A stretch of DNA of 64,000 nucleotides, taken from NCBI RefSeq assembly GCF_023022985.1, contig NZ_CP095461.1:1550001-1614000 (forward strand), read 5' to 3'. Positions 1 to 64,000 of the stretch are shown piece after piece. This stretch comes from Arthrobacter gengyunqii (GTDB taxonomy: Bacteria > Actinomycetota > Actinomycetes > Actinomycetales > Micrococcaceae). A model generated the notes under the pieces. That model had not been told where the DNA came from. It did not search any database and worked only from the letters and a program-made list of their open reading frames with translations. A program made the translations under genes and the position numbers. Numbering within the stretch: position 1 is the stretch's first letter; every line of letters begins with the position of its first letter.

Positions 1-425
1 GGATCCGCATCCTTGCCCATCGGGTGGTTGCCCATGTGCTCCACGCCGCCGGCGATGACGACGTCGTACGCGCCGAAGCCGATGCCCGAGGCCGTGGTGG
101 TCACAGCCGTCATGGCACCCGCGCACATGCGGTCAATAGCGAATCCGGGGACGGACTGCGGCAGTCCCGCGAGCAGCGCGGCGGTGCGGCCGATGGTCAG
201 GCCCTGGTCACCGGTCTGCGTGGTGGCGGCGATGGCCACCTCATCAATGCGTTCCGGAGGAAGCGAGGGGTTGCGGCGCATCAGTTCGCGGATGCACTTG
301 ACCACCAGGTCGTCGGCGCGCATTCCCGCGTACATGCCTTTTTCGCCGGCTTTTCCGAACGGGGTGCGTACTCCGTCAACGAAAACTACGTCCCTGATCT
401 GCCGTGCTCGGCTTTGTGGGCTCAC
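1..425 (-). CDS. Thiolase (acetyl-CoA C-acyltransferase), 3' end beyond window
   Basis: Thiolase-family protein, expected to cleave 3-ketoacyl-CoA in fatty-acid beta-oxidation or to condense acetyl-CoA. About 141 N-terminal residues are visible and the rest lies left of the window. The frame reads DVVFVDGVRTPFGKAGEKG near the start, then the nucleophile-cysteine region DRMCAGAMTA and the glycine-rich AGGVEHMGNHPMG, all typical of thiolases. The start is GTG at 425, chosen because GAGGAG lies six bases upstream and no in-frame alternative has a ribosome site. A perfect inverted repeat lies 48 bp upstream, so repression by a TetR-type regulator is likely (inference). A trifunctional FadB-like partner commonly follows such a gene, but that part is not visible. 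Confidence 0.92.
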   Translation of the reverse strand, partial: MSPQSRARQIRDVVFVDGVRTPFGKAGEKGMYAGMRADDLVVKCIRELMRRNPSLPPERIDEVAIAATTQTGDQGLTIGRTAALLAGLPQSVPGFAIDRMCAGAMTAVTTTASGIGFGAYDVVIAGGVEHMGNHPMGKDAD

Positions 426-472
426 GTGCAACTCCTCTTTGAGATATGAAACGGAACACTGTCCGGTGACCG

Positions 473-492
473 ATGTTACTCGTCAGTAACAT
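473..492. promoter_or_regulatory. Perfect 8-bp inverted repeat, likely operator of the thiolase gene
   Basis: ATGTTACT-CGTC-AGTAACAT: two perfect 8-bp arms with a 4-bp spacer, 48 bp upstream of the thiolase GTG. TTACT...AGTAA dyads of this size are typical of TetR-family regulators of fatty-acid degradation genes in actinobacteria (family knowledge). The cognate regulator is not visible here. The rest of the intergenic stretch 426-721 shows no gene. Confidence 0.6.
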
Positions 493-721
493 AGCCTGCA
501 ACCACCATCCCGTCGACACTACCGACATACCGGCGGCCGGCGTAACGGATGTCCTTGCCGCACCGAAATGTCCTCATCTGTAAGCGATCGGTTGCCGGCT
601 CAGCATTCGTCCAGACTTTTCACGTATTATCGTCGGACTATGGATGACCCTCCCTCACATAAACCCTTGCCCCTCCACGCTCTGACCGGACTTCCGGCCA
701 CAACCAGAGAGGGGCGCCCCA

Positions 722-2071
722 ATGTATGAGCTGATCATGCTCGCGGTTGGCCTCGTTCTTACGGTCGGCACCGGGTTGTTCGTTGCCTCGGAATTTTCGC
801 TGGTCAATCTTGACCGCAATGACCTGGAGGCACGGCAGGCACAGGGCGAAAAACGCCTCGGCCCCACCATCAACGCCCTCAAGATCACGTCGACGCACCT
901 CTCGAGTGCGCAGCTGGGCATCACGCTCACCACGCTGTTGACGGGCTACACCTTTGAACCGGCCATCAGCTCCCTGCTGCGTGAGCCGATGCTGGCGGTC
1001 GGAATACCGGAAGCAGTTGTCGGCGGAGCAGGTGCCGTTATCGGCATCTTCCTGGCCACGGTGTTCTCGATGATTATCGGCGAACTCGTGCCCAAGAACT
1101 TCGCTCTGGCCCTTCCGCTGGCGACCGCCAAGGTGGTTATTCCGTTCCAGACCCTGTTCACCACGGTGTTCAAGCCTGTCATTCTGCTGTTCAACAACAC
1201 CGCCAACGCGATCATCCGGTCCTTCGGCATTGAGCCCAAGGAAGAGCTTTCCGGTGCCCGGAGCGCCGAGGAACTGAGCTCCCTGGTCCGCCGCTCCGCG
1301 CTGGAAGGCGTCCTGGACCTGGACCATGCACAGCTGCTCAGCCGCACCCTGCGGTTCTCGGACCACACGGCGGCCGACGTCATGACTCCCCGGGTCCGGA
1401 TGCGTTCGGTCGCAGCAACCGACACGGCCGAACAGGTCATCGAGGCAGCCGTTTCCACCGGTTACTCCCGGTTCCCGGTGATCGGCCGCGACTCGGACGA
1501 CATCCTGGGCGTGCTGCACGTCAAGCAGGCCTTCGCCGTCGCGCTTCCCGAACGCAGCGGCATCACCGCCGGAGACCTCATGGTTGAAGCCCTCCGGGTG
1601 CCCGAATCCATGGGCGTGGACTCCCTCCTCGGGCTGCTGCGCCAGCAGGGCCTGCAGGTGGCGGTGGTCTCCGACGAGCACGGCGGAACCGCCGGCATCG
1701 TGACCCTGGAAGACCTCGTTGAGGAAATAGTCGGCGAACTGGAAGATGAACATGACCGCGCCCGCGTCGGCGTCGTCCGCTCCGGCCGCTCGCTCACCTT
1801 CGACGCGTCGCTGCGCCCGGACGAGCTGCGGGACCGCACCGGCGTCGTCGTGCCCGACGGCGAGGAATACGACACGCTCGCCGGCTTTGTCACCGACCGT
1901 CTGGACCGGATTCCGGAACTCGGCGACGAGGTAGCGCTCAAGAACGGTGTCCTGCGCGTGGAACGCGTGGTCGGAACCCATGTGGAGCGCCTGCGCTTCA
2001 CCCCCACGGAGGGATCGCTGCCAAGCACCCACGACCAGATCATTGATGAGCTTACGAAGGACCTGGCATGA
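722..2071 (+). CDS. CNNM/CBS-domain membrane protein (CorC/HlyC type)
   Basis: Membrane protein of 449 residues in the CNNM (DUF21) plus CBS family, annotated as hemolysin-like or magnesium/cobalt efflux proteins. Order of parts: an N-terminal DUF21 membrane domain of about 200 residues with a hydrophobic helix at once (ELIMLAVGLVLTVGTGLFVA), a CBS pair at about 215-335 (TPRVRMRSV, GYSRFPVIG, GGTAGIVTLEDLVEEIVGE), and a C-terminal CorC/HlyC transporter-associated domain at about 350-435. AGAGGGG precedes the ATG. The stop overlaps the next gene's start as ATGA, so the two are translationally coupled. Divalent cation transport is inferred from the family; the substrate cannot be read from the sequence. 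Confidence 0.95.
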   Translation: MYELIMLAVGLVLTVGTGLFVASEFSLVNLDRNDLEARQAQGEKRLGPTINALKITSTHLSSAQLGITLTTLLTGYTFEPAISSLLREPMLAVGIPEAVVGGAGAVIGIFLATVFSMIIGELVPKNFALALPLATAKVVIPFQTLFTTVFKPVILLFNNTANAIIRSFGIEPKEELSGARSAEELSSLVRRSALEGVLDLDHAQLLSRTLRFSDHTAADVMTPRVRMRSVAATDTAEQVIEAAVSTGYSRFPVIGRDSDDILGVLHVKQAFAVALPERSGITAGDLMVEALRVPESMGVDSLLGLLRQQGLQVAVVSDEHGGTAGIVTLEDLVEEIVGELEDEHDRARVGVVRSGRSLTFDASLRPDELRDRTGVVVPDGEEYDTLAGFVTDRLDRIPELGDEVALKNGVLRVERVVGTHVERLRFTPTEGSLPSTHDQIIDELTKDLA

Positions 2072-3108
2072 GCGAATATCTTCCCGGAATCATCTGGCTG
2101 TTTGTTCTCCTGATCGTCAACGCCTTCTTTGTCGGCGCGGAGTTTGCGGTCATCTCCGCCCGGCGCTCCCAAATCGAACCCAAGGCGGAAGCCGGATCCA
2201 AGGCAGCCAAGACCACCCTGTGGGCGATGGAACACGCCACGCTGATGCTCGCCACGAGCCAGCTCGGCATTACCGTCTGCTCGCTGGTCATCCTGAACGT
2301 CTCGGAACCGGCGATTCACCACCTGCTGGAAATCCCGCTGGGCCTGACCTCGCTGTCCGGTGAGGCCATTGGCATCATTGCGTTTGTGGTGGCGCTGCTG
2401 CTGGTGACGTTCCTGCACGTGGTTATTGGCGAGATGGTCCCCAAGAACATCTCCTTCTCCGTTCCCACCCGCGCCGCACTCATTCTGGCTCCTCCGCTGG
2501 TGATGGTGGCCCGGATCTTCAAACCGGTCATCTGGTCGCTGAACGGGATCGCCAACGGCGTCCTGCGCCTGTTCAAGGTGGAACCGAAGGACGAGGCCAC
2601 CAGCGCCTACACCATGGATGAAGTGGCCACCATTGTGGAGCAGTCCACCCGCGAGGGAATGCTGGCCGACGCCAGCGGCACCCTCAGCGCGGCCTTCGAA
2701 TTCACCAACAAGACCGTTGCCGATGTTGAGGTGCCGATTGACCGGATGGTGCTCCTGCCGGAAACCGCCACGCCCGCCGACATTCAGGAGGCGGTGAGCC
2801 GCCACGGCTACTCCCGCTACATCCTCACGGACGACGACGGTGACCCCAGCGGCTACCTGCACCTCAAGGACGTCATGGACCTGACCAAACCGGAGAAGTT
2901 CGCCGCTCCGGTACCTGCCAAGCGCATCCGCCGGCTGGCGTCGGCCTTTGTCGGCAGTGAGCTTGAAGACGCCCTGGCCATCATGCGCCGCACGGGTGCC
3001 CACGTGGCGCGGGTGTTCGACGCCGAGGGCAACACCACCGGTGTCCTGTTCCTGGAGGACATCATCGAAGAACTGGTGGGTGAGGTGCAGGACGCCACCA
3101 CCGTGTAG
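2068..3108 (+). CDS. CNNM/CBS-domain membrane protein, short form
   Basis: Second CNNM/CBS protein, 346 residues, starting in the ATGA overlap with the gene before it. It has the DUF21 membrane domain (residues about 1-195, with VGAEFAVISARRSQIEP and VIGEMVPKNISF) and a CBS pair (about 210-335, ending LFLEDIIEELVGEVQ). It stops there and lacks the CorC/HlyC C-terminal domain present in its partner. Such coupled long/short CNNM pairs are common in actinobacteria and may work as a heteromeric cation transporter (inference). A strong hairpin follows the stop. Confidence 0.95.
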   Translation: MSEYLPGIIWLFVLLIVNAFFVGAEFAVISARRSQIEPKAEAGSKAAKTTLWAMEHATLMLATSQLGITVCSLVILNVSEPAIHHLLEIPLGLTSLSGEAIGIIAFVVALLLVTFLHVVIGEMVPKNISFSVPTRAALILAPPLVMVARIFKPVIWSLNGIANGVLRLFKVEPKDEATSAYTMDEVATIVEQSTREGMLADASGTLSAAFEFTNKTVADVEVPIDRMVLLPETATPADIQEAVSRHGYSRYILTDDDGDPSGYLHLKDVMDLTKPEKFAAPVPAKRIRRLASAFVGSELEDALAIMRRTGAHVARVFDAEGNTTGVLFLEDIIEELVGEVQDATTV

Positions 3109-3169
3109 CGTCCGGTATCCCAGCCAACAGGTTCCTGACACCGACACCGACACCGACCGACATGGATCT

Positions 3170-3207
3170 GATGCCGCCGGCCGCCTTCCCGGGCAGCCGG
3201 CGGCATC
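3170..3207 (+). terminator. Terminator-like hairpin after the CNNM pair
   Basis: Perfect 12-bp stem GATGCCGCCGGC / GCCGGCGGCATC (3170-3181 with 3196-3207) and a 14-nt loop, 61 bp after the stop, followed by GGTGTTT. There is no long T-run, as usual in high-GC genomes. Just before it, 3137-3154 is three exact copies of the hexamer GACACC. Confidence 0.7.
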
Positions 3208-3308
3208 GGTGTTTAACGCACCGCAGCCGCAAGCGAAAGCATCTGTGGGGAAGTCCCGGTCCGGTGCGGAGCAGCCACCACTGGCATCCCGGGGCATAAA
3301 ATCTGAGG

Positions 3309-3704
3309 ATGCCGGAAACCGCAGACGTGATGGGATCCATCCTGGAAGTGTTGAGCTGGGCGGGTCTCGCCGCAGGCCTTCCGCTGGTGCTTATTGGCTG
3401 GATCATCGGCAGGCGCAGATGCGTATGGATCAGCACCACGGCCGAAGTCTTTGAAGCCGGAGGATTCAAGGGCCTTCGGTGGTCCGATGGCGAAGGAAGC
3501 CCCCGCCAGTCCCTGCACACCGCCGAACAGACCCGCGGGCTGGAGCCGGGAACGGAAGTTGCCCTGCACTATGACGCCTGCCACCCAGGCAAATGGGGCC
3601 TCGAAGAGCCCCGAAAGGAAAACCCTGTGCTCATTGTGGGGTGGACGCTGGGTGCGGTCGGCATAGCCAGCACGCTGGGAGGCTTCATCCTGATGCTCTT
3701 GTGA
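3309..3704 (+). CDS. Small membrane protein, DUF3592-like
   Basis: 131 residues with a hydrophobic helix near each end (about 10-30 and 105-128) and a soluble middle domain. The middle contains GLEPGTEVALHYDACHPGKW, which resembles the V.YDP.NP..W core of DUF3592-type membrane proteins. Function unknown. It stands alone between the CNNM terminator and a small downstream reading frame. The ATG at 3309 follows the weak purine stretch GAGG. Family assignment is by resemblance only. Confidence 0.7.
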   Translation: MPETADVMGSILEVLSWAGLAAGLPLVLIGWIIGRRRCVWISTTAEVFEAGGFKGLRWSDGEGSPRQSLHTAEQTRGLEPGTEVALHYDACHPGKWGLEEPRKENPVLIVGWTLGAVGIASTLGGFILMLL

Positions 3705-3856
3705 TGCGGCCTTTCAAGGGCTGACCGCTCCTGCGCCTTCTGCTGCTGGAACTTATCCCCGGCGCTTAAACAGGCATCTGTTAGGCTCCCGAGCCATGGG
3801 CCCACGCACCGACATTGGCGGGTGGACGGCAATATGAACAGAGGCGGTGACCTGCA

Positions 3857-4063
3857 GTGAGTGAGCACCTGAGCAATAAGACCTCGCGTGCGAGGGATAA
3901 AAACGACTCGCCGGCGATCTGGTTCTTCGTGGCAGCGGTCTTCATTATCACGCTTCCGCAGATGGCCACCGGCGAGTGGCTTCCCCTGTGGGTTTCCATG
4001 GCCGCGGGTGTCCTGCTTACGTCTCTGGGATTTTGGTCTATGGCCCGTGGGCGGCGGGGCTGA
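3857..4063 (+). CDS. Hypothetical small two-helix membrane protein
   Basis: 68 residues from a GTG start. A charged N-terminus (SNKTSRARDKND) is followed by two hydrophobic helices (WFFVAAVFIITLPQM and LWVSMAAGVLLTSLGFW) and a basic tail. No family recognised. It overlaps the start region of the methyltransferase frame downstream. The reading frame is short, so it may be a real small membrane protein or a decayed remnant. Confidence 0.5.
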   Translation: MSEHLSNKTSRARDKNDSPAIWFFVAAVFIITLPQMATGEWLPLWVSMAAGVLLTSLGFWSMARGRRG

Positions 4064-4695
4064 TAGGGATCAGGCGCGGTGAGGACTACTACGCGCTGCC
4101 GCAGCTCGCTCAACGGTACGACGCCGACACGCAGGGCCGCGCCGACCTGCCGTTTTATCTCGCCCTGGTCCGTGAACTGACCCCAGCCTCGGTGGCCGAC
4201 GTCGGCGCCGGAACCGGACTGTTCTGCAGTCTTCTGGCAGGTTCCAACGTGAGGCTGACGATCACCGGCGTGGAGCCGCAGCAAACCATGCTCGATGTTG
4301 CCCGCCGGCAGCCGCTGGCAGACCGGGTTCAATGGATCCGCGGCACGGCTGCGGACCTGCCGAGGGACTCTTTCGGCCTGCTCTTCATGACCGGACACGT
4401 GGCCCAGTACTTTCTGGACGATGCCGCCTGGGCGGAGGTCCTGCGGCAGATTGTCCGGTCCTCGGTCCGACAGAAGACCACTATGGCCGGCGACCTTGTT
4501 ACCCATGTGGACGAATGGACCATCGGAGAACAAGCCTTCACCACGCGCGAAACCCTCCGGTTTCCGGACGATGCCGCAATCCACCGTGGACTCGATGCTG
4601 CCTGCCTGGCGATCGAATGCTCCTGGGGCAACTGGGATGGTTCTCCCGTCACGGCGGAAAGCCCCGAACGGATCATCATGGCGCGGACTGTCTGA
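4033..4695 (+). CDS. Class I SAM-dependent methyltransferase, start unresolved
   Basis: Methyltransferase of the Methyltransf_25/11 kind. Motif I is VADVGAGTGLFCSLLAG, the acidic strand-2 end is TGVEPQQTMLDVARR, and GTAADLPRD and LLFMTGHVAQYFLDD follow in the usual order. The substrate is unknown. The N-terminal LAQRYDADTQGRADLPFY normally lies only about 10 residues from the start, but no ATG or GTG in frame lies there. TTG at 4033 is offered as start; it overlaps the small gene before it by 31 bp. The frame stays open further upstream to an ATG at 3976. A lost start or a rare start codon is possible. Confidence 0.75.
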   Translation: MVYGPWAAGLIGIRRGEDYYALPQLAQRYDADTQGRADLPFYLALVRELTPASVADVGAGTGLFCSLLAGSNVRLTITGVEPQQTMLDVARRQPLADRVQWIRGTAADLPRDSFGLLFMTGHVAQYFLDDAAWAEVLRQIVRSSVRQKTTMAGDLVTHVDEWTIGEQAFTTRETLRFPDDAAIHRGLDAACLAIECSWGNWDGSPVTAESPERIIMARTV

Positions 4696-4793
4696 TCTCC
4701 CAATCGCCGTCGTCCGTTTCGGCCGAAGACCCCAGGCTCATTAGAATGGATCGGTTCCCGCCCCGCCCAACGTTCAGAATTTTGGAGTCTGCT

Positions 4794-5480
4794 TTGTCCC
4801 GAGGAAAACACCATCCGCCGCGGCCCAAACCGGCCAACAGCGAAGGGATGCTGATTGCCAATGACCTGAAAAAGGACCGCGGCTGGACGGACATGCAGAT
4901 CAAGACCTTCCTGCCCGAACCGGACCAGACCGCGCGCAACCCGTTTTCCCGCAAGGCCGCTCCCATGAAGCTGTACGCGCTGGAACGCGTCGAGGCCATC
5001 GAAGCCACGCCCGAATATCAAAAAGCACGGGAAGCATCACGGACCCGGCAGATTGCTGCCCGCACCCGTGCGCTGGCGAAAAAGAAGGAAGCCGTTGCCG
5101 CGGCTCAGGCACTGGAACTGACCATCGTTCCGGAACCCTGGCAGGAAATGCAGGACAAGGCGATTGCCCATTTCAACAGCAGGCTTCGCCGCAGCCAGTC
5201 CCCGGCCAGCCGAAGCACCTCCAAGGCTCGGTTGGACCGGCTGACCGTGAATTACCTGCGGCACAAGCAGACCTCCTATGAGGAGGAGCTGAAGGAGTTC
5301 AAGGGAGTCGTCGGCGTGGGGGAGGCTTACCTCGTCGTCCGCAACCGGATCCTGGACCTCATTGCGGACACCTACCCGCTGCTCCGCGATGAGTGCGAGC
5401 GGCAGAAGTTCGAAGCCCCTGAGCTGCCCGACGGCGTGCAGTTGCCGGACGGCCTCCAACTGCCGAATCCCACGCGCTAA
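4794..5480 (+). CDS. Conserved hypothetical protein, basic and helical
   Basis: 228 residues, not assigned to a family. TTG at 4794 is chosen because GGAG lies six bases upstream; the internal ATG at 4848 has no spaced ribosome site. The protein opens with a basic, proline-rich stretch (SRGKHHPPRPKPANSEG). A charged helical middle follows (KAREASRTRQIAARTRALAKKKE), then YLVVRNRILDLIADTYPLL, and the tail contains two near-copies of LPDGVQLPDGLQLP. No signal peptide or membrane segment. The composition could suit nucleic-acid binding (inference). The stop codon lies inside the first copy of a 15-bp direct repeat. Confidence 0.75.
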   Translation: MSRGKHHPPRPKPANSEGMLIANDLKKDRGWTDMQIKTFLPEPDQTARNPFSRKAAPMKLYALERVEAIEATPEYQKAREASRTRQIAARTRALAKKKEAVAAAQALELTIVPEPWQEMQDKAIAHFNSRLRRSQSPASRSTSKARLDRLTVNYLRHKQTSYEEELKEFKGVVGVGEAYLVVRNRILDLIADTYPLLRDECERQKFEAPELPDGVQLPDGLQLPNPTR

Positions 5481-5775
5481 GCGGACTGCCTCCACATTGA
5501 CCCGTCCTCCAGCGGACCTGACTGCTTCTTGGCCCGCGCGCTCGGTTTGGATTCTTCGTGCAGATAACGGGGCCTGCTGAAATCTCTCGTGCAGATCCGG
5601 GGCTCAAAAGGCGTCAACCGGCTAGTTTGGGCCCGGGAGCTGCACGAAGGATCGGTGGACCCTGGGTTTGGGCCCGGGAGCTGCACGAAGGATCGGTGGA
5701 CCCTGGGTTTGGCGCCGGGAGCCGCACGAAGAATCGCTGGACCCCGGCGGCCTGCACGGTCACGCGCTAAGCGGA
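5471..5775. repeat. 290-bp segment bounded by 15-bp direct repeats
   Basis: CACGCGCTAAGCGGA occurs exactly at 5471-5485 and again at 5761-5775, period 290 bp. The left copy contains the stop codon of the preceding gene. The DNA between has no convincing gene. It contains two copies of TCGTGCAGAT (5554-5563 and 5587-5596) and three copies of a 41-bp repeat whose CTGCACGA core is the reverse complement of that motif. The arrangement looks like an insertion or an unequal-crossover duplication. Confidence 0.7.
5625..5747. repeat. Three tandem copies of a 41-bp unit
   Basis: Units at 5625-5665, 5666-5706 and 5707-5747. The first two are identical and begin GTTTGGGCCCGGGAGCTGCA. The third is degenerate, with GGCGCCGGGAGCCGC and a few further changes. 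The unit contains the dyad GGGCCCGGGAGC and the CTGCACGA core. No coding role is apparent. Confidence 0.85.
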
Positions 5776-5824
5776 AAGCAGGCTTATCATTTAGTTCCGC
5801 GGCCCAGAACTCGGTAATCTGAAA

Positions 5825-8383
<2,559 letters not shown>

Positions 8384-8386
8384 GCC

Positions 8387-8878
8387 TCAGGGGAGAGACG
8401 GACGTCTTCTGGCGCGTTTGGGGCCATGAAATATCCCGTGGATACCGCTAGAAACACGGCGGCGCTGATCAGATAGAAGTACCGGTTCTCTTCGGAATCG
8501 GACACTCCTGCCAGCAGCAGCCAGTTGATCGCCAGGACTGAAAATAGCACCGTAGAAAGCCTTTTGCCCCTGCTCCGTATCCGTCAGCAGCACCTTCTGC
8601 CGGACATGGGCATAAGGCGCCAGGACATATTGCACCAGGTCCCTGCCCAGTCCCGTGCGCTGGAATTTCGGATCAACCAGGACGTCCTGCAGATAACAGA
8701 TCGAGTGCCCCTCGGAGATGACGCGGGCCAGACCAAGGGCAGCGGCCAGGTTGTCAGGTTCCTTGGTGTAGGCGCTCCAGCCCACTGCGTCGTATAGCCG
8801 CACGACGGCGTCAAGGGGCAGATCGCACCCGGCAACGTACTCGAGCGTCTGGTTTTCCACAGTGGATACCCGTTTCAA
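8387..8878 (-). CDS. GNAT-family N-acetyltransferase with a replaced C-terminus
   Basis: The first ~110 residues are a clean GNAT domain: LDAVVRLYDAVGWSAYTKEP at the N-terminus, the acetyl-CoA-binding VLVDPKFQRTGLGRDLV, then VLLTDTEQGQKAFYGAIF. Family members normally continue with a beta-strand and a short ending after KAFY. Here the frame runs into about 50 residues rich in Arg, Ser and Pro that do not look like a GNAT. In another frame the same DNA encodes the end of a membrane protein. The gene therefore seems to have lost its 3' end to a deletion or insertion near 8545. Activity is doubtful. It converges on the uvrA-like gene with only 3 bp between stops. Confidence 0.7.
   Translation of the reverse strand: MKRVSTVENQTLEYVAGCDLPLDAVVRLYDAVGWSAYTKEPDNLAAALGLARVISEGHSICYLQDVLVDPKFQRTGLGRDLVQYVLAPYAHVRQKVLLTDTEQGQKAFYGAIFSPGDQLAAAGRSVRFRREPVLLSDQRRRVSSGIHGIFHGPKRARRRPSLP
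8390..8548 (-). pseudogene. C-terminal fragment of a small membrane protein
   Basis: On the minus strand, in a frame different from the acetyltransferase, the DNA reads VLAINWLLLAGVSDSEENRY then FYLISAAVFLAVSTGYFMA and APNAPEDV. This looks like the end of a one- or two-helix membrane protein. It starts exactly where the acetyltransferase similarity ends and has no start of its own, so it is probably a gene remnant joined by deletion. Confidence 0.5.
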
Positions 8879-8899
8879 TACCCCCCCATATCGTTCTTA

Positions 8900-9045
8900 T
8901 CGCAAATGCGAAAGGGGTCCAGCCTAATCGCAGCAAATATTTTTTCCAATTTCCCAGTGTGGAGGTCAGCATTCTTCCCCCAATCCAGACACGCCGAACT
9001 TTTATCCCATCTCCCTTTCGCTCAAGCATTTGTGCCAGGGGATCA
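8900..9045 (+). repeat. ~145-bp element, copy A (similar to 14365-14510)
   Basis: Aligns with the region directly upstream of the metalloprotease gene at 14512. From 8962 the similarity is ungapped for 28 codon-sized triplets, with 61 of 84 bases identical by hand count. It continues upstream more weakly (GTCC...AATCG...AATATT). Here no gene starts at the 3' end: GGGGATCA is followed by non-coding DNA. The flanking stretch 8879-9254 is AT-richer than its surroundings and shows no other gene. Confidence 0.55.
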
Positions 9046-9254
9046 AGCCGGTTCGGCTCCGTATCGGTGAATTCGCACCGAACATGTTCGCGCCGGTTAC
9101 GCTTACATCCCGCCAAGTCGCTTGATATTTTTGCTCCAGATAAAAGCAGGAATGAGCCCTATTGGGATTGATATGTCTGCTGCTCTATGCCTAGGGTGGA
9201 ATTACTTCCGAAATACGGAAGGTTCTACTAAGCCAATATTCGGATGGAGTTAGT

Positions 9255-9818
9255 GTGCCGAAACAACCAATCGGGGAAAAGTTAGCCGCAAAAGCGGATG
9301 CTGCCTCACTGTTGGTACGCGTGGCACTTGCTGGGGCCTTGTCAATCGGACTTGTATCGTGCAGTGGCGACACCAGCGACCAGGCTGACGACGCGTCAAC
9401 TCCTACCATCGCTCAGGCGACACCAGAGGCTGAACCCAGTCCTTCTGGGTCAGAGAATCTTATTACTGACCCCGTTGAGTATTACCGGGAAGACCCCAAC
9501 AGAACGCCGGCCGTTGTTCGGGCATCTGAACTGATCGGTCAGTTTTCTGGGGTAGGTACACAAGATTTCACTGAGTTAGCTACAACGGAGTACAGCAACG
9601 TAACCATATTTGTGACGTGCGCCAACGACGCACCTTATGAAGTTCGATCAGGAACAGAAACCGATGCCGAGCAGTACTCGTACGGTAGCGATAGCTGCGG
9701 CCCGGGCTTTTTCAATCACGGAACAATTCCGTTCGACAAGGGCCCGATCGTGAGCTTACGCGTTGAAGTCCCTGAAGACACGGAATACACCCTAACGGTC
9801 TACGGCGGGCTGCCCTAG
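9255..9818 (+). CDS. Putative secreted lipoprotein, unknown function
   Basis: 187 residues from GTG 9255, with GGAG five bases upstream. A signal segment (LLVRVALAGALSIG) is followed by a lipobox ending LVSC at residue 36, so it is probably lipid-anchored outside the membrane. Next comes a Ser/Thr/Pro/Asp-rich linker to about residue 75 and a compact domain with two cysteines (FVTCANDAPY and DSCGPGFF) that could form a disulfide. No known family is recognised. Base composition is lower in GC than the neighbours. It lies between a damaged acetyltransferase and a uvrA pseudogene, so recent arrival is plausible. Confidence 0.7.
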   Translation: MPKQPIGEKLAAKADAASLLVRVALAGALSIGLVSCSGDTSDQADDASTPTIAQATPEAEPSPSGSENLITDPVEYYREDPNRTPAVVRASELIGQFSGVGTQDFTELATTEYSNVTIFVTCANDAPYEVRSGTETDAEQYSYGSDSCGPGFFNHGTIPFDKGPIVSLRVEVPEDTEYTLTVYGGLP

Positions 9819-9948
9819 ACCGATACGCGTTTTGTAGGCACGTTTCATTGGTGAATCCCGTGCCCGTTCTTTTGATGTGTTTGATCGCGGTGTTGTTGGT
9901 TATCTGGAGCCGCTCGTACGAAGTCAGCAGATTTCCTGGTCCTTTGGT

Positions 9949-10480
9949 GAAGGTGGACCAGCGGCCTATCGGCCGCACGCCCCGCTCCAATTTGGCCATC
10001 GACACGTCTGTTTGATGCCGTGCGCAAGCTCTTTGCCGGCACGGGCGAGACCACGGCGCCCGGTACAACGAGGAAACCCTCGAAGTCACCTACCGCGGCA
10101 AGAACATTGCCGACGTGTTGGCCATGCGGGTGGGAACTGCTGCCGAGTTCCTCGCCGATATTCCGTCAGCTGCACGGAACCTGCAGACCCTGCTCGATGT
10201 CGGTCTGGGTTACCTTCGCCTGGGCCAGTCGGCCACTGAACTCTCCGGGGGCGAGGCCCAGCGCATCAAGCTGGCCACCGAGCTGCAGCGCGCCCGCCGC
10301 GGCCACCCTGTACCTGCTGGACGAGCCCACCACCGGCCTGCACCCCCAGGATGTGCGGTTGCTGCGGGCATAGCTGAACCGGCTCGTGGACACCGGGAAC
10401 ACCGTGGTGGTGGAACACTCCATGAACGTGCCGCGGACTGGGTCATCGACATGGGACCCTCCGGCGGCGACGCCGGGTTA
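9949..10480 (+). pseudogene. Decayed partial copy of the uvrA-like gene
   Basis: Closely matches the 3' part of the gene at 5825-8383 (bases about 7605-8293). It begins at KVDQRPIGRTPRSNLA and ends at [11 protein letters not shown]. The copy has lost about 135 bp around the zinc-finger pair CPTCQG/CPQCHG, carries several small deletions that break the frame, and has a CAG-to-TAG change at 10371-10373. The signature [11 protein letters not shown] survives in one frame. No start codon or upstream two-thirds remain. It is a duplicated, non-functional remnant. Confidence 0.9.
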
Positions 10481-10489
10481 GGCTGTGAC

Positions 10490-11056
10490 GTGCTTACCGA
10501 CCCGCAGGATTTCCCTGCCACCACCCTGCTTCACGGCATCCGGCTTAGCGTGTTGACCGACGCCGACGCTCCCGCTCTCGCAGCTGCCTACCGGCGAAAC
10601 CGGAACTATCTGGCGCCGTGGGAACCGCTGCGCCCGGACGCCTTCTTCACCGGGGAAGGCCAGCGCTCCGTCATCGAAGCCAAGCTGGCGCTGTTTCAGG
10701 CGGGGAGTGAAGTGCCCTGGGTCCTTGCCGATGGTGAACGGGTCATCGGAACCATCACACTGACCGGTATTGTCCGCGGACCGTTCCTCTCCGCGAATCT
10801 CGGCTACTGGATCGACGGGGAATACGCCAGACGGGGCCTTGGCACCGCGGCCGTGACCGCCGTCGTCGAAACGGCACGGGAACGTTTGGGCCTGCACCGG
10901 ATCCAGGCCGCGACCCTGCTGCACAACGCCGCGTCACAGCGGATTCTGGACAAATCCGGGTTCGCGCAGATCGGTCTTGCTCCCCGATATCTGAAAATTG
11001 CCGGCCGATGGCAGGACCACCTTCTGTTCCAGCGGATCCTCGAGGCGGCCAAGTGA
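10490..11056 (+). CDS. GNAT acetyltransferase, RimJ/RimL type
   Basis: 188 residues from GTG 10490. The RimJ/RimL pattern is clear: [39 protein letters not shown] (acetyl-CoA loop) and [20 protein letters not shown], then [15 protein letters not shown]. It probably acetylates a protein N-terminus or a small amine; the substrate is unknown. The open frame runs without a stop into the uvrA remnant upstream, so the exact start is uncertain. GTG 10490 is the first start codon beyond the remnant. It ends in a GTGA overlap with a second acetyltransferase, so the two are coupled. Confidence 0.85.
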
Positions 11057-11580
11057 TCCCGGCACTCCGGCCCGCGTTGATCACCACGCCCCGACTGGTG
11101 CTGGAACCGCTGGGTGTCCAGCATGCAGCGGAAATGGCTGACGTGCTCGCGGGAACGGCCCTTTACCGGTACATCGGCGGCGCGGCACCGACAGCGGAGG
11201 AACTGGCACGACGGTACGCCGCCCAAACCGTTGGCGGATCACCGGACAGGCGGGAGATCTGGCTGAACTGGATCATCCGGGACAACGGTGCGGCGTGCGG
11301 CTTTGTTCAAGCGACGGTGTCGCAGGAAATGGACGGGCCGACGTCGTATGTTGCGTGGGTGGTGGGCGAGTCGTTCCAAGGCAGGGGCACAGCCACGGCG
11401 GCAGCCCGGGCGATGCTGGGCTGGCTTCGGATTCATACCCCCGGACCGGTCGCCGCGTTCATTCATCCCGAAAACCACGCCTCAGCGGCCGTCGCGCGGA
11501 AACTTGGGCTTGCAGCAACCGGGCTGATCGATGAGGACGGCGAGGAACGCTGGGACGACGGCGCAATGCGCACTCATTAA
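11053..11580 (+). CDS. GNAT-family N-acetyltransferase
   Basis: 175 residues starting at GTG 11053 inside the stop of the previous gene (GTGA). It begins with the usual [20 protein letters not shown]. The acetyl-CoA region is [20 protein letters not shown], and the end is [20 protein letters not shown]. The substrate is unknown. Coupling to the preceding RimJ-like gene suggests the two are expressed together. Confidence 0.88.
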
Positions 11581-11735
11581 TGGAGCCGGCAGAAAAGCGC
11601 AATATGTTCAACGGCTTCAGCACCGTCATCGGTGGAAATCAGCGGGTCTTTTCGTTGCGCCTGTTCCCGAAGTGCACCGACACCTGCAAGGGTGCCTGAG
11701 GGGGACACCGCACGCACTATGAGGAGTTGTTGACA

Positions 11736-13532
11736 ATGCTGTTTCCATTCACTCGACGGCTGGGTGCTGCCACCGCAGTTACCGCCGCCATCGCACTGAC
11801 ATTCGTTTCAATGGCCCCGGCTGCCGCCAAGCCCCCGCACCATGGCGGCAAGGACCAGACAACCACCGTCACGGTCCTGGGCACTTCGGACCTGCACGGC
11901 TACATCGAGAACTGGGATTACTTCAAGAACGGCGAGTACGACGACGCCGCCTCCAACGACGTCGGACTGGCCAAGATCTCCACCCTGGTGGACACGGTCC
12001 GGGCCGACCGTGGGAAAGCATCCACCCTGCTGATCGACGCGGGCGACACTATCCAGGGCACCTCGCTGACCGACTACTTTGCCAACACTGAACCGATTAC
12101 CGAGACCGGGGAAATCCACCCAATAGCTGCGGCCATGAATGCGATGGATTATGACGCAGCAGCACTGGGCAACCATGAATTCAATTACGGGCTGGATCTG
12201 CTGAGGAAGTTTGAAAGCCAGCTGGACTTCCCGCTGCTCGGAGCAAATGCAGTGGATGCTCAGTCCGGAAAGCCGGCATTCACGCCGTACATCATCAAAA
12301 CGGTGAAGACAAAGGGCAGCAAGCCCGTGAAGGTCGGCATCCTGGGCCTCACCAACCCCGGGGTGGCCATTTGGGACAAAAACAATGTCGACGGAAAGCT
12401 CACGTTCCCGGGAATTGTGGAACAGGCACAGAAATACGTGCCGAAAATGAAGGCACGCGGTGCGGACGTCGTGGTGGTCAGCGCCCACTCCGGAACCTCG
12501 GGAACCTCCTCCTACGGCTCCGAGCTGCCCCTGGAGAACGCGTCCACGCAGCTGGCCGAAACAGTCCCCGGCATCGACGCCGTCCTGGTGGGACACGCCC
12601 ATCAGGAAATCCCGGAACGCTTCGTCACCAACAAGACCACCGGAGACCAGGTGCTGCTGACCGAGCCGCTGAACTGGGGCATGCGCCTGTCCGTCATGGA
12701 CTTTGAATTAAAAAAGGTGCGCGGCCAATGGGACGTGACCTCGGCGTCGGCGTCTCTGCTGAATGCCAACACCGTTGAGGCGGATCCCGAAATTTCCAAC
12801 CTCGTGGCCGAACAGCACCAACGGGTCATTGACTACGTCAATACGCCCATCGGAACGGCCACCGAGTCCATGCCTGCGGCAGAGTCGCGCTACCGCGACA
12901 CGGCTGTCATGGACTTCGTGAACTCCGTTCAGGCCCAAGCGGTGGACCGGGCGCTCGACGGCGGCCCCAGCGCCGATCTGCCGGTGCTCTCGCTGGTGGC
13001 GCCCTTCAGCCGCACCGCGGAAATCCCTGCCGGTCCGGTGACCATCCGCGATCTGGCCGGGCTGTATGTCTTCCCGAACACCCTCTTCGGTGTCGAGATG
13101 ACGGGTGCTCAGATCAAGGACTACCTGGAGTATTCGGCGAAGTACTTCGTCCAGACGGCGCCGGGTGCCGCAGTGGATCCCGCCACTCTGACCAACGCAG
13201 ACGGCACCCCGGACTACAACTACGACATGATGTCCGGCGTTGATTATGACATCGACATCAGCCGCCCGGTGGGGGAGCGCATCGTCAACCTGAGCTTCAA
13301 CGGTGCTCCGGTGGATCCGGCGCAGCGGTTTGCGGTAGCTACGAATAACTACCGGCAGTCCGGCGGCGGCAACTTCCCGCACATCTCCACCGCGCCGGTA
13401 CTGGTGAACCAGCAGACGGAAATCCGCCAGCTGCTCATCGACTACGTGGTGGCCCAGGGAACCGTTGACCCGGCGGACTTCGCCGAGAACAACTGGCGCC
13501 TGGTGCGCGATGGGGTGCCCGTGTTCGACTAA
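11736..13532 (+). CDS. Secreted 5'-nucleotidase / cyclic phosphodiesterase family protein
   Basis: 598-residue exported metallophosphoesterase. ATG 11736 is chosen because GAGGAG ends nine bases before it; a TTG at 11727 abuts the ribosome site and is excluded. A signal peptide (RRLGAATAVTAAIALTFVSM then APAAA) precedes the catalytic domain. Metal motifs are TSDLHGYIENWDY, DAGDTIQGT, ALGNHEFNYG, VVVSAHSGT and VLVGHAHQE. The C-terminal 5'-nucleotidase domain begins near residue 365 and contains DLAGLYVFPNTLFGVEMTG and NNYRQSGGGNFP. It probably releases phosphate and nucleosides from nucleotides outside the cell. No cell-wall anchor motif at the C-terminus. Confidence 0.95.
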   Translation: MLFPFTRRLGAATAVTAAIALTFVSMAPAAAKPPHHGGKDQTTTVTVLGTSDLHGYIENWDYFKNGEYDDAASNDVGLAKISTLVDTVRADRGKASTLLIDAGDTIQGTSLTDYFANTEPITETGEIHPIAAAMNAMDYDAAALGNHEFNYGLDLLRKFESQLDFPLLGANAVDAQSGKPAFTPYIIKTVKTKGSKPVKVGILGLTNPGVAIWDKNNVDGKLTFPGIVEQAQKYVPKMKARGADVVVVSAHSGTSGTSSYGSELPLENASTQLAETVPGIDAVLVGHAHQEIPERFVTNKTTGDQVLLTEPLNWGMRLSVMDFELKKVRGQWDVTSASASLLNANTVEADPEISNLVAEQHQRVIDYVNTPIGTATESMPAAESRYRDTAVMDFVNSVQAQAVDRALDGGPSADLPVLSLVAPFSRTAEIPAGPVTIRDLAGLYVFPNTLFGVEMTGAQIKDYLEYSAKYFVQTAPGAAVDPATLTNADGTPDYNYDMMSGVDYDIDISRPVGERIVNLSFNGAPVDPAQRFAVATNNYRQSGGGNFPHISTAPVLVNQQTEIRQLLIDYVVAQGTVDPADFAENNWRLVRDGVPVFD

Positions 13533-13550
13533 GCCGCCGGGAATCTGATC

Positions 13551-13985
13551 TCAGCCGGCGTCGCTCTGCTCCAACCAGGACTTGAACCTGGAGTACAGCT
13601 GAGGGGTGTCCTGTTCCACGGCATCGGCTGTGGCGCCGGTCAGTCCCGACAGCCGGACACTAAACATGCATTCCCGTTCGCCCATCGGCGTGATCAGGTA
13701 CTCCAGCTCACCGGCGGGCTCATTAGCCACCCGGTCATCCCATCGGGCATCAAAGGTCAGGACCAGCCGGTACGGGGCGTCGGCCACCTCGACTGACCCG
13801 ACGATGAGGTTGTTGCCGTCCGCGTGCAGGGCATAATCACTTCCCGGCTCCATGGTTCCGCGCAGGCTGGAATTCCACATCCAGCTGCGCGGAACATTGG
13901 AGGCCGTCAGTGCACGCCACACGTCCTCGGGCGGGGAGGCCAAAGCCGTGGAGTAAATGGTTTCTGTGGATGCGGCGGAGGGCAT
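13551..13985 (-). CDS. SRPBCC/AHSA1-like protein
   Basis: 144 residues. ATG 13985 is chosen (GAAAGG nine bases upstream) over a TTG at 14003. The sequence has the START-like pattern ETIYSTALASPPEDVWRALT, MWNSSLRGTMEPGSDY, RLVLTFDARWDD and a long C-terminal helix. Such proteins bind small hydrophobic ligands or act as ATPase activators; the ligand is unknown. It stops 18 bp from the converging nucleotidase gene. Confidence 0.82.
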   Translation of the reverse strand: MPSAASTETIYSTALASPPEDVWRALTASNVPRSWMWNSSLRGTMEPGSDYALHADGNNLIVGSVEVADAPYRLVLTFDARWDDRVANEPAGELEYLITPMGERECMFSVRLSGLTGATADAVEQDTPQLYSRFKSWLEQSDAG

Positions 13986-14364
13986 GACGGCAAACCTTTC
14001 CAATCAGTAAGGGATTCCCAATTTGCAGGGGGCCTGAATCGGAGACCGGCGGAAAGGAGCGCAGTAACCTAATCGGGTGCGCTGAGACTAAGCCAGCGGG
14101 CCGCCTGGCACCAGCGCAGTATGCCGGATTGTTATGCCGGTTGTTACCGATGGCATGCGGTGCGCTAGCGCAGCAGAGAGCTGTCGGTGAGATTCTCGAC
14201 CGGCTCCTGGCAATGCCGCCGGTGGAGGTGCCGACAATCCGGACCCGGGCTCCCGTGGTCAGCGCCGCGTTTTTGTTATTCGAGGGCAGGCACGGCGACA
14301 TACTAGCCGCGGGTCATCTCCCCGGCGGCATTCCGTCAAAGATAACCGCATATACCTGCTTCCT
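13986..14364. other. Intergenic region without a convincing gene
   Basis: Contains a perfect 12-bp palindrome TGCGCTAGCGCA at 14161-14172 and, just before it, a direct repeat ATGCCGG(A)TTGTT at about 14121-14145. No reading frame here shows a ribosome site or protein-like composition. The following 146 bp are the repeated leader element. Confidence 0.5.
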
Positions 14365-14510
14365 CATAAATACAAAAGATGTCCGCACCAAATCGGAACC
14401 AATATTTCGCAAATGTCTCATTATGAAGGCTTGCATTCATCCCGGAATCCAAACAGGCCTTACCTTTATCCCGTCTCACTTTCACTCGCGTATTTGTACT
14501 AAGGGGATCA
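14365..14510 (+). repeat. ~145-bp element, copy B, leading into the metalloprotease gene
   Basis: Similar to 8900-9045. Its 3' end GGGGATCA supplies the ribosome site (AAGGGG, 14501-14506) for the gene at 14512. A 30-codon frame, ATG 14423 to TGA 14513-14515, runs through it and overlaps the metalloprotease TTG. Copy A has the matching frame from a GTG, with 12 of 28 residues identical, but without the closing stop. A promoter/leader element is the simplest reading; a coupled leader peptide is possible. Confidence 0.5.
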
Positions 14511-14511
14511 C

Positions 14512-16335
14512 TTGACCAGGAAAAACAGGTGCGGAAATTTGCGGCAGGCGGCTGTGCTGGCCGTCAGCAGTGCGCTTCTGCTCACTCCCATGGCTGCTGT
14601 TGCGGCCCCGTCCCACGAACCGGCTCCAGGCAGCGGCACCGTTTCAGGTGCCCCGGACGCTGAGGGGCAGATGTCCCGGATCGATGACCGGCCTGACCAG
14701 GCTGCCGATGAGCGGCGGGCGCTGAACCAGCAGGCGGTGGAAAAGGTTATCCGCGGCGAGGCCCAGCCCAAGACCCGCGGCGGCTCACAGTCCGTGCAGG
14801 TGGCCCCGGGGCAATGGGCCGAGTACGGACTTGAAGACAGCGACCAGATCCTGTCCTTCCTCATCGGCTTCGGCGACCAGTCCGATCCGCGTTTCCCGAA
14901 TTCTGCACCGGGACCTTCACAGAACCAAATTCCCGAACCGGACCGGAGCGCGGACAACTCGACCTATTGGGAGCCGAAGTTCGACCGCGAGCATTATCAG
15001 GACATGTTCTTCGATCCGCAGGAAGAGTCCATGAAGACCCTCTTCGAGGAGCTTTCCAGCGGCCGGTACACGGTGGACGGTGACGTCAGCGATTGGGTGA
15101 CTGTGCCCTACAGCTCGGCCAGCTACGGCGAGACCGAGAGCCAGACGGACATGACCCGCTTCGTGCAGGACGCTGCAGACGCCTGGTACGACGCCCAGCT
15201 CGAGGCCGGCAAGTCGGCAGCCGATATCGAGACGTATTTGGCCACGTTCGATCAGTGGGACCGCTACGACTACAACAACAACGGCAACTTCGACGAGCCC
15301 GACGGCTACATTGACCACTTCCAGGCAATCCATGCCGGCGAGGGCGAAGAAGCCGGTGCGCCGTCGTCGGCCATCTGGTCCCACCGCTGGTCCGTGGGAC
15401 AGGCGGGGCGCGGCACCCAGGGGCCGGCAATGAATCTCTACGGCGGCATCAGGATCGGCGATTCCAGCCTGTGGATCCGGGACTACACCACCGAGCCCGA
15501 AAACGGCGGACTGGGTGTTTTCGCCCACGAGTATGCCCACGACCTGGGCCTGCCGGACCTTTATGACACCGCCGGCGGTGACAACGGCACCGGCTTCTGG
15601 ACTCTCATGAGTTCCGGATCGTGGCTGGGCCACGGCGACGGTTCCATTGGCACCACACCAAACCACATGGGCGCCTGGGAGAAACTGCAGCTCGGCTGGC
15701 TCGACTATGACGTTGCCGCCACCGGAAAGAAATCCACGCACATGCTCGGCCCGTCCTACCACGCGACCAAGAAGCAGCAGGCGCTGGTGGTCACGCTGCC
15801 TCGTGATGCGCAGGGCAACGGCCGGTATTACATCGCGGAGAATCGCCAGTACATCGGTTATGACACAACGCTGAAAACCGGCCCGTACAACTTTGGCTGG
15901 GCAGTCAGTGCGCCGGACACGGTGGAGCACTATCCGTACCAAAACGGGCTGCTGATCACCTACTGGAACGCCGGACAGCGCAACAACAACACCGCACAGC
16001 ATCCCGGTGCGGGCCTGGTGCTTCCCGTGGATTCACATCCCCAGAGCCTGGTCTGGTCCGACGGCGCCTTTGCCCGCAACCGAATCCAGAGCTTTGATGC
16101 GACCTTCGGCAAGGAAGCGACCGACCCGATCAGCCTGCACCGCGAGACGGCGGCCGGCATGACCACACTCAACGTTCCGTCCCGGCCCGGCGTCGCCGTC
16201 TTCGATGACACCAACCCGAATGCCTACTACGATCCGGCCAACCCCCAGGCCAGCGTGGTGGTGGCCGGAACCGGCACCAAGATCCAGGTCATCCAGAGCA
16301 ATCCCAAGGGAATGATGACCGTACGGGTTAACTAG
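14512..16335 (+). CDS. Secreted M6-type metalloprotease (immune inhibitor A family)
   Basis: 607 residues from TTG 14512, with AAGGGG five bases upstream. A signal peptide (LRQAAVLAVSSALLLTPMAA then VAA) is followed by a pro-region to about residue 110. The M6 peptidase domain includes SFLIGFGDQSDPRFP, FDEPDGYIDHFQAIHAGEG and the zinc motif HEYAHDLGLPD, where HEXXH is seen directly. FWTLMSSGSWLG and HMGAWEKLQLGWL follow. Immune inhibitor A enzymes degrade extracellular proteins. No C-terminal anchor is visible, so it is probably released. The leader is shared with the element at 8900-9045. A hairpin follows the stop. Confidence 0.93.
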   Translation: MTRKNRCGNLRQAAVLAVSSALLLTPMAAVAAPSHEPAPGSGTVSGAPDAEGQMSRIDDRPDQAADERRALNQQAVEKVIRGEAQPKTRGGSQSVQVAPGQWAEYGLEDSDQILSFLIGFGDQSDPRFPNSAPGPSQNQIPEPDRSADNSTYWEPKFDREHYQDMFFDPQEESMKTLFEELSSGRYTVDGDVSDWVTVPYSSASYGETESQTDMTRFVQDAADAWYDAQLEAGKSAADIETYLATFDQWDRYDYNNNGNFDEPDGYIDHFQAIHAGEGEEAGAPSSAIWSHRWSVGQAGRGTQGPAMNLYGGIRIGDSSLWIRDYTTEPENGGLGVFAHEYAHDLGLPDLYDTAGGDNGTGFWTLMSSGSWLGHGDGSIGTTPNHMGAWEKLQLGWLDYDVAATGKKSTHMLGPSYHATKKQQALVVTLPRDAQGNGRYYIAENRQYIGYDTTLKTGPYNFGWAVSAPDTVEHYPYQNGLLITYWNAGQRNNNTAQHPGAGLVLPVDSHPQSLVWSDGAFARNRIQSFDATFGKEATDPISLHRETAAGMTTLNVPSRPGVAVFDDTNPNAYYDPANPQASVVVAGTGTKIQVIQSNPKGMMTVRVN

Positions 16336-16392
16336 GCGAAGACCGACGCAGCGACGACCAAGTAGGCGACGCGGCGCATCTGAGCCGGTAAT

Positions 16393-16433
16393 GCAAAGGG
16401 CGTGGTCGGGGAATCCCGGGCCGCGCCCTTTGC
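16393..16433. terminator. Bidirectional terminator-like hairpin
   Basis: Perfect 10-bp stem GCAAAGGGCG (16393-16402) / CGCCCTTTGC (16424-16433), lying between the ends of the converging metalloprotease and ribonuclease D genes. It can serve both. Confidence 0.7.
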
Positions 16434-16467
16434 CTTGCCGCGGGTTGCCGAAGCGGTCCGCCTGGTC

Positions 16468-17763
16468 CTACCGTGAACCCGCGGTGTCCTTTTCCTTCTC
16501 CACCAGCGGATCCGGATCCAGGAAGGCCACGGTGAGCACAGCGGCCGTCTGCTCCACCTGCCATTCCCGGGCGCCGAGGTTTCTCAGCGCTGAGCTGATG
16601 GTGTCCAGGTTGATCTGTGCCGGGGGACGCCAGGCGACGCGTCGGAGGGTATCCGGGGTCAGGAGATTCTCGATCGGCAGATTCAGCTGCTCGGCGACTG
16701 CTGCCAGGCGCGGCTTTGCCGTTTGGAGGCGGGCTGCTGCCTCCGGATCATTCTTGGCCCAGACCCGTGGAGGCGGCGGCGCATGGGTCGGGATGTGCAG
16801 CGGCGGCAGGTCTGTGGTGGACCGGGCTGCCGAAATGCAGCGCAGCCAGCGCGGTGCTTCCTTCTGCGCGGCTCGTCCGTGAAAGCCCGGAGTGCCCAGC
16901 AGCTGCGGAACCGTGGTGGGCATGGCCCGTGCCGCGGCCACAATGGCCGAGTCGGGAATGAGCCGGCCCGGTGCGGTGTCGCGGTTCTCTGCCAGGTGCT
17001 CGCGTTCGGTCCACAGTTCGCGGACTGCGGCCAGCTGCCGGCGGTCGCGCAGCTGGTGCATGCCGCTGGTGCGCCGCCACGGGTCCACGCGGGGGGCCGA
17101 CGGCGGTGCGGTGCGGATGGCTTCAAACTCCTGTTCCGCGAAGGCGAGCTTCCCGGCGTCGTCGAGCACCTTGATGAGCTCAATCCGCAGTTCCGCGAGC
17201 ACCTCAACGTCCAGGGCTGCGTAGCGCAGCCACGGTTCCGGCAGCGGGCGGGTGGACCAGTCGGCTGCCGAATGCTCCTTGGCCAGGGTGAAGCCGAGCA
17301 GGTTTTCGATGACGGCGGCCAGGCCGACGCGCGGCAGTCCCGCCAACCGTGCGGCGAGTTCCGTGTCGAAGAGCTTGTCGGGCCACATGCCCAGTTCGGA
17401 CAGGCAGGGCAGGTCCTGGGTGGCGGCATGCAGGATCCATTCCACGCCCTGCAGTGCATCGTTGATGATGTCCAGATTGTCGAACGGTTCCGGATCGATC
17501 AGCCAGGTGCCGGAGCCTTCCCGGCGGATCTGGACCAAAAAGGCGCGCTGCCCGTAACGGAAGCCTGAGGCTCGTTCGGCGTCGACGCCGGCAGGTCCCG
17601 TGCCGGCCGCGAGTGCCTTGGCCGCCCGTTCCAGTCCGCGGGGCGTGTCAATGACGAGCGGCACCCCGTCCTTGGGTGCTTCCAGCAGCGGGAGCGCATC
17701 CGGCTCGGCGTTCGGGTCAGTGGAAGTGGTGTGCGTGGGGGAGCCGGGTATCTGCGCGGTCAT
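16468..17763 (-). CDS. rnd: Ribonuclease D-like 3'-5' exonuclease with HRDC domain
   Basis: 431 residues. The DEDD exonuclease core is at about 35-210: VDAERASGFRYGQRAFLVQI (first acidic motif as DAE), LHAATQDLPCL, then LAAVIENLLGF and LRYAALDVEVLAEL (third motif). An HRDC domain follows at about 225-310 (MHQLRDRRQLAAVRELWTER). It trims structured RNAs such as tRNA precursors in the cytoplasm (family role). GGAG lies five bases before the ATG. It lies 88 bp downstream of DUF3000, a pairing common in Arthrobacter-type genomes. Confidence 0.93.
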   Translation of the reverse strand: MTAQIPGSPTHTTSTDPNAEPDALPLLEAPKDGVPLVIDTPRGLERAAKALAAGTGPAGVDAERASGFRYGQRAFLVQIRREGSGTWLIDPEPFDNLDIINDALQGVEWILHAATQDLPCLSELGMWPDKLFDTELAARLAGLPRVGLAAVIENLLGFTLAKEHSAADWSTRPLPEPWLRYAALDVEVLAELRIELIKVLDDAGKLAFAEQEFEAIRTAPPSAPRVDPWRRTSGMHQLRDRRQLAAVRELWTEREHLAENRDTAPGRLIPDSAIVAAARAMPTTVPQLLGTPGFHGRAAQKEAPRWLRCISAARSTTDLPPLHIPTHAPPPPRVWAKNDPEAAARLQTAKPRLAAVAEQLNLPIENLLTPDTLRRVAWRPPAQINLDTISSALRNLGAREWQVEQTAAVLTVAFLDPDPLVEKEKDTAGSR

Positions 17764-17851
17764 AAGGACTCCAGTCTATCGAGTCCAGCGGTGCCGCAGT
17801 GACACACAGCGCCTCCGACCGGTTCGCCGGGCTCGATCAGGGCGTGTCGCC

Positions 17852-18490
17852 CTAGCTTCGGCGCACCCGGGGCAGCGGAGTCACGCCCTCGGGCAGGGGA
17901 GGGAGGCCGGCGAACGTGCAGACCATGTCCGACCAGGCCTCCAAATGTGCTTGGACGTCAGCGGCATCCGGAGTCCAGGAGGCACGCAGCTCAATATCGA
18001 TGGCGTCGCCTCGTCCGGCCAGCGTTCCGTAGCTTTCCGAGAGGATGCGGGTGGCCGTTCCGCCGGCGTTGGAATATCCGGCATGGTGTTCCTGCAGGGC
18101 TTCCACCAGCCAGGTCCAGGCGACGGAGCCAACAAGTTCGTCGTTGCCCATATCCGGTTCCAGCTCGGCTCGGATGTAGGTCACGATTCGGAAGGTTCCG
18201 TTCCACACATCGGACCCCTCGGGGTCATGCAGCAGGATGAAGCGGCCTGCCGCCAGCTCGGTCTGCTCCGGAACGACGATTCCGGACGGCCCGTGGCCGA
18301 GTCCTTCGTCGCGTGCCAGCGGGCCGCTTGCCAGGACCTCGGCACCGAGCGACACCGCGAACGGCGCCAGCCGGGCCGGCGCCGGAATCTCGTTCAGGTG
18401 CAGCTCAGGACGGCACTGCGCACGCCGCAGGGAACCGAGGGCTTTCAGGAAGTCTGGGGGTACTTGTGATAAGTCACCGATTGCACTCAC
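17852..18490 (-). CDS. DUF3000 domain protein
   Basis: 212 residues. It matches the actinobacterial DUF3000 family by FLKALGSLRRAQCRPELHLN, GRFILLHDPEGSDVWNGTFR, VGSVAWTWLVEALQEH and the late DIELRASWTPDAADVQAHL. No signal or membrane segment, and the biochemical role is unknown. It precedes ribonuclease D on the same strand and is probably cotranscribed. The GTG start at 18490 has GAAGG nearby, but the exact start is not certain. Confidence 0.88.
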   Translation of the reverse strand: MSAIGDLSQVPPDFLKALGSLRRAQCRPELHLNEIPAPARLAPFAVSLGAEVLASGPLARDEGLGHGPSGIVVPEQTELAAGRFILLHDPEGSDVWNGTFRIVTYIRAELEPDMGNDELVGSVAWTWLVEALQEHHAGYSNAGGTATRILSESYGTLAGRGDAIDIELRASWTPDAADVQAHLEAWSDMVCTFAGLPPLPEGVTPLPRVRRS

Positions 18491-18582
18491 CTTCGCAGAC
18501 TACGGGTGCGGGTCTGCGGCGGAGGTTGAGGCTCGCCGAAGTATCCCTTTTGTTACCTGCCCAGCTTCTTACGAGATCCAGC

Positions 18583-18735
18583 CTAGGCCGGGGGCTCCTG
18601 CTGCGGGAGGGTCCCGTGGTTTGACCGCCGGCCCGGAGAATTCTTTCTCACGAAATGCACCAACCCCGCGATGGCGGCAACAATCAGGACAACGATGACC
18701 AAGACTGTTATGTGCCAGAGCTGGATGGAATCCAT
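18583..18735 (-). CDS. Small single-helix membrane protein
   Basis: 50 residues from ATG 18735, with AGGA five bases upstream. One transmembrane helix (LWHITVLVIVVLIVAAIAG) is followed by HFVRKN and a short polar tail. Function unknown. It stands alone between DUF3000 and the terminator of the threonine aldolase gene. The good ribosome site and clean helix support a real gene. Confidence 0.6.
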   Translation of the reverse strand: MDSIQLWHITVLVIVVLIVAAIAGLVHFVRKNSPGRRSNHGTLPQQEPPA

Positions 18736-18790
18736 GGTGTTCCTGCTTTCGCTGATCCGTGGGGCCGCGTTTCGTCCCACAGTAGCCCAC

Positions 18791-18830
18791 GGCCGGTGCC
18801 GGGCCCTGCAGGCGGAGCCCGGCACCGGCC
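18791..18830 (-). terminator. Strong hairpin after the threonine aldolase gene
   Basis: Perfect 14-bp stem GGCCGGTGCCGGGC / GCCCGGCACCGGCC with a 12-nt loop, 18 bp past the aldolase stop on the minus strand. Confidence 0.75.
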
Positions 18831-18848
18831 GGGGCAGGAATGCCGGCT

Positions 18849-19940
18849 CTAACCGGCCGGCAGCGTCCCGGGAGCCTCGGGGTCCGCAGCAACCTCGCGG
18901 GCAATCGCTTCAGCGAAGGCATCGACGTCGGCTTCAGAGGTATCGAAGGTGCACATCCAGCGCACCTCGCCGGTCGCCTGGTCCCAGTCGTAGAACCGGA
19001 ACGAGGAGCGCAGGCGGTCCGCAACGCCGGCCGGCAGTTTGGCGAAGACAGCGTTGGACTCGGTGGGCTGGGTCAGCTCCACGCCGTCGATCTTCTCCAC
19101 CGCTGCGCGCAGCCGCTGCGCCATGGCGTTGGCGTGGGAAGCCGACCGCAGCCACAAGTCGTCTTCATACAGCGTGACGAACTGGGCGGAAATAAAGCGC
19201 ATCTTGGAGGCCAGCTGCATGTTCATCTTGCGCAGGTAATCCAGGCCGGGGGAGGCCTCCGGGTTCAGCGACACTATGCACTCGCCGTACATCATGCCGT
19301 TCTTGGTGCCGCCCAGGGACAGGATGTCCACACCGGCGTCGGTGGTCATGGCGCCCATGCCCACACCCAGCGCTGCGGCGGCATTGCCCAGCCGGGCACC
19401 GTCCATGTGCAGGAGCATGCCGTGCTTGTGGCAGTGCTCGGCGATGGCGGTGATTTCCTCCACCGTGTACAGGGTGCCGAGTTCGGTGGACTGCGTGATG
19501 GACACGGCCAGCGGCTGGGCACGGTGCTCATCACCCCAGCCCCAGGCTTCCTGGTCAATCAGCTCGGGCGTCAGCTTGCCGTCCGCGGCGGGGATCTGCA
19601 GCAGCTTCATGCCGCCGATCCGTTCGGGCGCGCCGTTTTCATCCACATTGATGTGGGCGGTGGAGGCACAAATGACGGCGCCCCAGCGCGGCAGCAGCGA
19701 CTGCAGGGCAGTCACGTTGGCGCCGGTGCCGTTGAACACGGGGAAGGCACGCATCTGCGAGCCGAAGTGGAAGGCCAGCACCTCGCGGAGCTTGGCCGTG
19801 TAGACGTCTTCACCGTAGGCCACCTGATGGCCCTGATTCGCGGCGGTCAGTGCGTCCAGGATCTCGGGATGGACTCCGGAGTAGTTGTCGGAGGCAAACG
19901 CGCGGATGGATATGTCATGCAGGGGGGAAATGTTGGTCAC
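18849..19940 (-). CDS. Low-specificity threonine aldolase / beta-eliminating lyase family
   Basis: 363-residue PLP-dependent enzyme of fold type I. It starts with FASDNYSGVHPEILDALTAA, then GYGEDVYT-like AYGEDVYTAKLREV, VFNGTGANVTALQSLL, the aspartate region LLHMDGARLGNAAAALGV, and the PLP lysine in DILSLGGTKNGMMYGE. Family members split L-threonine or L-allo-threonine into glycine and acetaldehyde, or act as tryptophanase-like lyases. The GTG at 19940 is the likely start. It has its own terminator and is 57 bp from the SDR gene on the same strand. Confidence 0.92.
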   Translation of the reverse strand: MTNISPLHDISIRAFASDNYSGVHPEILDALTAANQGHQVAYGEDVYTAKLREVLAFHFGSQMRAFPVFNGTGANVTALQSLLPRWGAVICASTAHINVDENGAPERIGGMKLLQIPAADGKLTPELIDQEAWGWGDEHRAQPLAVSITQSTELGTLYTVEEITAIAEHCHKHGMLLHMDGARLGNAAAALGVGMGAMTTDAGVDILSLGGTKNGMMYGECIVSLNPEASPGLDYLRKMNMQLASKMRFISAQFVTLYEDDLWLRSASHANAMAQRLRAAVEKIDGVELTQPTESNAVFAKLPAGVADRLRSSFRFYDWDQATGEVRWMCTFDTSEADVDAFAEAIAREVAADPEAPGTLPAG

Positions 19941-19997
19941 AGTGTCCAGTATCTCTTACGGGGTGTTCGGTTTTTGTCCGGGGCTCAGAACCCCGGC

Positions 19998-20771
19998 TCA
20001 GGACTGCGGAACCAGCGAGATGCGCTGTCCGTTCAGCTGCGCGGCATCCTGGCAAAAGAGCCCGACAGCGGCGTCGGCCAGAGCCTGCACGTCGGTGTAG
20101 GTGCTGAAATCCCTGTCCGGTTCGGCCGAGCGCATGGCGTCGTCCACGAGGGCCTTGACCACGAACACGACGGCGGCCGAGTGCTGCGGCTGAGCGTTTT
20201 CCTTGGCGCCGGACTGCGCGCGGCGGAAGCCCTGCGCAATCGCCTGCACCCAGGCTTCTGCCGCGGCCTTGGCTGCGGCGTACCCGGCGCCTCCGGCGGT
20301 GGGGGAGTCCACGGAGGTGGAGGAAACGATGGCGAGCCTGCCGTCGTCGGACGCTGCCAGCTGGTCATAGAAACTGCGGCTGACGTTGCGCAGGGTCTGC
20401 AGGATGTTGGTCTGCAGGAAATCCCAGTCATCTTCCTTCTGGCCGGTTATGCCGCCGCCGCCGCGCCAGCCGCCCACCAGATGGATAAGCCCGTCGATGC
20501 CGCCGTACATTTCCTGCAGATCCTGGGAGAGGGCGTCCACGTCGCCGGGACGGGAAAGGTCGCAGGTGCGCAGATCGGCGTCGAGCAGGTCAAAGAGGGT
20601 GTTTTCGAGCCGGGCGGCGTCGCGGCCCACGGCCACTACCTTCGCTCCGGCCGCTTCCAGCGCTTTACAGACGGCGACGCCGGAGGCGGAAGCTGCGCCG
20701 GCCACCAGAACGGTACGGCCCCGCATGGACTGGTCAGAGGCGGACGTTCCGGTGGCCGGCGTTGTGCTCAT
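19998..20771 (-). CDS. SDR-family oxidoreductase
   Basis: 257-residue short-chain dehydrogenase/reductase. The nucleotide-binding turn is VLVAGAASASGVAV, a variant of TGxxxGxG. VVAVGRDAARLENT follows, then ADLRTCDLSRPGDV, HLVGGWRGGGG and the catalytic-type SSTSVDSPTAGGAGYAAAK with Ser and YxxxK. The substrate is unknown. Its ATG directly abuts the stop of the DUF6421 gene, so the two form an operon and are probably coupled. Confidence 0.9.
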   Translation of the reverse strand: MSTTPATGTSASDQSMRGRTVLVAGAASASGVAVCKALEAAGAKVVAVGRDAARLENTLFDLLDADLRTCDLSRPGDVDALSQDLQEMYGGIDGLIHLVGGWRGGGGITGQKEDDWDFLQTNILQTLRNVSRSFYDQLAASDDGRLAIVSSTSVDSPTAGGAGYAAAKAAAEAWVQAIAQGFRRAQSGAKENAQPQHSAAVVFVVKALVDDAMRSAEPDRDFSTYTDVQALADAAVGLFCQDAAQLNGQRISLVPQS

Positions 20772-22163
20772 TTAGTTCGAACTCCCTGTGATTCCCGACG
20801 TGGACTCGATGACCGGGGCCATCTTTTTGGACAGCGCTTCGTAGAACATGGACAGCGGAAATTCGTCGTCCAGCACCTGGTCGGTGAGCCCGCGCGGCGG
20901 CCCGTCCAGCGGCAGGGCGTCCGGACCCTTGGCCCAAACGGAGGCCGGGTTCGGCGTCAGCGTAGCGGACACCAGATCGTAGGCGGCAAACCAGTGGGCG
21001 GTCTTCGGCCGGTCAATGGAGCGCCAGTAGAGGTCCTCGATGTTCGCACCCAGGCGGACAACGACGTCGGCCACGTCTTCCCAGTCGATGCTCAGTTTGC
21101 CGTCGGTCCAGTGCAGGACGTGGTTCTGGTGCATCCAGGCGAACAGCAGCTGCCCTCCGAGGCCGTCATAATTGCGCACCCGGTTGCCTGTAATGGCGAA
21201 CCGGAAGATCCGGTCAAAGATCACCGCGTACTGCACCAGCGTGGCATGTTTGCGGGCTTCCGGGGAAGCGTCCTCGTCCTTTTCGATCTTCACGGCTTCA
21301 CGGAAGGCCGTGAGGTCGCAGCGCAGTTCCTCCAGGGAGTAGAGGAAGTACGGCATGCGCTGCTTGATCATGAACGGATCAAAGGGGAGGTCGCCGCGCA
21401 TATGGGTGCGGTCGTGGATCAGGTCCCACATGACAAAGGTGTCCTGCGCCAGCTTCTGGTCATCCAGCAGCGCAGCGGCATCCGCCGGCAGCTGCAGCGA
21501 GGTGATCTCCGCTGCGGCGCGCAGGACCCGGCGGAAACGGGCGGCCTCACGGTCGGCGAAGATGGCACCCCAGGTGAAGGTGGGGGTCTCCCGGACGGCC
21601 ACGGATTCGGGGAAGAGTACCGCGGAGTTCGTGTCGTAGCCGGGGGTGAAGTCCAGGAAGCGGATCGGCACGAAGAGCTTGTTGGAGTACTCGCCGGCCT
21701 CCAGCTCGCCGATGAACTCCGGCCAGACAACCTCGATCAGCACTGCCTCCACGAAGCGGTTGGTGGAGCCGTTCTGCGTGTACATGGGGAACAGGACCAA
21801 GTGCTGCAGGCCGTCCGTGCGGTCCAACTGCGGGGCGAATGCGAGCAGGGAATCCAGGAAGTCCGGTTCGCCCAGACCATCGGCAACCCAGCGCCCAAGG
21901 TCACTGACCACCAGGGCCAGGTATTCGGCGTCGTGCTCGAAGGCCGGGGCCAGTGCTTCCACGGCGGCGGCGATCACGGCAATGAGTTCTTCGGCTGCAC
22001 TGCGGTTTTCCGGATCGACCGAGCCGTTCTTGTTCTGCAGCGGCTGCAGGTCGGTGGCGGCTTGCTTCAGTGCCTGCCAGGCCTCGGAGTTTTCCGGTGC
22101 ACTCCCGGCGGGAACTGTGGCAAAGCCGGGGTGGGAAAGCGAGGGGTACGCGTGGACAGACAT
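20772..22163 (-). CDS. DUF6421 family protein
   Basis: 463 residues. It resembles an actinobacterial family (DUF6421) found beside an SDR enzyme, as here. Recognisable stretches include VLFPMYTQNGSTNRFVEAVL, TFTWGAIFADREAARFRRVL, MWDLIHDRTHMRGDLPFDPF and WMHQNHVLHWTDGKLSIDW. No membrane or signal segment. The conserved histidines in DLIHDRTH and HQNHVLHW could bind metal (inference). GGAAGG lies eight bases before the ATG. The biochemical role is unknown; the joined SDR suggests a shared metabolic step. Confidence 0.87.
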   Translation of the reverse strand: MSVHAYPSLSHPGFATVPAGSAPENSEAWQALKQAATDLQPLQNKNGSVDPENRSAAEELIAVIAAAVEALAPAFEHDAEYLALVVSDLGRWVADGLGEPDFLDSLLAFAPQLDRTDGLQHLVLFPMYTQNGSTNRFVEAVLIEVVWPEFIGELEAGEYSNKLFVPIRFLDFTPGYDTNSAVLFPESVAVRETPTFTWGAIFADREAARFRRVLRAAAEITSLQLPADAAALLDDQKLAQDTFVMWDLIHDRTHMRGDLPFDPFMIKQRMPYFLYSLEELRCDLTAFREAVKIEKDEDASPEARKHATLVQYAVIFDRIFRFAITGNRVRNYDGLGGQLLFAWMHQNHVLHWTDGKLSIDWEDVADVVVRLGANIEDLYWRSIDRPKTAHWFAAYDLVSATLTPNPASVWAKGPDALPLDGPPRGLTDQVLDDEFPLSMFYEALSKKMAPVIESTSGITGSSN

Positions 22164-22343
22164 GGCTGCGACCTTCCGAAGGGAGGCCGCCCCGAATCAG
22201 TGGAGCGGCGGTGAAGTATTCCGTCGAGCATACTCACGAAAAACTAACGCTTACGCTGATTCGGTCCATAGATAAGCATGTCTTAGGCTCAAGCTGCTGC
22301 TGCACTGTGATGACCGTAACGTGTGCTGCGGGTCACAGCCTGT

Positions 22344-22664
22344 TTAGTTGTTCGAAGCAGGCTCCAGATTCACGGCGCCGTCCCGGATGACGACCTGCCG
22401 ATCCGGGCACACCCGCTCCGTAAGGACAACCTCCTGGCCGGACGGGAACCGGACGGTGGTGTCACCCTCGGTGCAGCCGTATCCAAGGATGTGGACTCCG
22501 CCGTCCGATTCGACGGTGAAGTCCTGGTCTCCGGTGGACACAGTGACGTCTTCGGCCCCCTCGTTGCTGAAACTCAGGTCACCGTCCGAGGTGCATCCGG
22601 TGAGGGCGGCGGCCAAAGCCACCACGAAGAGCGTGCCAGCCCCAAGTTGCTTCACATATCTCAT
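22344..22664 (-). CDS. Small secreted lipoprotein
   Basis: 106 residues with GGAGGA before the ATG. The signal peptide KQLGAGTLFVVALAAAL ends in lipobox LTGC. The mature part is a small beta-rich domain (DLSFSNEGAEDVTVSTGDQD, VESDGGVHILGYG) with two further cysteines (GYGC, ERVC) that may form a disulfide. No family is recognised. It stands alone; no gene is seen in 22665-22925 between it and prfC. Confidence 0.8.
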   Translation of the reverse strand: MRYVKQLGAGTLFVVALAAALTGCTSDGDLSFSNEGAEDVTVSTGDQDFTVESDGGVHILGYGCTEGDTTVRFPSGQEVVLTERVCPDRQVVIRDGAVNLEPASNN

Positions 22665-22925
22665 CGCGTCCTCCGCCGGCTCGAATTAATCCGTTTGGCA
22701 GCGAGCCTATACCCGGGTTTTGGTTTTCGCGCGGCAAACCGGTGCACCTGGTGTCCGGCCACCCGCCGAGTTTATGGGCGATGGTCGGAATGAGGATCGG
22801 CAGGTTGATGCACAGATGGAGGAGCATGCATGCCGGGAGATTCCGGTCAGCCGGAACGGCCGATCCCGCTGAGGGAAGCCATCTTGGCGCTGACCAGTTC
22901 ACGCGCTGATGAATGAACGCCCGGA

Positions 22926-24572
22926 CTAGTAACCGCGGCTGTTGGGGGATTCCGTACCGATGACGGTCAGCGACACCTCGGGGTGGTTCTTTTCCACCCG
23001 GCGCAGCGCCCAGATGTCGTTGAAGACAGCCACATGCGCGCCGTCCGTCCGCACCAGGACCTCGGCGCCGTGCACGTTGGACAGGATCTCGGCTGCGTCG
23101 GCAGTGGTGATCCTGGCCAGCGAGTAGGAGAGCTGCTCGTAGCGCATGGGGGCGTTGAAGTCCTGCGTCATGCGGTCCTCCACCACCTCGAACTGCATGG
23201 GGCCCACGGCGGCCAGCACGGGAGCCTGGTCTCCGCGCCGGTCCGAACGGAGCACCTGGATGATGCCTTCGTGCTCGAGCTGGTCAATGCCGCGACGGAA
23301 CTGCTTGTAGCGGCTGGGGTCCTTGGACCGGGCCACGCGGAAGTGCTCGGGGCTGAAGAACGGAATCGGCGGGTACTCCACCGGCTCCTCCACATACAGG
23401 CTGTCGCCCACGCGCAGGGCGGAGGCATTGACGAGCCCGACGACGTCGCCCGGGTAGGCCTGGTCGATCACTTCGCGCTCACGGCCGAACAGGTGCTGGG
23501 CGTACTTGGTAGCGAAGGTCTTGCCGGTGTTGGAATGCGTCACCACCATGCCGCGCTCAAAGATGCCGGAGCAGACGCGGATGAAGGCGACGTGGTCGCG
23601 GTGGGCCTTGTTCATTCCGGCCTGGACCTTGAACACAAAGCCGGAGAAGGGGGCCTCGACCGGGCGCAGGCCGCCGTCCTTGTCTTCGCGCGGTCCTGCA
23701 GACGGTGCTAGATCCACCAGTGCGTCCAGGATCTGCTTCACGCCGAAGTTCAGTGCGGCGGAAGAGAACAGGATGGGGGTGGCCTTGGCGTCAAGGAACG
23801 CCTGCCGGTCAAAGTCGCGCCCGTCAATGACCAGCTCGGCTTCGCCCAGGGAGTCCTCCCACACGTCGCCTTCGCGGGCGAGGGCGTCTTCGGGGCTGAG
23901 GTGTTCTTCCTTGGCCAGCGAGGCGCCGGAGTTCTGCCGTTCGAAGTGGACGTATTCGTCCTTCTGCAGGTCCCAGACGCCGCGGAAGTCGCCGGCAATG
24001 CCAACGGCCCAGGTCAGGGGCATGGGGGTGAGTCCGGTGCGTTCGGTGATCTCGTCCATGAGGGCCAGGGGATCCAGGCCCGGGCGGTCCCACTTGTTGA
24101 TCACGGTGATGATCGGCAGGTTGCGGGCGCGGCAGACCTCGAACAGCTTCATGGTCTGTGTTTCCAGGCCCTTGGCTGCGTCCACCAGCATGACGGCGCA
24201 GTCGACGGCGGCCAGCACACGGTAGGTGTCCTCGGAGAAGTCGGCGTGCCCCGGGGTGTCGAGCAGGTTGATGACCGTGTCCCGGTACGCGAACTGCAGT
24301 GCCGTGGAGCTGATGGAGATGCCGCGGTCCTTTTCCATCTGCATCCAGTCGGAGACCGTCTCGCGGCGGTTTTCCTTGCCGTTGGTGGCGCCTGCCGTGC
24401 CGATCACGCGGGCGTGCAGGGCCAGCGCCTCGGTCAGTGTGGACTTACCGGCGTCGGGGTGCGAGATCACGGCGAAGGTGCGGCGGCGGGTGGACTCGCG
24501 GACAATCGCCGCAGTCGCTTTGCCGGCCGGACTGGTGGTGGCGCTGACGGTGGGCTGAACCTGTAAGGACAC
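22926..24572 (-). CDS. prfC: Peptide chain release factor 3
   Basis: 548-residue translational GTPase that recycles RF1/RF2 from the ribosome after termination. G1 is ISHPDAGKSTLTEAL, G2/G3 are RGISISSTALQF and LLDTPGHADFSEDT, and G4 is VINKWDRPGLDP. The RF3-specific C-terminal half includes FSGFVFKVQAGMNKAHRDH, IAFIRVCSG-type VAFIRVCSGIFERGM, and MQFEVVEDRMTQDF. The N-terminus carries about 27 extra residues. The GTG start at 24572 has only GGAG abutting it, so a leaderless or alternative start is possible. Confidence 0.96.
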   Translation of the reverse strand: MSLQVQPTVSATTSPAGKATAAIVRESTRRRTFAVISHPDAGKSTLTEALALHARVIGTAGATNGKENRRETVSDWMQMEKDRGISISSTALQFAYRDTVINLLDTPGHADFSEDTYRVLAAVDCAVMLVDAAKGLETQTMKLFEVCRARNLPIITVINKWDRPGLDPLALMDEITERTGLTPMPLTWAVGIAGDFRGVWDLQKDEYVHFERQNSGASLAKEEHLSPEDALAREGDVWEDSLGEAELVIDGRDFDRQAFLDAKATPILFSSAALNFGVKQILDALVDLAPSAGPREDKDGGLRPVEAPFSGFVFKVQAGMNKAHRDHVAFIRVCSGIFERGMVVTHSNTGKTFATKYAQHLFGREREVIDQAYPGDVVGLVNASALRVGDSLYVEEPVEYPPIPFFSPEHFRVARSKDPSRYKQFRRGIDQLEHEGIIQVLRSDRRGDQAPVLAAVGPMQFEVVEDRMTQDFNAPMRYEQLSYSLARITTADAAEILSNVHGAEVLVRTDGAHVAVFNDIWALRRVEKNHPEVSLTVIGTESPNSRGY

Positions 24573-24745
24573 TCCGCTGCTTTCACATGTGGTGGGATGC
24601 GGCCGCAGGGCTGGACACTCGCGGCTGTGCTGCCAGCAATGACAGCCTTTCCATTCTAGCCGTTCGTCCCCTGCCCTCCGGACGGCTGGAAAGCGTAAGG
24701 ATGTGACGGACGCCTGGAATTCGAAGCCCGGTCATCCCCTCGGCC

Positions 24746-25447
24746 TCAGGCGAGGGTGGCGGACAGTGCGCGCTGAAGCCATGCCCGGTACGCGGGAACA
24801 GTCCACCCTGCGTCGGTGACCAGCGTGCGGTATGTCTGGGGATGACCCAGGGACCAGATGACGGCGGCAGCATCGGCGTCGGAGATCCCGGAGGTTAGCC
24901 CGCCGCGGGTGCGCAGGGCACCCGCGGCTTCTGAATACCGGGTCAGCCGCTGCAGAGCGCGGTCCTTCTGCAGCTCCCGGACCACCGGGTCCACTGCTGC
25001 GGCCTGGGCAATCACGTCCAGAACCGGACCAATGCGGTCATGAACATCCATAAACCAATCGGCGAGGACGGTGATCAGCGCGTCGAAATCTTCGGCTTCC
25101 GCTGTGCGCCTGCGCATCAGCTCCAGCACGCTCATCCGGGTGGGACCCGAGGCCGCCGCGTCCAGTACCGCTGACAGCACCGCGGCCTTGTTGCCCACCG
25201 AGTTGTAGACCGTCTGAATGGCAACACCACTTTCACGGGCAATCGCGTCGAGGGTTGTTGCCACGTATCCCTGCCGGATGAAGAGGTTGGAGGCGGTGGA
25301 GACGATGTGCGTCCGCGTCTGGGCTGCCTGTACGGTGCGCCGGCTGCTCCTCGGGGCAGCGGATCGGTTGCCGGCTGCGTCGGCGGCAACCGGTGCAGCA
25401 CCGGGCCGGGGGTCAGCCGGGCCTGATTCAGGACGGGAAGAAACCAT
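24746..25447 (-). CDS. TetR/AcrR-family transcriptional regulator
   Basis: 233 residues. A Pro/Ala-rich N-terminal tail of about 40 residues is followed by a TetR helix-turn-helix (IVSTASNLFIRQGYVATTLD then AIARESGVAIQTVYNSVGNK) and a ligand-binding C-terminal domain of unknown ligand. It is divergent from the flavin monooxygenase at 25544. A perfect 15-bp palindrome lies between them, so it probably represses both genes (inference). Confidence 0.9.
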   Translation of the reverse strand: MVSSRPESGPADPRPGAAPVAADAAGNRSAAPRSSRRTVQAAQTRTHIVSTASNLFIRQGYVATTLDAIARESGVAIQTVYNSVGNKAAVLSAVLDAAASGPTRMSVLELMRRRTAEAEDFDALITVLADWFMDVHDRIGPVLDVIAQAAAVDPVVRELQKDRALQRLTRYSEAAGALRTRGGLTSGISDADAAAVIWSLGHPQTYRTLVTDAGWTVPAYRAWLQRALSATLA

Positions 25448-25462
25448 GTGATTAGACTATCC

Positions 25463-25477
25463 TTCCAGTGACTGGAA
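25463..25477. promoter_or_regulatory. Perfect 15-bp palindrome, likely TetR operator
   Basis: TTCCAGTGACTGGAA, 7-bp arms around a central G. It is 16 bp upstream of the tetR start and 66 bp upstream of the monooxygenase start, in the only space where both promoters can lie. Confidence 0.65.
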
Positions 25478-25543
25478 CGTTATTCTTGTTTCATCCGCAG
25501 GAAGTCTCATTAGGAAGGGTCCTGCCGGGCAAGGGAGTCAGTT

Positions 25544-26674
25544 ATGAACCCGGATATCCAGGATGTCGCCATCGTTGGCGGAGGGCAGGCAGCACTTGCC
25601 ACCGGCTACCATCTGCAGAACTCCGGACTGCGTTTCAGCATTTTGGAACAGTCCGGCAGGGTGGGGAACAGCTGGCGCAGCCGGTGGGACTCCCTGCAGC
25701 TGTTCACCCCTGCCCGGTACAGCGCACTTCCCGGCTTGCCGTTCCCCGCACCCGGAGGGAGCTATCCGGCCAAGGACCAGTTCGCCGATTACCTCGAAAG
25801 CTATGCGCAGCGGTTCCGCCTGCCGGTCCGGACAGATCTCCACGTCGAGTCGGTGCGCCGGGCCGGCGGACAGTTCGAGGTCCGCACCAGTGAAGGAACG
25901 CTCCATGCCCGCACTGTGGTGGCGGCACCGGGGCACACCACCATTCCGCGGATCCCTGCACTGGCAGAAAAGCTGGATCCAGGAATCACGCAGCTGCACA
26001 GTTCCCGCTACCACGGGCCGGGCGCTCTGCCGGCAGGCGACGTCGTCGTGGTTGGTGCCGGAACGTCAGGGGCCCAGATTGCGCTGGAACTTGCCGGTGC
26101 CCGTCCCGCAGGAACCGTGTATCTGGCCGGTTCCCCCACCGCGCACATTCCCGACGCCGTGTTCCGGTTCGCCGGGCCGGTGTACTGGCGGCTGGTGAAC
26201 TCGCTGCTGACTCTCGACACCAAACCCGGGCGCAAAGCCGCCGCCGGATTCCATGACCGGGGTTCGCCCCTCATTCAGGTGTCCATGCGCGACGTCGAGC
26301 GCGCAGGAGTCGTCCGGCTTCCGCGCTTCACGGGGGTGGCGGACGGGCAACCTATGTTCAACGGCGGCGACGCATCAGCCGACGCCGGAAACCGGGACCG
26401 AAGCCGGGACCGAAGCTGGGCTGGAACCGCGAAGCCGCACAACGTCCGAACCATCATCTGGGCGACGGGGTATCGCCCGGAGTTCGATTGGATCGAGGAT
26501 CTTCCCCGGGACGCGTACGGCTGGCCGGCCACCGTGCGGGGTGCCGTGCCGGAGCTGCCAGGACTCTATTTTGTGGGTATGCCGTTCCAATACGCGCTGA
26601 CGTCCGGCCTAATCGGAGGCATGGGGCGTGACGCGGCGCATGTCGTGGCACAGCTTCGGGCGCCGAAGGGCTAA
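25544..26674 (+). CDS. FAD-dependent monooxygenase (flavin-containing monooxygenase-like)
   Basis: 376 residues. The FAD-binding motif is VAIVGGGQAALATGYHL at about 8-24. GRVGNSWRSRWDSLQLFTPA is characteristic of flavin-containing and Baeyer-Villiger-like enzymes, and the NADPH motif is DVVVVGAGTSGAQIALEL at about 166. The late ATG motif reads TIIWATGYRPEFDW. It probably oxygenates or oxidises a small organic or sulfur compound; the substrate is unknown. AAGGGAG lies six bases before the ATG. Residues about 285-300 hold a low-complexity insert, NRDRSRDRSW. Probably controlled by the divergent TetR gene. Confidence 0.9.
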   Translation: MNPDIQDVAIVGGGQAALATGYHLQNSGLRFSILEQSGRVGNSWRSRWDSLQLFTPARYSALPGLPFPAPGGSYPAKDQFADYLESYAQRFRLPVRTDLHVESVRRAGGQFEVRTSEGTLHARTVVAAPGHTTIPRIPALAEKLDPGITQLHSSRYHGPGALPAGDVVVVGAGTSGAQIALELAGARPAGTVYLAGSPTAHIPDAVFRFAGPVYWRLVNSLLTLDTKPGRKAAAGFHDRGSPLIQVSMRDVERAGVVRLPRFTGVADGQPMFNGGDASADAGNRDRSRDRSWAGTAKPHNVRTIIWATGYRPEFDWIEDLPRDAYGWPATVRGAVPELPGLYFVGMPFQYALTSGLIGGMGRDAAHVVAQLRAPKG

Positions 26675-26693
26675 ACCTGGTGCCGGGGCCGAC

Positions 26694-26737
26694 AGCCTTC
26701 CCTGTCTAGCCTTCCTGTCTAGCCTTCTTGTCTAGCC
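26694..26737. repeat. Three tandem 13-14-bp repeats after the monooxygenase gene
   Basis: AGCCTTCCCTGTCT, AGCCTTCCTGTCT and AGCCTTCTTGTCT in direct succession, then AGCC. Short slippage-type repeat with no hairpin. Intergenic. Confidence 0.75.
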
Positions 26738-26900
26738 GTTCGGTGCCCGCTCCCCGGCGGGGGTGGAGCTGACGCCTGGTGCGCATACCGATGGTCTGGT
26801 GCCGTCCTCGCCGTCATGACTTAGTGTGGTTTGCGACACCATCGACCCGGCGCCTGCAACGGTCCGGTTCCCGCCTTCCATCGACGAAAGGCCTGTTCCC

Positions 26901-28067
26901 ATGGCTGAAGCATTCATTATTGACGCAGTGCGCACCCCTGTTGGCCGGCGCAACGGAGGGCTGAGCAAAATCCATCCCGCTGACATGGCCGCCCATGTGA
27001 TTGCCGAGACCGTCCGGCGCACCGGGATTGATTCCGCGGAGTTTGACGAGGTAATCCTGGGGGCCATTGACCAGGTGGGACCGCAGGCCATGGATATTGC
27101 CCGGACCGCCTGGCTTGCCGCCGGGCTGTCCGAACGTGTCCCGGGAACCACTGTGGAACGCCAATGCGGTTCAGGGCAGCAGGCTGTGTCCTATGCGGCC
27201 CAGGCGGTGATGAGCGGAACCAGCGACCTGGTCCTGGCCGGAGGTGTTCAGAGCATGTCCTCCGTTCCCATCGGCTTCGCGAATACGGCCGCGCGCGAAC
27301 TGGGCTTTCCCGATCCCTTCACCGGGTCCACCGGGTGGGCCGAGCGGTACGGAGATCAAAAGGTCTCCCAGTTCATCGGCGCCGAGATGATGGCGGACAA
27401 GTGGGGCCTCACCCGCGCCGAAATGGAGGACTTCGCCGTCGAATCCCACGTTCGGGCGCTCGCCGCCCAGTCCCAGGGCCGGTTTGACCGTGAGATCCTG
27501 CCACTGAATGGAATCAGCGCTGACGAAGGGCCGCGGGAACCGAACCGCGCCAAGATCGAGTCCCTGGCGCCGCTGTCCGAGGGCGGCCGCCTCACGGCCG
27601 CCACGTCGTCGCAGATTTCCGACGCCGCCGCTGTGCTGCTGCTGGCCTCGGAGGACGCGGTGCGCCGCTATGGGCTCAAGCCCCGCGCCCGCATCCATTC
27701 CATTTCGGCCCGCGGCGACGATCCGATCATGATGCTCAGTGCCCCCATCGAAGCGACCCGGCATGCCCTGGGCCGCGCCGGCATGAGCCTGGAGGAGATC
27801 GACCTGCTGGAAATCAACGAGGCTTTTGCCTCGGTGGTGCTGGCCTGGCAGCGGGAACTCGATGTGGACCTGGACAAGGTGAATGTCAACGGCGGCGGCA
27901 TCTCCCTGGGACACCCGATCGGTGCCACCGGCGCGCGGATCATGACCACCCTGCTGCACGAACTGGAACGCACGGGCGGCCGCTACGGACTGCAGACCAT
28001 GTGCGAAGGCGGCGGGCAGGCCAACGTCACCATCATCGAACGGCTGGACGAGAACTTCCGGCTGTAG
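26901..28067 (+). CDS. Thiolase family protein (acetyl-CoA C-acetyltransferase)
   Basis: 388 residues. ATG 26901 is chosen, with GAAAGG nine bases upstream, although the frame is open further up. FIIDAVRTPVGRRNGGLSKI opens the thiolase fold. The nucleophile cysteine lies in VERQCGSGQQAVSYAAQA, and the C-terminal motifs are EINEAFASVVLAWQRELDVD, NVNGGGISLGHPIGATGARI and TMCEGGGQANVTI, the last containing the second active cysteine. It should split 3-ketoacyl-CoA or condense acetyl-CoA. It is separate from the thiolase at 1-425. Its end overlaps the converging DUF2809 gene by 35 bp. Confidence 0.95.
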   Translation: MAEAFIIDAVRTPVGRRNGGLSKIHPADMAAHVIAETVRRTGIDSAEFDEVILGAIDQVGPQAMDIARTAWLAAGLSERVPGTTVERQCGSGQQAVSYAAQAVMSGTSDLVLAGGVQSMSSVPIGFANTAARELGFPDPFTGSTGWAERYGDQKVSQFIGAEMMADKWGLTRAEMEDFAVESHVRALAAQSQGRFDREILPLNGISADEGPREPNRAKIESLAPLSEGGRLTAATSSQISDAAAVLLLASEDAVRRYGLKPRARIHSISARGDDPIMMLSAPIEATRHALGRAGMSLEEIDLLEINEAFASVVLAWQRELDVDLDKVNVNGGGISLGHPIGATGARIMTTLLHELERTGGRYGLQTMCEGGGQANVTIIERLDENFRL

Positions 28068-28500
28068 CGCGGCGTTTCTGCAGGAGGTTTTTCACCAGTG
28101 CGTCAACAAGGCAGGCCGCGGCAGCGCCGGCACCATAGGCCGGCAGGTCCCAGGGATTAAACGTGGTGCCAAACACCAGCCGCAGCGGCGGCCACTGCTC
28201 GCCCCACTGCGCCGGCCAGGGGGTGAGCTGGAACAGTTCAATACCCGCACAGAGCACGACGGCGGCAACGGCCACCGTGGTGCAGCGTGCCCGGGGTGCC
28301 GCGAAGGCCAGCACCAGGTAAATCAGCACGGCATATAGGACTCCCCCCGCGGCGTCGCCGGCTGTACCGGCCAGTCCCGTGCGCGCCCACAGCCCGGCGG
28401 CAACCGTTGCGGCTACTGCGGCAGCCAAGGAAACCCGCCGCACGGCCACCCGGCGCGGAGACGGTCGGGGCGGGGAAGGTGCTCGGTGAAGGGAGGGCAT
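28033..28500 (-). CDS. DUF2809 family membrane protein
   Basis: 155 residues. A basic N-terminus is followed by about four hydrophobic helices (VSLAAAVAATVAAGLWA, GGVLYAVLIYLVLAFAA, VAVAAVVLCAGIELFQL and AYGAGAAAACLVDAL). The family pattern is ELFQLTPWPAQW and LVFGTTFNPWDLPAY. Function unknown. It lies downstream of the V-ATPase operon on the same strand and converges on the thiolase gene. Confidence 0.85.
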   Translation of the reverse strand: MPSLHRAPSPPRPSPRRVAVRRVSLAAAVAATVAAGLWARTGLAGTAGDAAGGVLYAVLIYLVLAFAAPRARCTTVAVAAVVLCAGIELFQLTPWPAQWGEQWPPLRLVFGTTFNPWDLPAYGAGAAAACLVDALVKNLLQKRRATAGSSRPAVR

Positions 28501-28556
28501 ACCCGCAGGCTACCGCGCTCAGCTGCAGCGGTTCGTCCGTTTGGGGTGCCGCAACC

Positions 28557-29156
28557 TCAGACCAGCCCGGCAGACCAGCGCAGCCGCAGGCTCTCTTCCA
28601 GCTCCTGCTCGGCGATCCGCCGGGCTATCTCGGCCAGCTGATCCTGAAGCAGGGGAATCCAGCGGTTCTCCACGGCACGCTGGCGGGTCCGGGTGGCAAG
28701 CAGCTCGCTGGAGACCAGGAGCAGTGCCCTTTCGGCGCTCGCCGCCGCCACCGCGGACTGCAGGGCTTCCCGATGCGCTGCGGCGGCAAAAGCCAGGGCC
28801 GAACTCCCGCCCGTCGGCGACGATTCGGGCAGCAGGCACTCGGCACCCTGCGGATAGGAGATGCCCATGGCCCCGCCCCACCGGACCGTCACCCTGGCGG
28901 TCCCGTCCGGCGCTGCCTCCATGATCCGGTCATCACCGTCCAAACCGGCGGCGCGCTGCAACCACACCGCAGCCCGGCGAGCCTGCTCCTGCCAGGCCAG
29001 GCGGGCGGCATCCGCCTCTTCCTGGAGTCCGTCGATGGCGAGCCGCAGGATGCGCTGCTTGCGGTCCAGCAGCTCGGCTCCGCGGGTGGCTGTGGCCAGG
29101 CGGCGCTCGACGTCGGCCTTGTCGGCCCTGCTGCCGCTGCTGCGGAAACCGCTCAT
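28557..29156 (-). CDS. ntpD: V/A-type ATPase subunit D
   Basis: 199 residues; ATG 29156 with GGAGGG eight bases upstream. Subunit D is the central rotor shaft. It is expected to be two long antiparallel helices, seen here as KADVERRLATATRGAELLDR near the start and RWIPLLQDQLAEIARRIAEQ near the end, with a variable middle. Last gene of the ATPase operon, 25 bp after subunit B. Identification rests on the terminal helices and on position. Confidence 0.9.
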   Translation of the reverse strand: MSGFRSSGSRADKADVERRLATATRGAELLDRKQRILRLAIDGLQEEADAARLAWQEQARRAAVWLQRAAGLDGDDRIMEAAPDGTARVTVRWGGAMGISYPQGAECLLPESSPTGGSSALAFAAAAHREALQSAVAAASAERALLLVSSELLATRTRQRAVENRWIPLLQDQLAEIARRIAEQELEESLRLRWSAGLV

Positions 29157-29181
29157 GGCCGGAACCCTCCCGCAACCGTGC

Positions 29182-30669
29182 TCACGACCGGGCACCGCCT
29201 TCGGGGACCGGCAGATACTTGTCCAGGAACTCGGCGGACAGCATGTTCAGTTCCCGCCGCGGCAGCAGCGACAAAGCCTGCCAGGCGCGCTCCATGGTTT
29301 CATCGAACGTCCGCAGCTCGTCCCTGCCCTGGTTGAGCAGGTCATGCTCCACCACGTTGCGGAACTCAATGTAGGCATTGTCGGTCTCGCTGAGAGCCGC
29401 TGTGCCCACCAGCTCGGCCAGCTCCGCGGCCGACCGGGCGCGGGCCATCGCAGAGAGGATCTGGGCGGCGACGTCGAGGTGATCCTCCCGGGTACGGCCC
29501 TTCCCGGCGCCGCTGCGCATCAGGCGGGACAGCGATGAGAGTTCATCCACCGGGGGGTAGATGCCCCGTGCATCGACGTCCGGATCCAGGACCACCTGAC
29601 CTTCGGTGATGTATCCGGTGAGGTCGGGAACGGGATGGGTGATGTCTCCGGCCGGCATCGTCAGCACCGGCACAATGGTCACCGAACCCTCCCTGCCCTG
29701 AACCCGGCCGCAGCGCTCATAGAGGGTCGCCAGATCGCTGTACAAGTAGCCGGGATAGCCCCGGCGGGCAGGAATCTCCCGCCGGGCAGCGGAAACTTCG
29801 CGGACCGCTTCGGCGTAGCTGGTCATGTCCGACATGACCACCAGCACGTCCGAACCGTGGTCGTAGGCGAGGGATTCGGCCACGGTCAGGGCAATGCGCG
29901 GAGTCAGGATGCGTTCGATCACCGGATCATCGGCCGCGTTCAGCAGCAGCACCAGTTCACCGGCGGCGGAGCGTTCCTCCAACCGGTCCCGGATGAAGGC
30001 GATGTCCGCGTGCGTCATGCCCATGGCAGCAAACACCACACGGAACGCCCGGCCGGAGGAGGTGGTGGCCTGCGCGGCAATCTGCGTAGCCAGGGTGAGG
30101 TGCGGCAGGCCGGGAACCGAGAAGATCGGCAGCTTCTGCCCGCGCACCAGCGTGGTGAGGGCGTCGATGGCAGAGATGCCCGTGAGCACCGGATCCTGGG
30201 GAGGCTCGCGGTACACGGGGTTCAGCGGCCAGCCGCCCACCGGCGTCGGCGTTCCTCCCGTCACCGGGGGGCCGCCGTCGAGCGGTTCACCGCGCCCGTT
30301 GCACACCCGCCCCAGCCAGCCGGGACCCGCAGGCACCGCCAGCGGACGGCCGGAGAAACGGACCTCAATGCCGCCCAGTGACATGCCCTCGGTGCCCTCG
30401 AGCACCTGCAGGGTGGTTTCATCCCCGTCCACTTCCAGCACCAGGCCGTGCCGCTCGGGCTGCCCCGAGACCGCCACGGTGGCGAACTCGTCCCAGCCCA
30501 CCCCGGCGGCGTCACCCAGCACCAGCAGCGGCCCGCGCAGCTCCCGCACGTCGCTGTGCCCGACGCGGGGGACAGACAGAGGGTCAGCCAGGGGCGACCC
30601 CGGGCCGGCGCCGGCAGGGTCGGGACCCTTAGCAGGCACCGGGTTCGCTGTGCCGTCATGTGCCGCCAT
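29182..30669 (-). CDS. ntpB: V/A-type ATPase subunit B (non-catalytic)
   Basis: 495 residues from ATG 30669, with CAGGAGG upstream; the longer open frame is ignored. The regulatory nucleotide subunit of the V1 head shows GLVLEVDGDETTLQVLEGTE, GRVCNGRGEPLDGGP and PVLTGISAIDALTTLVRGQK. KLPIFSVPGLPH stands in place of a P-loop, as expected of B subunits. LVVMSDMTSYAEAVREVSA and GYPGYLYSDLATLYERCGR follow. The N-terminal 30 residues are a Pro/Ala-rich extension. It overlaps the end of subunit A by 14 bp. Confidence 0.95.
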   Translation of the reverse strand: MAAHDGTANPVPAKGPDPAGAGPGSPLADPLSVPRVGHSDVRELRGPLLVLGDAAGVGWDEFATVAVSGQPERHGLVLEVDGDETTLQVLEGTEGMSLGGIEVRFSGRPLAVPAGPGWLGRVCNGRGEPLDGGPPVTGGTPTPVGGWPLNPVYREPPQDPVLTGISAIDALTTLVRGQKLPIFSVPGLPHLTLATQIAAQATTSSGRAFRVVFAAMGMTHADIAFIRDRLEERSAAGELVLLLNAADDPVIERILTPRIALTVAESLAYDHGSDVLVVMSDMTSYAEAVREVSAARREIPARRGYPGYLYSDLATLYERCGRVQGREGSVTIVPVLTMPAGDITHPVPDLTGYITEGQVVLDPDVDARGIYPPVDELSSLSRLMRSGAGKGRTREDHLDVAAQILSAMARARSAAELAELVGTAALSETDNAYIEFRNVVEHDLLNQGRDELRTFDETMERAWQALSLLPRRELNMLSAEFLDKYLPVPEGGARS

Positions 30670-32485
30670 CGGTGCCTCCTGAAGATTCCGTGCCGACTTT
30701 TGCGCGGTCCTGTCCGGCTCCGCCGAGTTGCTCCAGCTGGCGCAGAAACTCGCGCCCCTGCGCCCAAACGCCGTCGGCATCGGTGGGTCCGGTTGTCTCG
30801 CGCAGCCGCAGTACGGGCGTGAAGTCCACGCGTTCGACGTCGGCAGCCGGAACCCCGCGCGCCACCAGTGCCTGGCACGCATCCACCACGTCCAGCACAA
30901 TCTGCAGCAGGGCCGAACCCTTCTCTGCCGAGGAGTAGCCGTCATTGGGGCTGAGCGCGTTCTGCAGCAGCACGCCGTCGCGCACCAGCCGCCCGCCCAG
31001 CAGCACCATCTGTTCATGCCCCGGAAGCGAAGCGGTGCCGATGATCTCGGCCAGCGCAGTGAGCCGGTCCGCCTCGGAGAGCAGCAGAGTGGCCGAAGCC
31101 CGGCGCTGGGCCCACAGCGGATCTCCGTTGGCTGTGTGCCAGCGGGCCAAAGCCTCCGCATCACGGGAGAAGGAACCCCGCCAGCTGACAGCCGGATAGT
31201 GCCGGGAGTAGGCAAGGTCGCGGTCCAGCACCCACAGCGAACGCACGAAGCGCTGGGTGTCGGTGGTCACCGGTTCGCTCATGTCTCCGCCGGGAGGGGA
31301 GACAGCGCCGATGACGGTGACCGACGCCGTCGCACCGCCCAGCGTGCGCACCCGGGCCGCCCGCTCGTAGAAGGCGGACAGTTCGCTCGCCAGTGAGGCG
31401 GGATACCCTTCCTCAGCGGGGAGGTCGCCGTTGCGGTTGGCGAACTCGCGCAGGGCTTCGGCCCACCGGGAGGTGGAGTCGGCAATGACGACGGCGTCGT
31501 ACCCCATGTCGCGGAAGAATTCGGCCACGGTGACCCCGCTGGCAATGGAAGCCTCACGGGCCATCATGGGCATGTTGGAGGTGTTGGCTATGATCACGGT
31601 CCGGTCGATGAGTTTGCCTCCGGTCCGGGGATCGTCCAGATCGGAGAGCCCGTCCAGCACATCGGCCATTTCATTGCCGCGCTCGCCGCAGCCCACATAG
31701 ACAATGACGTCGGCGTCGGACCACTTGGCGATCTGTTGCAGGGTGAGGGTCTTGCCCGTGCCGAAGCCGCCGGGGACGGCGGCTGCCGAGCCGCGGGGGA
31801 GAGGGAAGAGCAGATCGAGGACCCGCTGTCCCGTGTGCAGGGGCAACGCCTCGGTCAGGCGCTCGCCGAAGGGCCGGGCGGTGTGCACCGGCCACTGCTG
31901 GGCGAGAGGAACATCGACGCCGTCCACGCGTGCCACCGGATCCAGGGGATGAACGGGGCCGTCAGCGAGCCACTGGACAACGCCGGCGACGGCGGGAGGC
32001 ACCATGACGCGGAACTCCACCGTCCCCACCCCGGGGACGGTGCCGATGATCTGCCCCGGCTGCACGGTATCGCCGACAGCCACCGAGGCGGTGAACTCCC
32101 ATTCGGTTTCCAGTACTGCCGGATCTTCAGCGGAGGCCTGCCGGTCCTGGGTCAGCCACAGGGGAGCGGAGGAGAGCGGGCGCAGCAGCCCGTCAAACAC
32201 CGTTCCCAGCAGTCCCGGCCCCAGCAGTCCGGAAAGCTGGTGGCCGGACCGTTCGGCCCGGTCGCCGGACTTCAGGCCGCCGGTGTATTCATACGCCTGA
32301 AGCGTGGCATTCTCACCGTTGATCGCCACTACCTGGGCGGAAATCCGCTCCGGACCGATGGCCACAATTTCCAGCATGGACAACCCCTGCAGCCCGGTGA
32401 TCTCCACCAGCGGGCCGCTGACCCGGGTGATGGTACCTGTCTCGAGGCCGGAACTGCTGCCGGCGGTGCTCACTCTGCGTCCCAT
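30656..32485 (-). CDS. ntpA: V/A-type ATPase subunit A (catalytic)
   Basis: 609 residues. Hydrolytic or synthetic nucleotide subunit. The Walker A region is VPGGFGTGKTLTLQQIAKW, followed by IVYVGCGERGNEMADVL (catalytic Glu region) and VIADSTSRWAEALREFANRN. The C-terminal block includes SPPGGDMSEPVTTDTQRFVR and YPAVSWRGSFSRD. The non-homologous bulge region typical of A subunits lies near residues 110-190. It overlaps subunit B and subunit E genes by 14-16 bp, so expression is coupled. Confidence 0.96.
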   Translation of the reverse strand: MGRRVSTAGSSSGLETGTITRVSGPLVEITGLQGLSMLEIVAIGPERISAQVVAINGENATLQAYEYTGGLKSGDRAERSGHQLSGLLGPGLLGTVFDGLLRPLSSAPLWLTQDRQASAEDPAVLETEWEFTASVAVGDTVQPGQIIGTVPGVGTVEFRVMVPPAVAGVVQWLADGPVHPLDPVARVDGVDVPLAQQWPVHTARPFGERLTEALPLHTGQRVLDLLFPLPRGSAAAVPGGFGTGKTLTLQQIAKWSDADVIVYVGCGERGNEMADVLDGLSDLDDPRTGGKLIDRTVIIANTSNMPMMAREASIASGVTVAEFFRDMGYDAVVIADSTSRWAEALREFANRNGDLPAEEGYPASLASELSAFYERAARVRTLGGATASVTVIGAVSPPGGDMSEPVTTDTQRFVRSLWVLDRDLAYSRHYPAVSWRGSFSRDAEALARWHTANGDPLWAQRRASATLLLSEADRLTALAEIIGTASLPGHEQMVLLGGRLVRDGVLLQNALSPNDGYSSAEKGSALLQIVLDVVDACQALVARGVPAADVERVDFTPVLRLRETTGPTDADGVWAQGREFLRQLEQLGGAGQDRAKVGTESSGGTDGGT

Positions 32486-32996
32486 AACCGGTGCACCTCC
32501 CCGGCATGGTTCTCCAGCGCCTGTTCGGCCAGCGCGGGCAGCGAGAAGTCCAGGTGCCGGGACCCTGCCGCTGCCGTGACGCCTCCCTTATAGCTCTCGG
32601 TGACTGAGGCCATGGGCCCCAGGATGCTGTCAGCGCGTTCGGTGAGGATCCTTAGCATCCGCGGATACCGGGGATCGCTTCGCAGCTCCTGGACCTGCTG
32701 CTGAACATGCCGGATCAGTTCGGTGCGCAGGGACTCCTGCTGGGCCAGGACGGTGCGCCGTGCTTGCCGCCGGATGCGGGCGGACCGTCCGGCCGCCTCT
32801 GTGTGTGCGGCTTCGGCACCCTGCCGTTCAGCGGTCTTCCGGATCTCTTCCGCTTCCGCCCGTGCGGTGCTGAGAATTGATTCGGATTCGCTCCGGGCGT
32901 CCTCGGCCAAACGGCTTGCCTCGGTGTCTGCCCGGCGCCGCAGGGCATAACGGACCGGCTCAAGGGATGCTTCGGATCCGGAGGGCAGTCGGCTCA

Positions 32997-32997
<1 letters not shown>
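32470..32997 (-). CDS. ntpE: V/A-type ATPase subunit E (peripheral stalk)
   Basis: 175 residues. A long charged N-terminal helix (ASRLAEDARSESESILSTAR, IRKTAERQGAEAAHTEAAGR) is followed by a globular C-terminal domain (RDPRYPRM-like RSDPRYPRMLRILTERADSI). Subunit E pairs with a G/H coiled-coil protein to hold the head still. It starts in an ATGA overlap with the F gene and overlaps subunit A. Confidence 0.88.
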
Positions 32998-34987
<1,990 letters not shown>

Positions 34988-35001
<14 letters not shown>

Positions 35002-35932
35002 CGAGCACCTCGCTGGTTCCGGCGTTCACTGCGGCAGCAGCCAGTGCAGCCCGCACCCGCCAGGCATCGACGGCCAGTACGGCCATGGCTCCCAGGACGA
35101 CGTCCGGTCCGGGCAAGCCGGCCCGCAGCAGACGGAACCCGTCCGTTTCCACCCGTGCCGCCAGCAGGGCTTCGGCACGCCAGAGTTCGGTGGGGATCTG
35201 CAGTGCATCCAGCGCCTGCGCCGGTCCGGGGGGAAGAGCGTCGCGCAGGGCGTCAGGGGTGTCGGCCCGCACCCAGCCGGTTCCGATCAGCGGCCGCAGC
35301 AGTGACAGCAGCCGCTCTCCGGGGGAGGACCTGTCGACAAAGACCAGCCGGGCGCTGATCAGGGCACCCGTTGAGGCTGCCCAGGAGCGCGCTGACGGAG
35401 CCTCATTGGCAAGCCGGCGCAGCCAGACGACAGTGAGGACGTCCGACAGTGCGGCGTCGGAGCCCGGATCTCCCCACGGCGAAGACGCCAGGGCGGAAAG
35501 CAGTTCTTCGACACTGGCTGCTGTCCGGAGCCGCGGCCATGCTGTTGCCAGTCCGCCAAGGTCAAAAGGTTCGAACTGTTCACCGGTCCCTGCGCCCTGC
35601 AAGGTTTGTTCCCGTCGCAGCTGCAGCTCCAGGGACACAATGTTGTCGGCTTCGAACACAGCAGCGGCGGAACGAACCAGCCGTGCGCCTCCGGCAGGGA
35701 GCCAGCCGGCAAGGACCCTCAGCTGCCACAACACAGTCCGGCGGGTGGCACGCTGTGCCTCGGCGAGCGTCGAAACATCTTCCAGTTCATCGGCATAAGC
35801 CGTTTCGGCAAGGCGGTCGAGGGCGGACTGCAACCCTCCCGCCGCAGCTATTCCGCGGCAGGTTCCCGCCCCCGCACGGCGCTGCGCCATGGATCTGGCA
35901 CGAACTGAGGCCGCAACCCAATCAGATCTCAT
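34988..35932 (-). CDS. ntpC: V/A-type ATPase subunit C (d-like)
   Basis: 314 residues, entirely helical by composition, as expected for the funnel-shaped subunit that joins the central shaft to the K ring. Stretches such as WVAASVRARSMAQRRAGAG (the family often has a similar YAxARVRAME N-terminus) and FEADNIVSLELQLRREQTLQ (family: DxxNlxxiLR) support the call. Divergent in sequence; operon position is strong supporting evidence. Confidence 0.85.
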
Positions 35933-36429
35933 AGTGCTGCACCCGTGCCGGGCTGCTCATCCGGGCCGCCGCCCTGCTCTGTGCCGAAGCCGAGTTCCGG
36001 GCCTGAACCGAGCAGATCACTCACAAGGTCCGCCACAATGGCAGCGGCCAGTGCAGGCACGCGGGACTCACCCCGGCGCTTCAATTCTGCTGCCTCTTCT
36101 GCTGCCTTTCGAAGCATCTCCTCGTCGGCGGTTTCAGCCTCGCGGGAGACCGCTGCGGCGGCGTTGGCCCGCACTGCACCGCTGTCCATACGGGCTTGCT
36201 CAACCATGGCGGCGGCCTGTGTCCTTGCCTGCGCAACCGTATCCGCTGCCCGCGCCGTCGCGTCGTCGATCAGCATTCCGCCGTCGCGGATGGTCGGAAC
36301 GAGGGCCTCAAAGACCGGGACAAGCTCGGCAGCAGGTCCCTGGTCATCGCCGGCGGGCACTCCGGAAGGACCTGCAGGCCCGGGTGCTCCCACGGGACGG
36401 AACCGGTCAAGCAAACTGCTGCGTGCCAT
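35929..36429 (-). CDS. V/A-type ATPase peripheral-stalk coiled-coil subunit (G/H-like)
   Basis: 166 residues from ATG 36429, with GGAGG six bases upstream; the longer open frame is ignored. A Pro/Gly-rich head is followed by a long Ala/Glu/Arg helix (ARAADTVAQARTQAAAMVEQ, VSREAETADEEMLRKAAEEA) and a short tail (PALAAAIVADLVSDLLG). This is the composition of G/H stalk proteins that pair with subunit E. Assignment rests on position ahead of C and on coiled-coil composition; the sequence itself is too simple for certainty. Confidence 0.75.
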   Translation of the reverse strand: MARSSLLDRFRPVGAPGPAGPSGVPAGDDQGPAAELVPVFEALVPTIRDGGMLIDDATARAADTVAQARTQAAAMVEQARMDSGAVRANAAAAVSREAETADEEMLRKAAEEAAELKRRGESRVPALAAAIVADLVSDLLGSGPELGFGTEQGGGPDEQPGTGAAL

Positions 36430-36455
36430 TTTGCACCTCCTGGGAAGCGATTCGC

Positions 36456-36797
36456 CTATCCGCCGGAAGTGCCGGCGCCGTCTTCGGTGGCTGCGGCTTC
36501 GGACGCCTCGCCGTGCCGCACAATGTCTCCGTCGGTAAAGAGGATTCCGCGGGCGATTTCGCGCCACAGCGGGGTCCTGCGCAGCAGGAATTCCAGTTCC
36601 ATGCTGAAGTGCTTGAACTCTTCACCCAGGGAATCGTGCATAATGGCGCGGGACTCTGCATCGGGCTCGACAGCCATGCGCTGCACGTACCAGCCGATGG
36701 CTTCAGCCTCTTCGCTCAGGCTGGCGCACATCCTGGCGAAGGTCCTGGTTTCTGCGGGAAGTTCCGATGGCGGCTCGTGATACTGCTCTGTGCCCAT
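36456..36797 (-). CDS. Encapsulated-ferritin-like (EncFtn family) protein heading the V-ATPase operon
   Basis: 113 residues; AGGAG lies six bases before the ATG. The pattern is that of the EncFtn family: YHEPPSELPAETRTFARM, then SLSEEAEAIGWYVQR, then GEEFKHFSMELEFLLRR and ARGILFTDGDIV. By comparison with the Rhodospirillum rubrum protein as I recall it, the ferroxidase residues Glu32, Glu62 and His65 correspond to Glu30, Glu60 and His63, with Trp36 and Tyr37 also kept. It would oxidise ferrous iron as a decameric ring assembled from two-helix monomers. The C-terminal tail (ASEAAATEDGAGTSGG) does not look like a known encapsulin cargo peptide, and no shell gene is in the window. It lies 26 bp upstream of the stalk gene. 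Confidence 0.83.
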   Translation of the reverse strand: MGTEQYHEPPSELPAETRTFARMCASLSEEAEAIGWYVQRMAVEPDAESRAIMHDSLGEEFKHFSMELEFLLRRTPLWREIARGILFTDGDIVRHGEASEAAATEDGAGTSGG

Positions 36798-36932
36798 GCT
36801 CGTCTCCTGATGCGGCCCGGTTAATGCCCCGGTTCCGGCGAGGTTCGCGTGATCGTGCCCTGTCCTTCGAGGTTACGGTTGGGTCTGCGGGGAAACAATG
36901 GTGGACCCTTCGGGCTCCTTGGAAGGCATGCA

Positions 36933-36965
36933 AAAGGCCCGGATGCAGCGTGCATCCGGGCCTTT
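36933..36965 (-). terminator. Rho-independent terminator of the flavin reductase unit
   Basis: Perfect 15-bp stem AAAGGCCCGGATGCA / TGCATCCGGGCCTTT with a 3-nt loop. On the minus strand the stem is followed by TTTTGC. It lies 18 bp past the flavin reductase stop and insulates the V-ATPase operon. Confidence 0.88.
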
Positions 36966-36983
36966 GGGGAAGCGCTGTTCGGG

Positions 36984-37529
36984 TCAGGCAAGCCGGCCGT
37001 AGGCGGAGGCGAAGTGCACCAGCGGATCTGCCTCGTCATCGGCCGAGGCGCGGCGGCCCATCGCCACCACTTCACCCACCACCAGTTGGTGGGTGGCCGC
37101 CGTCGTGACCTGCGTGGTGCGGACCTCGAACCAGGCGATGCACCCCTCGATGACGGCGGCTCCGGTGACCGGCCCGCGGCCGTAGTCCACCTGGCTGAGC
37201 AGCCCTTCCAGCGGGGATCCCGGACTGGCCAGCCAGTTGGCCGTGCCGCGCTGGCTGGCGGAGAGCAGGCTCAGCGCCCAGGTGCCGCTGTCAACCACGG
37301 CCTCGGCAATCCGCGAGTCGGCATACAGGCTCACCAGCAGCGTGGGCGGGTCGTAGGAAACCGATAGGAATCCGCTCACCGTTGCCGCGTAGTCCCGGCC
37401 CCGCAGCCGGGTGGATACAACAGCCACGCCGGACGCAATATCGGCACTCAGCAGCCGGTAGCTGTCGATCGCCTCATCGGGAACATCCGGGGAAGGAACC
37501 AGCTCTCCCGGGAAAACGCCGTGCTCCAC
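36984..37529 (-). CDS. Flavin reductase family protein
   Basis: 181 residues with the FMN-binding split-barrel pattern: YRLLSADIASGVAVVSTRLR, AATVSGFLSVSYDPPTLLVS and WALSLLSASQRGTANWLASP, then IEGCIAWFEVRTTQV and HQLVVGEVVAMG. It reduces free flavin with NAD(P)H for a partner monooxygenase or related redox steps; no partner can be named here. It starts 7 bp after the msrB stop, so the two share a transcript, and it ends at a strong terminator. Confidence 0.9.
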   Translation of the reverse strand: MEHGVFPGELVPSPDVPDEAIDSYRLLSADIASGVAVVSTRLRGRDYAATVSGFLSVSYDPPTLLVSLYADSRIAEAVVDSGTWALSLLSASQRGTANWLASPGSPLEGLLSQVDYGRGPVTGAAVIEGCIAWFEVRTTQVTTAATHQLVVGEVVAMGRRASADDEADPLVHFASAYGRLA

Positions 37530-37536
37530 AGCCCGG

Positions 37537-37983
37537 CTACTTGGCGTCGTCTCCGGAGGCGGAATCCGACGGAACCAGCTTCACGGAAACAGAGTTGATG
37601 CAAAAGCGCTGGTCGGTGGGCGTATCAAAGCCTTCGCCCTCGAACAGGTGGCCCATGTGAGAGTCACAGTTGGCGCAACGAACCTCGATGCGGTCCATTC
37701 CCATGCTGCGGTCATGGAGATAGCGGACCTTGCCTTCGGAGAGCGGGGCAAAGAAGGACGGCCAGCCGCAGTGCGAGTCGAACTTCTCGCTAGAGGTAAA
37801 CAGTTCGCTTCCGCACGCGCGGCACTGGTAAACACCGGCAGTCTTGGTATCCCAGTACTCCCCGGTGTACGGGCGCTCGGTTCCGGCCTTCCGGAGGACC
37901 TGGTACTCCTCGGGTGTCAGTTCCTCACGCCACTGATCATCGGTCTTTTGTACGGGCACGGTTCCGGTGGTCTCTTCATTCAT
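37537..37983 (-). CDS. msrB: Peptide-methionine (R)-S-oxide reductase
   Basis: 148 residues. It repairs oxidised methionine (R-sulfoxide) in proteins. The four zinc cysteines are in YQCRACGSELF and VRCANCDSHMGHLFEGEGF, and the catalytic cysteine is in QRFCINSVSVKL. EKFDSHCGWPSFF carries a further cysteine usual in the family. It lies between the stress-like protein and the flavin reductase on the same strand. Confidence 0.96.
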   Translation of the reverse strand: MNEETTGTVPVQKTDDQWREELTPEEYQVLRKAGTERPYTGEYWDTKTAGVYQCRACGSELFTSSEKFDSHCGWPSFFAPLSEGKVRYLHDRSMGMDRIEVRCANCDSHMGHLFEGEGFDTPTDQRFCINSVSVKLVPSDSASGDDAK

Positions 37984-37997
37984 ATCCGGGTCAACGC

Positions 37998-38489
37998 TTA
38001 AGAGTCGCCAATAAATCCCGAGCCCGAGTAGAGGTGCAGCACCGGCACCCCCAGACGGTCCTGGGCTTCGTTTGCCCAGTCAGTCCGGAACGTATCCTCC
38101 ACGGCGTGCGGGGTGGTGATGACAACAACCTGCTGGGCGTCCGAGGCTTTGGCGGCGGCAACCACGGCCTGGACCGGGTCCTCGCCTGTCACCGAGCCGG
38201 TCGCTTCCAGGTCCGACGACGCCAGCAGTGCCAACGACTCGCTCAGCTCCACTTCGGCAGCCTTCGTTTCCTGGTCCTTGGTGGGCTTTTCACCCGTCAG
38301 GTCGCGGAACGCTGCGGAAAACTGCAGCAGGCTCAGGTTGTCCAGCACATCAATGAGCAGGTTGCGACCGGTATCGGCAGGCACCAGCACCTCAAAACGG
38401 GCGGGGTTGTCCTGAACCAGATACCGCAGGTTGGTTATGTCCGCTTCATTGAGGGACTCTTCGGTCAGCACCACGATAGTTGCAGTCAT
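37998..38489 (-). CDS. Conserved actinobacterial hypothetical protein (Usp-like)
   Basis: 163 residues. TIVVLTEESLNEADITNLRY opens a Rossmann-like alpha/beta fold, and a later strand/helix pair reads AQQVVVITTPHAVEDTFR. The order of strands resembles universal stress proteins, but the usual GxxGxxGS ATP loop is not seen; the end is LYSGSGFIGDS. Role unknown. It is 15 bp upstream of msrB and probably cotranscribed. A perfect 10-bp inverted repeat covers the start codon. Confidence 0.75.
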   Translation of the reverse strand: MTATIVVLTEESLNEADITNLRYLVQDNPARFEVLVPADTGRNLLIDVLDNLSLLQFSAAFRDLTGEKPTKDQETKAAEVELSESLALLASSDLEATGSVTGEDPVQAVVAAAKASDAQQVVVITTPHAVEDTFRTDWANEAQDRLGVPVLHLYSGSGFIGDS

Positions 38490-38511
38490 GCGGCCAGCTT
38501 AGCCGCATGAC
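38485..38511. promoter_or_regulatory. Inverted repeat over the start codon of the Usp-like gene
   Basis: GTCATGCGGC / GCCGCATGAC, 10-bp perfect arms with a 7-nt loop. The left arm contains the ATG (complement of 38487-38489) of the gene on the minus strand. No ribosome site is visible upstream of that ATG. It may act as an operator or as a translation-blocking hairpin. Confidence 0.5.
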
Positions 38512-38616
38512 TCCGGGCGGCGTCACAGGTCGGCCGGGGTGTGGCGGCAGCAACACTTCGCGTCGCGGCGGCATGGCATAGCCACAGCCCACGAATCCGT
38601 CGGTAAGAATGGAGGT

Positions 38617-39897
38617 ATGCCTATCTCCATCCCCGTGCTTCCGTTCCCGGCTGTTTCCAACGTTCCCGCTCCGGCAACCGGGCTATCCGCACCGTGGATC
38701 AAGTGGACGGCGTTCGGCGCCGGGGTCGGCGCGGCGGCAACCACTGCACTTTTTGCCGCAACGTCGGGTCTGGGCGTCTATTTTGCCCGCCAGGTGGTCA
38801 CCCCGCGGCGCACCCGGGATGCCAACCTGGAGATCCTCGCCGTGTTCGACTCGGAGCACGGCAAGCAGATCATTCTGCCCGCTAATGAGGACACCACGGT
38901 GGACGGAACCTACAGCCTGTACTTTGACGGCGGGGCCGGCCACGCACGGATTGGAGCCATCCGCTCCTACGTGCCGCGCGAGGGCACGGTGCAGCGCGAC
39001 GTTGAAGAAATCTACAGCGGCGATCTCGCCAAAGCCGTGCGCGGCTGGTGGAGCGGTTCGATCTATCCCTCGCCGTCGGCCGTCGGCCTGGCAGAGGAGG
39101 AAGTGAATGTCCCCGTCGACGGGGGCATGGCACCCGCCTGGCTCGTTCGGGCAGACCCGGATGCCACCACCTGGGCCATCATGGTGCACGGCCGCGGCGC
39201 GCAGCGGACCGAATGCCTGCGGGCGGTGCGCACCGCCCACGCGGCTGGACTGACGAGCCTGCTCATTTCGTACCGGAACGACGGCGAAGCTCCCTATGCG
39301 TCCGACGGCCGGTACGGTCTGGGCCTCACGGAATGGCACGACGTCGAAGCCGCCATCCGCTACGCCCTGGCCCACGGCGCGAAGGATGTTGTTCTGTTCG
39401 GGTGGTCGATGGGAGGAGCCATCAGCCTGCAGGCCGCCGATCGTTCTCCGTTGAGCCGGCATATCCGCGCCCTGGTACTGGATGGTCCGGTCATCAACTG
39501 GGTTGACGTGCTGGCCCACCATGCCCGTCTCAACCGAATCCCGGCGCAGGCCGGACGGCTGGGACAGTGGCTGATTTCCAATGCGGCGGGCCGGGCGCTG
39601 ACCGGGCTGGCTGCTCCGCTGGACCTGAAGAGCATGGACTGGGTGACCCGAGCCGAAGAAATCCGCATCCCCACCTTGATCCTGCACAGTAAGGATGATG
39701 ACTTTGTGCCCTACGGGCCGTCAGCGGAGCTGGCGGAAAAGAACGCGGACGTCATTACATTTGAGCCTTTCACCCAGGCCGGCCACACCAAGGAGTACAA
39801 CGTGGACCCCGAACGGTGGGAGACCACGGTCCTGGTCTGGCTGAACAACACTCTGGGCCGCACGCGGCATCCGGCCGTGCGCCGGTCGGAGGCATAA
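38617..39897 (+). CDS. Alpha/beta hydrolase with N-terminal membrane anchor
   Basis: About 426 residues from ATG 38617. GGAGG lies only one base away, so a start at GTG 38635 or an upstream codon is possible. A hydrophobic helix (GVGAAATTALFAATSGLGVYF) is followed by a hydrolase domain from about residue 180: WAIMVHGRGAQRTECLRAV (oxyanion region), VVLFGWSMGGAISLQAADRS (nucleophile Ser in GWSMGG), HSKDDDFVP (acid) and AGHTKEYN (His). It is probably a membrane-bound esterase or peptidase-like hydrolase of unknown substrate. Confidence 0.88.
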   Translation: MPISIPVLPFPAVSNVPAPATGLSAPWIKWTAFGAGVGAAATTALFAATSGLGVYFARQVVTPRRTRDANLEILAVFDSEHGKQIILPANEDTTVDGTYSLYFDGGAGHARIGAIRSYVPREGTVQRDVEEIYSGDLAKAVRGWWSGSIYPSPSAVGLAEEEVNVPVDGGMAPAWLVRADPDATTWAIMVHGRGAQRTECLRAVRTAHAAGLTSLLISYRNDGEAPYASDGRYGLGLTEWHDVEAAIRYALAHGAKDVVLFGWSMGGAISLQAADRSPLSRHIRALVLDGPVINWVDVLAHHARLNRIPAQAGRLGQWLISNAAGRALTGLAAPLDLKSMDWVTRAEEIRIPTLILHSKDDDFVPYGPSAELAEKNADVITFEPFTQAGHTKEYNVDPERWETTVLVWLNNTLGRTRHPAVRRSEA

Positions 39898-39936
39898 GGG
39901 CGGGCTGACTGCGGCGGGAATCGCAACTGCTCCTGG

Positions 39937-40512
39937 CTACAGTGGCCACGGCAGGACGGTGAGTGACGGCCATTCCCGGATCCAGCGCCCGGTCTTTGCC
40001 AGATAAACGTTCTTGGGAGCCAAAACCGGGTTCGGCACAATTCTGCGAGCAAACAGATCGGCGTACCCGTGCGGCGCGTATGTGGTGAGGCTGCCGTCGC
40101 GGGAGGCGGTCACGCCAAAGCAGCACGTCTTCGCGGCGAAGTGGTCGATCGCGTCGGTGGCGCTGGTGAACGGCGCGGCGGGGACACCGAAGTGCTCCTC
40201 GTACCAGAGGTGCACCCGGGCTTCGTTGCGGACCTCGACTTCCGCGGGAACGTCCCGAAAGAGCTGCCGGGCACGCCGGATTACCGCGTCCTCAGCTGCG
40301 TAGGAAGTGTCGTCGCCAAAGTAGAAAAGGTCATAGTCGCGGATGCCGGCACCCGGATCCCTGCCGTCGAGCACATTCCAGACAGTTTGAAACAACGCCC
40401 CGGCCGTTAACCACCAGTCGCTTACGCCCAGCCGCGGAGCCAGCTCGAGGATTTGCCGGTTGACCGGGTTCTCTTGAATACAGCTCAAAAAGCGTTGCTG
40501 ATCAGTCACCAC
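39937..40512 (-). CDS. Nucleotidyltransferase family protein (DUF925-like)
   Basis: 191 residues. The N-terminal ILELAPRLGVSDWWLTAGAL and VWNVLDGRDPGAGIRDYDLF, with YDLFYFGDD, match the nucleotidyltransferase fold of the DUF925 type. VEVRNEARVHLWYEEHFGVP and ATDAIDHFAAKTCCFGV follow, the usual family order. No substrate is known for the family. It is a single gene converging on the hydrolase. Confidence 0.88.
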   Translation of the reverse strand: MVTDQQRFLSCIQENPVNRQILELAPRLGVSDWWLTAGALFQTVWNVLDGRDPGAGIRDYDLFYFGDDTSYAAEDAVIRRARQLFRDVPAEVEVRNEARVHLWYEEHFGVPAAPFTSATDAIDHFAAKTCCFGVTASRDGSLTTYAPHGYADLFARRIVPNPVLAPKNVYLAKTGRWIREWPSLTVLPWPL

Positions 40513-40608
40513 CTCATCCTGCCCTGAATCGGACAGGATCGCGGTGAAGGAAGCAGGGTGTCATCAGGTAGGTTCAGACGCAGACAGACATCTACGGGGG
40601 ACATGCGA

Positions 40609-41337
40609 ATGCTGGACAGCGACAACACCGCAACGCCGGCGGACTTCTTCCGCGCCTGGAACCAGGGTGAGCACCCGGATTTGTACGAGATCGAGAATGA
40701 AGCCCTGGACCGTGAAGGGCTTGTCTGGGCGGAATTGGCGCGGCTGGCTCCCTGGGAAGACCGCACCATTCTGGACCTCGGCTGCGGCACTGGTTTCTGG
40801 CTTCCGCGCTACGCCGAACAGGCAGCAACCGTGATCGGAGTGGAGCCGGACCCCGAGCTGCTCGGGGCCGCGCGGTCCAGGCCCGGCGGAGCCTCCGTTC
40901 TCCACGGTTCCGCGGAGCACATCCCGCTGCCTGACGCCTCGGTGGACGTTGTCCACGCCCGGTTCGCCTACTTCTTTCCCTCGCCGCACAACAACTGCTC
41001 GGCCGGGCTCGAGGAAGTGCTGAGGGTGCTGCGTCCGGGCGGCGCGCTGGTGGTGATCGACAACGACCAGCTCGAGGGCGACTTCGCCATCCTGCTCGAG
41101 GCTGCCAACGCCTCAGCAGGTCAGGGCGACGGCGATTACATCAGCAAATGGTGGGCTGAACGCGGCGCGTCCACTACGCGGGTGATGAGCAGCTGGACCT
41201 TCGATCAGCCGCAGGATCTCGTAGACGTCATCAGCATGGAGTTCCCCAACGGGACTTCCGATGACTGGTTAAGCTCCGATCCGCAGCGCCGTCGGCTCAG
41301 CTGCGGCTACGCGCTGCACCACCTTCGGAAGCACTAG
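40609..41337 (+). CDS. Class I SAM-dependent methyltransferase
   Basis: 242 residues; ATG 40609 fits GGGGG eight bases upstream better than ATG 40603. Motif I is TILDLGCGTGFWLPRYAEQA, motif II is VIGVEPDPELLGAARS, then HGSAEHIPLPDASVDVVHAR and VLRVLRPGGALVVIDNDQLE. The substrate is unknown. It resembles small actinobacterial methyltransferases encoded as single genes. Confidence 0.9.
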   Translation: MLDSDNTATPADFFRAWNQGEHPDLYEIENEALDREGLVWAELARLAPWEDRTILDLGCGTGFWLPRYAEQAATVIGVEPDPELLGAARSRPGGASVLHGSAEHIPLPDASVDVVHARFAYFFPSPHNNCSAGLEEVLRVLRPGGALVVIDNDQLEGDFAILLEAANASAGQGDGDYISKWWAERGASTTRVMSSWTFDQPQDLVDVISMEFPNGTSDDWLSSDPQRRRLSCGYALHHLRKH

Positions 41338-41370
41338 CTCAGGAAAGCACGGAAGCAGCCGCCGGCTGAT

Positions 41371-41850
41371 TCAGTCGATCTTCTGGTAGGACAAAACCTC
41401 TGGTCTCCAGCTAATGCCGGCGGCGTCAAAGAACCCGCTCAGCGACCGGGTCGCCTGCCCCATCTCAAACGAGAAGCGTCCTCCCTGTGCCAGTTCCTCC
41501 GCTATGGCATTTTCTGCGTCCTTGCCGGATCCGCCGGTGAACACCAGAGCCCCGCAATCGGAAGTGCTGATCTCGACAGCCGGCGTGGACCAGGAACGAC
41601 GGCCCATGGGATTGCCATCATCGGCTACGGCACCAGTTACAGTGCATTCGATTCGATCCCGATGGCCGTCGTCGTAGGCGCCCAGAGCCCACGCTCCAAC
41701 CGAACTCAACAAGATGACGACCGCCAATATGGATACGGTTCCCCAGAAAAGCAGGTTGCTCAAGAACGATCTCGGCGGCTTTTTTGGCAGATCCGCTGAT
41801 GCAGTAGCCGGTGCCAGCTCTTTCAGCCGTCTCGTTCTTCTTTCACCCAA
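41371..41850 (-). CDS. Hypothetical single-helix membrane protein
   Basis: 159 residues from TTG 41850, chosen because GGGGGA lies nine bases upstream and it begins after the ybaK stop. A basic N-terminus is followed by one transmembrane helix (FLSNLLFWGTVSILAVVILL) and an extracytoplasmic domain with two cysteines (IECTVTGAV, TSDCGALVF). Function unknown. The domain may be disulfide-bonded. No family recognised. Confidence 0.65.
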   Translation of the reverse strand: MGERRTRRLKELAPATASADLPKKPPRSFLSNLLFWGTVSILAVVILLSSVGAWALGAYDDGHRDRIECTVTGAVADDGNPMGRRSWSTPAVEISTSDCGALVFTGGSGKDAENAIAEELAQGGRFSFEMGQATRSLSGFFDAAGISWRPEVLSYQKID

Positions 41851-41911
41851 TGCGCCGGTTCCCCCATACTCATGTGGCCTGTTTAGTGCAAGAGAAGCAT
41901 AACCGGTTCCG

Positions 41912-42445
41912 TCATGACCCCGCCGTACCGATCGGCGCAGCGACGGCATGCGTGAGCCGGATCAGATCAAAGGGTGAGAGTCCAATCTGCAGACCGCGGC
42001 GGCCGCCGGACACATAGACGGTGTCCAGCAGTTCCACGCGGTTGTCGATTCCCGCACGGGAGGGATGCTTCTGTCCCAGCGGTGAAATTCCTCCCACCAC
42101 GTAGCCCGTCCGCTTCTCCGCTTCGTGCCGGTCTGCCATCACGGCCTTGCGCGCCCCCATCAGCGCGGCGAATTTCTTCAGGTCCAGGTTCAGCGCGACC
42201 GGCACCATGGCTACTGCCAGCCGGCCGCCCAGATCCACCATCAGCGTTTTGTAGACGGCCTCCGGCGGCAGCTCGAGCTTCTCCGCTGCTTCCAAGCCGT
42301 AGGAGGGGGCGCCGTCGTCGTGCTCATAGTGACGCACCGTGTACGGAACATTGGCTTCGTCCAGCAGCCGGGTGGCCGGCGTCGCGCCCTTGCCCGCATG
42401 TTTATCCGGATGCTTGCCCGAATGCTTGTCCCGGTTCCCTGCCAT
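41912..42445 (-). CDS. ybaK: Cys-tRNA(Pro)/Cys-tRNA deacylase YbaK
   Basis: 177 residues; ATG 42445 with GGAAGG upstream. The N-terminal 20 residues are a His/Lys-rich stretch (HSGKHPDKHAGKG). The editing fold follows: TPATRLLDEANVPYTVRHYE, GLEAAEKLELPPEAVYKTLM, ALNLDLKKFAALMGARKA and RTGYVVGGISPLGQKH. It hydrolyses Cys mischarged on tRNA(Pro). The His-rich extension is longer than usual. Confidence 0.93.
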   Translation of the reverse strand: MAGNRDKHSGKHPDKHAGKGATPATRLLDEANVPYTVRHYEHDDGAPSYGLEAAEKLELPPEAVYKTLMVDLGGRLAVAMVPVALNLDLKKFAALMGARKAVMADRHEAEKRTGYVVGGISPLGQKHPSRAGIDNRVELLDTVYVSGGRRGLQIGLSPFDLIRLTHAVAAPIGTAGS

Positions 42446-42497
42446 CGCTCCGGCCTTCCTGTCGGCGACTGACGCTGCCTGTGCAGTGCTGCCCTGC

Positions 42498-42962
42498 TTA
42501 GCCCTGGTTGAGCTTTTCGTGCTCGGCCAGGCGGCGCTTGATACGTCCCAGCATGGCTGACATGCCGCGCATGCGCAGCGGTGTAATGGCGCGCGTAAGG
42601 CCCAGACGGTCAGGAACATCCGCAGGGACGGCGAGGATCTGCTGTGCCGGCAGCCCGTTCAGGCCTTCATACAGCACGCTGGCGAAGCCGCGAGTGGTGG
42701 GAGCCTCCGGCGGTGCCTTGAAGAACAGGGACACCAAATGCTCGGGGGAGTCGTCCACGTCCAGGCTGAGGAACACTGGCGACTGGCACTCGATCACCTG
42801 TTCCAACAGTTCGGGACGGTCGGCGATCTCGGCAGGCAGGTCAGGCAGGCTGCGGGAGAACTCCAGCAGCAGCTCCAGCCGCTCGGCCTCTTCCAGGGCC
42901 TGAAAATCGTCAACAATCTCCGCCAGAGAATCCGGGATGGCGGTTTCGGGGGTGGTGCTCAT
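42498..42962 (-). CDS. SufE-family sulfur acceptor
   Basis: 154 residues. LAEIVDDFQALEEAERLELL opens the fold; the sulfur-accepting cysteine is in VIECQSPVFL, with SLFFKAPPEAPTTRGFASVL after it. SufE takes persulfide from a cysteine desulfurase. Here the gene follows a rhodanese-type sulfurtransferase by 45 bp, a common actinobacterial pair, so the two may work together in sulfur transfer (inference). Confidence 0.93.
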   Translation of the reverse strand: MSTTPETAIPDSLAEIVDDFQALEEAERLELLLEFSRSLPDLPAEIADRPELLEQVIECQSPVFLSLDVDDSPEHLVSLFFKAPPEAPTTRGFASVLYEGLNGLPAQQILAVPADVPDRLGLTRAITPLRMRGMSAMLGRIKRRLAEHEKLNQG

Positions 42963-43007
42963 GGGGGTAATCTCTCTGCGTTTTCGAAGGATATGGATCG
43001 GCGGGGA

Positions 43008-43907
43008 TCAGCGGGGCGCGTTGCCGGGCTCTTCGCCGCGGGCGATCGGCACACGCACGGCGTTGCCCCACTCGGTCCATGATCCGTCGTAGTTGCGCAC
43101 GGAATCGAAGCCAAGCAGGTGCTTGAGGACAAACCAGGTGTGGCTGGAACGTTCGCCGATGCGGCAGTAGGCCACGACGTCGTCGCCCTCCCGCAGCCCG
43201 GCGCCGTCCTTATAGAGGGCTTCGAGTTCTTCGCGGGGCCGGAACGTGCCGTCGTCGGCGGCGGCCTTGCCCCACGGCACGGATTTGGCGGTCGGGATGT
43301 GGCCGCCCTTCATGGCACCCTCGTCCATGTAATCGGGCATGTGGGTGCGTTCGCCGGTGTATTCGGCGGGGGAGCGGACGTCGATCAGCGGTCCCTTGCC
43401 CAGGTGGCCGACGACGTCGGGCAGGAAGGCGCGGATTTTTGCGTCGTTGCGCTCCACCACGGGGTAGTCTGTGGCGTCCACGATGACCTTGTCCGTGGTC
43501 ATCGGCCGGCCCTCGGCAACCCACTTGTCCCGGCCGCCGTCGACCAGGCGGACATCTTCGTGGCCAAAGAGGGTGAAGACCCAGAGAGCATAAGCGGCCC
43601 ACCAGTTACTCTTGTCGCCGTAGATCACCACGGTGGAGTCGCGGGTGATGCCCTTGCGGGACATTAGCTGGGCGAATGCTTCACCGTCGACGAAGTCACG
43701 GGTGTCTGCGTCGTTGAGGTCGGTGTGCCAATCGATTTTCCGCGCGCCCGGGATATGGCCCATCTCATACAGCAGGATGTCCTCATTGGATTCAAGAACC
43801 ACCAGGCCTTCGGCATCCAGGTTCTCGGCCAGCCACTGCGTGGACACCAGGCGCTCGGGGTGGGCATATTCGGAAAACTTGGATGCGGTGTCAGGGGCAA
43901 TCGACAT
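43008..43907 (-). CDS. Thiosulfate / 3-mercaptopyruvate sulfurtransferase
   Basis: 299 residues; ATG 43907 follows AAAGAGG by eight bases. Two rhodanese domains. The inactive N-terminal domain has [20 protein letters not shown] and [20 protein letters not shown]. The catalytic C-terminal domain has [13 protein letters not shown] and the cysteine loop [22 protein letters not shown] points to thiosulfate sulfurtransferase rather than the CG(S/T)GVT loop of mercaptopyruvate enzymes. It precedes the SufE gene and is divergent from zapE. Confidence 0.94.
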
Positions 43908-44028
43908 GTACGCGGCCTCTTTCGGGTTCTGTATGTCTGCTGCCGGACGCGAAAGCGGCGGCACGGGCTTACCTCTAGCCTAACGATGTGCGGGGACGAA
44001 AACTTCCTGCAGGCTGGGCGAACTCTCG

Positions 44029-44065
44029 CCGGACGGTGTCCGGAGGCTGGCCGACGGTGTCCGGA
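44029..44065. promoter_or_regulatory. Paired direct/inverted repeats in a divergent promoter region
   Basis: GACGGTGTCCGGA occurs at 44032-44044 and 44053-44065, exactly 21 bp apart (two helical turns). The first is part of a perfect dyad CCGGAC-GGT-GTCCGG (44029-44043), the second of an imperfect one. It lies between the sulfurtransferase and zapE-like genes. It may be a two-site operator; the binding protein is unknown. No gene is seen in 43908-44220. Confidence 0.5.
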
Positions 44066-44220
44066 CTCTCGTCGGCCGCCGAAACAGGGCGTCCTGTAAC
44101 CGGCCCCAACGCACTGTTGGCGTATCGTTGCATCGGCGGCATTTTGTCGGCGGCAGGCCTGGTACCACTGTCCGCATCACCGCGGGACCATTGACAGCTA
44201 TTTACATCGGATGGACGGAA

Positions 44221-45267
44221 TTGCGCACAGTGGCACAAGCGGAGCACCTTGCAGAGCGGACTCCCCAGGTCTCGACCGACGAACTGCTGAAGGGGTTCTT
44301 TCCCTCGCCCCGGTTCGGTGAAGTTTCCTTCGACAGTTACCGTCCGGATCCCGCCCAGCCGTCCCAGGCAAAGGCTGTCAGCGCCATGCGGGACTTCGCT
44401 GTCGCCGTCGACGTGCCCGAGCCCACCGGCCTGCGGAAGCTTTTTGGCGCACGGAAGCCCGACTCCAAGGCCGGTTTTTACCTCGACGGCGGTTTCGGCG
44501 TCGGCAAGACCCATCTGCTCGCCTCACTGTGGCACGCTGTTGAGGGTCCGAAAGCCTTTGGAACCTTCGTGGAGTACACCAACTTGGTGGGCGCCCTCTC
44601 GTTCCGCAAAACCGTTGATGCCCTGAGCACCTACAAACTGGTCTGCATTGACGAATTCGAACTGGATGATCCGGGCGACACCGTCCTGATGTCGCGTTTG
44701 ATGCGGGAACTGGCCGACGCCGGCGTCAAGCTTGCCGCCACGTCCAACACGCTGCCGGGATCCCTCGGCGAAGGCCGTTTTGCCGCCGTCGACTTCCAGC
44801 GTGAGATCCAGGTCCTGGCAGATCAGTTCGACGTCGTCCGCATTGACGGCGAAGACTACCGGCACCGCGGGCTGCCGCAGTCTCCGGACCCTGTGAGCGA
44901 AAGCGAACTCGAGAGTAGAGTGGCTGCGGAGTTCAGCGGCAAGGTTGTGGCGGACGATGATTTCACCACCCTCATCAACCACCTTTCCACCGTTCACCCG
45001 AGCCGCTACCGCACGCTGATCGAGGGTGTGGATGCTGTTGCCTGGCACAACGTCACCACCATTACCGAGCAGTCCGTCGCCCTGCGGTTCGTGGTGCTGG
45101 CTGACCGGTTGTATGACAAAGACGTTCCGATCCTTGCCAGCGGTGTTCCGTTTGACCAGCTGTTTACAGAGGAAATGATGAACGGCGGTTACATGAAGAA
45201 GTACTTCCGGGCCGTTTCCCGGCTCACTGCGCTGGCCCGCGAAGGCCAGACCGGAGAAGCCGCCTAA
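44221..45267 (+). CDS. zapE: AFG1/ZapE-like ATPase
   Basis: About 348 residues. TTG 44221 fits GGATGGA five bases upstream; GTG 44230 is also possible. Walker A is YLDGGFGVGKTHLLASLWHA and Walker B is KLVCIDEFELDDPGD, followed by LAATSNTLPGSLGEGRFAAV and DVVRIDGEDYRHR. The C-terminal region includes VALRFVVLADRLYDKDVPIL. Family members are AAA-like ATPases: AFG1 in mitochondrial protein quality control, ZapE in cell division of proteobacteria. The role in actinobacteria is not established. Confidence 0.93.
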   Translation: MRTVAQAEHLAERTPQVSTDELLKGFFPSPRFGEVSFDSYRPDPAQPSQAKAVSAMRDFAVAVDVPEPTGLRKLFGARKPDSKAGFYLDGGFGVGKTHLLASLWHAVEGPKAFGTFVEYTNLVGALSFRKTVDALSTYKLVCIDEFELDDPGDTVLMSRLMRELADAGVKLAATSNTLPGSLGEGRFAAVDFQREIQVLADQFDVVRIDGEDYRHRGLPQSPDPVSESELESRVAAEFSGKVVADDDFTTLINHLSTVHPSRYRTLIEGVDAVAWHNVTTITEQSVALRFVVLADRLYDKDVPILASGVPFDQLFTEEMMNGGYMKKYFRAVSRLTALAREGQTGEAA

Positions 45268-45318
45268 CCGCTTGGCCATGGTTTGACAGCGGGGTTGACC
45301 GGACGGTGCGGTCGGGGG

Positions 45319-45347
45319 ACGTCCTTCTTCTGAAACGTCCTTATACT
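45319..45347 (+). promoter_or_regulatory. Promoter with direct repeats for a probably leaderless AraC gene
   Basis: ACGTCCTT at 45319-45326 and 45335-45342, 16 bp apart, ends in a good -10 (TATACT, 45342-45347). The AraC ATG is only 8 bases past it, with no ribosome site. A leaderless transcript with a direct-repeat operator is likely. AraC proteins often bind such repeats. Confidence 0.5.
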
Positions 45348-45354
45348 GTGTCCC

Positions 45355-46305
45355 ATGACACATGCTGCTGCCTCGCGGGCAGCGGGGTTCACGCGGTTCA
45401 CCACGGAATCCCTGCCAGAGACGCGACGTATTTCCCAGTGGGAGAGGCACAACGCACGTGCGCTGGTGGGGCTGACGGCCCAGACCGATCCCGGAGCGGA
45501 TTTCCGCGCCACCGAGCTGACCCTTGCGCTGCCCCGCTTGCAGCTTGCTCACGTCACCGGTTCGGCGCACCGGGTTGCCCGCCGCCCTGTCCACATCGCG
45601 AGGACCCCGGCCCACGGAGCCGTTGCCTATTTTGCCCTCCGCGGGACCGGTCAGTTCCTGCACGCGGAGGGCTGCGAAACTGTTGCTCCCGGGCAGGGCA
45701 TCATCGTGGATGCGGACCAGCCGTTTGAACGCGGGTTCGCTCAGGGATTGGCGGAGCTGGCGGTCAAGGTTCCCAGGGTTGCCCTCACCCGTGCTGTCGG
45801 GTCCCCAAACCTGCCTCGTCCGATTACTTTCGAGTTTGCCGGCACCTCCAATCCTGCCGCGGCCGCTCTGGCCCGGCTGCTTGGCGCTGCCATTGCCGGC
45901 AGATCGGCGGACTGGGAGTTCCTGGAGGAGGGAATCCTCGGCCGGTTTGCCGATCTGCTGGTCGGCGGGTCTGCCCGGGACCATCTCGGCGTAGCTGAGC
46001 AGTTCATCCGAACACACTATCGGCGCCCTGAACTCTCGGCCGCAGGCATCGCGGCGGCGGCAGGGATCTCCGAGCGCCAGCTTTCCCGCCTTTTCTCGCT
46101 GGCCGGGCGGACCGTTCCGCAGAGCATCCTCGCCGCACGCCTCAAGGAAGCGCATCGGCTGCTGGGCTCAGCCGAAGCCGTGCACCTCTCCATCGCCGAC
46201 GTCGCGGTCCGCTGCGGGTTTTCCTCCCATGCCCAGTTTTCACGCAGTTACCGTGCCGGTTTCGGGGTGCCGCCGCTGCCTCATCGCCGCGAGCTGCTGG
46301 CCTGA
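45355..46305 (+). CDS. AraC-family transcriptional regulator
   Basis: 316 residues. An AraC-ligand-binding-like N-terminal domain (RPVHIARTPAHGAVAYFALR, EGCETVAPGQGIIVDADQPF) is followed by a C-terminal pair of helix-turn-helices: ELSAAGIAAAAGISERQLSR and HLSIADVAVRCGFSSHAQFS with FSRSYRAGFGVPPLPHR. It lies directly upstream of the phenolic degradation genes on the same strand and probably activates them. Binding of a phenolic ligand is inferred from context only. Confidence 0.9.
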   Translation: MTHAAASRAAGFTRFTTESLPETRRISQWERHNARALVGLTAQTDPGADFRATELTLALPRLQLAHVTGSAHRVARRPVHIARTPAHGAVAYFALRGTGQFLHAEGCETVAPGQGIIVDADQPFERGFAQGLAELAVKVPRVALTRAVGSPNLPRPITFEFAGTSNPAAAALARLLGAAIAGRSADWEFLEEGILGRFADLLVGGSARDHLGVAEQFIRTHYRRPELSAAGIAAAAGISERQLSRLFSLAGRTVPQSILAARLKEAHRLLGSAEAVHLSIADVAVRCGFSSHAQFSRSYRAGFGVPPLPHRRELLA

Positions 46306-46324
46306 TATTGGTGTCGCGTCCAGC

Positions 46325-46362
46325 GGGACTGGGGACGGACTGGGGACGGGGGACTGGGGGAC
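46325..46362. repeat. Short G-rich direct repeats upstream of the monooxygenase gene
   Basis: Three near-copies of GGGACTGGGGAC (46325-46336, 46337-46347, 46348-46362). Downstream in the same gap are small dyads TGACGG-N6-CCGTCA (46389-46406) and GCCGGCA-GCGT-TGCCGGC (46460-46477). They may belong to the control region of the catabolic operon. Confidence 0.5.
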
Positions 46363-46497
46363 GATGGGGAGGATGGGCGGACCATTCTTGACGGTTTCCG
46401 CCGTCACAGCCGGTGCAGCCCACGGGTAATGCTGATTCGGGCAAGATGAAGGGAAAGCTGCCGGCAGCGTTGCCGGCCCGGAGCTCAAGGAGTATCC

Positions 46498-48306
46498 ATG
46501 GTTGTTTTCCATGACGGCGTTGCGGGGACCCAAACACCGGAAGGAAACGTAGTAGAAACCGATGTGTTGATCGTTGGTTCGGGTCCGGCCGGTTCATCCG
46601 CCGCCCTGTTCCTGTCTTCGCTGGGGGTCCCGAACATCATGATCACCAAGTACCGCTGGACCGCGAACACTCCCCGGGCCCACATCACGAACCAGAGAAC
46701 CATGGAGATCTTTCGGGACCTCGGGATCGAGGAGCAGGTCCTGGCTGATGCCACGCCCCACCACATGATTGGCGACACCGTCTTCTGCACGTCCCTCGCC
46801 GGCGAAGAGATTGGGCGCATCCTCACCTGGGGCAACCACCCAACGCGGCACGCCGAGTACGAGCTGGCCTCGCCGTCGCTGAATTGCGACATTCCTCAAA
46901 CGCTCCTGGAGCCGATCCTGGTCCGCAACGCCACCATGCGCGGCACGCAGGCCCAGTTCTCCACCGAGTACCTCTCCCACAGTCAGGACAAGGACGGAGT
47001 CTCCGTGCGCGTCCTCAACCGTCTGACCGGCCACGAGTACACCATCCGCACCAAGTACCTGATTGGAGCCGATGGCGCCAGGTCGAAAGTTGCAGCGGAT
47101 ATCGGCCTCCCGATGGAGGGACAGATGGATATCGCGGGCTCGATGAATATTACGTTCAAGGCCGATCTGGCCCAGCTCGTGGGACACCGCCCCTCCGTTC
47201 TCTACTGGGTGATCCAGCCCGGCTCCAATATTGGCGGCATCGGCGCGGGCCTGGTGCGCATGGTCCGGCCGTGGAACGAATGGCTGGTCGTGTGGGGCTT
47301 CGACATCACGCAGGGCACCCCTGAGGTCTCGGACGAGGACGCCCTGGAAATAGTGCGGAACTTGATCGGCGTGCCGGATCTGGACGCCGAGATCACCGGC
47401 ATCTCCCTGTGGGGCAACAACGAGCAGTACGCCACTTCGCTGCAGTCCGGCAGGGTGTTCTGCGCCGGCGATGCCGTTCACAAACATCCTCCCAGCAACG
47501 GCCTGGGCTCGAACACCTCCATTCAGGATTCCTACAACTTGGCCTGGAAGCTCGCAGCCGTCCTGAACGGGCAGGCCGAAGCATCCCTATTGGACACGTA
47601 CACATCAGAACGAGCTGGGGTGGCCAAGCAGATTGTCACGCGTGCCAATCAATCAGGCCGTGAGTTCGTCAAGCTTTTCGAAGCGCTCGGACTCACTGAG
47701 GCGGTAACGGAGGCTCAGATGCACGCCGCCATCGAGTCCCGCAAGGAGAACAGCCCGGCCGGCGTCGCCAAGCGGGCAGCTGTCCGGGAGGCCATGGAAA
47801 TCAAGAACTACGAATTCAATGCCCACGGGGTGGAACTTGGTCAGCACTACCGTTCCGGCGCCGTCGTGACGGAGAGCAGCGAGGGAGAGCGGCCTGCCGC
47901 AGCCCGCGACCCGGAACTCTATTACGAGCCGTCGACCTACCCTGGCGTCCGTTTGCCGCACGCCTGGGTTGGCGACTGGCAGCGGAAGCTGTCCACCCAC
48001 GATTTAGCCGTCTACGGCAAATTCACGCTGTTCACGGGGATCGCCGGTGAGGAGTGGGCCAACGCTGCCCGAAAGGTCTCCGGCCAGCTCGGAATCGACG
48101 TAGAGACTGTGGTGATCGGACCCGGCCGGGAAGTCACCGACCTGTACTTCGACTGGGAACGGCTGCGCGGGGTGGACGAGGACGGTGCGGTGCTGGTTCG
48201 GCCGGACAAGCATGTGGGCTGGCGGGCGCAGCGTCTGCCGGATAATCCGGAAGCGGCGCTCCGTGGCGCTGTGTCTCACATCCTGGGCCGCGGGGGCGAG
48301 GTATGA
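46498..48306 (+). CDS. FAD-dependent phenol monooxygenase (TfdB/resorcinol-hydroxylase-like)
   Basis: 602 residues with AAGGAG before the ATG. Group A flavoprotein hydroxylase: the FAD motif is VDVLIVG-type DVLIVGSGPAGSSAALFL (about 22-39), the DG motif is LIGADGARSKVAADIGLP, and the GD motif is VFCAGDAVHKHPPSNGLG. The C-terminal thioredoxin-like domain typical of phenol hydroxylases follows. It resembles 2,4-dichlorophenol and resorcinol hydroxylases. With the next two genes it probably makes hydroxyquinol from a dihydroxybenzene. Its stop overlaps the next ATG. Confidence 0.9.
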   Translation: MVVFHDGVAGTQTPEGNVVETDVLIVGSGPAGSSAALFLSSLGVPNIMITKYRWTANTPRAHITNQRTMEIFRDLGIEEQVLADATPHHMIGDTVFCTSLAGEEIGRILTWGNHPTRHAEYELASPSLNCDIPQTLLEPILVRNATMRGTQAQFSTEYLSHSQDKDGVSVRVLNRLTGHEYTIRTKYLIGADGARSKVAADIGLPMEGQMDIAGSMNITFKADLAQLVGHRPSVLYWVIQPGSNIGGIGAGLVRMVRPWNEWLVVWGFDITQGTPEVSDEDALEIVRNLIGVPDLDAEITGISLWGNNEQYATSLQSGRVFCAGDAVHKHPPSNGLGSNTSIQDSYNLAWKLAAVLNGQAEASLLDTYTSERAGVAKQIVTRANQSGREFVKLFEALGLTEAVTEAQMHAAIESRKENSPAGVAKRAAVREAMEIKNYEFNAHGVELGQHYRSGAVVTESSEGERPAAARDPELYYEPSTYPGVRLPHAWVGDWQRKLSTHDLAVYGKFTLFTGIAGEEWANAARKVSGQLGIDVETVVIGPGREVTDLYFDWERLRGVDEDGAVLVRPDKHVGWRAQRLPDNPEAALRGAVSHILGRGGEV

Positions 48307-49379
48307 ACCTCACCTTCGAGCATACGACGCTGGGGCAGCGGGTCCTGTTTGGATCCGGCCGGGCGGCGGAGAACCTTGCCGCTGAGGTTGCACGGTTTGG
48401 TGCGACAAAAGTCATGGTCATCACATCGGAATCCCATCTGTCGATGGCACGGAAGGTTGCTGCCGGGATTGACGTCACGCTGTGGCATACCGACGTCGTC
48501 ATGCATGTGCCGGTGGAAACGGCCGAAGCTGCGCGGGCCGCGGCCGGCGGTGCGGAGATCGATCTGCTCATCTGTATCGGGGGCGGGTCCACCACCGGAC
48601 TTGCGAAGGCTGTCGCGCTGTCCACCGGGATTCCCATCATCGCAGTTCCCACGACGTACGCCGGGTCCGAGGCCACCAACGTGTGGGGCCTGACCGAAGC
48701 CGGCCGCAAGACCACCGGGGTGGACAACCGGGTCCTGCCGGCCACCGTGGTGTATGACGCCGCGTTGACCCTCGAGCTGCCGGTGGACATGTCGGTGGCG
48801 TCCGGATTGAACGCGGTGGCCCACTGCATCGACTCGCTCTGGGGCCCGCGGGCGGACCCCATCAATGCGGCTCTGGCGGTAGAGGGCATTCGGGCTCTGG
48901 CCGAGGGGCTCCGGCTGATCAAGGCGGATCCGTCGGCTGTGACCGGCCGGGAACAGACCCTCTACGGGGCGTACCTGGCCGCGGTCTCCTTCGCCTCCGC
49001 GGGGTCCGGGATGCACCACAAAATCTGCCATGTGCTCGGCGGGACGTTCAACCTGCCCCATGCGCAGACCCATGCCGCCGTGCTTCCCTATGTGCTGGCC
49101 TTCAACGCCCCGGCAGCGCCAGAGGCTGAGGCTCGCACGGCTGCAGCCTTGGGGTCGGACACGGCCATCGAAGGGCTTCAGCTCCTGTGCGGTGAACTCG
49201 ACGCCCCCAACGCGTTGAAGGACTACGGCTTTGCCCTCGAGGGCGTCGCGGAGGCTGTCGAGCTTGCCCTGCCTGCCATCCCGGCAGGCAACCCCCGGCC
49301 GGTATCCGCTGCGAACCTGACCGAGCTGCTGACCGGGGCGCTGAACGGCGCTGACCCCACGAACCTCACGTACACGTAA
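48303..49379 (+). CDS. Maleylacetate reductase
   Basis: 358 residues, starting in an ATGA overlap. Iron-alcohol-dehydrogenase-like fold with YAGSEATNVWGLTEAGRKTT, LICIGGGSTTGLAKAVALST, LNAVAHCIDSLWGPRADPIN and HKICHVLGGTFNLPHAQTHA, the last carrying the metal-site histidines. It reduces maleylacetate to 3-oxoadipate with NAD(P)H, the last special step of the hydroxyquinol pathway. The adjoining dioxygenase makes its substrate. Confidence 0.94.
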   Translation: MNLTFEHTTLGQRVLFGSGRAAENLAAEVARFGATKVMVITSESHLSMARKVAAGIDVTLWHTDVVMHVPVETAEAARAAAGGAEIDLLICIGGGSTTGLAKAVALSTGIPIIAVPTTYAGSEATNVWGLTEAGRKTTGVDNRVLPATVVYDAALTLELPVDMSVASGLNAVAHCIDSLWGPRADPINAALAVEGIRALAEGLRLIKADPSAVTGREQTLYGAYLAAVSFASAGSGMHHKICHVLGGTFNLPHAQTHAAVLPYVLAFNAPAAPEAEARTAAALGSDTAIEGLQLLCGELDAPNALKDYGFALEGVAEAVELALPAIPAGNPRPVSAANLTELLTGALNGADPTNLTYT

Positions 49380-49391
49380 GGAGATACGGAT

Positions 49392-50351
49392 ATGACCCGC
49401 AACGATACCGGGGCGACCAATAGCTCTGATTTCCGGATGAACGCCCGGCAGAGTGTGAACGCCCCTCAACAGATGAGTGCACAGCAACGGATGGAACAGG
49501 AGCTTGTGGACCGGGTGGTGGGGTCCTTCGAGAACTGCGGCAACGAACGGCTGAAGCAGGTGATGCAGTCCCTCACTCAACATTTGCACGGGTTCATCCG
49601 GGATGTGCGGCTGACAGAGGATGAGTGGAACGCCGCCATCGCCTTCCTTACCGCCGCGGGTCAGATTACCGACGATAAACGTCAGGAATTTGTCCTGCTG
49701 TCCGATGTACTGGGCGCCTCGATGCAGGTTATCGCCGTCAACAACGAGTCCTACAAAGACGCCACTGAGGCCACCGTTTTTGGACCGTTCTTTGTCGAAG
49801 ACGCTCCGGAAATCTCCCATGGCGGCGACATCGCCGGCGATGCCGCCGGCCAGCCCTGCTGGGTCGAGGGGACTGTCAGGGACACCGACGGCAACCCGGT
49901 CCCCGGGGCAAGGATTGAGGTGTGGGAGGCCGACGAGGATGGTCTCTACGACGTTCAGTACTCAGACAAGCGGGTAGCAGGGCGGGCCCACTTATACGCG
50001 GATGATCAAGGACAGTACGCGTTCTGGGGTCTGACCCCCACTCCGTATCCAATACCCAATGATGGGCCGGTGGGCAGGCTGCTCGACTCTGTGGGCCGGT
50101 CACCCGTCAGGGCCTCCCATCTCCACTTCATGGTCACTGCCCCCGGTCTGCGGACGCTCATCACGCACATATTCGTCGAAGGTGACCCGCAGCTGGAGAT
50201 CGGTGACTCCGTGTTCGGCGTCAAGGACTCCCTGATCAAGAAGTTCGAAGTCCAGGAAGCCGAGGTCCCCACCCCGGATGGCCGGGATGTGGGCTCCACC
50301 GGCTGGGCACGAACACGGTTCGACGTGGTTCTTGCCCCGGCCTCGGTCTGA
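49392..50351 (+). CDS. Intradiol dioxygenase, hydroxyquinol 1,2-dioxygenase type
   Basis: 319 residues; GGAG lies nine bases before the ATG. An N-terminal helical dimer region ([20 protein letters not shown]) is followed by the beta-sandwich: [20 protein letters not shown], the Fe tyrosine in [18 protein letters not shown], and the Fe histidines in [14 protein letters not shown]. It cleaves hydroxyquinol (or catechol) between hydroxyls to give maleylacetate. Pairing with maleylacetate reductase favours hydroxyquinol. Confidence 0.94.
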
Positions 50352-50361
50352 CACTCCGACT

Positions 50362-50413
50362 TGTTCTGCCGGGTATTGATCTGTTCTGCCGGGTATTGAT
50401 CAGTGCCCGGCAG
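50362..50413. repeat. Tandem 20-bp repeat forming a terminator between convergent genes
   Basis: TGTTCTGCCGGGTATTGATC occurs twice in tandem, 50362-50381 and 50382-50401. CTGCCGGG in either copy can pair with CCCGGCAG at 50406-50413; the near stem has a 12-nt loop. The right arm is within the 3' end of the hydrolase gene. Confidence 0.75.
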
Positions 50414-51089
50414 GCTGGGGCCCGGTGGCCTTATGGCCTGGAGACGATCCCGTCACCTGGCGGAAATAACGCCGGAGAGCGTCGACGGAGTCGTCGTTGA
50501 CGTGGTGGTCAGGATCGTCGTACACCGTCAGCTCCACCGTGGCCCCGAGGGAACGGAAGGCCAGCCCTGTGGCTTCGACACGGTGCAGCGGAACCCACGA
50601 GTCGTTGCGGGCGGTAAACATCCGTACCGTCAGGTCGGCCATGGTGAACCGGTCGGAAACGGCCCAATCCCGTTCGGACGGGCCGAGGTACCCGCCGGTG
50701 TGCAGCACTGCTCCGGCCAGATTCGGCTGATTCCGTAAGAGATACTCGGAGAGCAGGCACGCACCCTGGGAGAATCCAAACACCACCACGGGCGGACCAT
50801 CCCGGCGGCCCCGCACACCGTCCAAGTGCGTCCTGACGGTCTCCAATGCATCATCCAACGCCGGTTGATTCTCATTGAGGGCTGCCAGGAAGCTCTGTGG
50901 GTACCAGCTTTGGTCATGGGCAGCCGGCAACAGCCACGCCACATCGGGCAGGTCCACACGGTCGGCAACCTCCATCATGAACTCCGGCGCCTGACCCCGG
51001 CCGTGGACCCCGTAGACAACCAGGCCGGCTTGCTCCACCGGGGCCCCGTAGCTAACGGGGCTCTGCAACAGATGCTGGTTGGTTTGCAC
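50400..51089 (-). CDS. Alpha/beta hydrolase, MhqD-like carboxylesterase
   Basis: 229 residues from GTG 51089, chosen because it begins 8 bases after the dioxygenase stop. LVVYGVHGRGQAPEFMMEVA is the oxyanion region. The nucleophile is in PVVVFGFSQGACLLSEYLLR (GFSQGA), and the His/Asp region is YDDPDHHVNDDSVDALRRY. It matches the carboxylesterase partner of MhqO-type dioxygenases in hydroquinone-response operons. It probably acts on a ring-cleavage product. Confidence 0.88.
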   Translation of the reverse strand: MQTNQHLLQSPVSYGAPVEQAGLVVYGVHGRGQAPEFMMEVADRVDLPDVAWLLPAAHDQSWYPQSFLAALNENQPALDDALETVRTHLDGVRGRRDGPPVVVFGFSQGACLLSEYLLRNQPNLAGAVLHTGGYLGPSERDWAVSDRFTMADLTVRMFTARNDSWVPLHRVEATGLAFRSLGATVELTVYDDPDHHVNDDSVDALRRYFRQVTGSSPGHKATGPQPAGH

Positions 51090-51096
51090 GCCTGGC

Positions 51097-52059
51097 TTAG
51101 TCTTCGTCTGTGGTGACGGGCTCGAGCTGAGACATAATGTGCTCACGCTCATGCTCAAACTGCGGGGGAAGCATGAAAGCGCGACCCAGTTCCTCGGGTG
51201 ACTCATCGCAGTCCCAGCCACCGTCGTCGTGCGTGACAGCGAGCTCGAACAGCGCGCCACCGGGGGAGCGGACGTAGTGGGATTTGAAGTAGGTCCGGTC
51301 CTTCAACTCCGAAATATCGGTGTATCCGGCACCCTCTATTTCAAACTTCGCCCGTTCCTGGTTAGCCAGCGTGTCCAGATTCCAGGCGAAGTGGTGATAC
51401 GTTCCGGCCCCGTAGCGCCAGGTACCCTGTTCATCCGTTCGGTTTCCGGTGAGCTCGATCCAGTTGCCGTAGTCGTCCTTGCCGACTTGGAAGCGCGCCC
51501 GCTCGCCCTCCTCCAGGATCTGTCCCCTGGCAAAGAACGCCTCGTTGCCGAAGTCGACCATGCGTTCTGCGTCGTAGACATGAATGCCGACGCCGTGGAT
51601 ACCGTGGATTGCCGCCTCAGGAGTTACACCATGGCCGGTGAACCCCCGGCGGGGATCCCCTGCGCTACCTACGAGCTGGTATTCGATCCCGGACGGATGA
51701 CGAAATGCCACCCGCCGTTCCCCGAAGAGCTCGATCTGTTCATTCTCCACCCCGTGGGCGGTGAGCCGGCTGGCCCAGAAATCCAACGAATCGGCGGGGA
51801 CCGAGAGCAGTACCTCCCGGGCCTGATTGGTTCCGCGGGTGCCATAGATCCCGTGCTGGGCCCACGGGAACGTGGTCACCACCGAAGAGGGATCTCCGTC
51901 GGCATTGGAGTAGTAGAGGTGGTAGACGGGGGTGGAGCCGTCATACAGCACGGTCTTCTTGATAAAGCGCATGCCGAGGATCCTGGTGTGGAAGTCCACG
52001 TCTTCCTGGGCCCTGCCCACAGAGAGGGTCACATGGTGGGAGCCGACGAGATATGTCAT
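51097..52059 (-). CDS. VOC-family ring-cleaving dioxygenase, MhqO/MhqA-like
   Basis: 320 residues with two VOC (glyoxalase-fold) modules. The first has VGSHHVTLSVGRAQEDVDFH and RFIKKTVLYDGSTPVYHLYY. The second has AIHGIHGVGIHVYDAERM and GAGTYHHFAWNLDTLANQER, with the acidic metal ligand probably in SPGGALFELAVTH. Relatives open hydroquinone-type rings by Fe(II) extradiol cleavage. It is transcribed with the hydrolase and preceded by a long inverted repeat. Confidence 0.92.
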   Translation of the reverse strand: MTYLVGSHHVTLSVGRAQEDVDFHTRILGMRFIKKTVLYDGSTPVYHLYYSNADGDPSSVVTTFPWAQHGIYGTRGTNQAREVLLSVPADSLDFWASRLTAHGVENEQIELFGERRVAFRHPSGIEYQLVGSAGDPRRGFTGHGVTPEAAIHGIHGVGIHVYDAERMVDFGNEAFFARGQILEEGERARFQVGKDDYGNWIELTGNRTDEQGTWRYGAGTYHHFAWNLDTLANQERAKFEIEGAGYTDISELKDRTYFKSHYVRSPGGALFELAVTHDDGGWDCDESPEELGRAFMLPPQFEHEREHIMSQLEPVTTDED

Positions 52060-52093
52060 GGGAGATCCGCCTTGTCTTTACGAGGTTGCAAGG

Positions 52094-52141
52094 ACCACCG
52101 ACATACGGGTTTGTCCGGATCCAAACCTGCATATCGGTGGT
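52094..52141. promoter_or_regulatory. 20-bp imperfect inverted repeat upstream of the ring-cleaving dioxygenase
   Basis: Arms 52094-52113 and 52122-52141 match at 17 of 20 positions around an 8-bp centre containing TCCGGA; 35 bp upstream of the gene start. Arm sequence ACCACCGACATACGGGTTTG. Too long for a terminator position at a promoter, so a regulator-binding site or 5' RNA hairpin is likely. The remainder of 52142-52365 shows no gene. Confidence 0.6.
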
Positions 52142-52365
52142 ATCAGCGAGACACTTGTTGTGCCCTGAGTCCCACCAACCTCGTCCGGGCGCTATCAATA
52201 TCTCCCACTTCCGCCAAACCCACAAGAAGGGCGAAGGAAGCCGATGCCCGACGACCACCGTCCGCGGAACCCTCCGCACGGTCGGCAGCGGCGGGGCCCG
52301 GTTAACGACGAAGGTCCTGGCACCGCCTCGCGGCGGGACCAGGACCCTCTGTCGTGCTCTTGAAC

Positions 52366-52623
52366 TTATACGGCCGGAGGAGTTGGTCCGGGTTCGGTTC
52401 CCGTGGCGGGACCCTGCTTGCGGTCAACCTTGTCCACCGCTTCAGAGGCCTTGTTCTGGAAGCCATCGATCTTGTCCGAGTACTTTCGACCGGTCTTCTC
52501 GTCGACAAATTTCCCCGCGTGACCGATGCCGCCCTTGATCTTGTCGGCATTCTCGCCCACAAGCTCGGTAGCCTTGTCCTTCAGCTCTCCGGCCTTGCCC
52601 TTGAGCCCGTCAAATACAGACAC
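52366..52623 (-). CDS. Rv0909-type small protein (annotated as antitoxin)
   Basis: 85 residues from GTG 52623, with a textbook AAGGAGGT site upstream. The pattern DKIKGGIGHAGKFVDEKTGR with KYSDKIDGFQNKASEAVDKV matches the small Rv0909-like proteins, often labelled antitoxin. No toxin gene is adjacent, so that name should not be taken as function. A Pro/Thr tail ends the protein. A stress-related role is possible. Confidence 0.8.
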   Translation of the reverse strand: MSVFDGLKGKAGELKDKATELVGENADKIKGGIGHAGKFVDEKTGRKYSDKIDGFQNKASEAVDKVDRKQGPATGTEPGPTPPAV

Positions 52624-52739
52624 GGACCACCTCCTTTCACTGGGGAAACCAGACGTTTCCCGTTCACCGTCAATGATAAGCCCGCTGAGTATAAGGACCA
52701 AGGAGTGCAGCCTTGGAATTCTGGGGACTTCTCTGGACC

Positions 52740-54332
52740 CTAAGCCGGCGGAACCCGGTGGAGTCGGAGGGGATGGAAATACGTATTCCTCAGCGGTGCC
52801 TGGAAGGGATCCACGTAAGTTGGCGGTATGAACCAGGGGGCACCCCGCAGGACGCTGATCCGCCACTTTCCCCGATGGATCAAGTGATGGTGGAACCCGC
52901 AGAGCATTACACCGTTGTCGGTTCCGGTGGAGCCTCCATGCGAGTAATAGGAGATGTGGTGGGCTTCGCACCATGGTGCTGGTGCGGTGCATCCCGGGAA
53001 CGCGCATCCGCGGTCACGGGCAACCAGCGCTCTTCTCAGGTAGGGAGGAAAGTAGCGGGATGCCGTTCCAACGTCGAGGATTCTGCTCTCCCCGCTCAGG
53101 ACCACCGGGATGATGTCCGCATCACAGGCGATCCGGCGGATCTGGCAGACAGGGACGGGCCCCGCAAAAGTCAGCATCCCGCCCTCCGGTGTCCTCTGCG
53201 GCGCTGTCCTTGGCCTGTCCGAGCCTCCCGTTCCGGTCCCGTTCAGGCTCTCGCTCAGCAGGTCGTAGGGAATGACCGCCATAACCTGCGGCTTGGATCC
53301 GCCATTGTTGGGGAGCTGGCCCATGGACAGAGCCATCGCACAGGATGCGACCAAACCGTCCAGGCACTTCTGCGGATAACTGCGGGTGTCCGGCGGGACC
53401 GCGCGTTCCTTGCCTTCGAGGTCCACACAGGTGCCACCAGCGGGCTCCGGCGTGCCGACCCGCGGATTCGTTCCGGGCGACAGTGCAGTCATCAGTGTTT
53501 CAAATTGGTCCTCTGTGGCATAAATGTCCAGCCGGCGCAGTCCGCGGCAGTTGCGGCGAATAAACAATCCCTGCAATTCGGCCTTCTGTTGCTCGGTGGG
53601 CTGTGTGCCGTCCGGATCGAGGTGATTGACCCAGGCGTTGGCGACGACATTGAGGGCGTCAAGGTCTTGGCTGGCAGCAACGTCAGTCAGGCCTGTCTCC
53701 ATGGCTGTCCGGTCCTCGACCGTGCCGCAGCCCTGGACGCGTTTCATCGCCAGGCTGACAAGTTGTGCTGCCTCGCCCGAGAGGCGCCCGCTTGTTGCTG
53801 CCTCTGCCAGGACGGAAAACTCCGGGTCTATGCGCTGGCCGGCTATGCCGGTCGAGGAGGTGAGCGAAGAACCCAGACGGATTCTCCGCCATGCTTCACG
53901 GCGACTAATCCGAAGCCGATGGCACAAATATTCAGCCGTGCTCTTATATTCCTGTTGGAGCTCCCCTGACGAGTCGGCCCAGGAATCGGTGGTCTCGGTC
54001 GAAATGCGTGCACGTTCGAGGGCCGCAGCGGCCATTATCTGCAGGTGATCCACCAAGCGGGACAGTTCCTCAGTGTCCGCAGCAATGGACACAAGTTCTG
54101 CGGAGGACAGCAGGGGTGCTTGTTTGTTGAAAGCCGAGACAACGGCGCGGACGGCAGGAAGGAAATTGTTGAGTCCAGCGCCCGGTGTGCGGATGCCGGC
54201 GGAAAATGTGCCGGGGGAGGGGTTCGGGGAGAGCTCGGCGGAGAGGTCGGGGGATAGGCGGTTCGGCGCATCGTTCCGGGGAAAGGCCGCTGAATCGCCG
54301 TGTGGTGCCCGGTCTCGCAGATCATCTTCCAT
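52740..54332 (-). CDS. DUF222 / HNH endonuclease-domain protein
   Basis: 530 residues. DUF222 occupies about 70-380 (LVDHLQIMAAAALERARIST, STAEYLCHRLRISRREAWRR, ATSGRLSGEAAQLVSLAMKR). The HNH nuclease end carries zinc cysteines and histidines: GCAFPGCTAPAPWCEAHHIS, GSTGTDNGVMLCGFHHHLIH. Members occur in many copies in actinobacterial genomes, and their job is not settled. The N-terminal 60 residues are Pro/Ser-rich. It lies next to the tRNA array. Confidence 0.92.
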   Translation of the reverse strand: MEDDLRDRAPHGDSAAFPRNDAPNRLSPDLSAELSPNPSPGTFSAGIRTPGAGLNNFLPAVRAVVSAFNKQAPLLSSAELVSIAADTEELSRLVDHLQIMAAAALERARISTETTDSWADSSGELQQEYKSTAEYLCHRLRISRREAWRRIRLGSSLTSSTGIAGQRIDPEFSVLAEAATSGRLSGEAAQLVSLAMKRVQGCGTVEDRTAMETGLTDVAASQDLDALNVVANAWVNHLDPDGTQPTEQQKAELQGLFIRRNCRGLRRLDIYATEDQFETLMTALSPGTNPRVGTPEPAGGTCVDLEGKERAVPPDTRSYPQKCLDGLVASCAMALSMGQLPNNGGSKPQVMAVIPYDLLSESLNGTGTGGSDRPRTAPQRTPEGGMLTFAGPVPVCQIRRIACDADIIPVVLSGESRILDVGTASRYFPPYLRRALVARDRGCAFPGCTAPAPWCEAHHISYYSHGGSTGTDNGVMLCGFHHHLIHRGKWRISVLRGAPWFIPPTYVDPFQAPLRNTYFHPLRLHRVPPA

Positions 54333-54479
54333 AACTCAAGAATCGCAGTGTGGACCGGGCCGTTCGAAAGTGTTTCCGATTTTTGTGGATACAAATCTGT
54401 TTCCCACAGCAAGCCGCAACCTGTGGAGGAGATTCTAATCCCGGAGTGGAACCGACAGGATGAAGTCGACAGTTAAACG

Positions 54480-54517
54480 CAGAAGGAGCAGACCAAATAA
54501 ATGGCCTGCTCCTTCTG
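54480..54517 (-). terminator. Terminator of the leftward tRNA array
   Basis: Perfect 12-bp stem CAGAAGGAGCAG / CTGCTCCTTCTG with a 14-nt loop, 29 bp past the last tRNA-Gly on the minus strand. Confidence 0.75.
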
Positions 54518-54545
54518 TTTCGCCGCTCCAAAGAGCAGCTGTTCG

Positions 54546-54619
54546 AGCGGACGACGGGATTCGAACCCGCGACATCCACCTTGGCAAGGTGGTGCTCTAG
54601 CCAGCTGAGCTACGTCCGC
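54546..54619 (-). tRNA. tRNA-Gly(GCC), copy 1
   Basis: Acceptor stem GCGGACG/CGTCCGC, anticodon arm CCACC-TTGCCAA-GGTGG giving GCC, T-arm GGGTTCGAATCCC. No CCA encoded. Same as the copies at 54761 and 55103. Confidence 0.97.
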
Positions 54620-54644
54620 AAAACAAGACAACCGAGGTTGTCCG

Positions 54645-54716
54645 TGCGCGATACTGGGATCGAACCAGTGACCTCTTCCGTGTCAGGGAAGCGCGCTACC
54701 GCTGCGCCAATCGCGC
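54645..54716 (-). tRNA. tRNA-Val(GAC), copy 1
   Basis: Acceptor stem GCGCGAT/ATCGCGC, anticodon arm CTTCC-CTGACAC-GGAAG giving GAC. No CCA encoded. Same as the copy at 54872. Confidence 0.97.
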
Positions 54717-54760
54717 TTGAAGCATCGGAACTCCCGGGGAAGAAACGATGCGGTCAAGAG

Positions 54761-54834
54761 AGCGGACGACGGGATTCGAACCCGCGACATCCACCTTGGC
54801 AAGGTGGTGCTCTAGCCAGCTGAGCTACGTCCGC
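54761..54834 (-). tRNA. tRNA-Gly(GCC), copy 2
   Basis: Identical to the copy at 54546-54619. The Gly-Val pair here repeats the pair to its left, with unrelated spacer DNA. Confidence 0.97.
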
Positions 54835-54871
54835 AAAAAACACAGTTGTGCGCCAAAACGCCAAACTGTAG

Positions 54872-54943
54872 TGCGCGATACTGGGATCGAACCAGTGACC
54901 TCTTCCGTGTCAGGGAAGCGCGCTACCGCTGCGCCAATCGCGC
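54872..54943 (-). tRNA. tRNA-Val(GAC), copy 2
   Basis: Identical to 54645-54716; anticodon GAC in CTGACAC. Confidence 0.97.
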
Positions 54944-54966
54944 CCAAAGGGCTTGCAAATCCTCTG

Positions 54967-55040
54967 TGGAGGTGGGGACGGGATTCGAACCCGCGTATAC
55001 GGCTTTGCAGGCCGCTGCCTCGCCTCTCGGCCACCCCACC
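54967..55040 (-). tRNA. tRNA-Cys(GCA), CCA encoded
   Basis: Acceptor stem GGTGGGG/CCCCACC, anticodon loop CTGCAAA giving GCA. The discriminator T and a genomic CCA lie at 54967-54969. The only member of the leftward array with CCA. Confidence 0.95.
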
Positions 55041-55102
55041 GTGACCGCTGCGTGAGCATAGGCCGACCGGTCAGAATCAACCGGTTTGTACAGTGACTTG
55101 CG

Positions 55103-55176
55103 AGCGGACGACGGGATTCGAACCCGCGACATCCACCTTGGCAAGGTGGTGCTCTAGCCAGCTGAGCTACGTCCGC
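55103..55176 (-). tRNA. tRNA-Gly(GCC), copy 3
   Basis: First gene of the leftward array, anticodon GCC in TTGCCAA; same sequence as copies 1 and 2. The promoter is about 80 bp upstream. Confidence 0.97.
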
Positions 55177-55256
55177 ATGCTGTAAAAGCCGGGGTATTTG
55201 ACCTCGAATCGCTTTCGCTTTTCGCGGCGAACTCCCGCTTTCCAACGAAGAAAAAC

Positions 55257-55284
55257 TCTATAGGACTATTCGTGGTTCGTCCAA
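55257..55284 (-). promoter_or_regulatory. Likely promoter of the tRNA array
   Basis: On the minus strand TTGGAC (55284-55279) and TATAGA (55262-55257) are separated by 16 bp, followed by the array at 55176. Good sigma-70-like boxes for a high-GC genome. Confidence 0.55.
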
Positions 55285-55589
55285 TCGGGTCAGATTTGCG
55301 CCCAGGCGGCGTACGGAATCGAATCACTGCCGTCGTCGCAGGTGGGGACGGTGGATACGAGGGGTACATGTACTGCAAGTGTCGGCCAGGTTGGTTCGGC
55401 CAGGGTGGTTAGGCAGGTCCACGGGAGGTGTCTCCATCGGTCCAGGTGTACGACGGCGGGGGGCCAGGAGTACATTTGCCCAGCCTTAATCCTGTCCGTC
55501 TCAGGTCCGTTGAGCCCCGGTTTGGCCCCAGCACCGATCTGGGCTAGCATCTTTAGACGTTGCGGTTCTGAAAACGGGACGCAGCAAGG

Positions 55590-55664
55590 GGGCGATTGGC
55601 GCAGTGGTAGCGCGCTTCGTTCACACCGAAGAGGTCACTGGTTCGAACCCAGTATCGCCCACCA
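55590..55664 (+). tRNA. tRNA-Val(CAC), CCA encoded
   Basis: Acceptor stem GGGCGAT/ATCGCCC, anticodon arm CTTCG-TTCACAC-CGAAG giving CAC, discriminator A and CCA at 55662-55664. Separate rightward gene with its own terminator. 55285-55589 shows no other gene. Confidence 0.97.
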
Positions 55665-55672
55665 AGTACTGC

Positions 55673-55705
55673 AAAAGAGGTCCCCGCCCGGGGGCCTCTT
55701 TTGTT
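55673..55705 (+). terminator. Rho-independent terminator after tRNA-Val(CAC)
   Basis: AAAAGAGG and CCCC pair with GGGG and CCTCTTTT around a short GCC-C loop; the T-run TTTTGTT follows. 9 bp past the tRNA. Confidence 0.88.
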
Positions 55706-55833
55706 ATGTCCAGGCAGCCTCCTGCAGCAGATTTGGTTCAAGCCAGCCGGTGTCGTTGCCCGCCTCACGGCCGCCTCCCGTGTCCCGGAGGGGCCCGCGA
55801 ACTTCTGTCAGTGCGGGATGGCAAACTGAAGAT

Positions 55834-56715
55834 ATGACTGAACCAGCACTGGCACATTCGACAGAATTCGGGCGGATGTACTCCCGATCCCTCACTGATC
55901 CGCCTGCGGTACCGTCCATCACCACGGTCATCGCCCAAGGATCCACCTCTCTGGACGGGTGGCACGGGCACATGGCCGCCACCGCCGTCGTCAAGGATCC
56001 CCGGCTCGCGGCGAGCCTCGGCAATCCCGGTGCCCTGCGCGGCGTTGTGAAGGAAGCTGCGCGCGCGTCGGAGCGTTACCGCGACCAGGCAGCGGAACGT
56101 GGAACCCGGGTGCATTACTACTGTGAGCAGGTTTCCCTGCGCGCCCTGAACCTCCCGCATGAGCTTGAAGCGGCACGAACCGCCCTCCAGGAACACGGAG
56201 AGCATCAGTTCGCAGACCGGTTCGATGAGTGGTGGGACCTGTATCAGGTGGAACCGCTCGCTCCGGAAATCACCGTGTGGAATGACGAAGTGGGCTACGC
56301 CGGAACACTGGACCTGGTGGCCCGCATTAACGGACGCCTCTGCCTGATTGACTACAAGACCAAGAACACCGACCGCGACGGGCAGGTCAAGCCGCTGGAT
56401 GACAAGGTGGTCATGCAGCTCGTGGCCGGCATGAAGGCCAAGGAGTCCCTGGTGGATGCCGGTAAGGGCGTCTGGGAGCCGTGGGCTTACGGTGAGGACC
56501 CGCTGCTGCTCGGCGTCGCCGTCGGGCAGACGGAAGTCCGCCCCATGCGCGCCAACCCGGCCGTTCTGCCGCAGCACTGGTTCAAGTTCTGTGCGCTGCG
56601 GCGTCTGTGGCAAACCTCGTACGACGTCGCTGCCGCCGGACGCGCGCTCCTGCCCATTGCGCCGCCGGCAGTGGGAGCCCACGCCGTCCGGGCGCCCCAG
56701 ACCTCGCCCAGATAG
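55834..56715 (+). CDS. PD-(D/E)XK superfamily nuclease-like protein
   Basis: 293 residues from ATG 55834; the longer open frame runs through the tRNA and is not coding. The Cas4/RecB-type core is visible: GTRVHYYCEQVSLRAL (early helix with His and Glu), EITVWNDEVGYAGTLDLVAR (Asp of the motif), then GRLCLIDYKTKNTD (DYK) and VVMQLVAGM (QL motif). It probably cuts or trims DNA. It stands before def and is not part of a phage or CRISPR set in this window. Confidence 0.85.
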   Translation: MTEPALAHSTEFGRMYSRSLTDPPAVPSITTVIAQGSTSLDGWHGHMAATAVVKDPRLAASLGNPGALRGVVKEAARASERYRDQAAERGTRVHYYCEQVSLRALNLPHELEAARTALQEHGEHQFADRFDEWWDLYQVEPLAPEITVWNDEVGYAGTLDLVARINGRLCLIDYKTKNTDRDGQVKPLDDKVVMQLVAGMKAKESLVDAGKGVWEPWAYGEDPLLLGVAVGQTEVRPMRANPAVLPQHWFKFCALRRLWQTSYDVAAAGRALLPIAPPAVGAHAVRAPQTSPR

Positions 56716-56831
56716 GCCGTGCGCCCGGATCCGGACGCACGGGGGCGCGGTGACACGCCCGGCACAACTAGACTGGTTACCTGAGCAACACATCAGTCAG
56801 CAGTGCAGTAACAGTAAGGAACGAAACCTAG

Positions 56832-57443
56832 ATGGCAATCCTGAACATCCGGATTATCGGCGACCCCGTCCTGCGGACCCCTGCCGAGGAGGTCACGGAC
56901 TTCGGGCCGGAGCTGGCCAAGCTCGTCGCCGACATGGAAGAAACCATGGAGGATGTTGAAGGCGCCGGTCTTGCCGCGCCCCAGGTGGGCGTCAGCCTCC
57001 GGGTGTTCACCTACCGGATCGATGGTCAGTCCGGACACGTCGTCAACCCCGTCCTGGAACTGAGCGAGGATCGCCAGGAAGACCAGATGGAGGGCTGCCT
57101 CTCCATCCCCGGCCTGGGCTACCCCGTCCCACGCAGCCGCTGGACCCGCGTCACCGGCGTGGACAAGGACGGCAACCCCGTCACGCTCGAGGGCGAGGGA
57201 ATGCTTGCCCGCGCCTTCCAGCATGAAACCGACCATCTGGACGGCGTGCTGTACATCGACCGGCTCGAGGGCGAAAACCGCAAGAAGGCCTTGCGTGCCA
57301 TTCGCCAGGCGGACTATGACGCCATTGCCGGACGCACGACGGCGGAGCGCGCCCAGACCGTTGGCTCAGCCTTCGGTGCCGGAGCGTCCTTTGGCGGCGG
57401 CGGCACCTTTGGCGCCGGCGCAGGCACCCGCGGAAAGGCCTGA
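56832..57443 (+). CDS. def: Peptide deformylase
   Basis: 203 residues. It removes the formyl group from the first methionine of new proteins. Motif 1 is GAGLAAPQVGVS, motif 2 is EGCLSIPGLGYP (Cys ligand), and motif 3 is QHETDHLDGVLY (two His ligands and catalytic Glu). A Gly/Ala-rich tail of about 25 residues (GAGASFGGGGTFGAGAG) extends the usual length. The fmt start follows 6 bp on, so the two form the usual def-fmt operon. Confidence 0.97.
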   Translation: MAILNIRIIGDPVLRTPAEEVTDFGPELAKLVADMEETMEDVEGAGLAAPQVGVSLRVFTYRIDGQSGHVVNPVLELSEDRQEDQMEGCLSIPGLGYPVPRSRWTRVTGVDKDGNPVTLEGEGMLARAFQHETDHLDGVLYIDRLEGENRKKALRAIRQADYDAIAGRTTAERAQTVGSAFGAGASFGGGGTFGAGAGTRGKA

Positions 57444-57449
57444 CGGCCC

Positions 57450-58385
57450 GTGGCCATGCGCGTACTTTTCGCCGGCACCCCGTCCGTCGCCGTCCCGTCC
57501 CTGGACGCTCTGCTGGAAGCCGGTTTCGACGTCGTCGCCGTGCTGACCCGGCCCGATGCACCTCTGGGCCGCAAGCGCACCCTTACCCCGTCGCCGGTAG
57601 CCGCCCGCGCCGAGGAACTGGGCCTGCCGGTGATCCGCGCAGCAAAGATTGACGACGACGCCGTTGCCGCCATCCGTGCCGCCAACCCCGACGTTGCCGC
57701 GATTGTTGCCTACGGCGGACTTATTCCCGAGCGGGCACTGACCATCCCCGAACACGGCTGGATCAACCTGCACTTCTCCCTGCTTCCGGCGTGGCGCGGC
57801 GCAGCCCCGGTGCAGCACGCCGTCATTAACGGCGACGACGTCACCGGCGCCTCGACCTTCCTGCTGGAAAAGGGCCTGGACACCGGGCCCGTGTACGGCC
57901 AGCTGACCGAGACACTGCACCCGGAGGACACCAGCGGTGCCCTGCTGGAACGGCTTTCGCACAGCGGTGCCGTGCTGCTTGCGCAGACGCTCAGCGCCAT
58001 CGAAGCCGGCACCGCGCACGCCGTGCCGCAGTCCGGGGACATCACCCTTGCCCCCAAACTGACGATCGACGACGCACGGGTGGACTGGAGCCAGCCGGCC
58101 CTGGCCATCCGCCGCCGGATCAACGGCGTCACGCCGGAACCGGGAGCCTGGACCACCTGGGACGGTGCCCGCTTCAAGATCGGCTCGGCGGTGCTGCGCC
58201 CCGATATTACCGATCTGGCCCCCGGCCAGGTCCGCTTCAGCGGCGGCGCGCAGGCAGCAGCCGTTGTTGGCACCGGTTCGTCCGGCCTGGAACTGGCGCA
58301 GGTTCAGCCCGCCGGCAAGAAGATGATGCCGGGGGCCGATTGGGCCCGCGGCCTGGCCAACCGTGAGGACGTGGTCTTCGAATGA
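57450..58385 (+). CDS. fmt: Methionyl-tRNA formyltransferase
   Basis: 311 residues from GTG 57450 (GGAAAGG 11 bases upstream; ATG 57456 is further from it). It formylates initiator Met-tRNA. FAGTPSVAVPSLDALLEAGF opens the fold. The formyl-donor site includes HFSLLPAWRGAAPVQHAV, and the C-terminal OB-fold domain begins near residue 205. It overlaps the next gene as ATGA. Confidence 0.97.
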   Translation: MAMRVLFAGTPSVAVPSLDALLEAGFDVVAVLTRPDAPLGRKRTLTPSPVAARAEELGLPVIRAAKIDDDAVAAIRAANPDVAAIVAYGGLIPERALTIPEHGWINLHFSLLPAWRGAAPVQHAVINGDDVTGASTFLLEKGLDTGPVYGQLTETLHPEDTSGALLERLSHSGAVLLAQTLSAIEAGTAHAVPQSGDITLAPKLTIDDARVDWSQPALAIRRRINGVTPEPGAWTTWDGARFKIGSAVLRPDITDLAPGQVRFSGGAQAAAVVGTGSSGLELAQVQPAGKKMMPGADWARGLANREDVVFE

Positions 58386-59923
58386 CCCCCCAGAGCAGCA
58401 CCCCGCAGAACAACACGCCCTCAGCCCGTTCAGCCCAGGGCAACAAGGCACGCAACGAAAAGGGGCACGAACGCAGCCGACCCTCCGTGCGCAGCTACAC
58501 CAAACAGGCGCCGGGCCAGCGCACCCGCGCGGCGGATCCGGCGCGCCTGGTGGCCTTCGAGGTGCTCCGCGCCGTTTCCGAGGACGACGCGTACGCCAAC
58601 CTCGTGCTGCCCAAGAGCATTCGCAAGCACCAGCTGGACAAGCGCGACGCCGGTTTCGCCACCGAACTGGCCTACGGCGCCCTGCGCGGCCAGGGAACCT
58701 ATGACGCCATCCTGGCCAAGTGCGTGGACCGTCCGCTGGAGAAGCTGGACCCCGCCGTGCTGGATGCCCTGCGGATCGGTGCGCATCAGCTGCTGGCCAT
58801 GCGCGTCCCTGCTCATGCGGCCTTGGACCAGACCGTGGGTCTGGCCCGCGCCGTCATCGGTGCCGGACCGTCAGCACTCATCAACGCCGTGCTGCGCAAG
58901 GTGGCAGCACGCGACCTGGACACCTGGCTCGAAGAACTTACCCGCAATGAAACGGACGCTACCAAGCGCGCCGCCATTGAACACAGCCACCCCGAGTGGA
59001 TTGTCCGCGCCCTGCGCCAGTCCCTGGTGGCCCACGGCCGCAGCGTCGAGGAAATTACTGACCTGCTGCAGGCGGACAACGACGCTCCCGTAGTGAACCT
59101 TGTCGCCCTCCCCGGACTCGGCAGCCTGGACGAAGCCCGCGAAGCCGGAGCCGTGGACGGCGAACTCGTGGTGGACTCGGCCCTCTACTCGGCCGGCGAC
59201 GTCGGACGCCTGGACTCCGTCCGCGCCGGCACCACCCGGGTCCAGGATGCCGGCTCCCAACTGGTGGCACGCGCCCTGGCGGCGGTGGACATCGGTGACC
59301 GGACCGCCGACGGCAGCCGCGACGGCGAGCAGTGGCTGGATCTCTGCGCCGGACCCGGCGGCAAGGCGGCTTTGCTGGCGGCCCTGGCCAATGAGAAGGG
59401 TGCCATCCTGCTGGCCAATGAGCCGGCGGCCCATCGCGCCAAGCTGGTCCGACAGGCGCTGGAGGCCGTGCCGGGGGAGGTCTGGGACGTGCGCACCGGA
59501 GACGGACGCAGCATCGCCGAGCAGTACCCGGAGACCTTCGACCGCATCCTCGTGGACGCACCGTGCACGGGTCTGGGCGCACTGCGCCGACGGCCGGAAT
59601 CGCGGTGGCGCCGCAAGCCCACGGATGTGGGGGAGCTGGGTGCGTTGCAGCGTGAACTGCTGACCGCAGCGGTGGACGCCGTGAAGCCCGGCGGCGTGGT
59701 GGGCTACGTGACCTGCTCGCCGCACCCGGCGGAGACCACCGCCGTCGTCGCCGATGTGCTGCGGCTGCGCAACGACCTGGAACTGCTGGACGCCGGTGCC
59801 GCGCTGGACAACGCCAGCCTGACGGGGAATCTGGGCGCCGGACATGAACTGACCGCGCAGCTGTGGCCGCACATCCACCAGACCGATGCGATGTTCCTGG
59901 CCCTCATCCGCCGCAAGGTCTAA
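58382..59923 (+). CDS. RsmB/NOP-family rRNA cytosine-C5 methyltransferase
   Basis: 513 residues. An N-terminal NusB-like RNA-binding domain (RLVAFEVLRAVSEDDAYANL, GFATELAYGALRGQGTYDAI) is followed by the methyltransferase domain: WLDLCAGPGGKAALLAALA (SAM motif I), DRILVDAPCTGLGALRRRPE and the catalytic Cys in VGYVTCSPHPAETTAV. It is the 16S rRNA C967-type enzyme. The basic 60-residue N-terminal extension is longer than in E. coli RsmB. Translationally coupled to fmt. Confidence 0.95.
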   Translation: MTPQSSTPQNNTPSARSAQGNKARNEKGHERSRPSVRSYTKQAPGQRTRAADPARLVAFEVLRAVSEDDAYANLVLPKSIRKHQLDKRDAGFATELAYGALRGQGTYDAILAKCVDRPLEKLDPAVLDALRIGAHQLLAMRVPAHAALDQTVGLARAVIGAGPSALINAVLRKVAARDLDTWLEELTRNETDATKRAAIEHSHPEWIVRALRQSLVAHGRSVEEITDLLQADNDAPVVNLVALPGLGSLDEAREAGAVDGELVVDSALYSAGDVGRLDSVRAGTTRVQDAGSQLVARALAAVDIGDRTADGSRDGEQWLDLCAGPGGKAALLAALANEKGAILLANEPAAHRAKLVRQALEAVPGEVWDVRTGDGRSIAEQYPETFDRILVDAPCTGLGALRRRPESRWRRKPTDVGELGALQRELLTAAVDAVKPGGVVGYVTCSPHPAETTAVVADVLRLRNDLELLDAGAALDNASLTGNLGAGHELTAQLWPHIHQTDAMFLALIRRKV

Positions 59924-59944
59924 CCCGTCCTCTAAAGGAGAACC

Positions 59945-60610
59945 ATGAGCACGTGCTGCATCAACCCGAGCATCCTCTCGGCCGACTTCGTCAACCTGCA
60001 GGCTGAACTCGAGCGGATCAGCACCGCCGATGCCGTCCATGTGGACGTGATGGACAACCATTTCGTCCCGAACCTGACCATCGGGCTGCCCGTGGTGGAA
60101 CGGATCCAGCAAGTGTCGGCGCTGCCGTTGGACGCGCATCTGATGATTTCCGACGCCGACCGCTGGGCCCCCCTGTACGCGGAACTGGGACTGGCATCGG
60201 TGACGTTCCATGTGGAGGCCGCCGCGGCCCCGATCAAACTGGCACGGGACATCCGGGACCGCGGCGCCAAGGCAGGCATGGCGCTGCGCCCGGCCACCCC
60301 GGTGGAACCGTATCTGGACATGCTTTCGGAGCTGGACATGCTGCTGATCATGACCGTGGAGCCGGGATTCGGCGGGCAGAAGTTTCTGGACGTCACGCTG
60401 CCCAAGATCCGCCGTGCCGCAGACGCCGTTCGAGGCTCGAACCTGCCGGTGGCCATCCAGGTGGACGGCGGAATTTCCGCGGACACCATTGAGCGCGCTG
60501 CGGAGGCCGGTGCGAACGTCTTCGTCGCCGGATCGGCCGTCTACGGAAGCGGCGATCCGAATGATGCCATCAGCAAGCTGCGCGCCGCCGCGGAGGCCGT
60601 TTCGCGCTAA
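59945..60610 (+). CDS. rpe: Ribulose-phosphate 3-epimerase
   Basis: 221 residues. TIM barrel enzyme interconverting ribulose-5-phosphate and xylulose-5-phosphate. [20 protein letters not shown] opens; the metal site is [16 protein letters not shown]; the phosphate site is [14 protein letters not shown] and [21 protein letters not shown] lies before the ATG. It supplies ribulose-5-phosphate, which RibBA uses for riboflavin, so its place before the rib genes makes metabolic sense. Confidence 0.97.
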
Positions 60611-60723
60611 CGGCTCGTACCGACGTCGTGCGCCTTCCCGCGCTATGTGACGAATATTACTTTAAGCTTCACGCAAATTTCGCGAGTGTTCCGTGCGGCT
60701 GTGTAACAATGGGTCTTATCAAT

Positions 60724-60865
60724 CGTGCTCCGGGGTCGGTGTAATTCCGAACCGGCGGTTATAGTCCGCGACCCGCACTGCAGCTCCCCAGCCTGGGGAA
60801 ATGCAGTGCGGTTGAACTGGTGAAATTCCAGTACCGACAGTTAAAGTCTGGATGGGAGAAGCACG
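60724..60865 (+). promoter_or_regulatory. FMN riboswitch (RFN element)
   Basis: Conserved RFN order: GGGGTCGGTGTAATTCCGAA, ACCGGCGGTTATAGTCCGCGA, a variable GCACTGCA...TGCAGTGC arm, then ACTGGTGAAATTCCAGTACC and GACAGTTAAAGTCTGGATGG. The outer stem is CGTGCT (60724-60729) with AGCACG (60860-60865). It senses FMN and controls ribM and the following rib genes. A weak -10 (TAACAAT) lies at 60704. Confidence 0.96.
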
Positions 60866-60891
60866 TGCAGTTTGTTGAACCGACGGTTAAC

Positions 60892-60909
60892 GTCCCCTCA
60901 AGCGGGGAC
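60892..60909 (+). terminator. Hairpin in the riboswitch expression platform
   Basis: GTCCCC-TCAAGC-GGGGAC, 27 bp past the RFN element and 61 bp before ribM. There is no T-run after it, so it may instead help mask the ribosome site or promote Rho action. Confidence 0.4.
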
Positions 60910-60970
60910 CCAGCTGTCGATGCACCGTACTGTCGTACCCCCGGAGCCGCCGCTCACGGATAGGAACGAC

Positions 60971-61657
60971 ATGGATTTATTGCGGTGGCTCTTTGAAGCT
61001 CAGGTGCCGGTGGGATCTTCATCCCTGCTGGTCCGCGAGGTCGTAGGCAATGTTTTCGGGCTCCTCAGCGCCCTCGGCGGCATGCGCCGCAAAGTCTGGG
61101 CCTGGCCGGTGGGCATCATCGGCAACGCTCTTCTGCTCACCGTCTTCCTTGGATCGCTCTTTGGCGACGCCGACTCGGCAACGCTGCTGGGTCAGGCCGG
61201 ACGCCAAATCATGTTCATCGCGGTGTCTGTCTACGGCTGGCGCCGCTGGCAGCAAAGCCGCAACGACGGCGGCACCGCGGTCACGCCGCAGTGGGCCTCC
61301 GGCAAAGAACGTCTGGGCCTGGTGGCAGCCCTGCTGATCGGAACGGTCGCCCTCACTCCGGTCTTTGCCCGGCTCGGATCCTATGAGCCGGTGTGGGCCG
61401 ACGCTTGGACCTTTGTGGGATCCCTCCTCGCCACCTATGGCATGGCCAAGGGCTGGGTCGAGTTCTGGCTGATCTGGGTGGCAGTGGACATTGTGGGAGT
61501 GCCGCTGCTGTTCAGTGCCGGTTACTACGCCACGGCCTTCATGTACGTGTTCTATGGCATCTTCACGCTGATCGGGTTCTTTGTCTGGGCTAAAGCCAAA
61601 AAGGACGAGAAGCCCGAAGTTGAGACGGTGATGCCGGATCCCAGGGTGATGCGGTGA
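60971..61657 (+). CDS. ribM: RFN-controlled PnuC-like transporter, likely riboflavin importer RibM
   Basis: 228 residues from ATG 60971 (AGGA five bases upstream); the upstream part of the open frame belongs to the riboswitch leader. PnuC fold with about seven helices: LLSALGGMRRKVWAWPVGII, ALLLTVFLGSLFGDADSATL, GQAGRQIMFIAVSVYGWRRW, and WVEFWLIWVAVDIVGVPLLF. PnuC proteins import nicotinamide riboside. Relatives under an FMN riboswitch (RibM) import riboflavin, so that role is inferred. It overlaps ribD as GTGA. Confidence 0.88.
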   Translation: MDLLRWLFEAQVPVGSSSLLVREVVGNVFGLLSALGGMRRKVWAWPVGIIGNALLLTVFLGSLFGDADSATLLGQAGRQIMFIAVSVYGWRRWQQSRNDGGTAVTPQWASGKERLGLVAALLIGTVALTPVFARLGSYEPVWADAWTFVGSLLATYGMAKGWVEFWLIWVAVDIVGVPLLFSAGYYATAFMYVFYGIFTLIGFFVWAKAKKDEKPEVETVMPDPRVMR

Positions 61658-62829
61658 CCGGCGCGGGCAGGGACGCTGGCGGGATCGCGGCCTCCGGCGC
61701 CGAAGAACGCAGCGCGGCCGAACGCAGCGCCATGGCTCTCGCACTGGACCTGGCCCGAAAAGGCGTCCGCGGCGCCAACCCCCTGGTTGGCGCGGTCATC
61801 CTCGACTCCGCGGGGGCAGTCCTGAGCAGCGGCTTCCACCGCGGTGCCGGGACCCCGCATGCGGAAGCCGCTGCCCTCGCCAACGCCGCCGCACAGGGTG
61901 TGGATGTCTCCGGGGCAACCATGGTTGTCACCCTCGAGCCATGCAACCACACCGGCCGGACGGGACCCTGCTCGCAGGCGATCATCAAGGCCGGCATCTC
62001 GCGGGTGGTGTACGCCGCAGCCGATTCCACCGCTGAAGCGGCCGGCGGAGCCGCCGCGCTGGCCGATGCAGGCATCACGGTGCGCGGCGGCCTCATGGCG
62101 GCCGAATCAGGGGACCTCAATCACCGCTGGATCCGTGCCGCACAGGAAAAACGGCCCTTCGTGACGGTGAAAACCGCACAGAGCCTGGACGGCCGGACGG
62201 CAGCCGAAGACGGCACCAGCCAGTGGATCACCGGCACCGCGGCCCGCGCCGACGGACACGTGATCCGCTCCCGGGCGGACGCCGTCGTCGTCGGGACCGG
62301 CACCGTGCTGGCAGACAATCCGCGACTGACCGCACGGAACGCCGAAGGCGAGGATGCCGGGCAGCAGCCGCTGCGGGTGGCAGTGGGACGCCGGCCCGTT
62401 CCGGCAGACGCGGCCGTCCGCGGAACCGACGGACGATTCCTGCAGCTTCCGCAGCACGATCCGGCGGAAATCTGCCGTGAGCTGCACGGGCGCGGGGTGC
62501 GCCACCTCATGATCGAAGGCGGTGCCACGGTGGCCGGCGCCTTCCTGCGTGCCGGGCTGGCGGACGAACTGGTCGCCTACGTCGCGCCCGTCCTGCTGGG
62601 AGCCGGCACTCCGGCCTTCGCCAACCTCGGCGTGCACACCATCGCCGATGCCTCCCGCTGGCGCTGGGATGAGACCGACGGCGGTGCCGCCCGGCTGGTG
62701 GGCACCGACCTGCGGCTGCGGCTTGTTCCCCTGCTGGCCGGAAGGATCCCAGCCGCCGGACCTCCCACCCCCGAACTTCCCACCTCCGAACAACACACCC
62801 CCGAACTTCCCACCACCGAACAACCGTAA
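61654..62829 (+). CDS. ribD: Bifunctional riboflavin deaminase-reductase
   Basis: 391 residues from GTG 61654. The deaminase part has the zinc motifs GTPHAEAAAL and LEPCNHTGRTGPCSQAI; the reductase part has TVKTAQSLDGRTAAEDGTSQ, DAVVVGTGTVLADNPRLTAR and HLMIEGGATVAGAFLRAGLA. It makes the pyrimidine intermediate of riboflavin. The C-terminal 22 residues are a direct repeat, TPELPTSEQH/TPELPTTEQP, not usual in the family. Confidence 0.95.
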   Translation: MTGAGRDAGGIAASGAEERSAAERSAMALALDLARKGVRGANPLVGAVILDSAGAVLSSGFHRGAGTPHAEAAALANAAAQGVDVSGATMVVTLEPCNHTGRTGPCSQAIIKAGISRVVYAAADSTAEAAGGAAALADAGITVRGGLMAAESGDLNHRWIRAAQEKRPFVTVKTAQSLDGRTAAEDGTSQWITGTAARADGHVIRSRADAVVVGTGTVLADNPRLTARNAEGEDAGQQPLRVAVGRRPVPADAAVRGTDGRFLQLPQHDPAEICRELHGRGVRHLMIEGGATVAGAFLRAGLADELVAYVAPVLLGAGTPAFANLGVHTIADASRWRWDETDGGAARLVGTDLRLRLVPLLAGRIPAAGPPTPELPTSEQHTPELPTTEQP

Positions 62830-62838
62830 GGACGATTC

Positions 62839-63492
62839 GTGTTTACCGGAATTGTGGCTGAACAGGGCAGCGTTGTATCCCTGGACCGGAATACCGCTGA
62901 TGATTCCGCAGTGCTTGTCATCAGCGCTTCCGTAACCGGCGAAGGCCTTGAGCTGGGCGGATCCATCGCCGTGAACGGCGTCTGCCTGACGGCCACGGCC
63001 CTGGACGGCGACCGGATTTCCCTGGACGTCATGGGTGAAACCCTGGACCGGACCACCACGGGCACGCTACAACCGGGAACCAAAGTGAACCTGGAACGCT
63101 GTGTGCCCGCCGGCGGACGGTTGGATGGCCATGTGGTGCAGGGTCACGTGGACGGTGTCGGGAAACTTCTGGAACGGGAGAACCTCGGCAACTGGGACCG
63201 GCTGCGCTTCGCGGTGCCGGCGCAGCTGGCACGCTATATCGCCGAGAAGGGGTCGATTGCCGTGGATGGCGTTTCGCTCACCGTCACTGAAGTCAGCGAC
63301 GCCGGCGACCCGCAGCAGTGGTTTGAGGTCGGGCTGATTCCGACCACTCTGGCAGAGACCGGCCTGGGGGCACTGGAGCCCGGGGCGGCGGTGAACCTGG
63401 AAGTGGACGTGCTGGCCAAGTATGCAGAGCGGCTGCTGGCCTTCGCCAACCCGAAGAAACCTGCCCACGCTGCGGAAGGAGACGGCGCATGA
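62839..63492 (+). CDS. ribE: Riboflavin synthase alpha subunit
   Basis: 217 residues. Two lumazine-binding repeats, the first opening [17 protein letters not shown] with [18 protein letters not shown], and the second [20 protein letters not shown] with [18 protein letters not shown]. It turns two 6,7-dimethyl-8-ribityllumazine into riboflavin. It starts 9 bp after ribD and overlaps the next gene as ATGA. Confidence 0.96.
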
Positions 63493-64000
63493 GCATCCGG
63501 ACCAAGCATGCGGAAACAGCCGTTCCGCAGGACATGATCCTGTTGGACGGCATTCCCGCCGCGATTGAAGCCCTCGGCGCCGGACGGGCCGTCGTCGTCG
63601 TGGATGATGAGGACCGCGAGAATGAGGGCGACATCGTCTTTGCCGCCCAGCACGCCACGCCCGAACTGATGGGATGGACGGTCCGTTACACCTCCGGCGT
63701 GATTTGCGTGCCGCTGCCCGGGTCCTACGCGGACCGGCTGAACCTGCCGCCCATGACCGCCGTGAATGAGGACGCCAAGGGCACCGCCTACACGGTGTCC
63801 TGCGACGCCGCCGTTGGCGTGACTACCGGCATCAGCGCTGCAGACCGGGCCACCACGTCCCGGGTGCTCGCGGATCCGGGCGCGTCGGCCTCCGATCTCC
63901 ACCGTCCCGGACACGTGTTTCCGCTTCGCGCGCACGACGACGGCGTCCGCGGCCGCCGCGGGCATACCGAGGCGGCGGTGGAGCTGGCCCGGCTGGCAAA
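63489..64000 (+). CDS. ribBA: RibBA, 3,4-DHBP synthase / GTP cyclohydrolase II, 5' part
   Basis: The first 170 residues are present; the gene runs past the right edge. The dihydroxybutanone-phosphate synthase domain shows [20 protein letters not shown] (Mg site), [18 protein letters not shown] and [20 protein letters not shown] then [12 protein letters not shown]. Whether the GTP cyclohydrolase II half follows cannot be seen; it is usual in this operon. Confidence 0.94.

Follow-up and report, generated by a model that had tools for sequence, protein, structure and literature searches.

A probable stand-alone EncFtn-like ferritin at the head of a V/A-ATPase operon in Arthrobacter

He et al. 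2016 (PMC5012862) describe EncFtn as an open ring that oxidises iron and leaves its storage to the shell. What such an enzyme might be doing as the first gene of a V/A-ATPase operon, with no encapsulin beside it, is the question raised by a locus of Arthrobacter gengyunqii (NZ_CP095461.1, positions 1,550,001 to 1,614,000; this whole stretch of 64,000 nucleotides is here called the window). A preliminary description of the DNA had suggested that the protein couples iron handling to an ion pump or protects the rotor complex from iron. The comparisons presented below lead us to a different answer: the gene probably encodes a stand-alone, shell-free EncFtn of the Non-EncFtn/s-FLP class that lies, in one genus, within an ATPase transcription unit.

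Family, ligands, and gene order

The product of the first gene (Table 1) matches the Pfam EncFtn-like family PF22277 along the entire model (positions 1-85 of 85) at E 3.1e-19, its 69 bits exceeding the cut-off of 27, and its assignment to this family, made initially by eye, is thereby confirmed. In a PDB search it gave an ungapped match to the R. rubrum EncFtn (5da5), with query numbers equal to the Rru numbers minus 2; the search also returned 3k6c (NE0167; E 5.6e-11). In this alignment Glu30, Tyr37, Glu60, and His63 correspond to Rru Glu32, Tyr39, Glu62, and His65, the residues that He et al. describe as the ferroxidase residues (PMC5012862), and Glu30, Glu60, and His63 had already been picked out as such from the sequence. 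The entry-site residues Glu31 and Glu34 of the R. rubrum protein likewise correspond to Glu29 and Glu32. We tallied these positions over 129 rows representing 100 distinct proteins, which include the best 80 of 414 named relatives from a scan of genome contigs together with 49 loci of the family; two rows with damaged starts were skipped. E29, E30, W36, Y37, E59, E60, and H63 are kept in 127/127 readable rows and E32 in 121/127, and all eight are present in the window protein.

Table 1. Features of the EncFtn locus, in window coordinates
Feature	Position	Strand	Details
Intrinsic terminator after the flavin-reductase gene	36933..36965	(-)	15-bp stem, -29.3 kcal/mol, z -4.96
Promoter-like element	36870..36898	(-)	-35 TTGTTT (36893-36898), 17-bp spacer, -10 TAACCT (36870-36875)
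EncFtn-like ferritin, short, without cargo peptide	36456..36797	(-)	113 aa; PF22277, PDB alignment, tail check
EncFtn-stk gap, 26 bp	36430..36455	(-)	AGGAGG, ribosome-binding-site-like
stk, stalk-like first ATPase-operon gene	35929..36429	(-)	name by position; 0 Pfam families
ATPase subunit C-like	34988..35932	(-)	by position; 0 Pfam families
ATPase subunit I/a	33679..35001	(-)	PF01496, 68.1 bits
ATPase proteolipid K/c	33221..33682	(-)	PF00137, 60.6 bits
ATPase subunit F-like	32997..33224	(-)	by position; 0 Pfam families
ATPase subunit E	32470..32997	(-)	PF01991, 23.6 bits, slightly below the 24.2 cut-off
ATPase subunit A	30656..32485	(-)	NF003220, 631 bits, cut-off 470
ATPase subunit B	29182..30657	(-)	NF003235, 583 bits, cut-off 349
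ATPase subunit D	28557..29195	(-)	PF01813, 88 bits, cut-off 25.7

EncFtn does stand at the head of the operon, as first described: stk starts a short distance downstream on the same strand, and nine ATPase-operon genes follow in the order stk, C, I, K, F, E, A, B, D, with a DUF2809 gene after D in the window. The stk gene heads all 37 operons compared (24 with EncFtn, the window included, 3 without it, and 10 from other genera). Upstream of EncFtn come a flavin-reductase gene (PF01613) and then a gene that we take to be msrB. The terminator that had been proposed on this other side of EncFtn is also there, as a hairpin that a simple terminator scan did not list because its T-run is only 4 long.

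Transcription and the neighbouring modules

Ahead of EncFtn lies a promoter-like element, by which we mean a consensus pair kept among relatives; the site is missing from the hits of a generic sigma-70 scan. Our first pattern for it was too strict for most loci and was replaced by TTG-N16-18-TAnnnT. This pattern occurs in 29/29 loci of the genus, 28 of them showing the extended prefix CCATTG, and at a mean of 0.0 in mononucleotide shuffles. It normally lies upstream of EncFtn; three of the 29 loci have no EncFtn, and there the element stands before stk. At locus L071 the element is still there, together with the start region and a damaged EncFtn remnant; L072 has a shorter EncFtn trace behind the element, and L070 no visible trace. 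A pattern scan of the window's EncFtn-stk gap plus 60 bases found no promoter-like pair, nor did the gaps of 23 genus loci contain one (0/23), and the window's gap shows no unusual fold (z 0.44). These gaps measure 35-146 bp in 22 loci; in L063 the aligned start lies 4 bp away. The common strand, the short gap, and the lack of a promoter-like pair between the genes make it likely that EncFtn is cotranscribed with the ATPase genes, and on the simplest reading the element would drive both alike. Of the ten ATPase operons from other genera, six have a -10-like TAnnnT 36-38 bases ahead of stk and four do not.

Control of this promoter through an iron box (IdeR/DtxR-like) was considered and rejected: the best match to the consensus had 8/19 mismatches and was no better than shuffles. 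As a separate observation, a long hairpin follows msrB in the koreensis/citreus/luteolus group, and the -10 (TACGCT) of the promoter-like element of EncFtn falls within its 5' arm, such that terminator and element appear to overlap. This arrangement was seen upstream of EncFtn or stk at L010, L047, L048, L054, L055, L059, L070, and L072.

The first alternative to weigh is that EncFtn belongs to the redox-stress neighbourhood upstream, that is, with msrB and the flavin reductase, and not to the ATPase. Indeed, all 29 genus loci have msrB upstream in the same orientation, including the two without an ATPase. However, in the window a strong terminator separates the flavin-reductase gene from EncFtn, which has its own promoter-like element; in several genus loci no flavin-reductase gene (flvR) could be found, and msrB is not recurrent beside short EncFtns outside the genus. 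Membership in this neighbourhood is hence an unlikely explanation of the gene.

The second alternative is the one originally put forward, namely that EncFtn serves the ATPase, either guarding the rotary complex from iron or coupling proton-releasing iron oxidation to the pump. In its favour are the head-of-operon position, the promoter-like element in common, and the short gaps. A profile for subunit A (NF003220, E <= 1e-100) identified the ATPase in 37/395 genomes of the family, including 27/29 of the own genus. The 29 genus genomes divide into 24 with both EncFtn and ATPase, 2 with EncFtn only, and 3 with ATPase only, and in all 24 of the first kind (23 loci and the window) EncFtn precedes stk. 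Against a service to the ATPase stand the exceptions. In two genomes, G376 and G467, msrB and EncFtn keep their usual order but the ATPase genes have disappeared, leaving the DUF2809 gene immediately behind EncFtn; in three others (G281, G579, and G585) the ATPase is kept and EncFtn is gone. On a tree of the A, B, and I proteins, built from 27 rows by a quick method, the latter need three separate losses of EncFtn.

The wider distribution points the same way. None of the 10 genomes of other genera with the ATPase operon has EncFtn before it. Among the best 80 of 414 relatives, the ATPase occurs within the fetched locus in 12, all of them Arthrobacter, and among the 32 peptide-less loci of this set subunit A is absent from the fetched stretch in 20. 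Nor does another partner emerge, as there is no recurrent neighbour of short EncFtns at 18 loci outside the genus: when the 178 proteins of 20 loci were compared all against all, no family of neighbours was present in more than 3 loci, and those reaching 3 resemble general ABC-transporter and dehydrogenase families. The simple gene calling behind this comparison gave several shortened starts and missed the EncFtn of L150. In a 97-column EncFtn tree, whose rows leave out the window protein, L116, L159, and duplicate cores, the own-genus EncFtns form one clade (98/81) with G376 and G467 nested inside it. Short EncFtns from other genera do not form one clade, although many forks of the tree are unsupported. 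Lack of linkage in related genomes, which the preliminary description had named as a refuting result, weakens the idea of coupling. A functional ATPase link was rejected on the independent losses of EncFtn and ATPase within the genus, and neither pump coupling nor rotor protection is supported; that EncFtn serves the ATPase is accordingly improbable. The two modules are best read as sharing transcription and not an obligate function.

Shell, cargo peptide, and selection

The preliminary description had seen neither an encapsulin nor a cargo peptide, and a search of the rest of the genome agrees with it: the family-1 encapsulin model PF04454 has 0 matches in the complete own genome (one contig, 3.69 Mb, given as 100% complete), the same model having matched 3/14 known genomes used as a control. 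The absence is that of a family-1 shell, the family-2 model PF19307 having matched no control genome. The C-terminal tail of the window protein contains no cargo peptide, and the protein scores 75 bits against the NCBIfam model TIGR04535 (encapsulin-associated ferritin-like protein), under its cut-off of 125.

The same picture extends across the genus. A PF22277 profile search of the family sample was positive in 52/395 genomes, split equally between the own genus (26 of its 29 genomes) and other genera (26). The genus set contains, among others, Arthrobacter gandavensis, koreensis, citreus, luteolus, gallicola (G376), and pullicola (G467). PF04454 was found in 0/26 of the own-genus carriers and in 25/26 of the others, one of these (G338) counting only by a partial match of 53 positions where a contig ends; the sole carrier in other genera without it is Tersicoccus phoenicis (G141).

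At the level of individual loci, cargo peptide and adjacent shell occur together. The best 80 of 414 relatives comprise 45 with both, 32 with neither, 3 with the peptide only, and none with the shell only, where one of the 32 (L159) ends at a contig end and some other fetched loci stop near the EncFtn gene, making a few of the shell absences less certain. The 49 family loci divide into 19 with both and 30 with neither, and the 100 distinct EncFtn proteins into 55 with both, 42 with neither, 3 with the peptide only, and 0 with the shell only. The peptide pattern behind these counts was widened after the tails had been seen; the stricter first pattern recognised 36/45 of the shell-adjacent proteins. 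Within the best 80 of 414 relatives the short form is also present in Subtercola, Cryobacterium, Leifsonia, Glaciibacter, Paenarthrobacter, Tersicoccus, and a Chloroflexia MAG. Three mycobacterial and Skermania EncFtns (L182, L183, and L138) carry an LDVGSLK/LDIGGLK-like peptide and have no encapsulin match within the fetched locus.

A phylum-wide sample gave PF22277 matches in 72/396 genomes, 56 of them above cut-off. The 25 strongest EncFtn genomes outside the own genome, some of them incomplete, were tested for PF04454, which was present in 11 and absent from 14. The cargo peptide was found in 0/12 of the readable tails from the 14 negative genomes; the 11 positive ones yielded 8 readable tails, of which 8/8 have a peptide of that general kind, two matching loosely. 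Four of the 25 loci had been translated in an incorrect frame.

These data bear on a third alternative, by which EncFtn would still be the cargo of an unrecognised shell, reached through a cryptic short tail. The proteins of the genus range from 106 to 126 aa and their tails vary in both length and sequence; together with the lack of PF04454 in the complete own genome and in every EncFtn carrier of the genus, this makes an overlooked shell very improbable.

By median pairwise dN/dS, obtained from pairwise counts on related sequences with high dS and hence good for ranking only, EncFtn is the lowest of the ten genes compared (0.061), followed by ATPase B (0.097), msrB (0.119), K (0.123), A and I (both 0.173), and stk, C, and E (0.24-0.29). 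Arthrobacter EncFtn is under strong purifying selection, and on this ranking and the strong profile match we rejected a chance or decayed open reading frame. That the gene is a relic decaying after the loss of encapsulin could appeal to the three genus genomes that lost EncFtn, one of them with a visible remnant, yet with the lowest dN/dS of the set and ligands intact in every readable row this is the most improbable of the alternatives.

A probable shell-free EncFtn and its known relatives

The reading of the window gene as a stand-alone, shell-free EncFtn draws on computed results for its family, ligands, lack of a family-1 shell and of a cargo peptide, selection, promoter-like element, and independent losses. 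As to ring assembly, activity, iron hand-over, and cotranscription, we infer the following. By homology, the two-helix subunits would pair, Glu30, Glu60, and His63 of each contributing to a di-iron ferroxidase centre, and their assembly would give an open ring like that of other EncFtns. Without encapsulin, the ring would act on cytosolic Fe(II) as an oxidase and buffer and would not store the product. As reported in a 2024 review (PMC11202242), EncFtn without its shell oxidises iron and does not store it, and the Fe(III) precipitates; therefore, a shell-free enzyme needs an acceptor. The own genome has two PF00210 ferritin/Dps-type proteins as candidate acceptors, to which the Fe(III) would perhaps be passed. 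The distribution suggests that it was in the ancestor of this Arthrobacter group that EncFtn came to head the V/A-ATPase operon. Both EncFtn and the ATPase genes now seem to be served by the promoter-like element that precedes EncFtn. A more specific version, in which the free ring has acquired a cytosolic role without need of a storage shell, hands Fe(III) to another acceptor such as ferritin or Dps, and through cotranscription with the pump ties proton-releasing oxidation to the control of cytosolic pH, is a speculation that we think improbable.

EncFtn chemistry has so far been studied chiefly with the shell in mind. A complete genome that lacks family-1 encapsulin and encodes a highly conserved, peptide-less EncFtn offers a clean system for the ring alone and the fate of its Fe(III), and the natural losses of each module within the genus, EncFtn without ATPase and ATPase without EncFtn, provide ready comparisons. 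The locus may also illustrate a single promoter-like element shared by a leading gene and the operon that follows.

EncFtn relatives without encapsulin are a class already known, and to this extent the novelty at first ascribed to the locus has to be reduced. He et al. 2016 list a "Non-EncFtn" group of relatives without an encapsulin sequence (PMC5012862), and peptide-less relatives are termed s-FLPs in the 2024 review (PMC11202242), a passage of which leaves open whether they are encapsulated. The solved peptide-less relative 3k6c is said there to form decamers (PMC11202242). With this protein (NE0167) the window protein shares the EncFtn core, the ferroxidase residues, the short tail, and the lack of a targeting peptide. 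It differs in heading a V/A-ATPase operon and in that 0/26 Arthrobacter carriers have a family-1 encapsulin, the shell search covering the Arthrobacter side.

The targeting-peptide type (FLP-TP) of R. rubrum and H. ochraceum (5da5 and 5n5f) has the same ferroxidase ligands and entry-site glutamates, and the core of 5da5 aligns ungapped; unlike these, the window protein has neither targeting peptide nor family-1 encapsulin. The exit-site residues His57 and Glu64 given for R. rubrum EncFtn by He et al. (PMC5012862) are replaced by Asp55 and Lys62. We rejected this change as a mark of shell loss because Lys62 is present in 127/127 of the relatives tallied, the shell-linked ones included. Also among the closest known systems are the actinobacterial EncFtn-encapsulin pairs, for example those of Occultella, Paenarthrobacter, and Cryobacterium, whose core is about 67-78% identical to that of the window protein, but which have an LGIGSL[KR]-like C-terminal peptide and an encapsulin gene that starts no more than about 12 bases from the end of EncFtn. 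In the open-licence literature we found no report of EncFtn beside a V/A-ATPase, so that this part of the claimed novelty stands: relative to the systems known, what is new is the ATPase setting and the clean pairing of a missing peptide with a missing adjacent shell.
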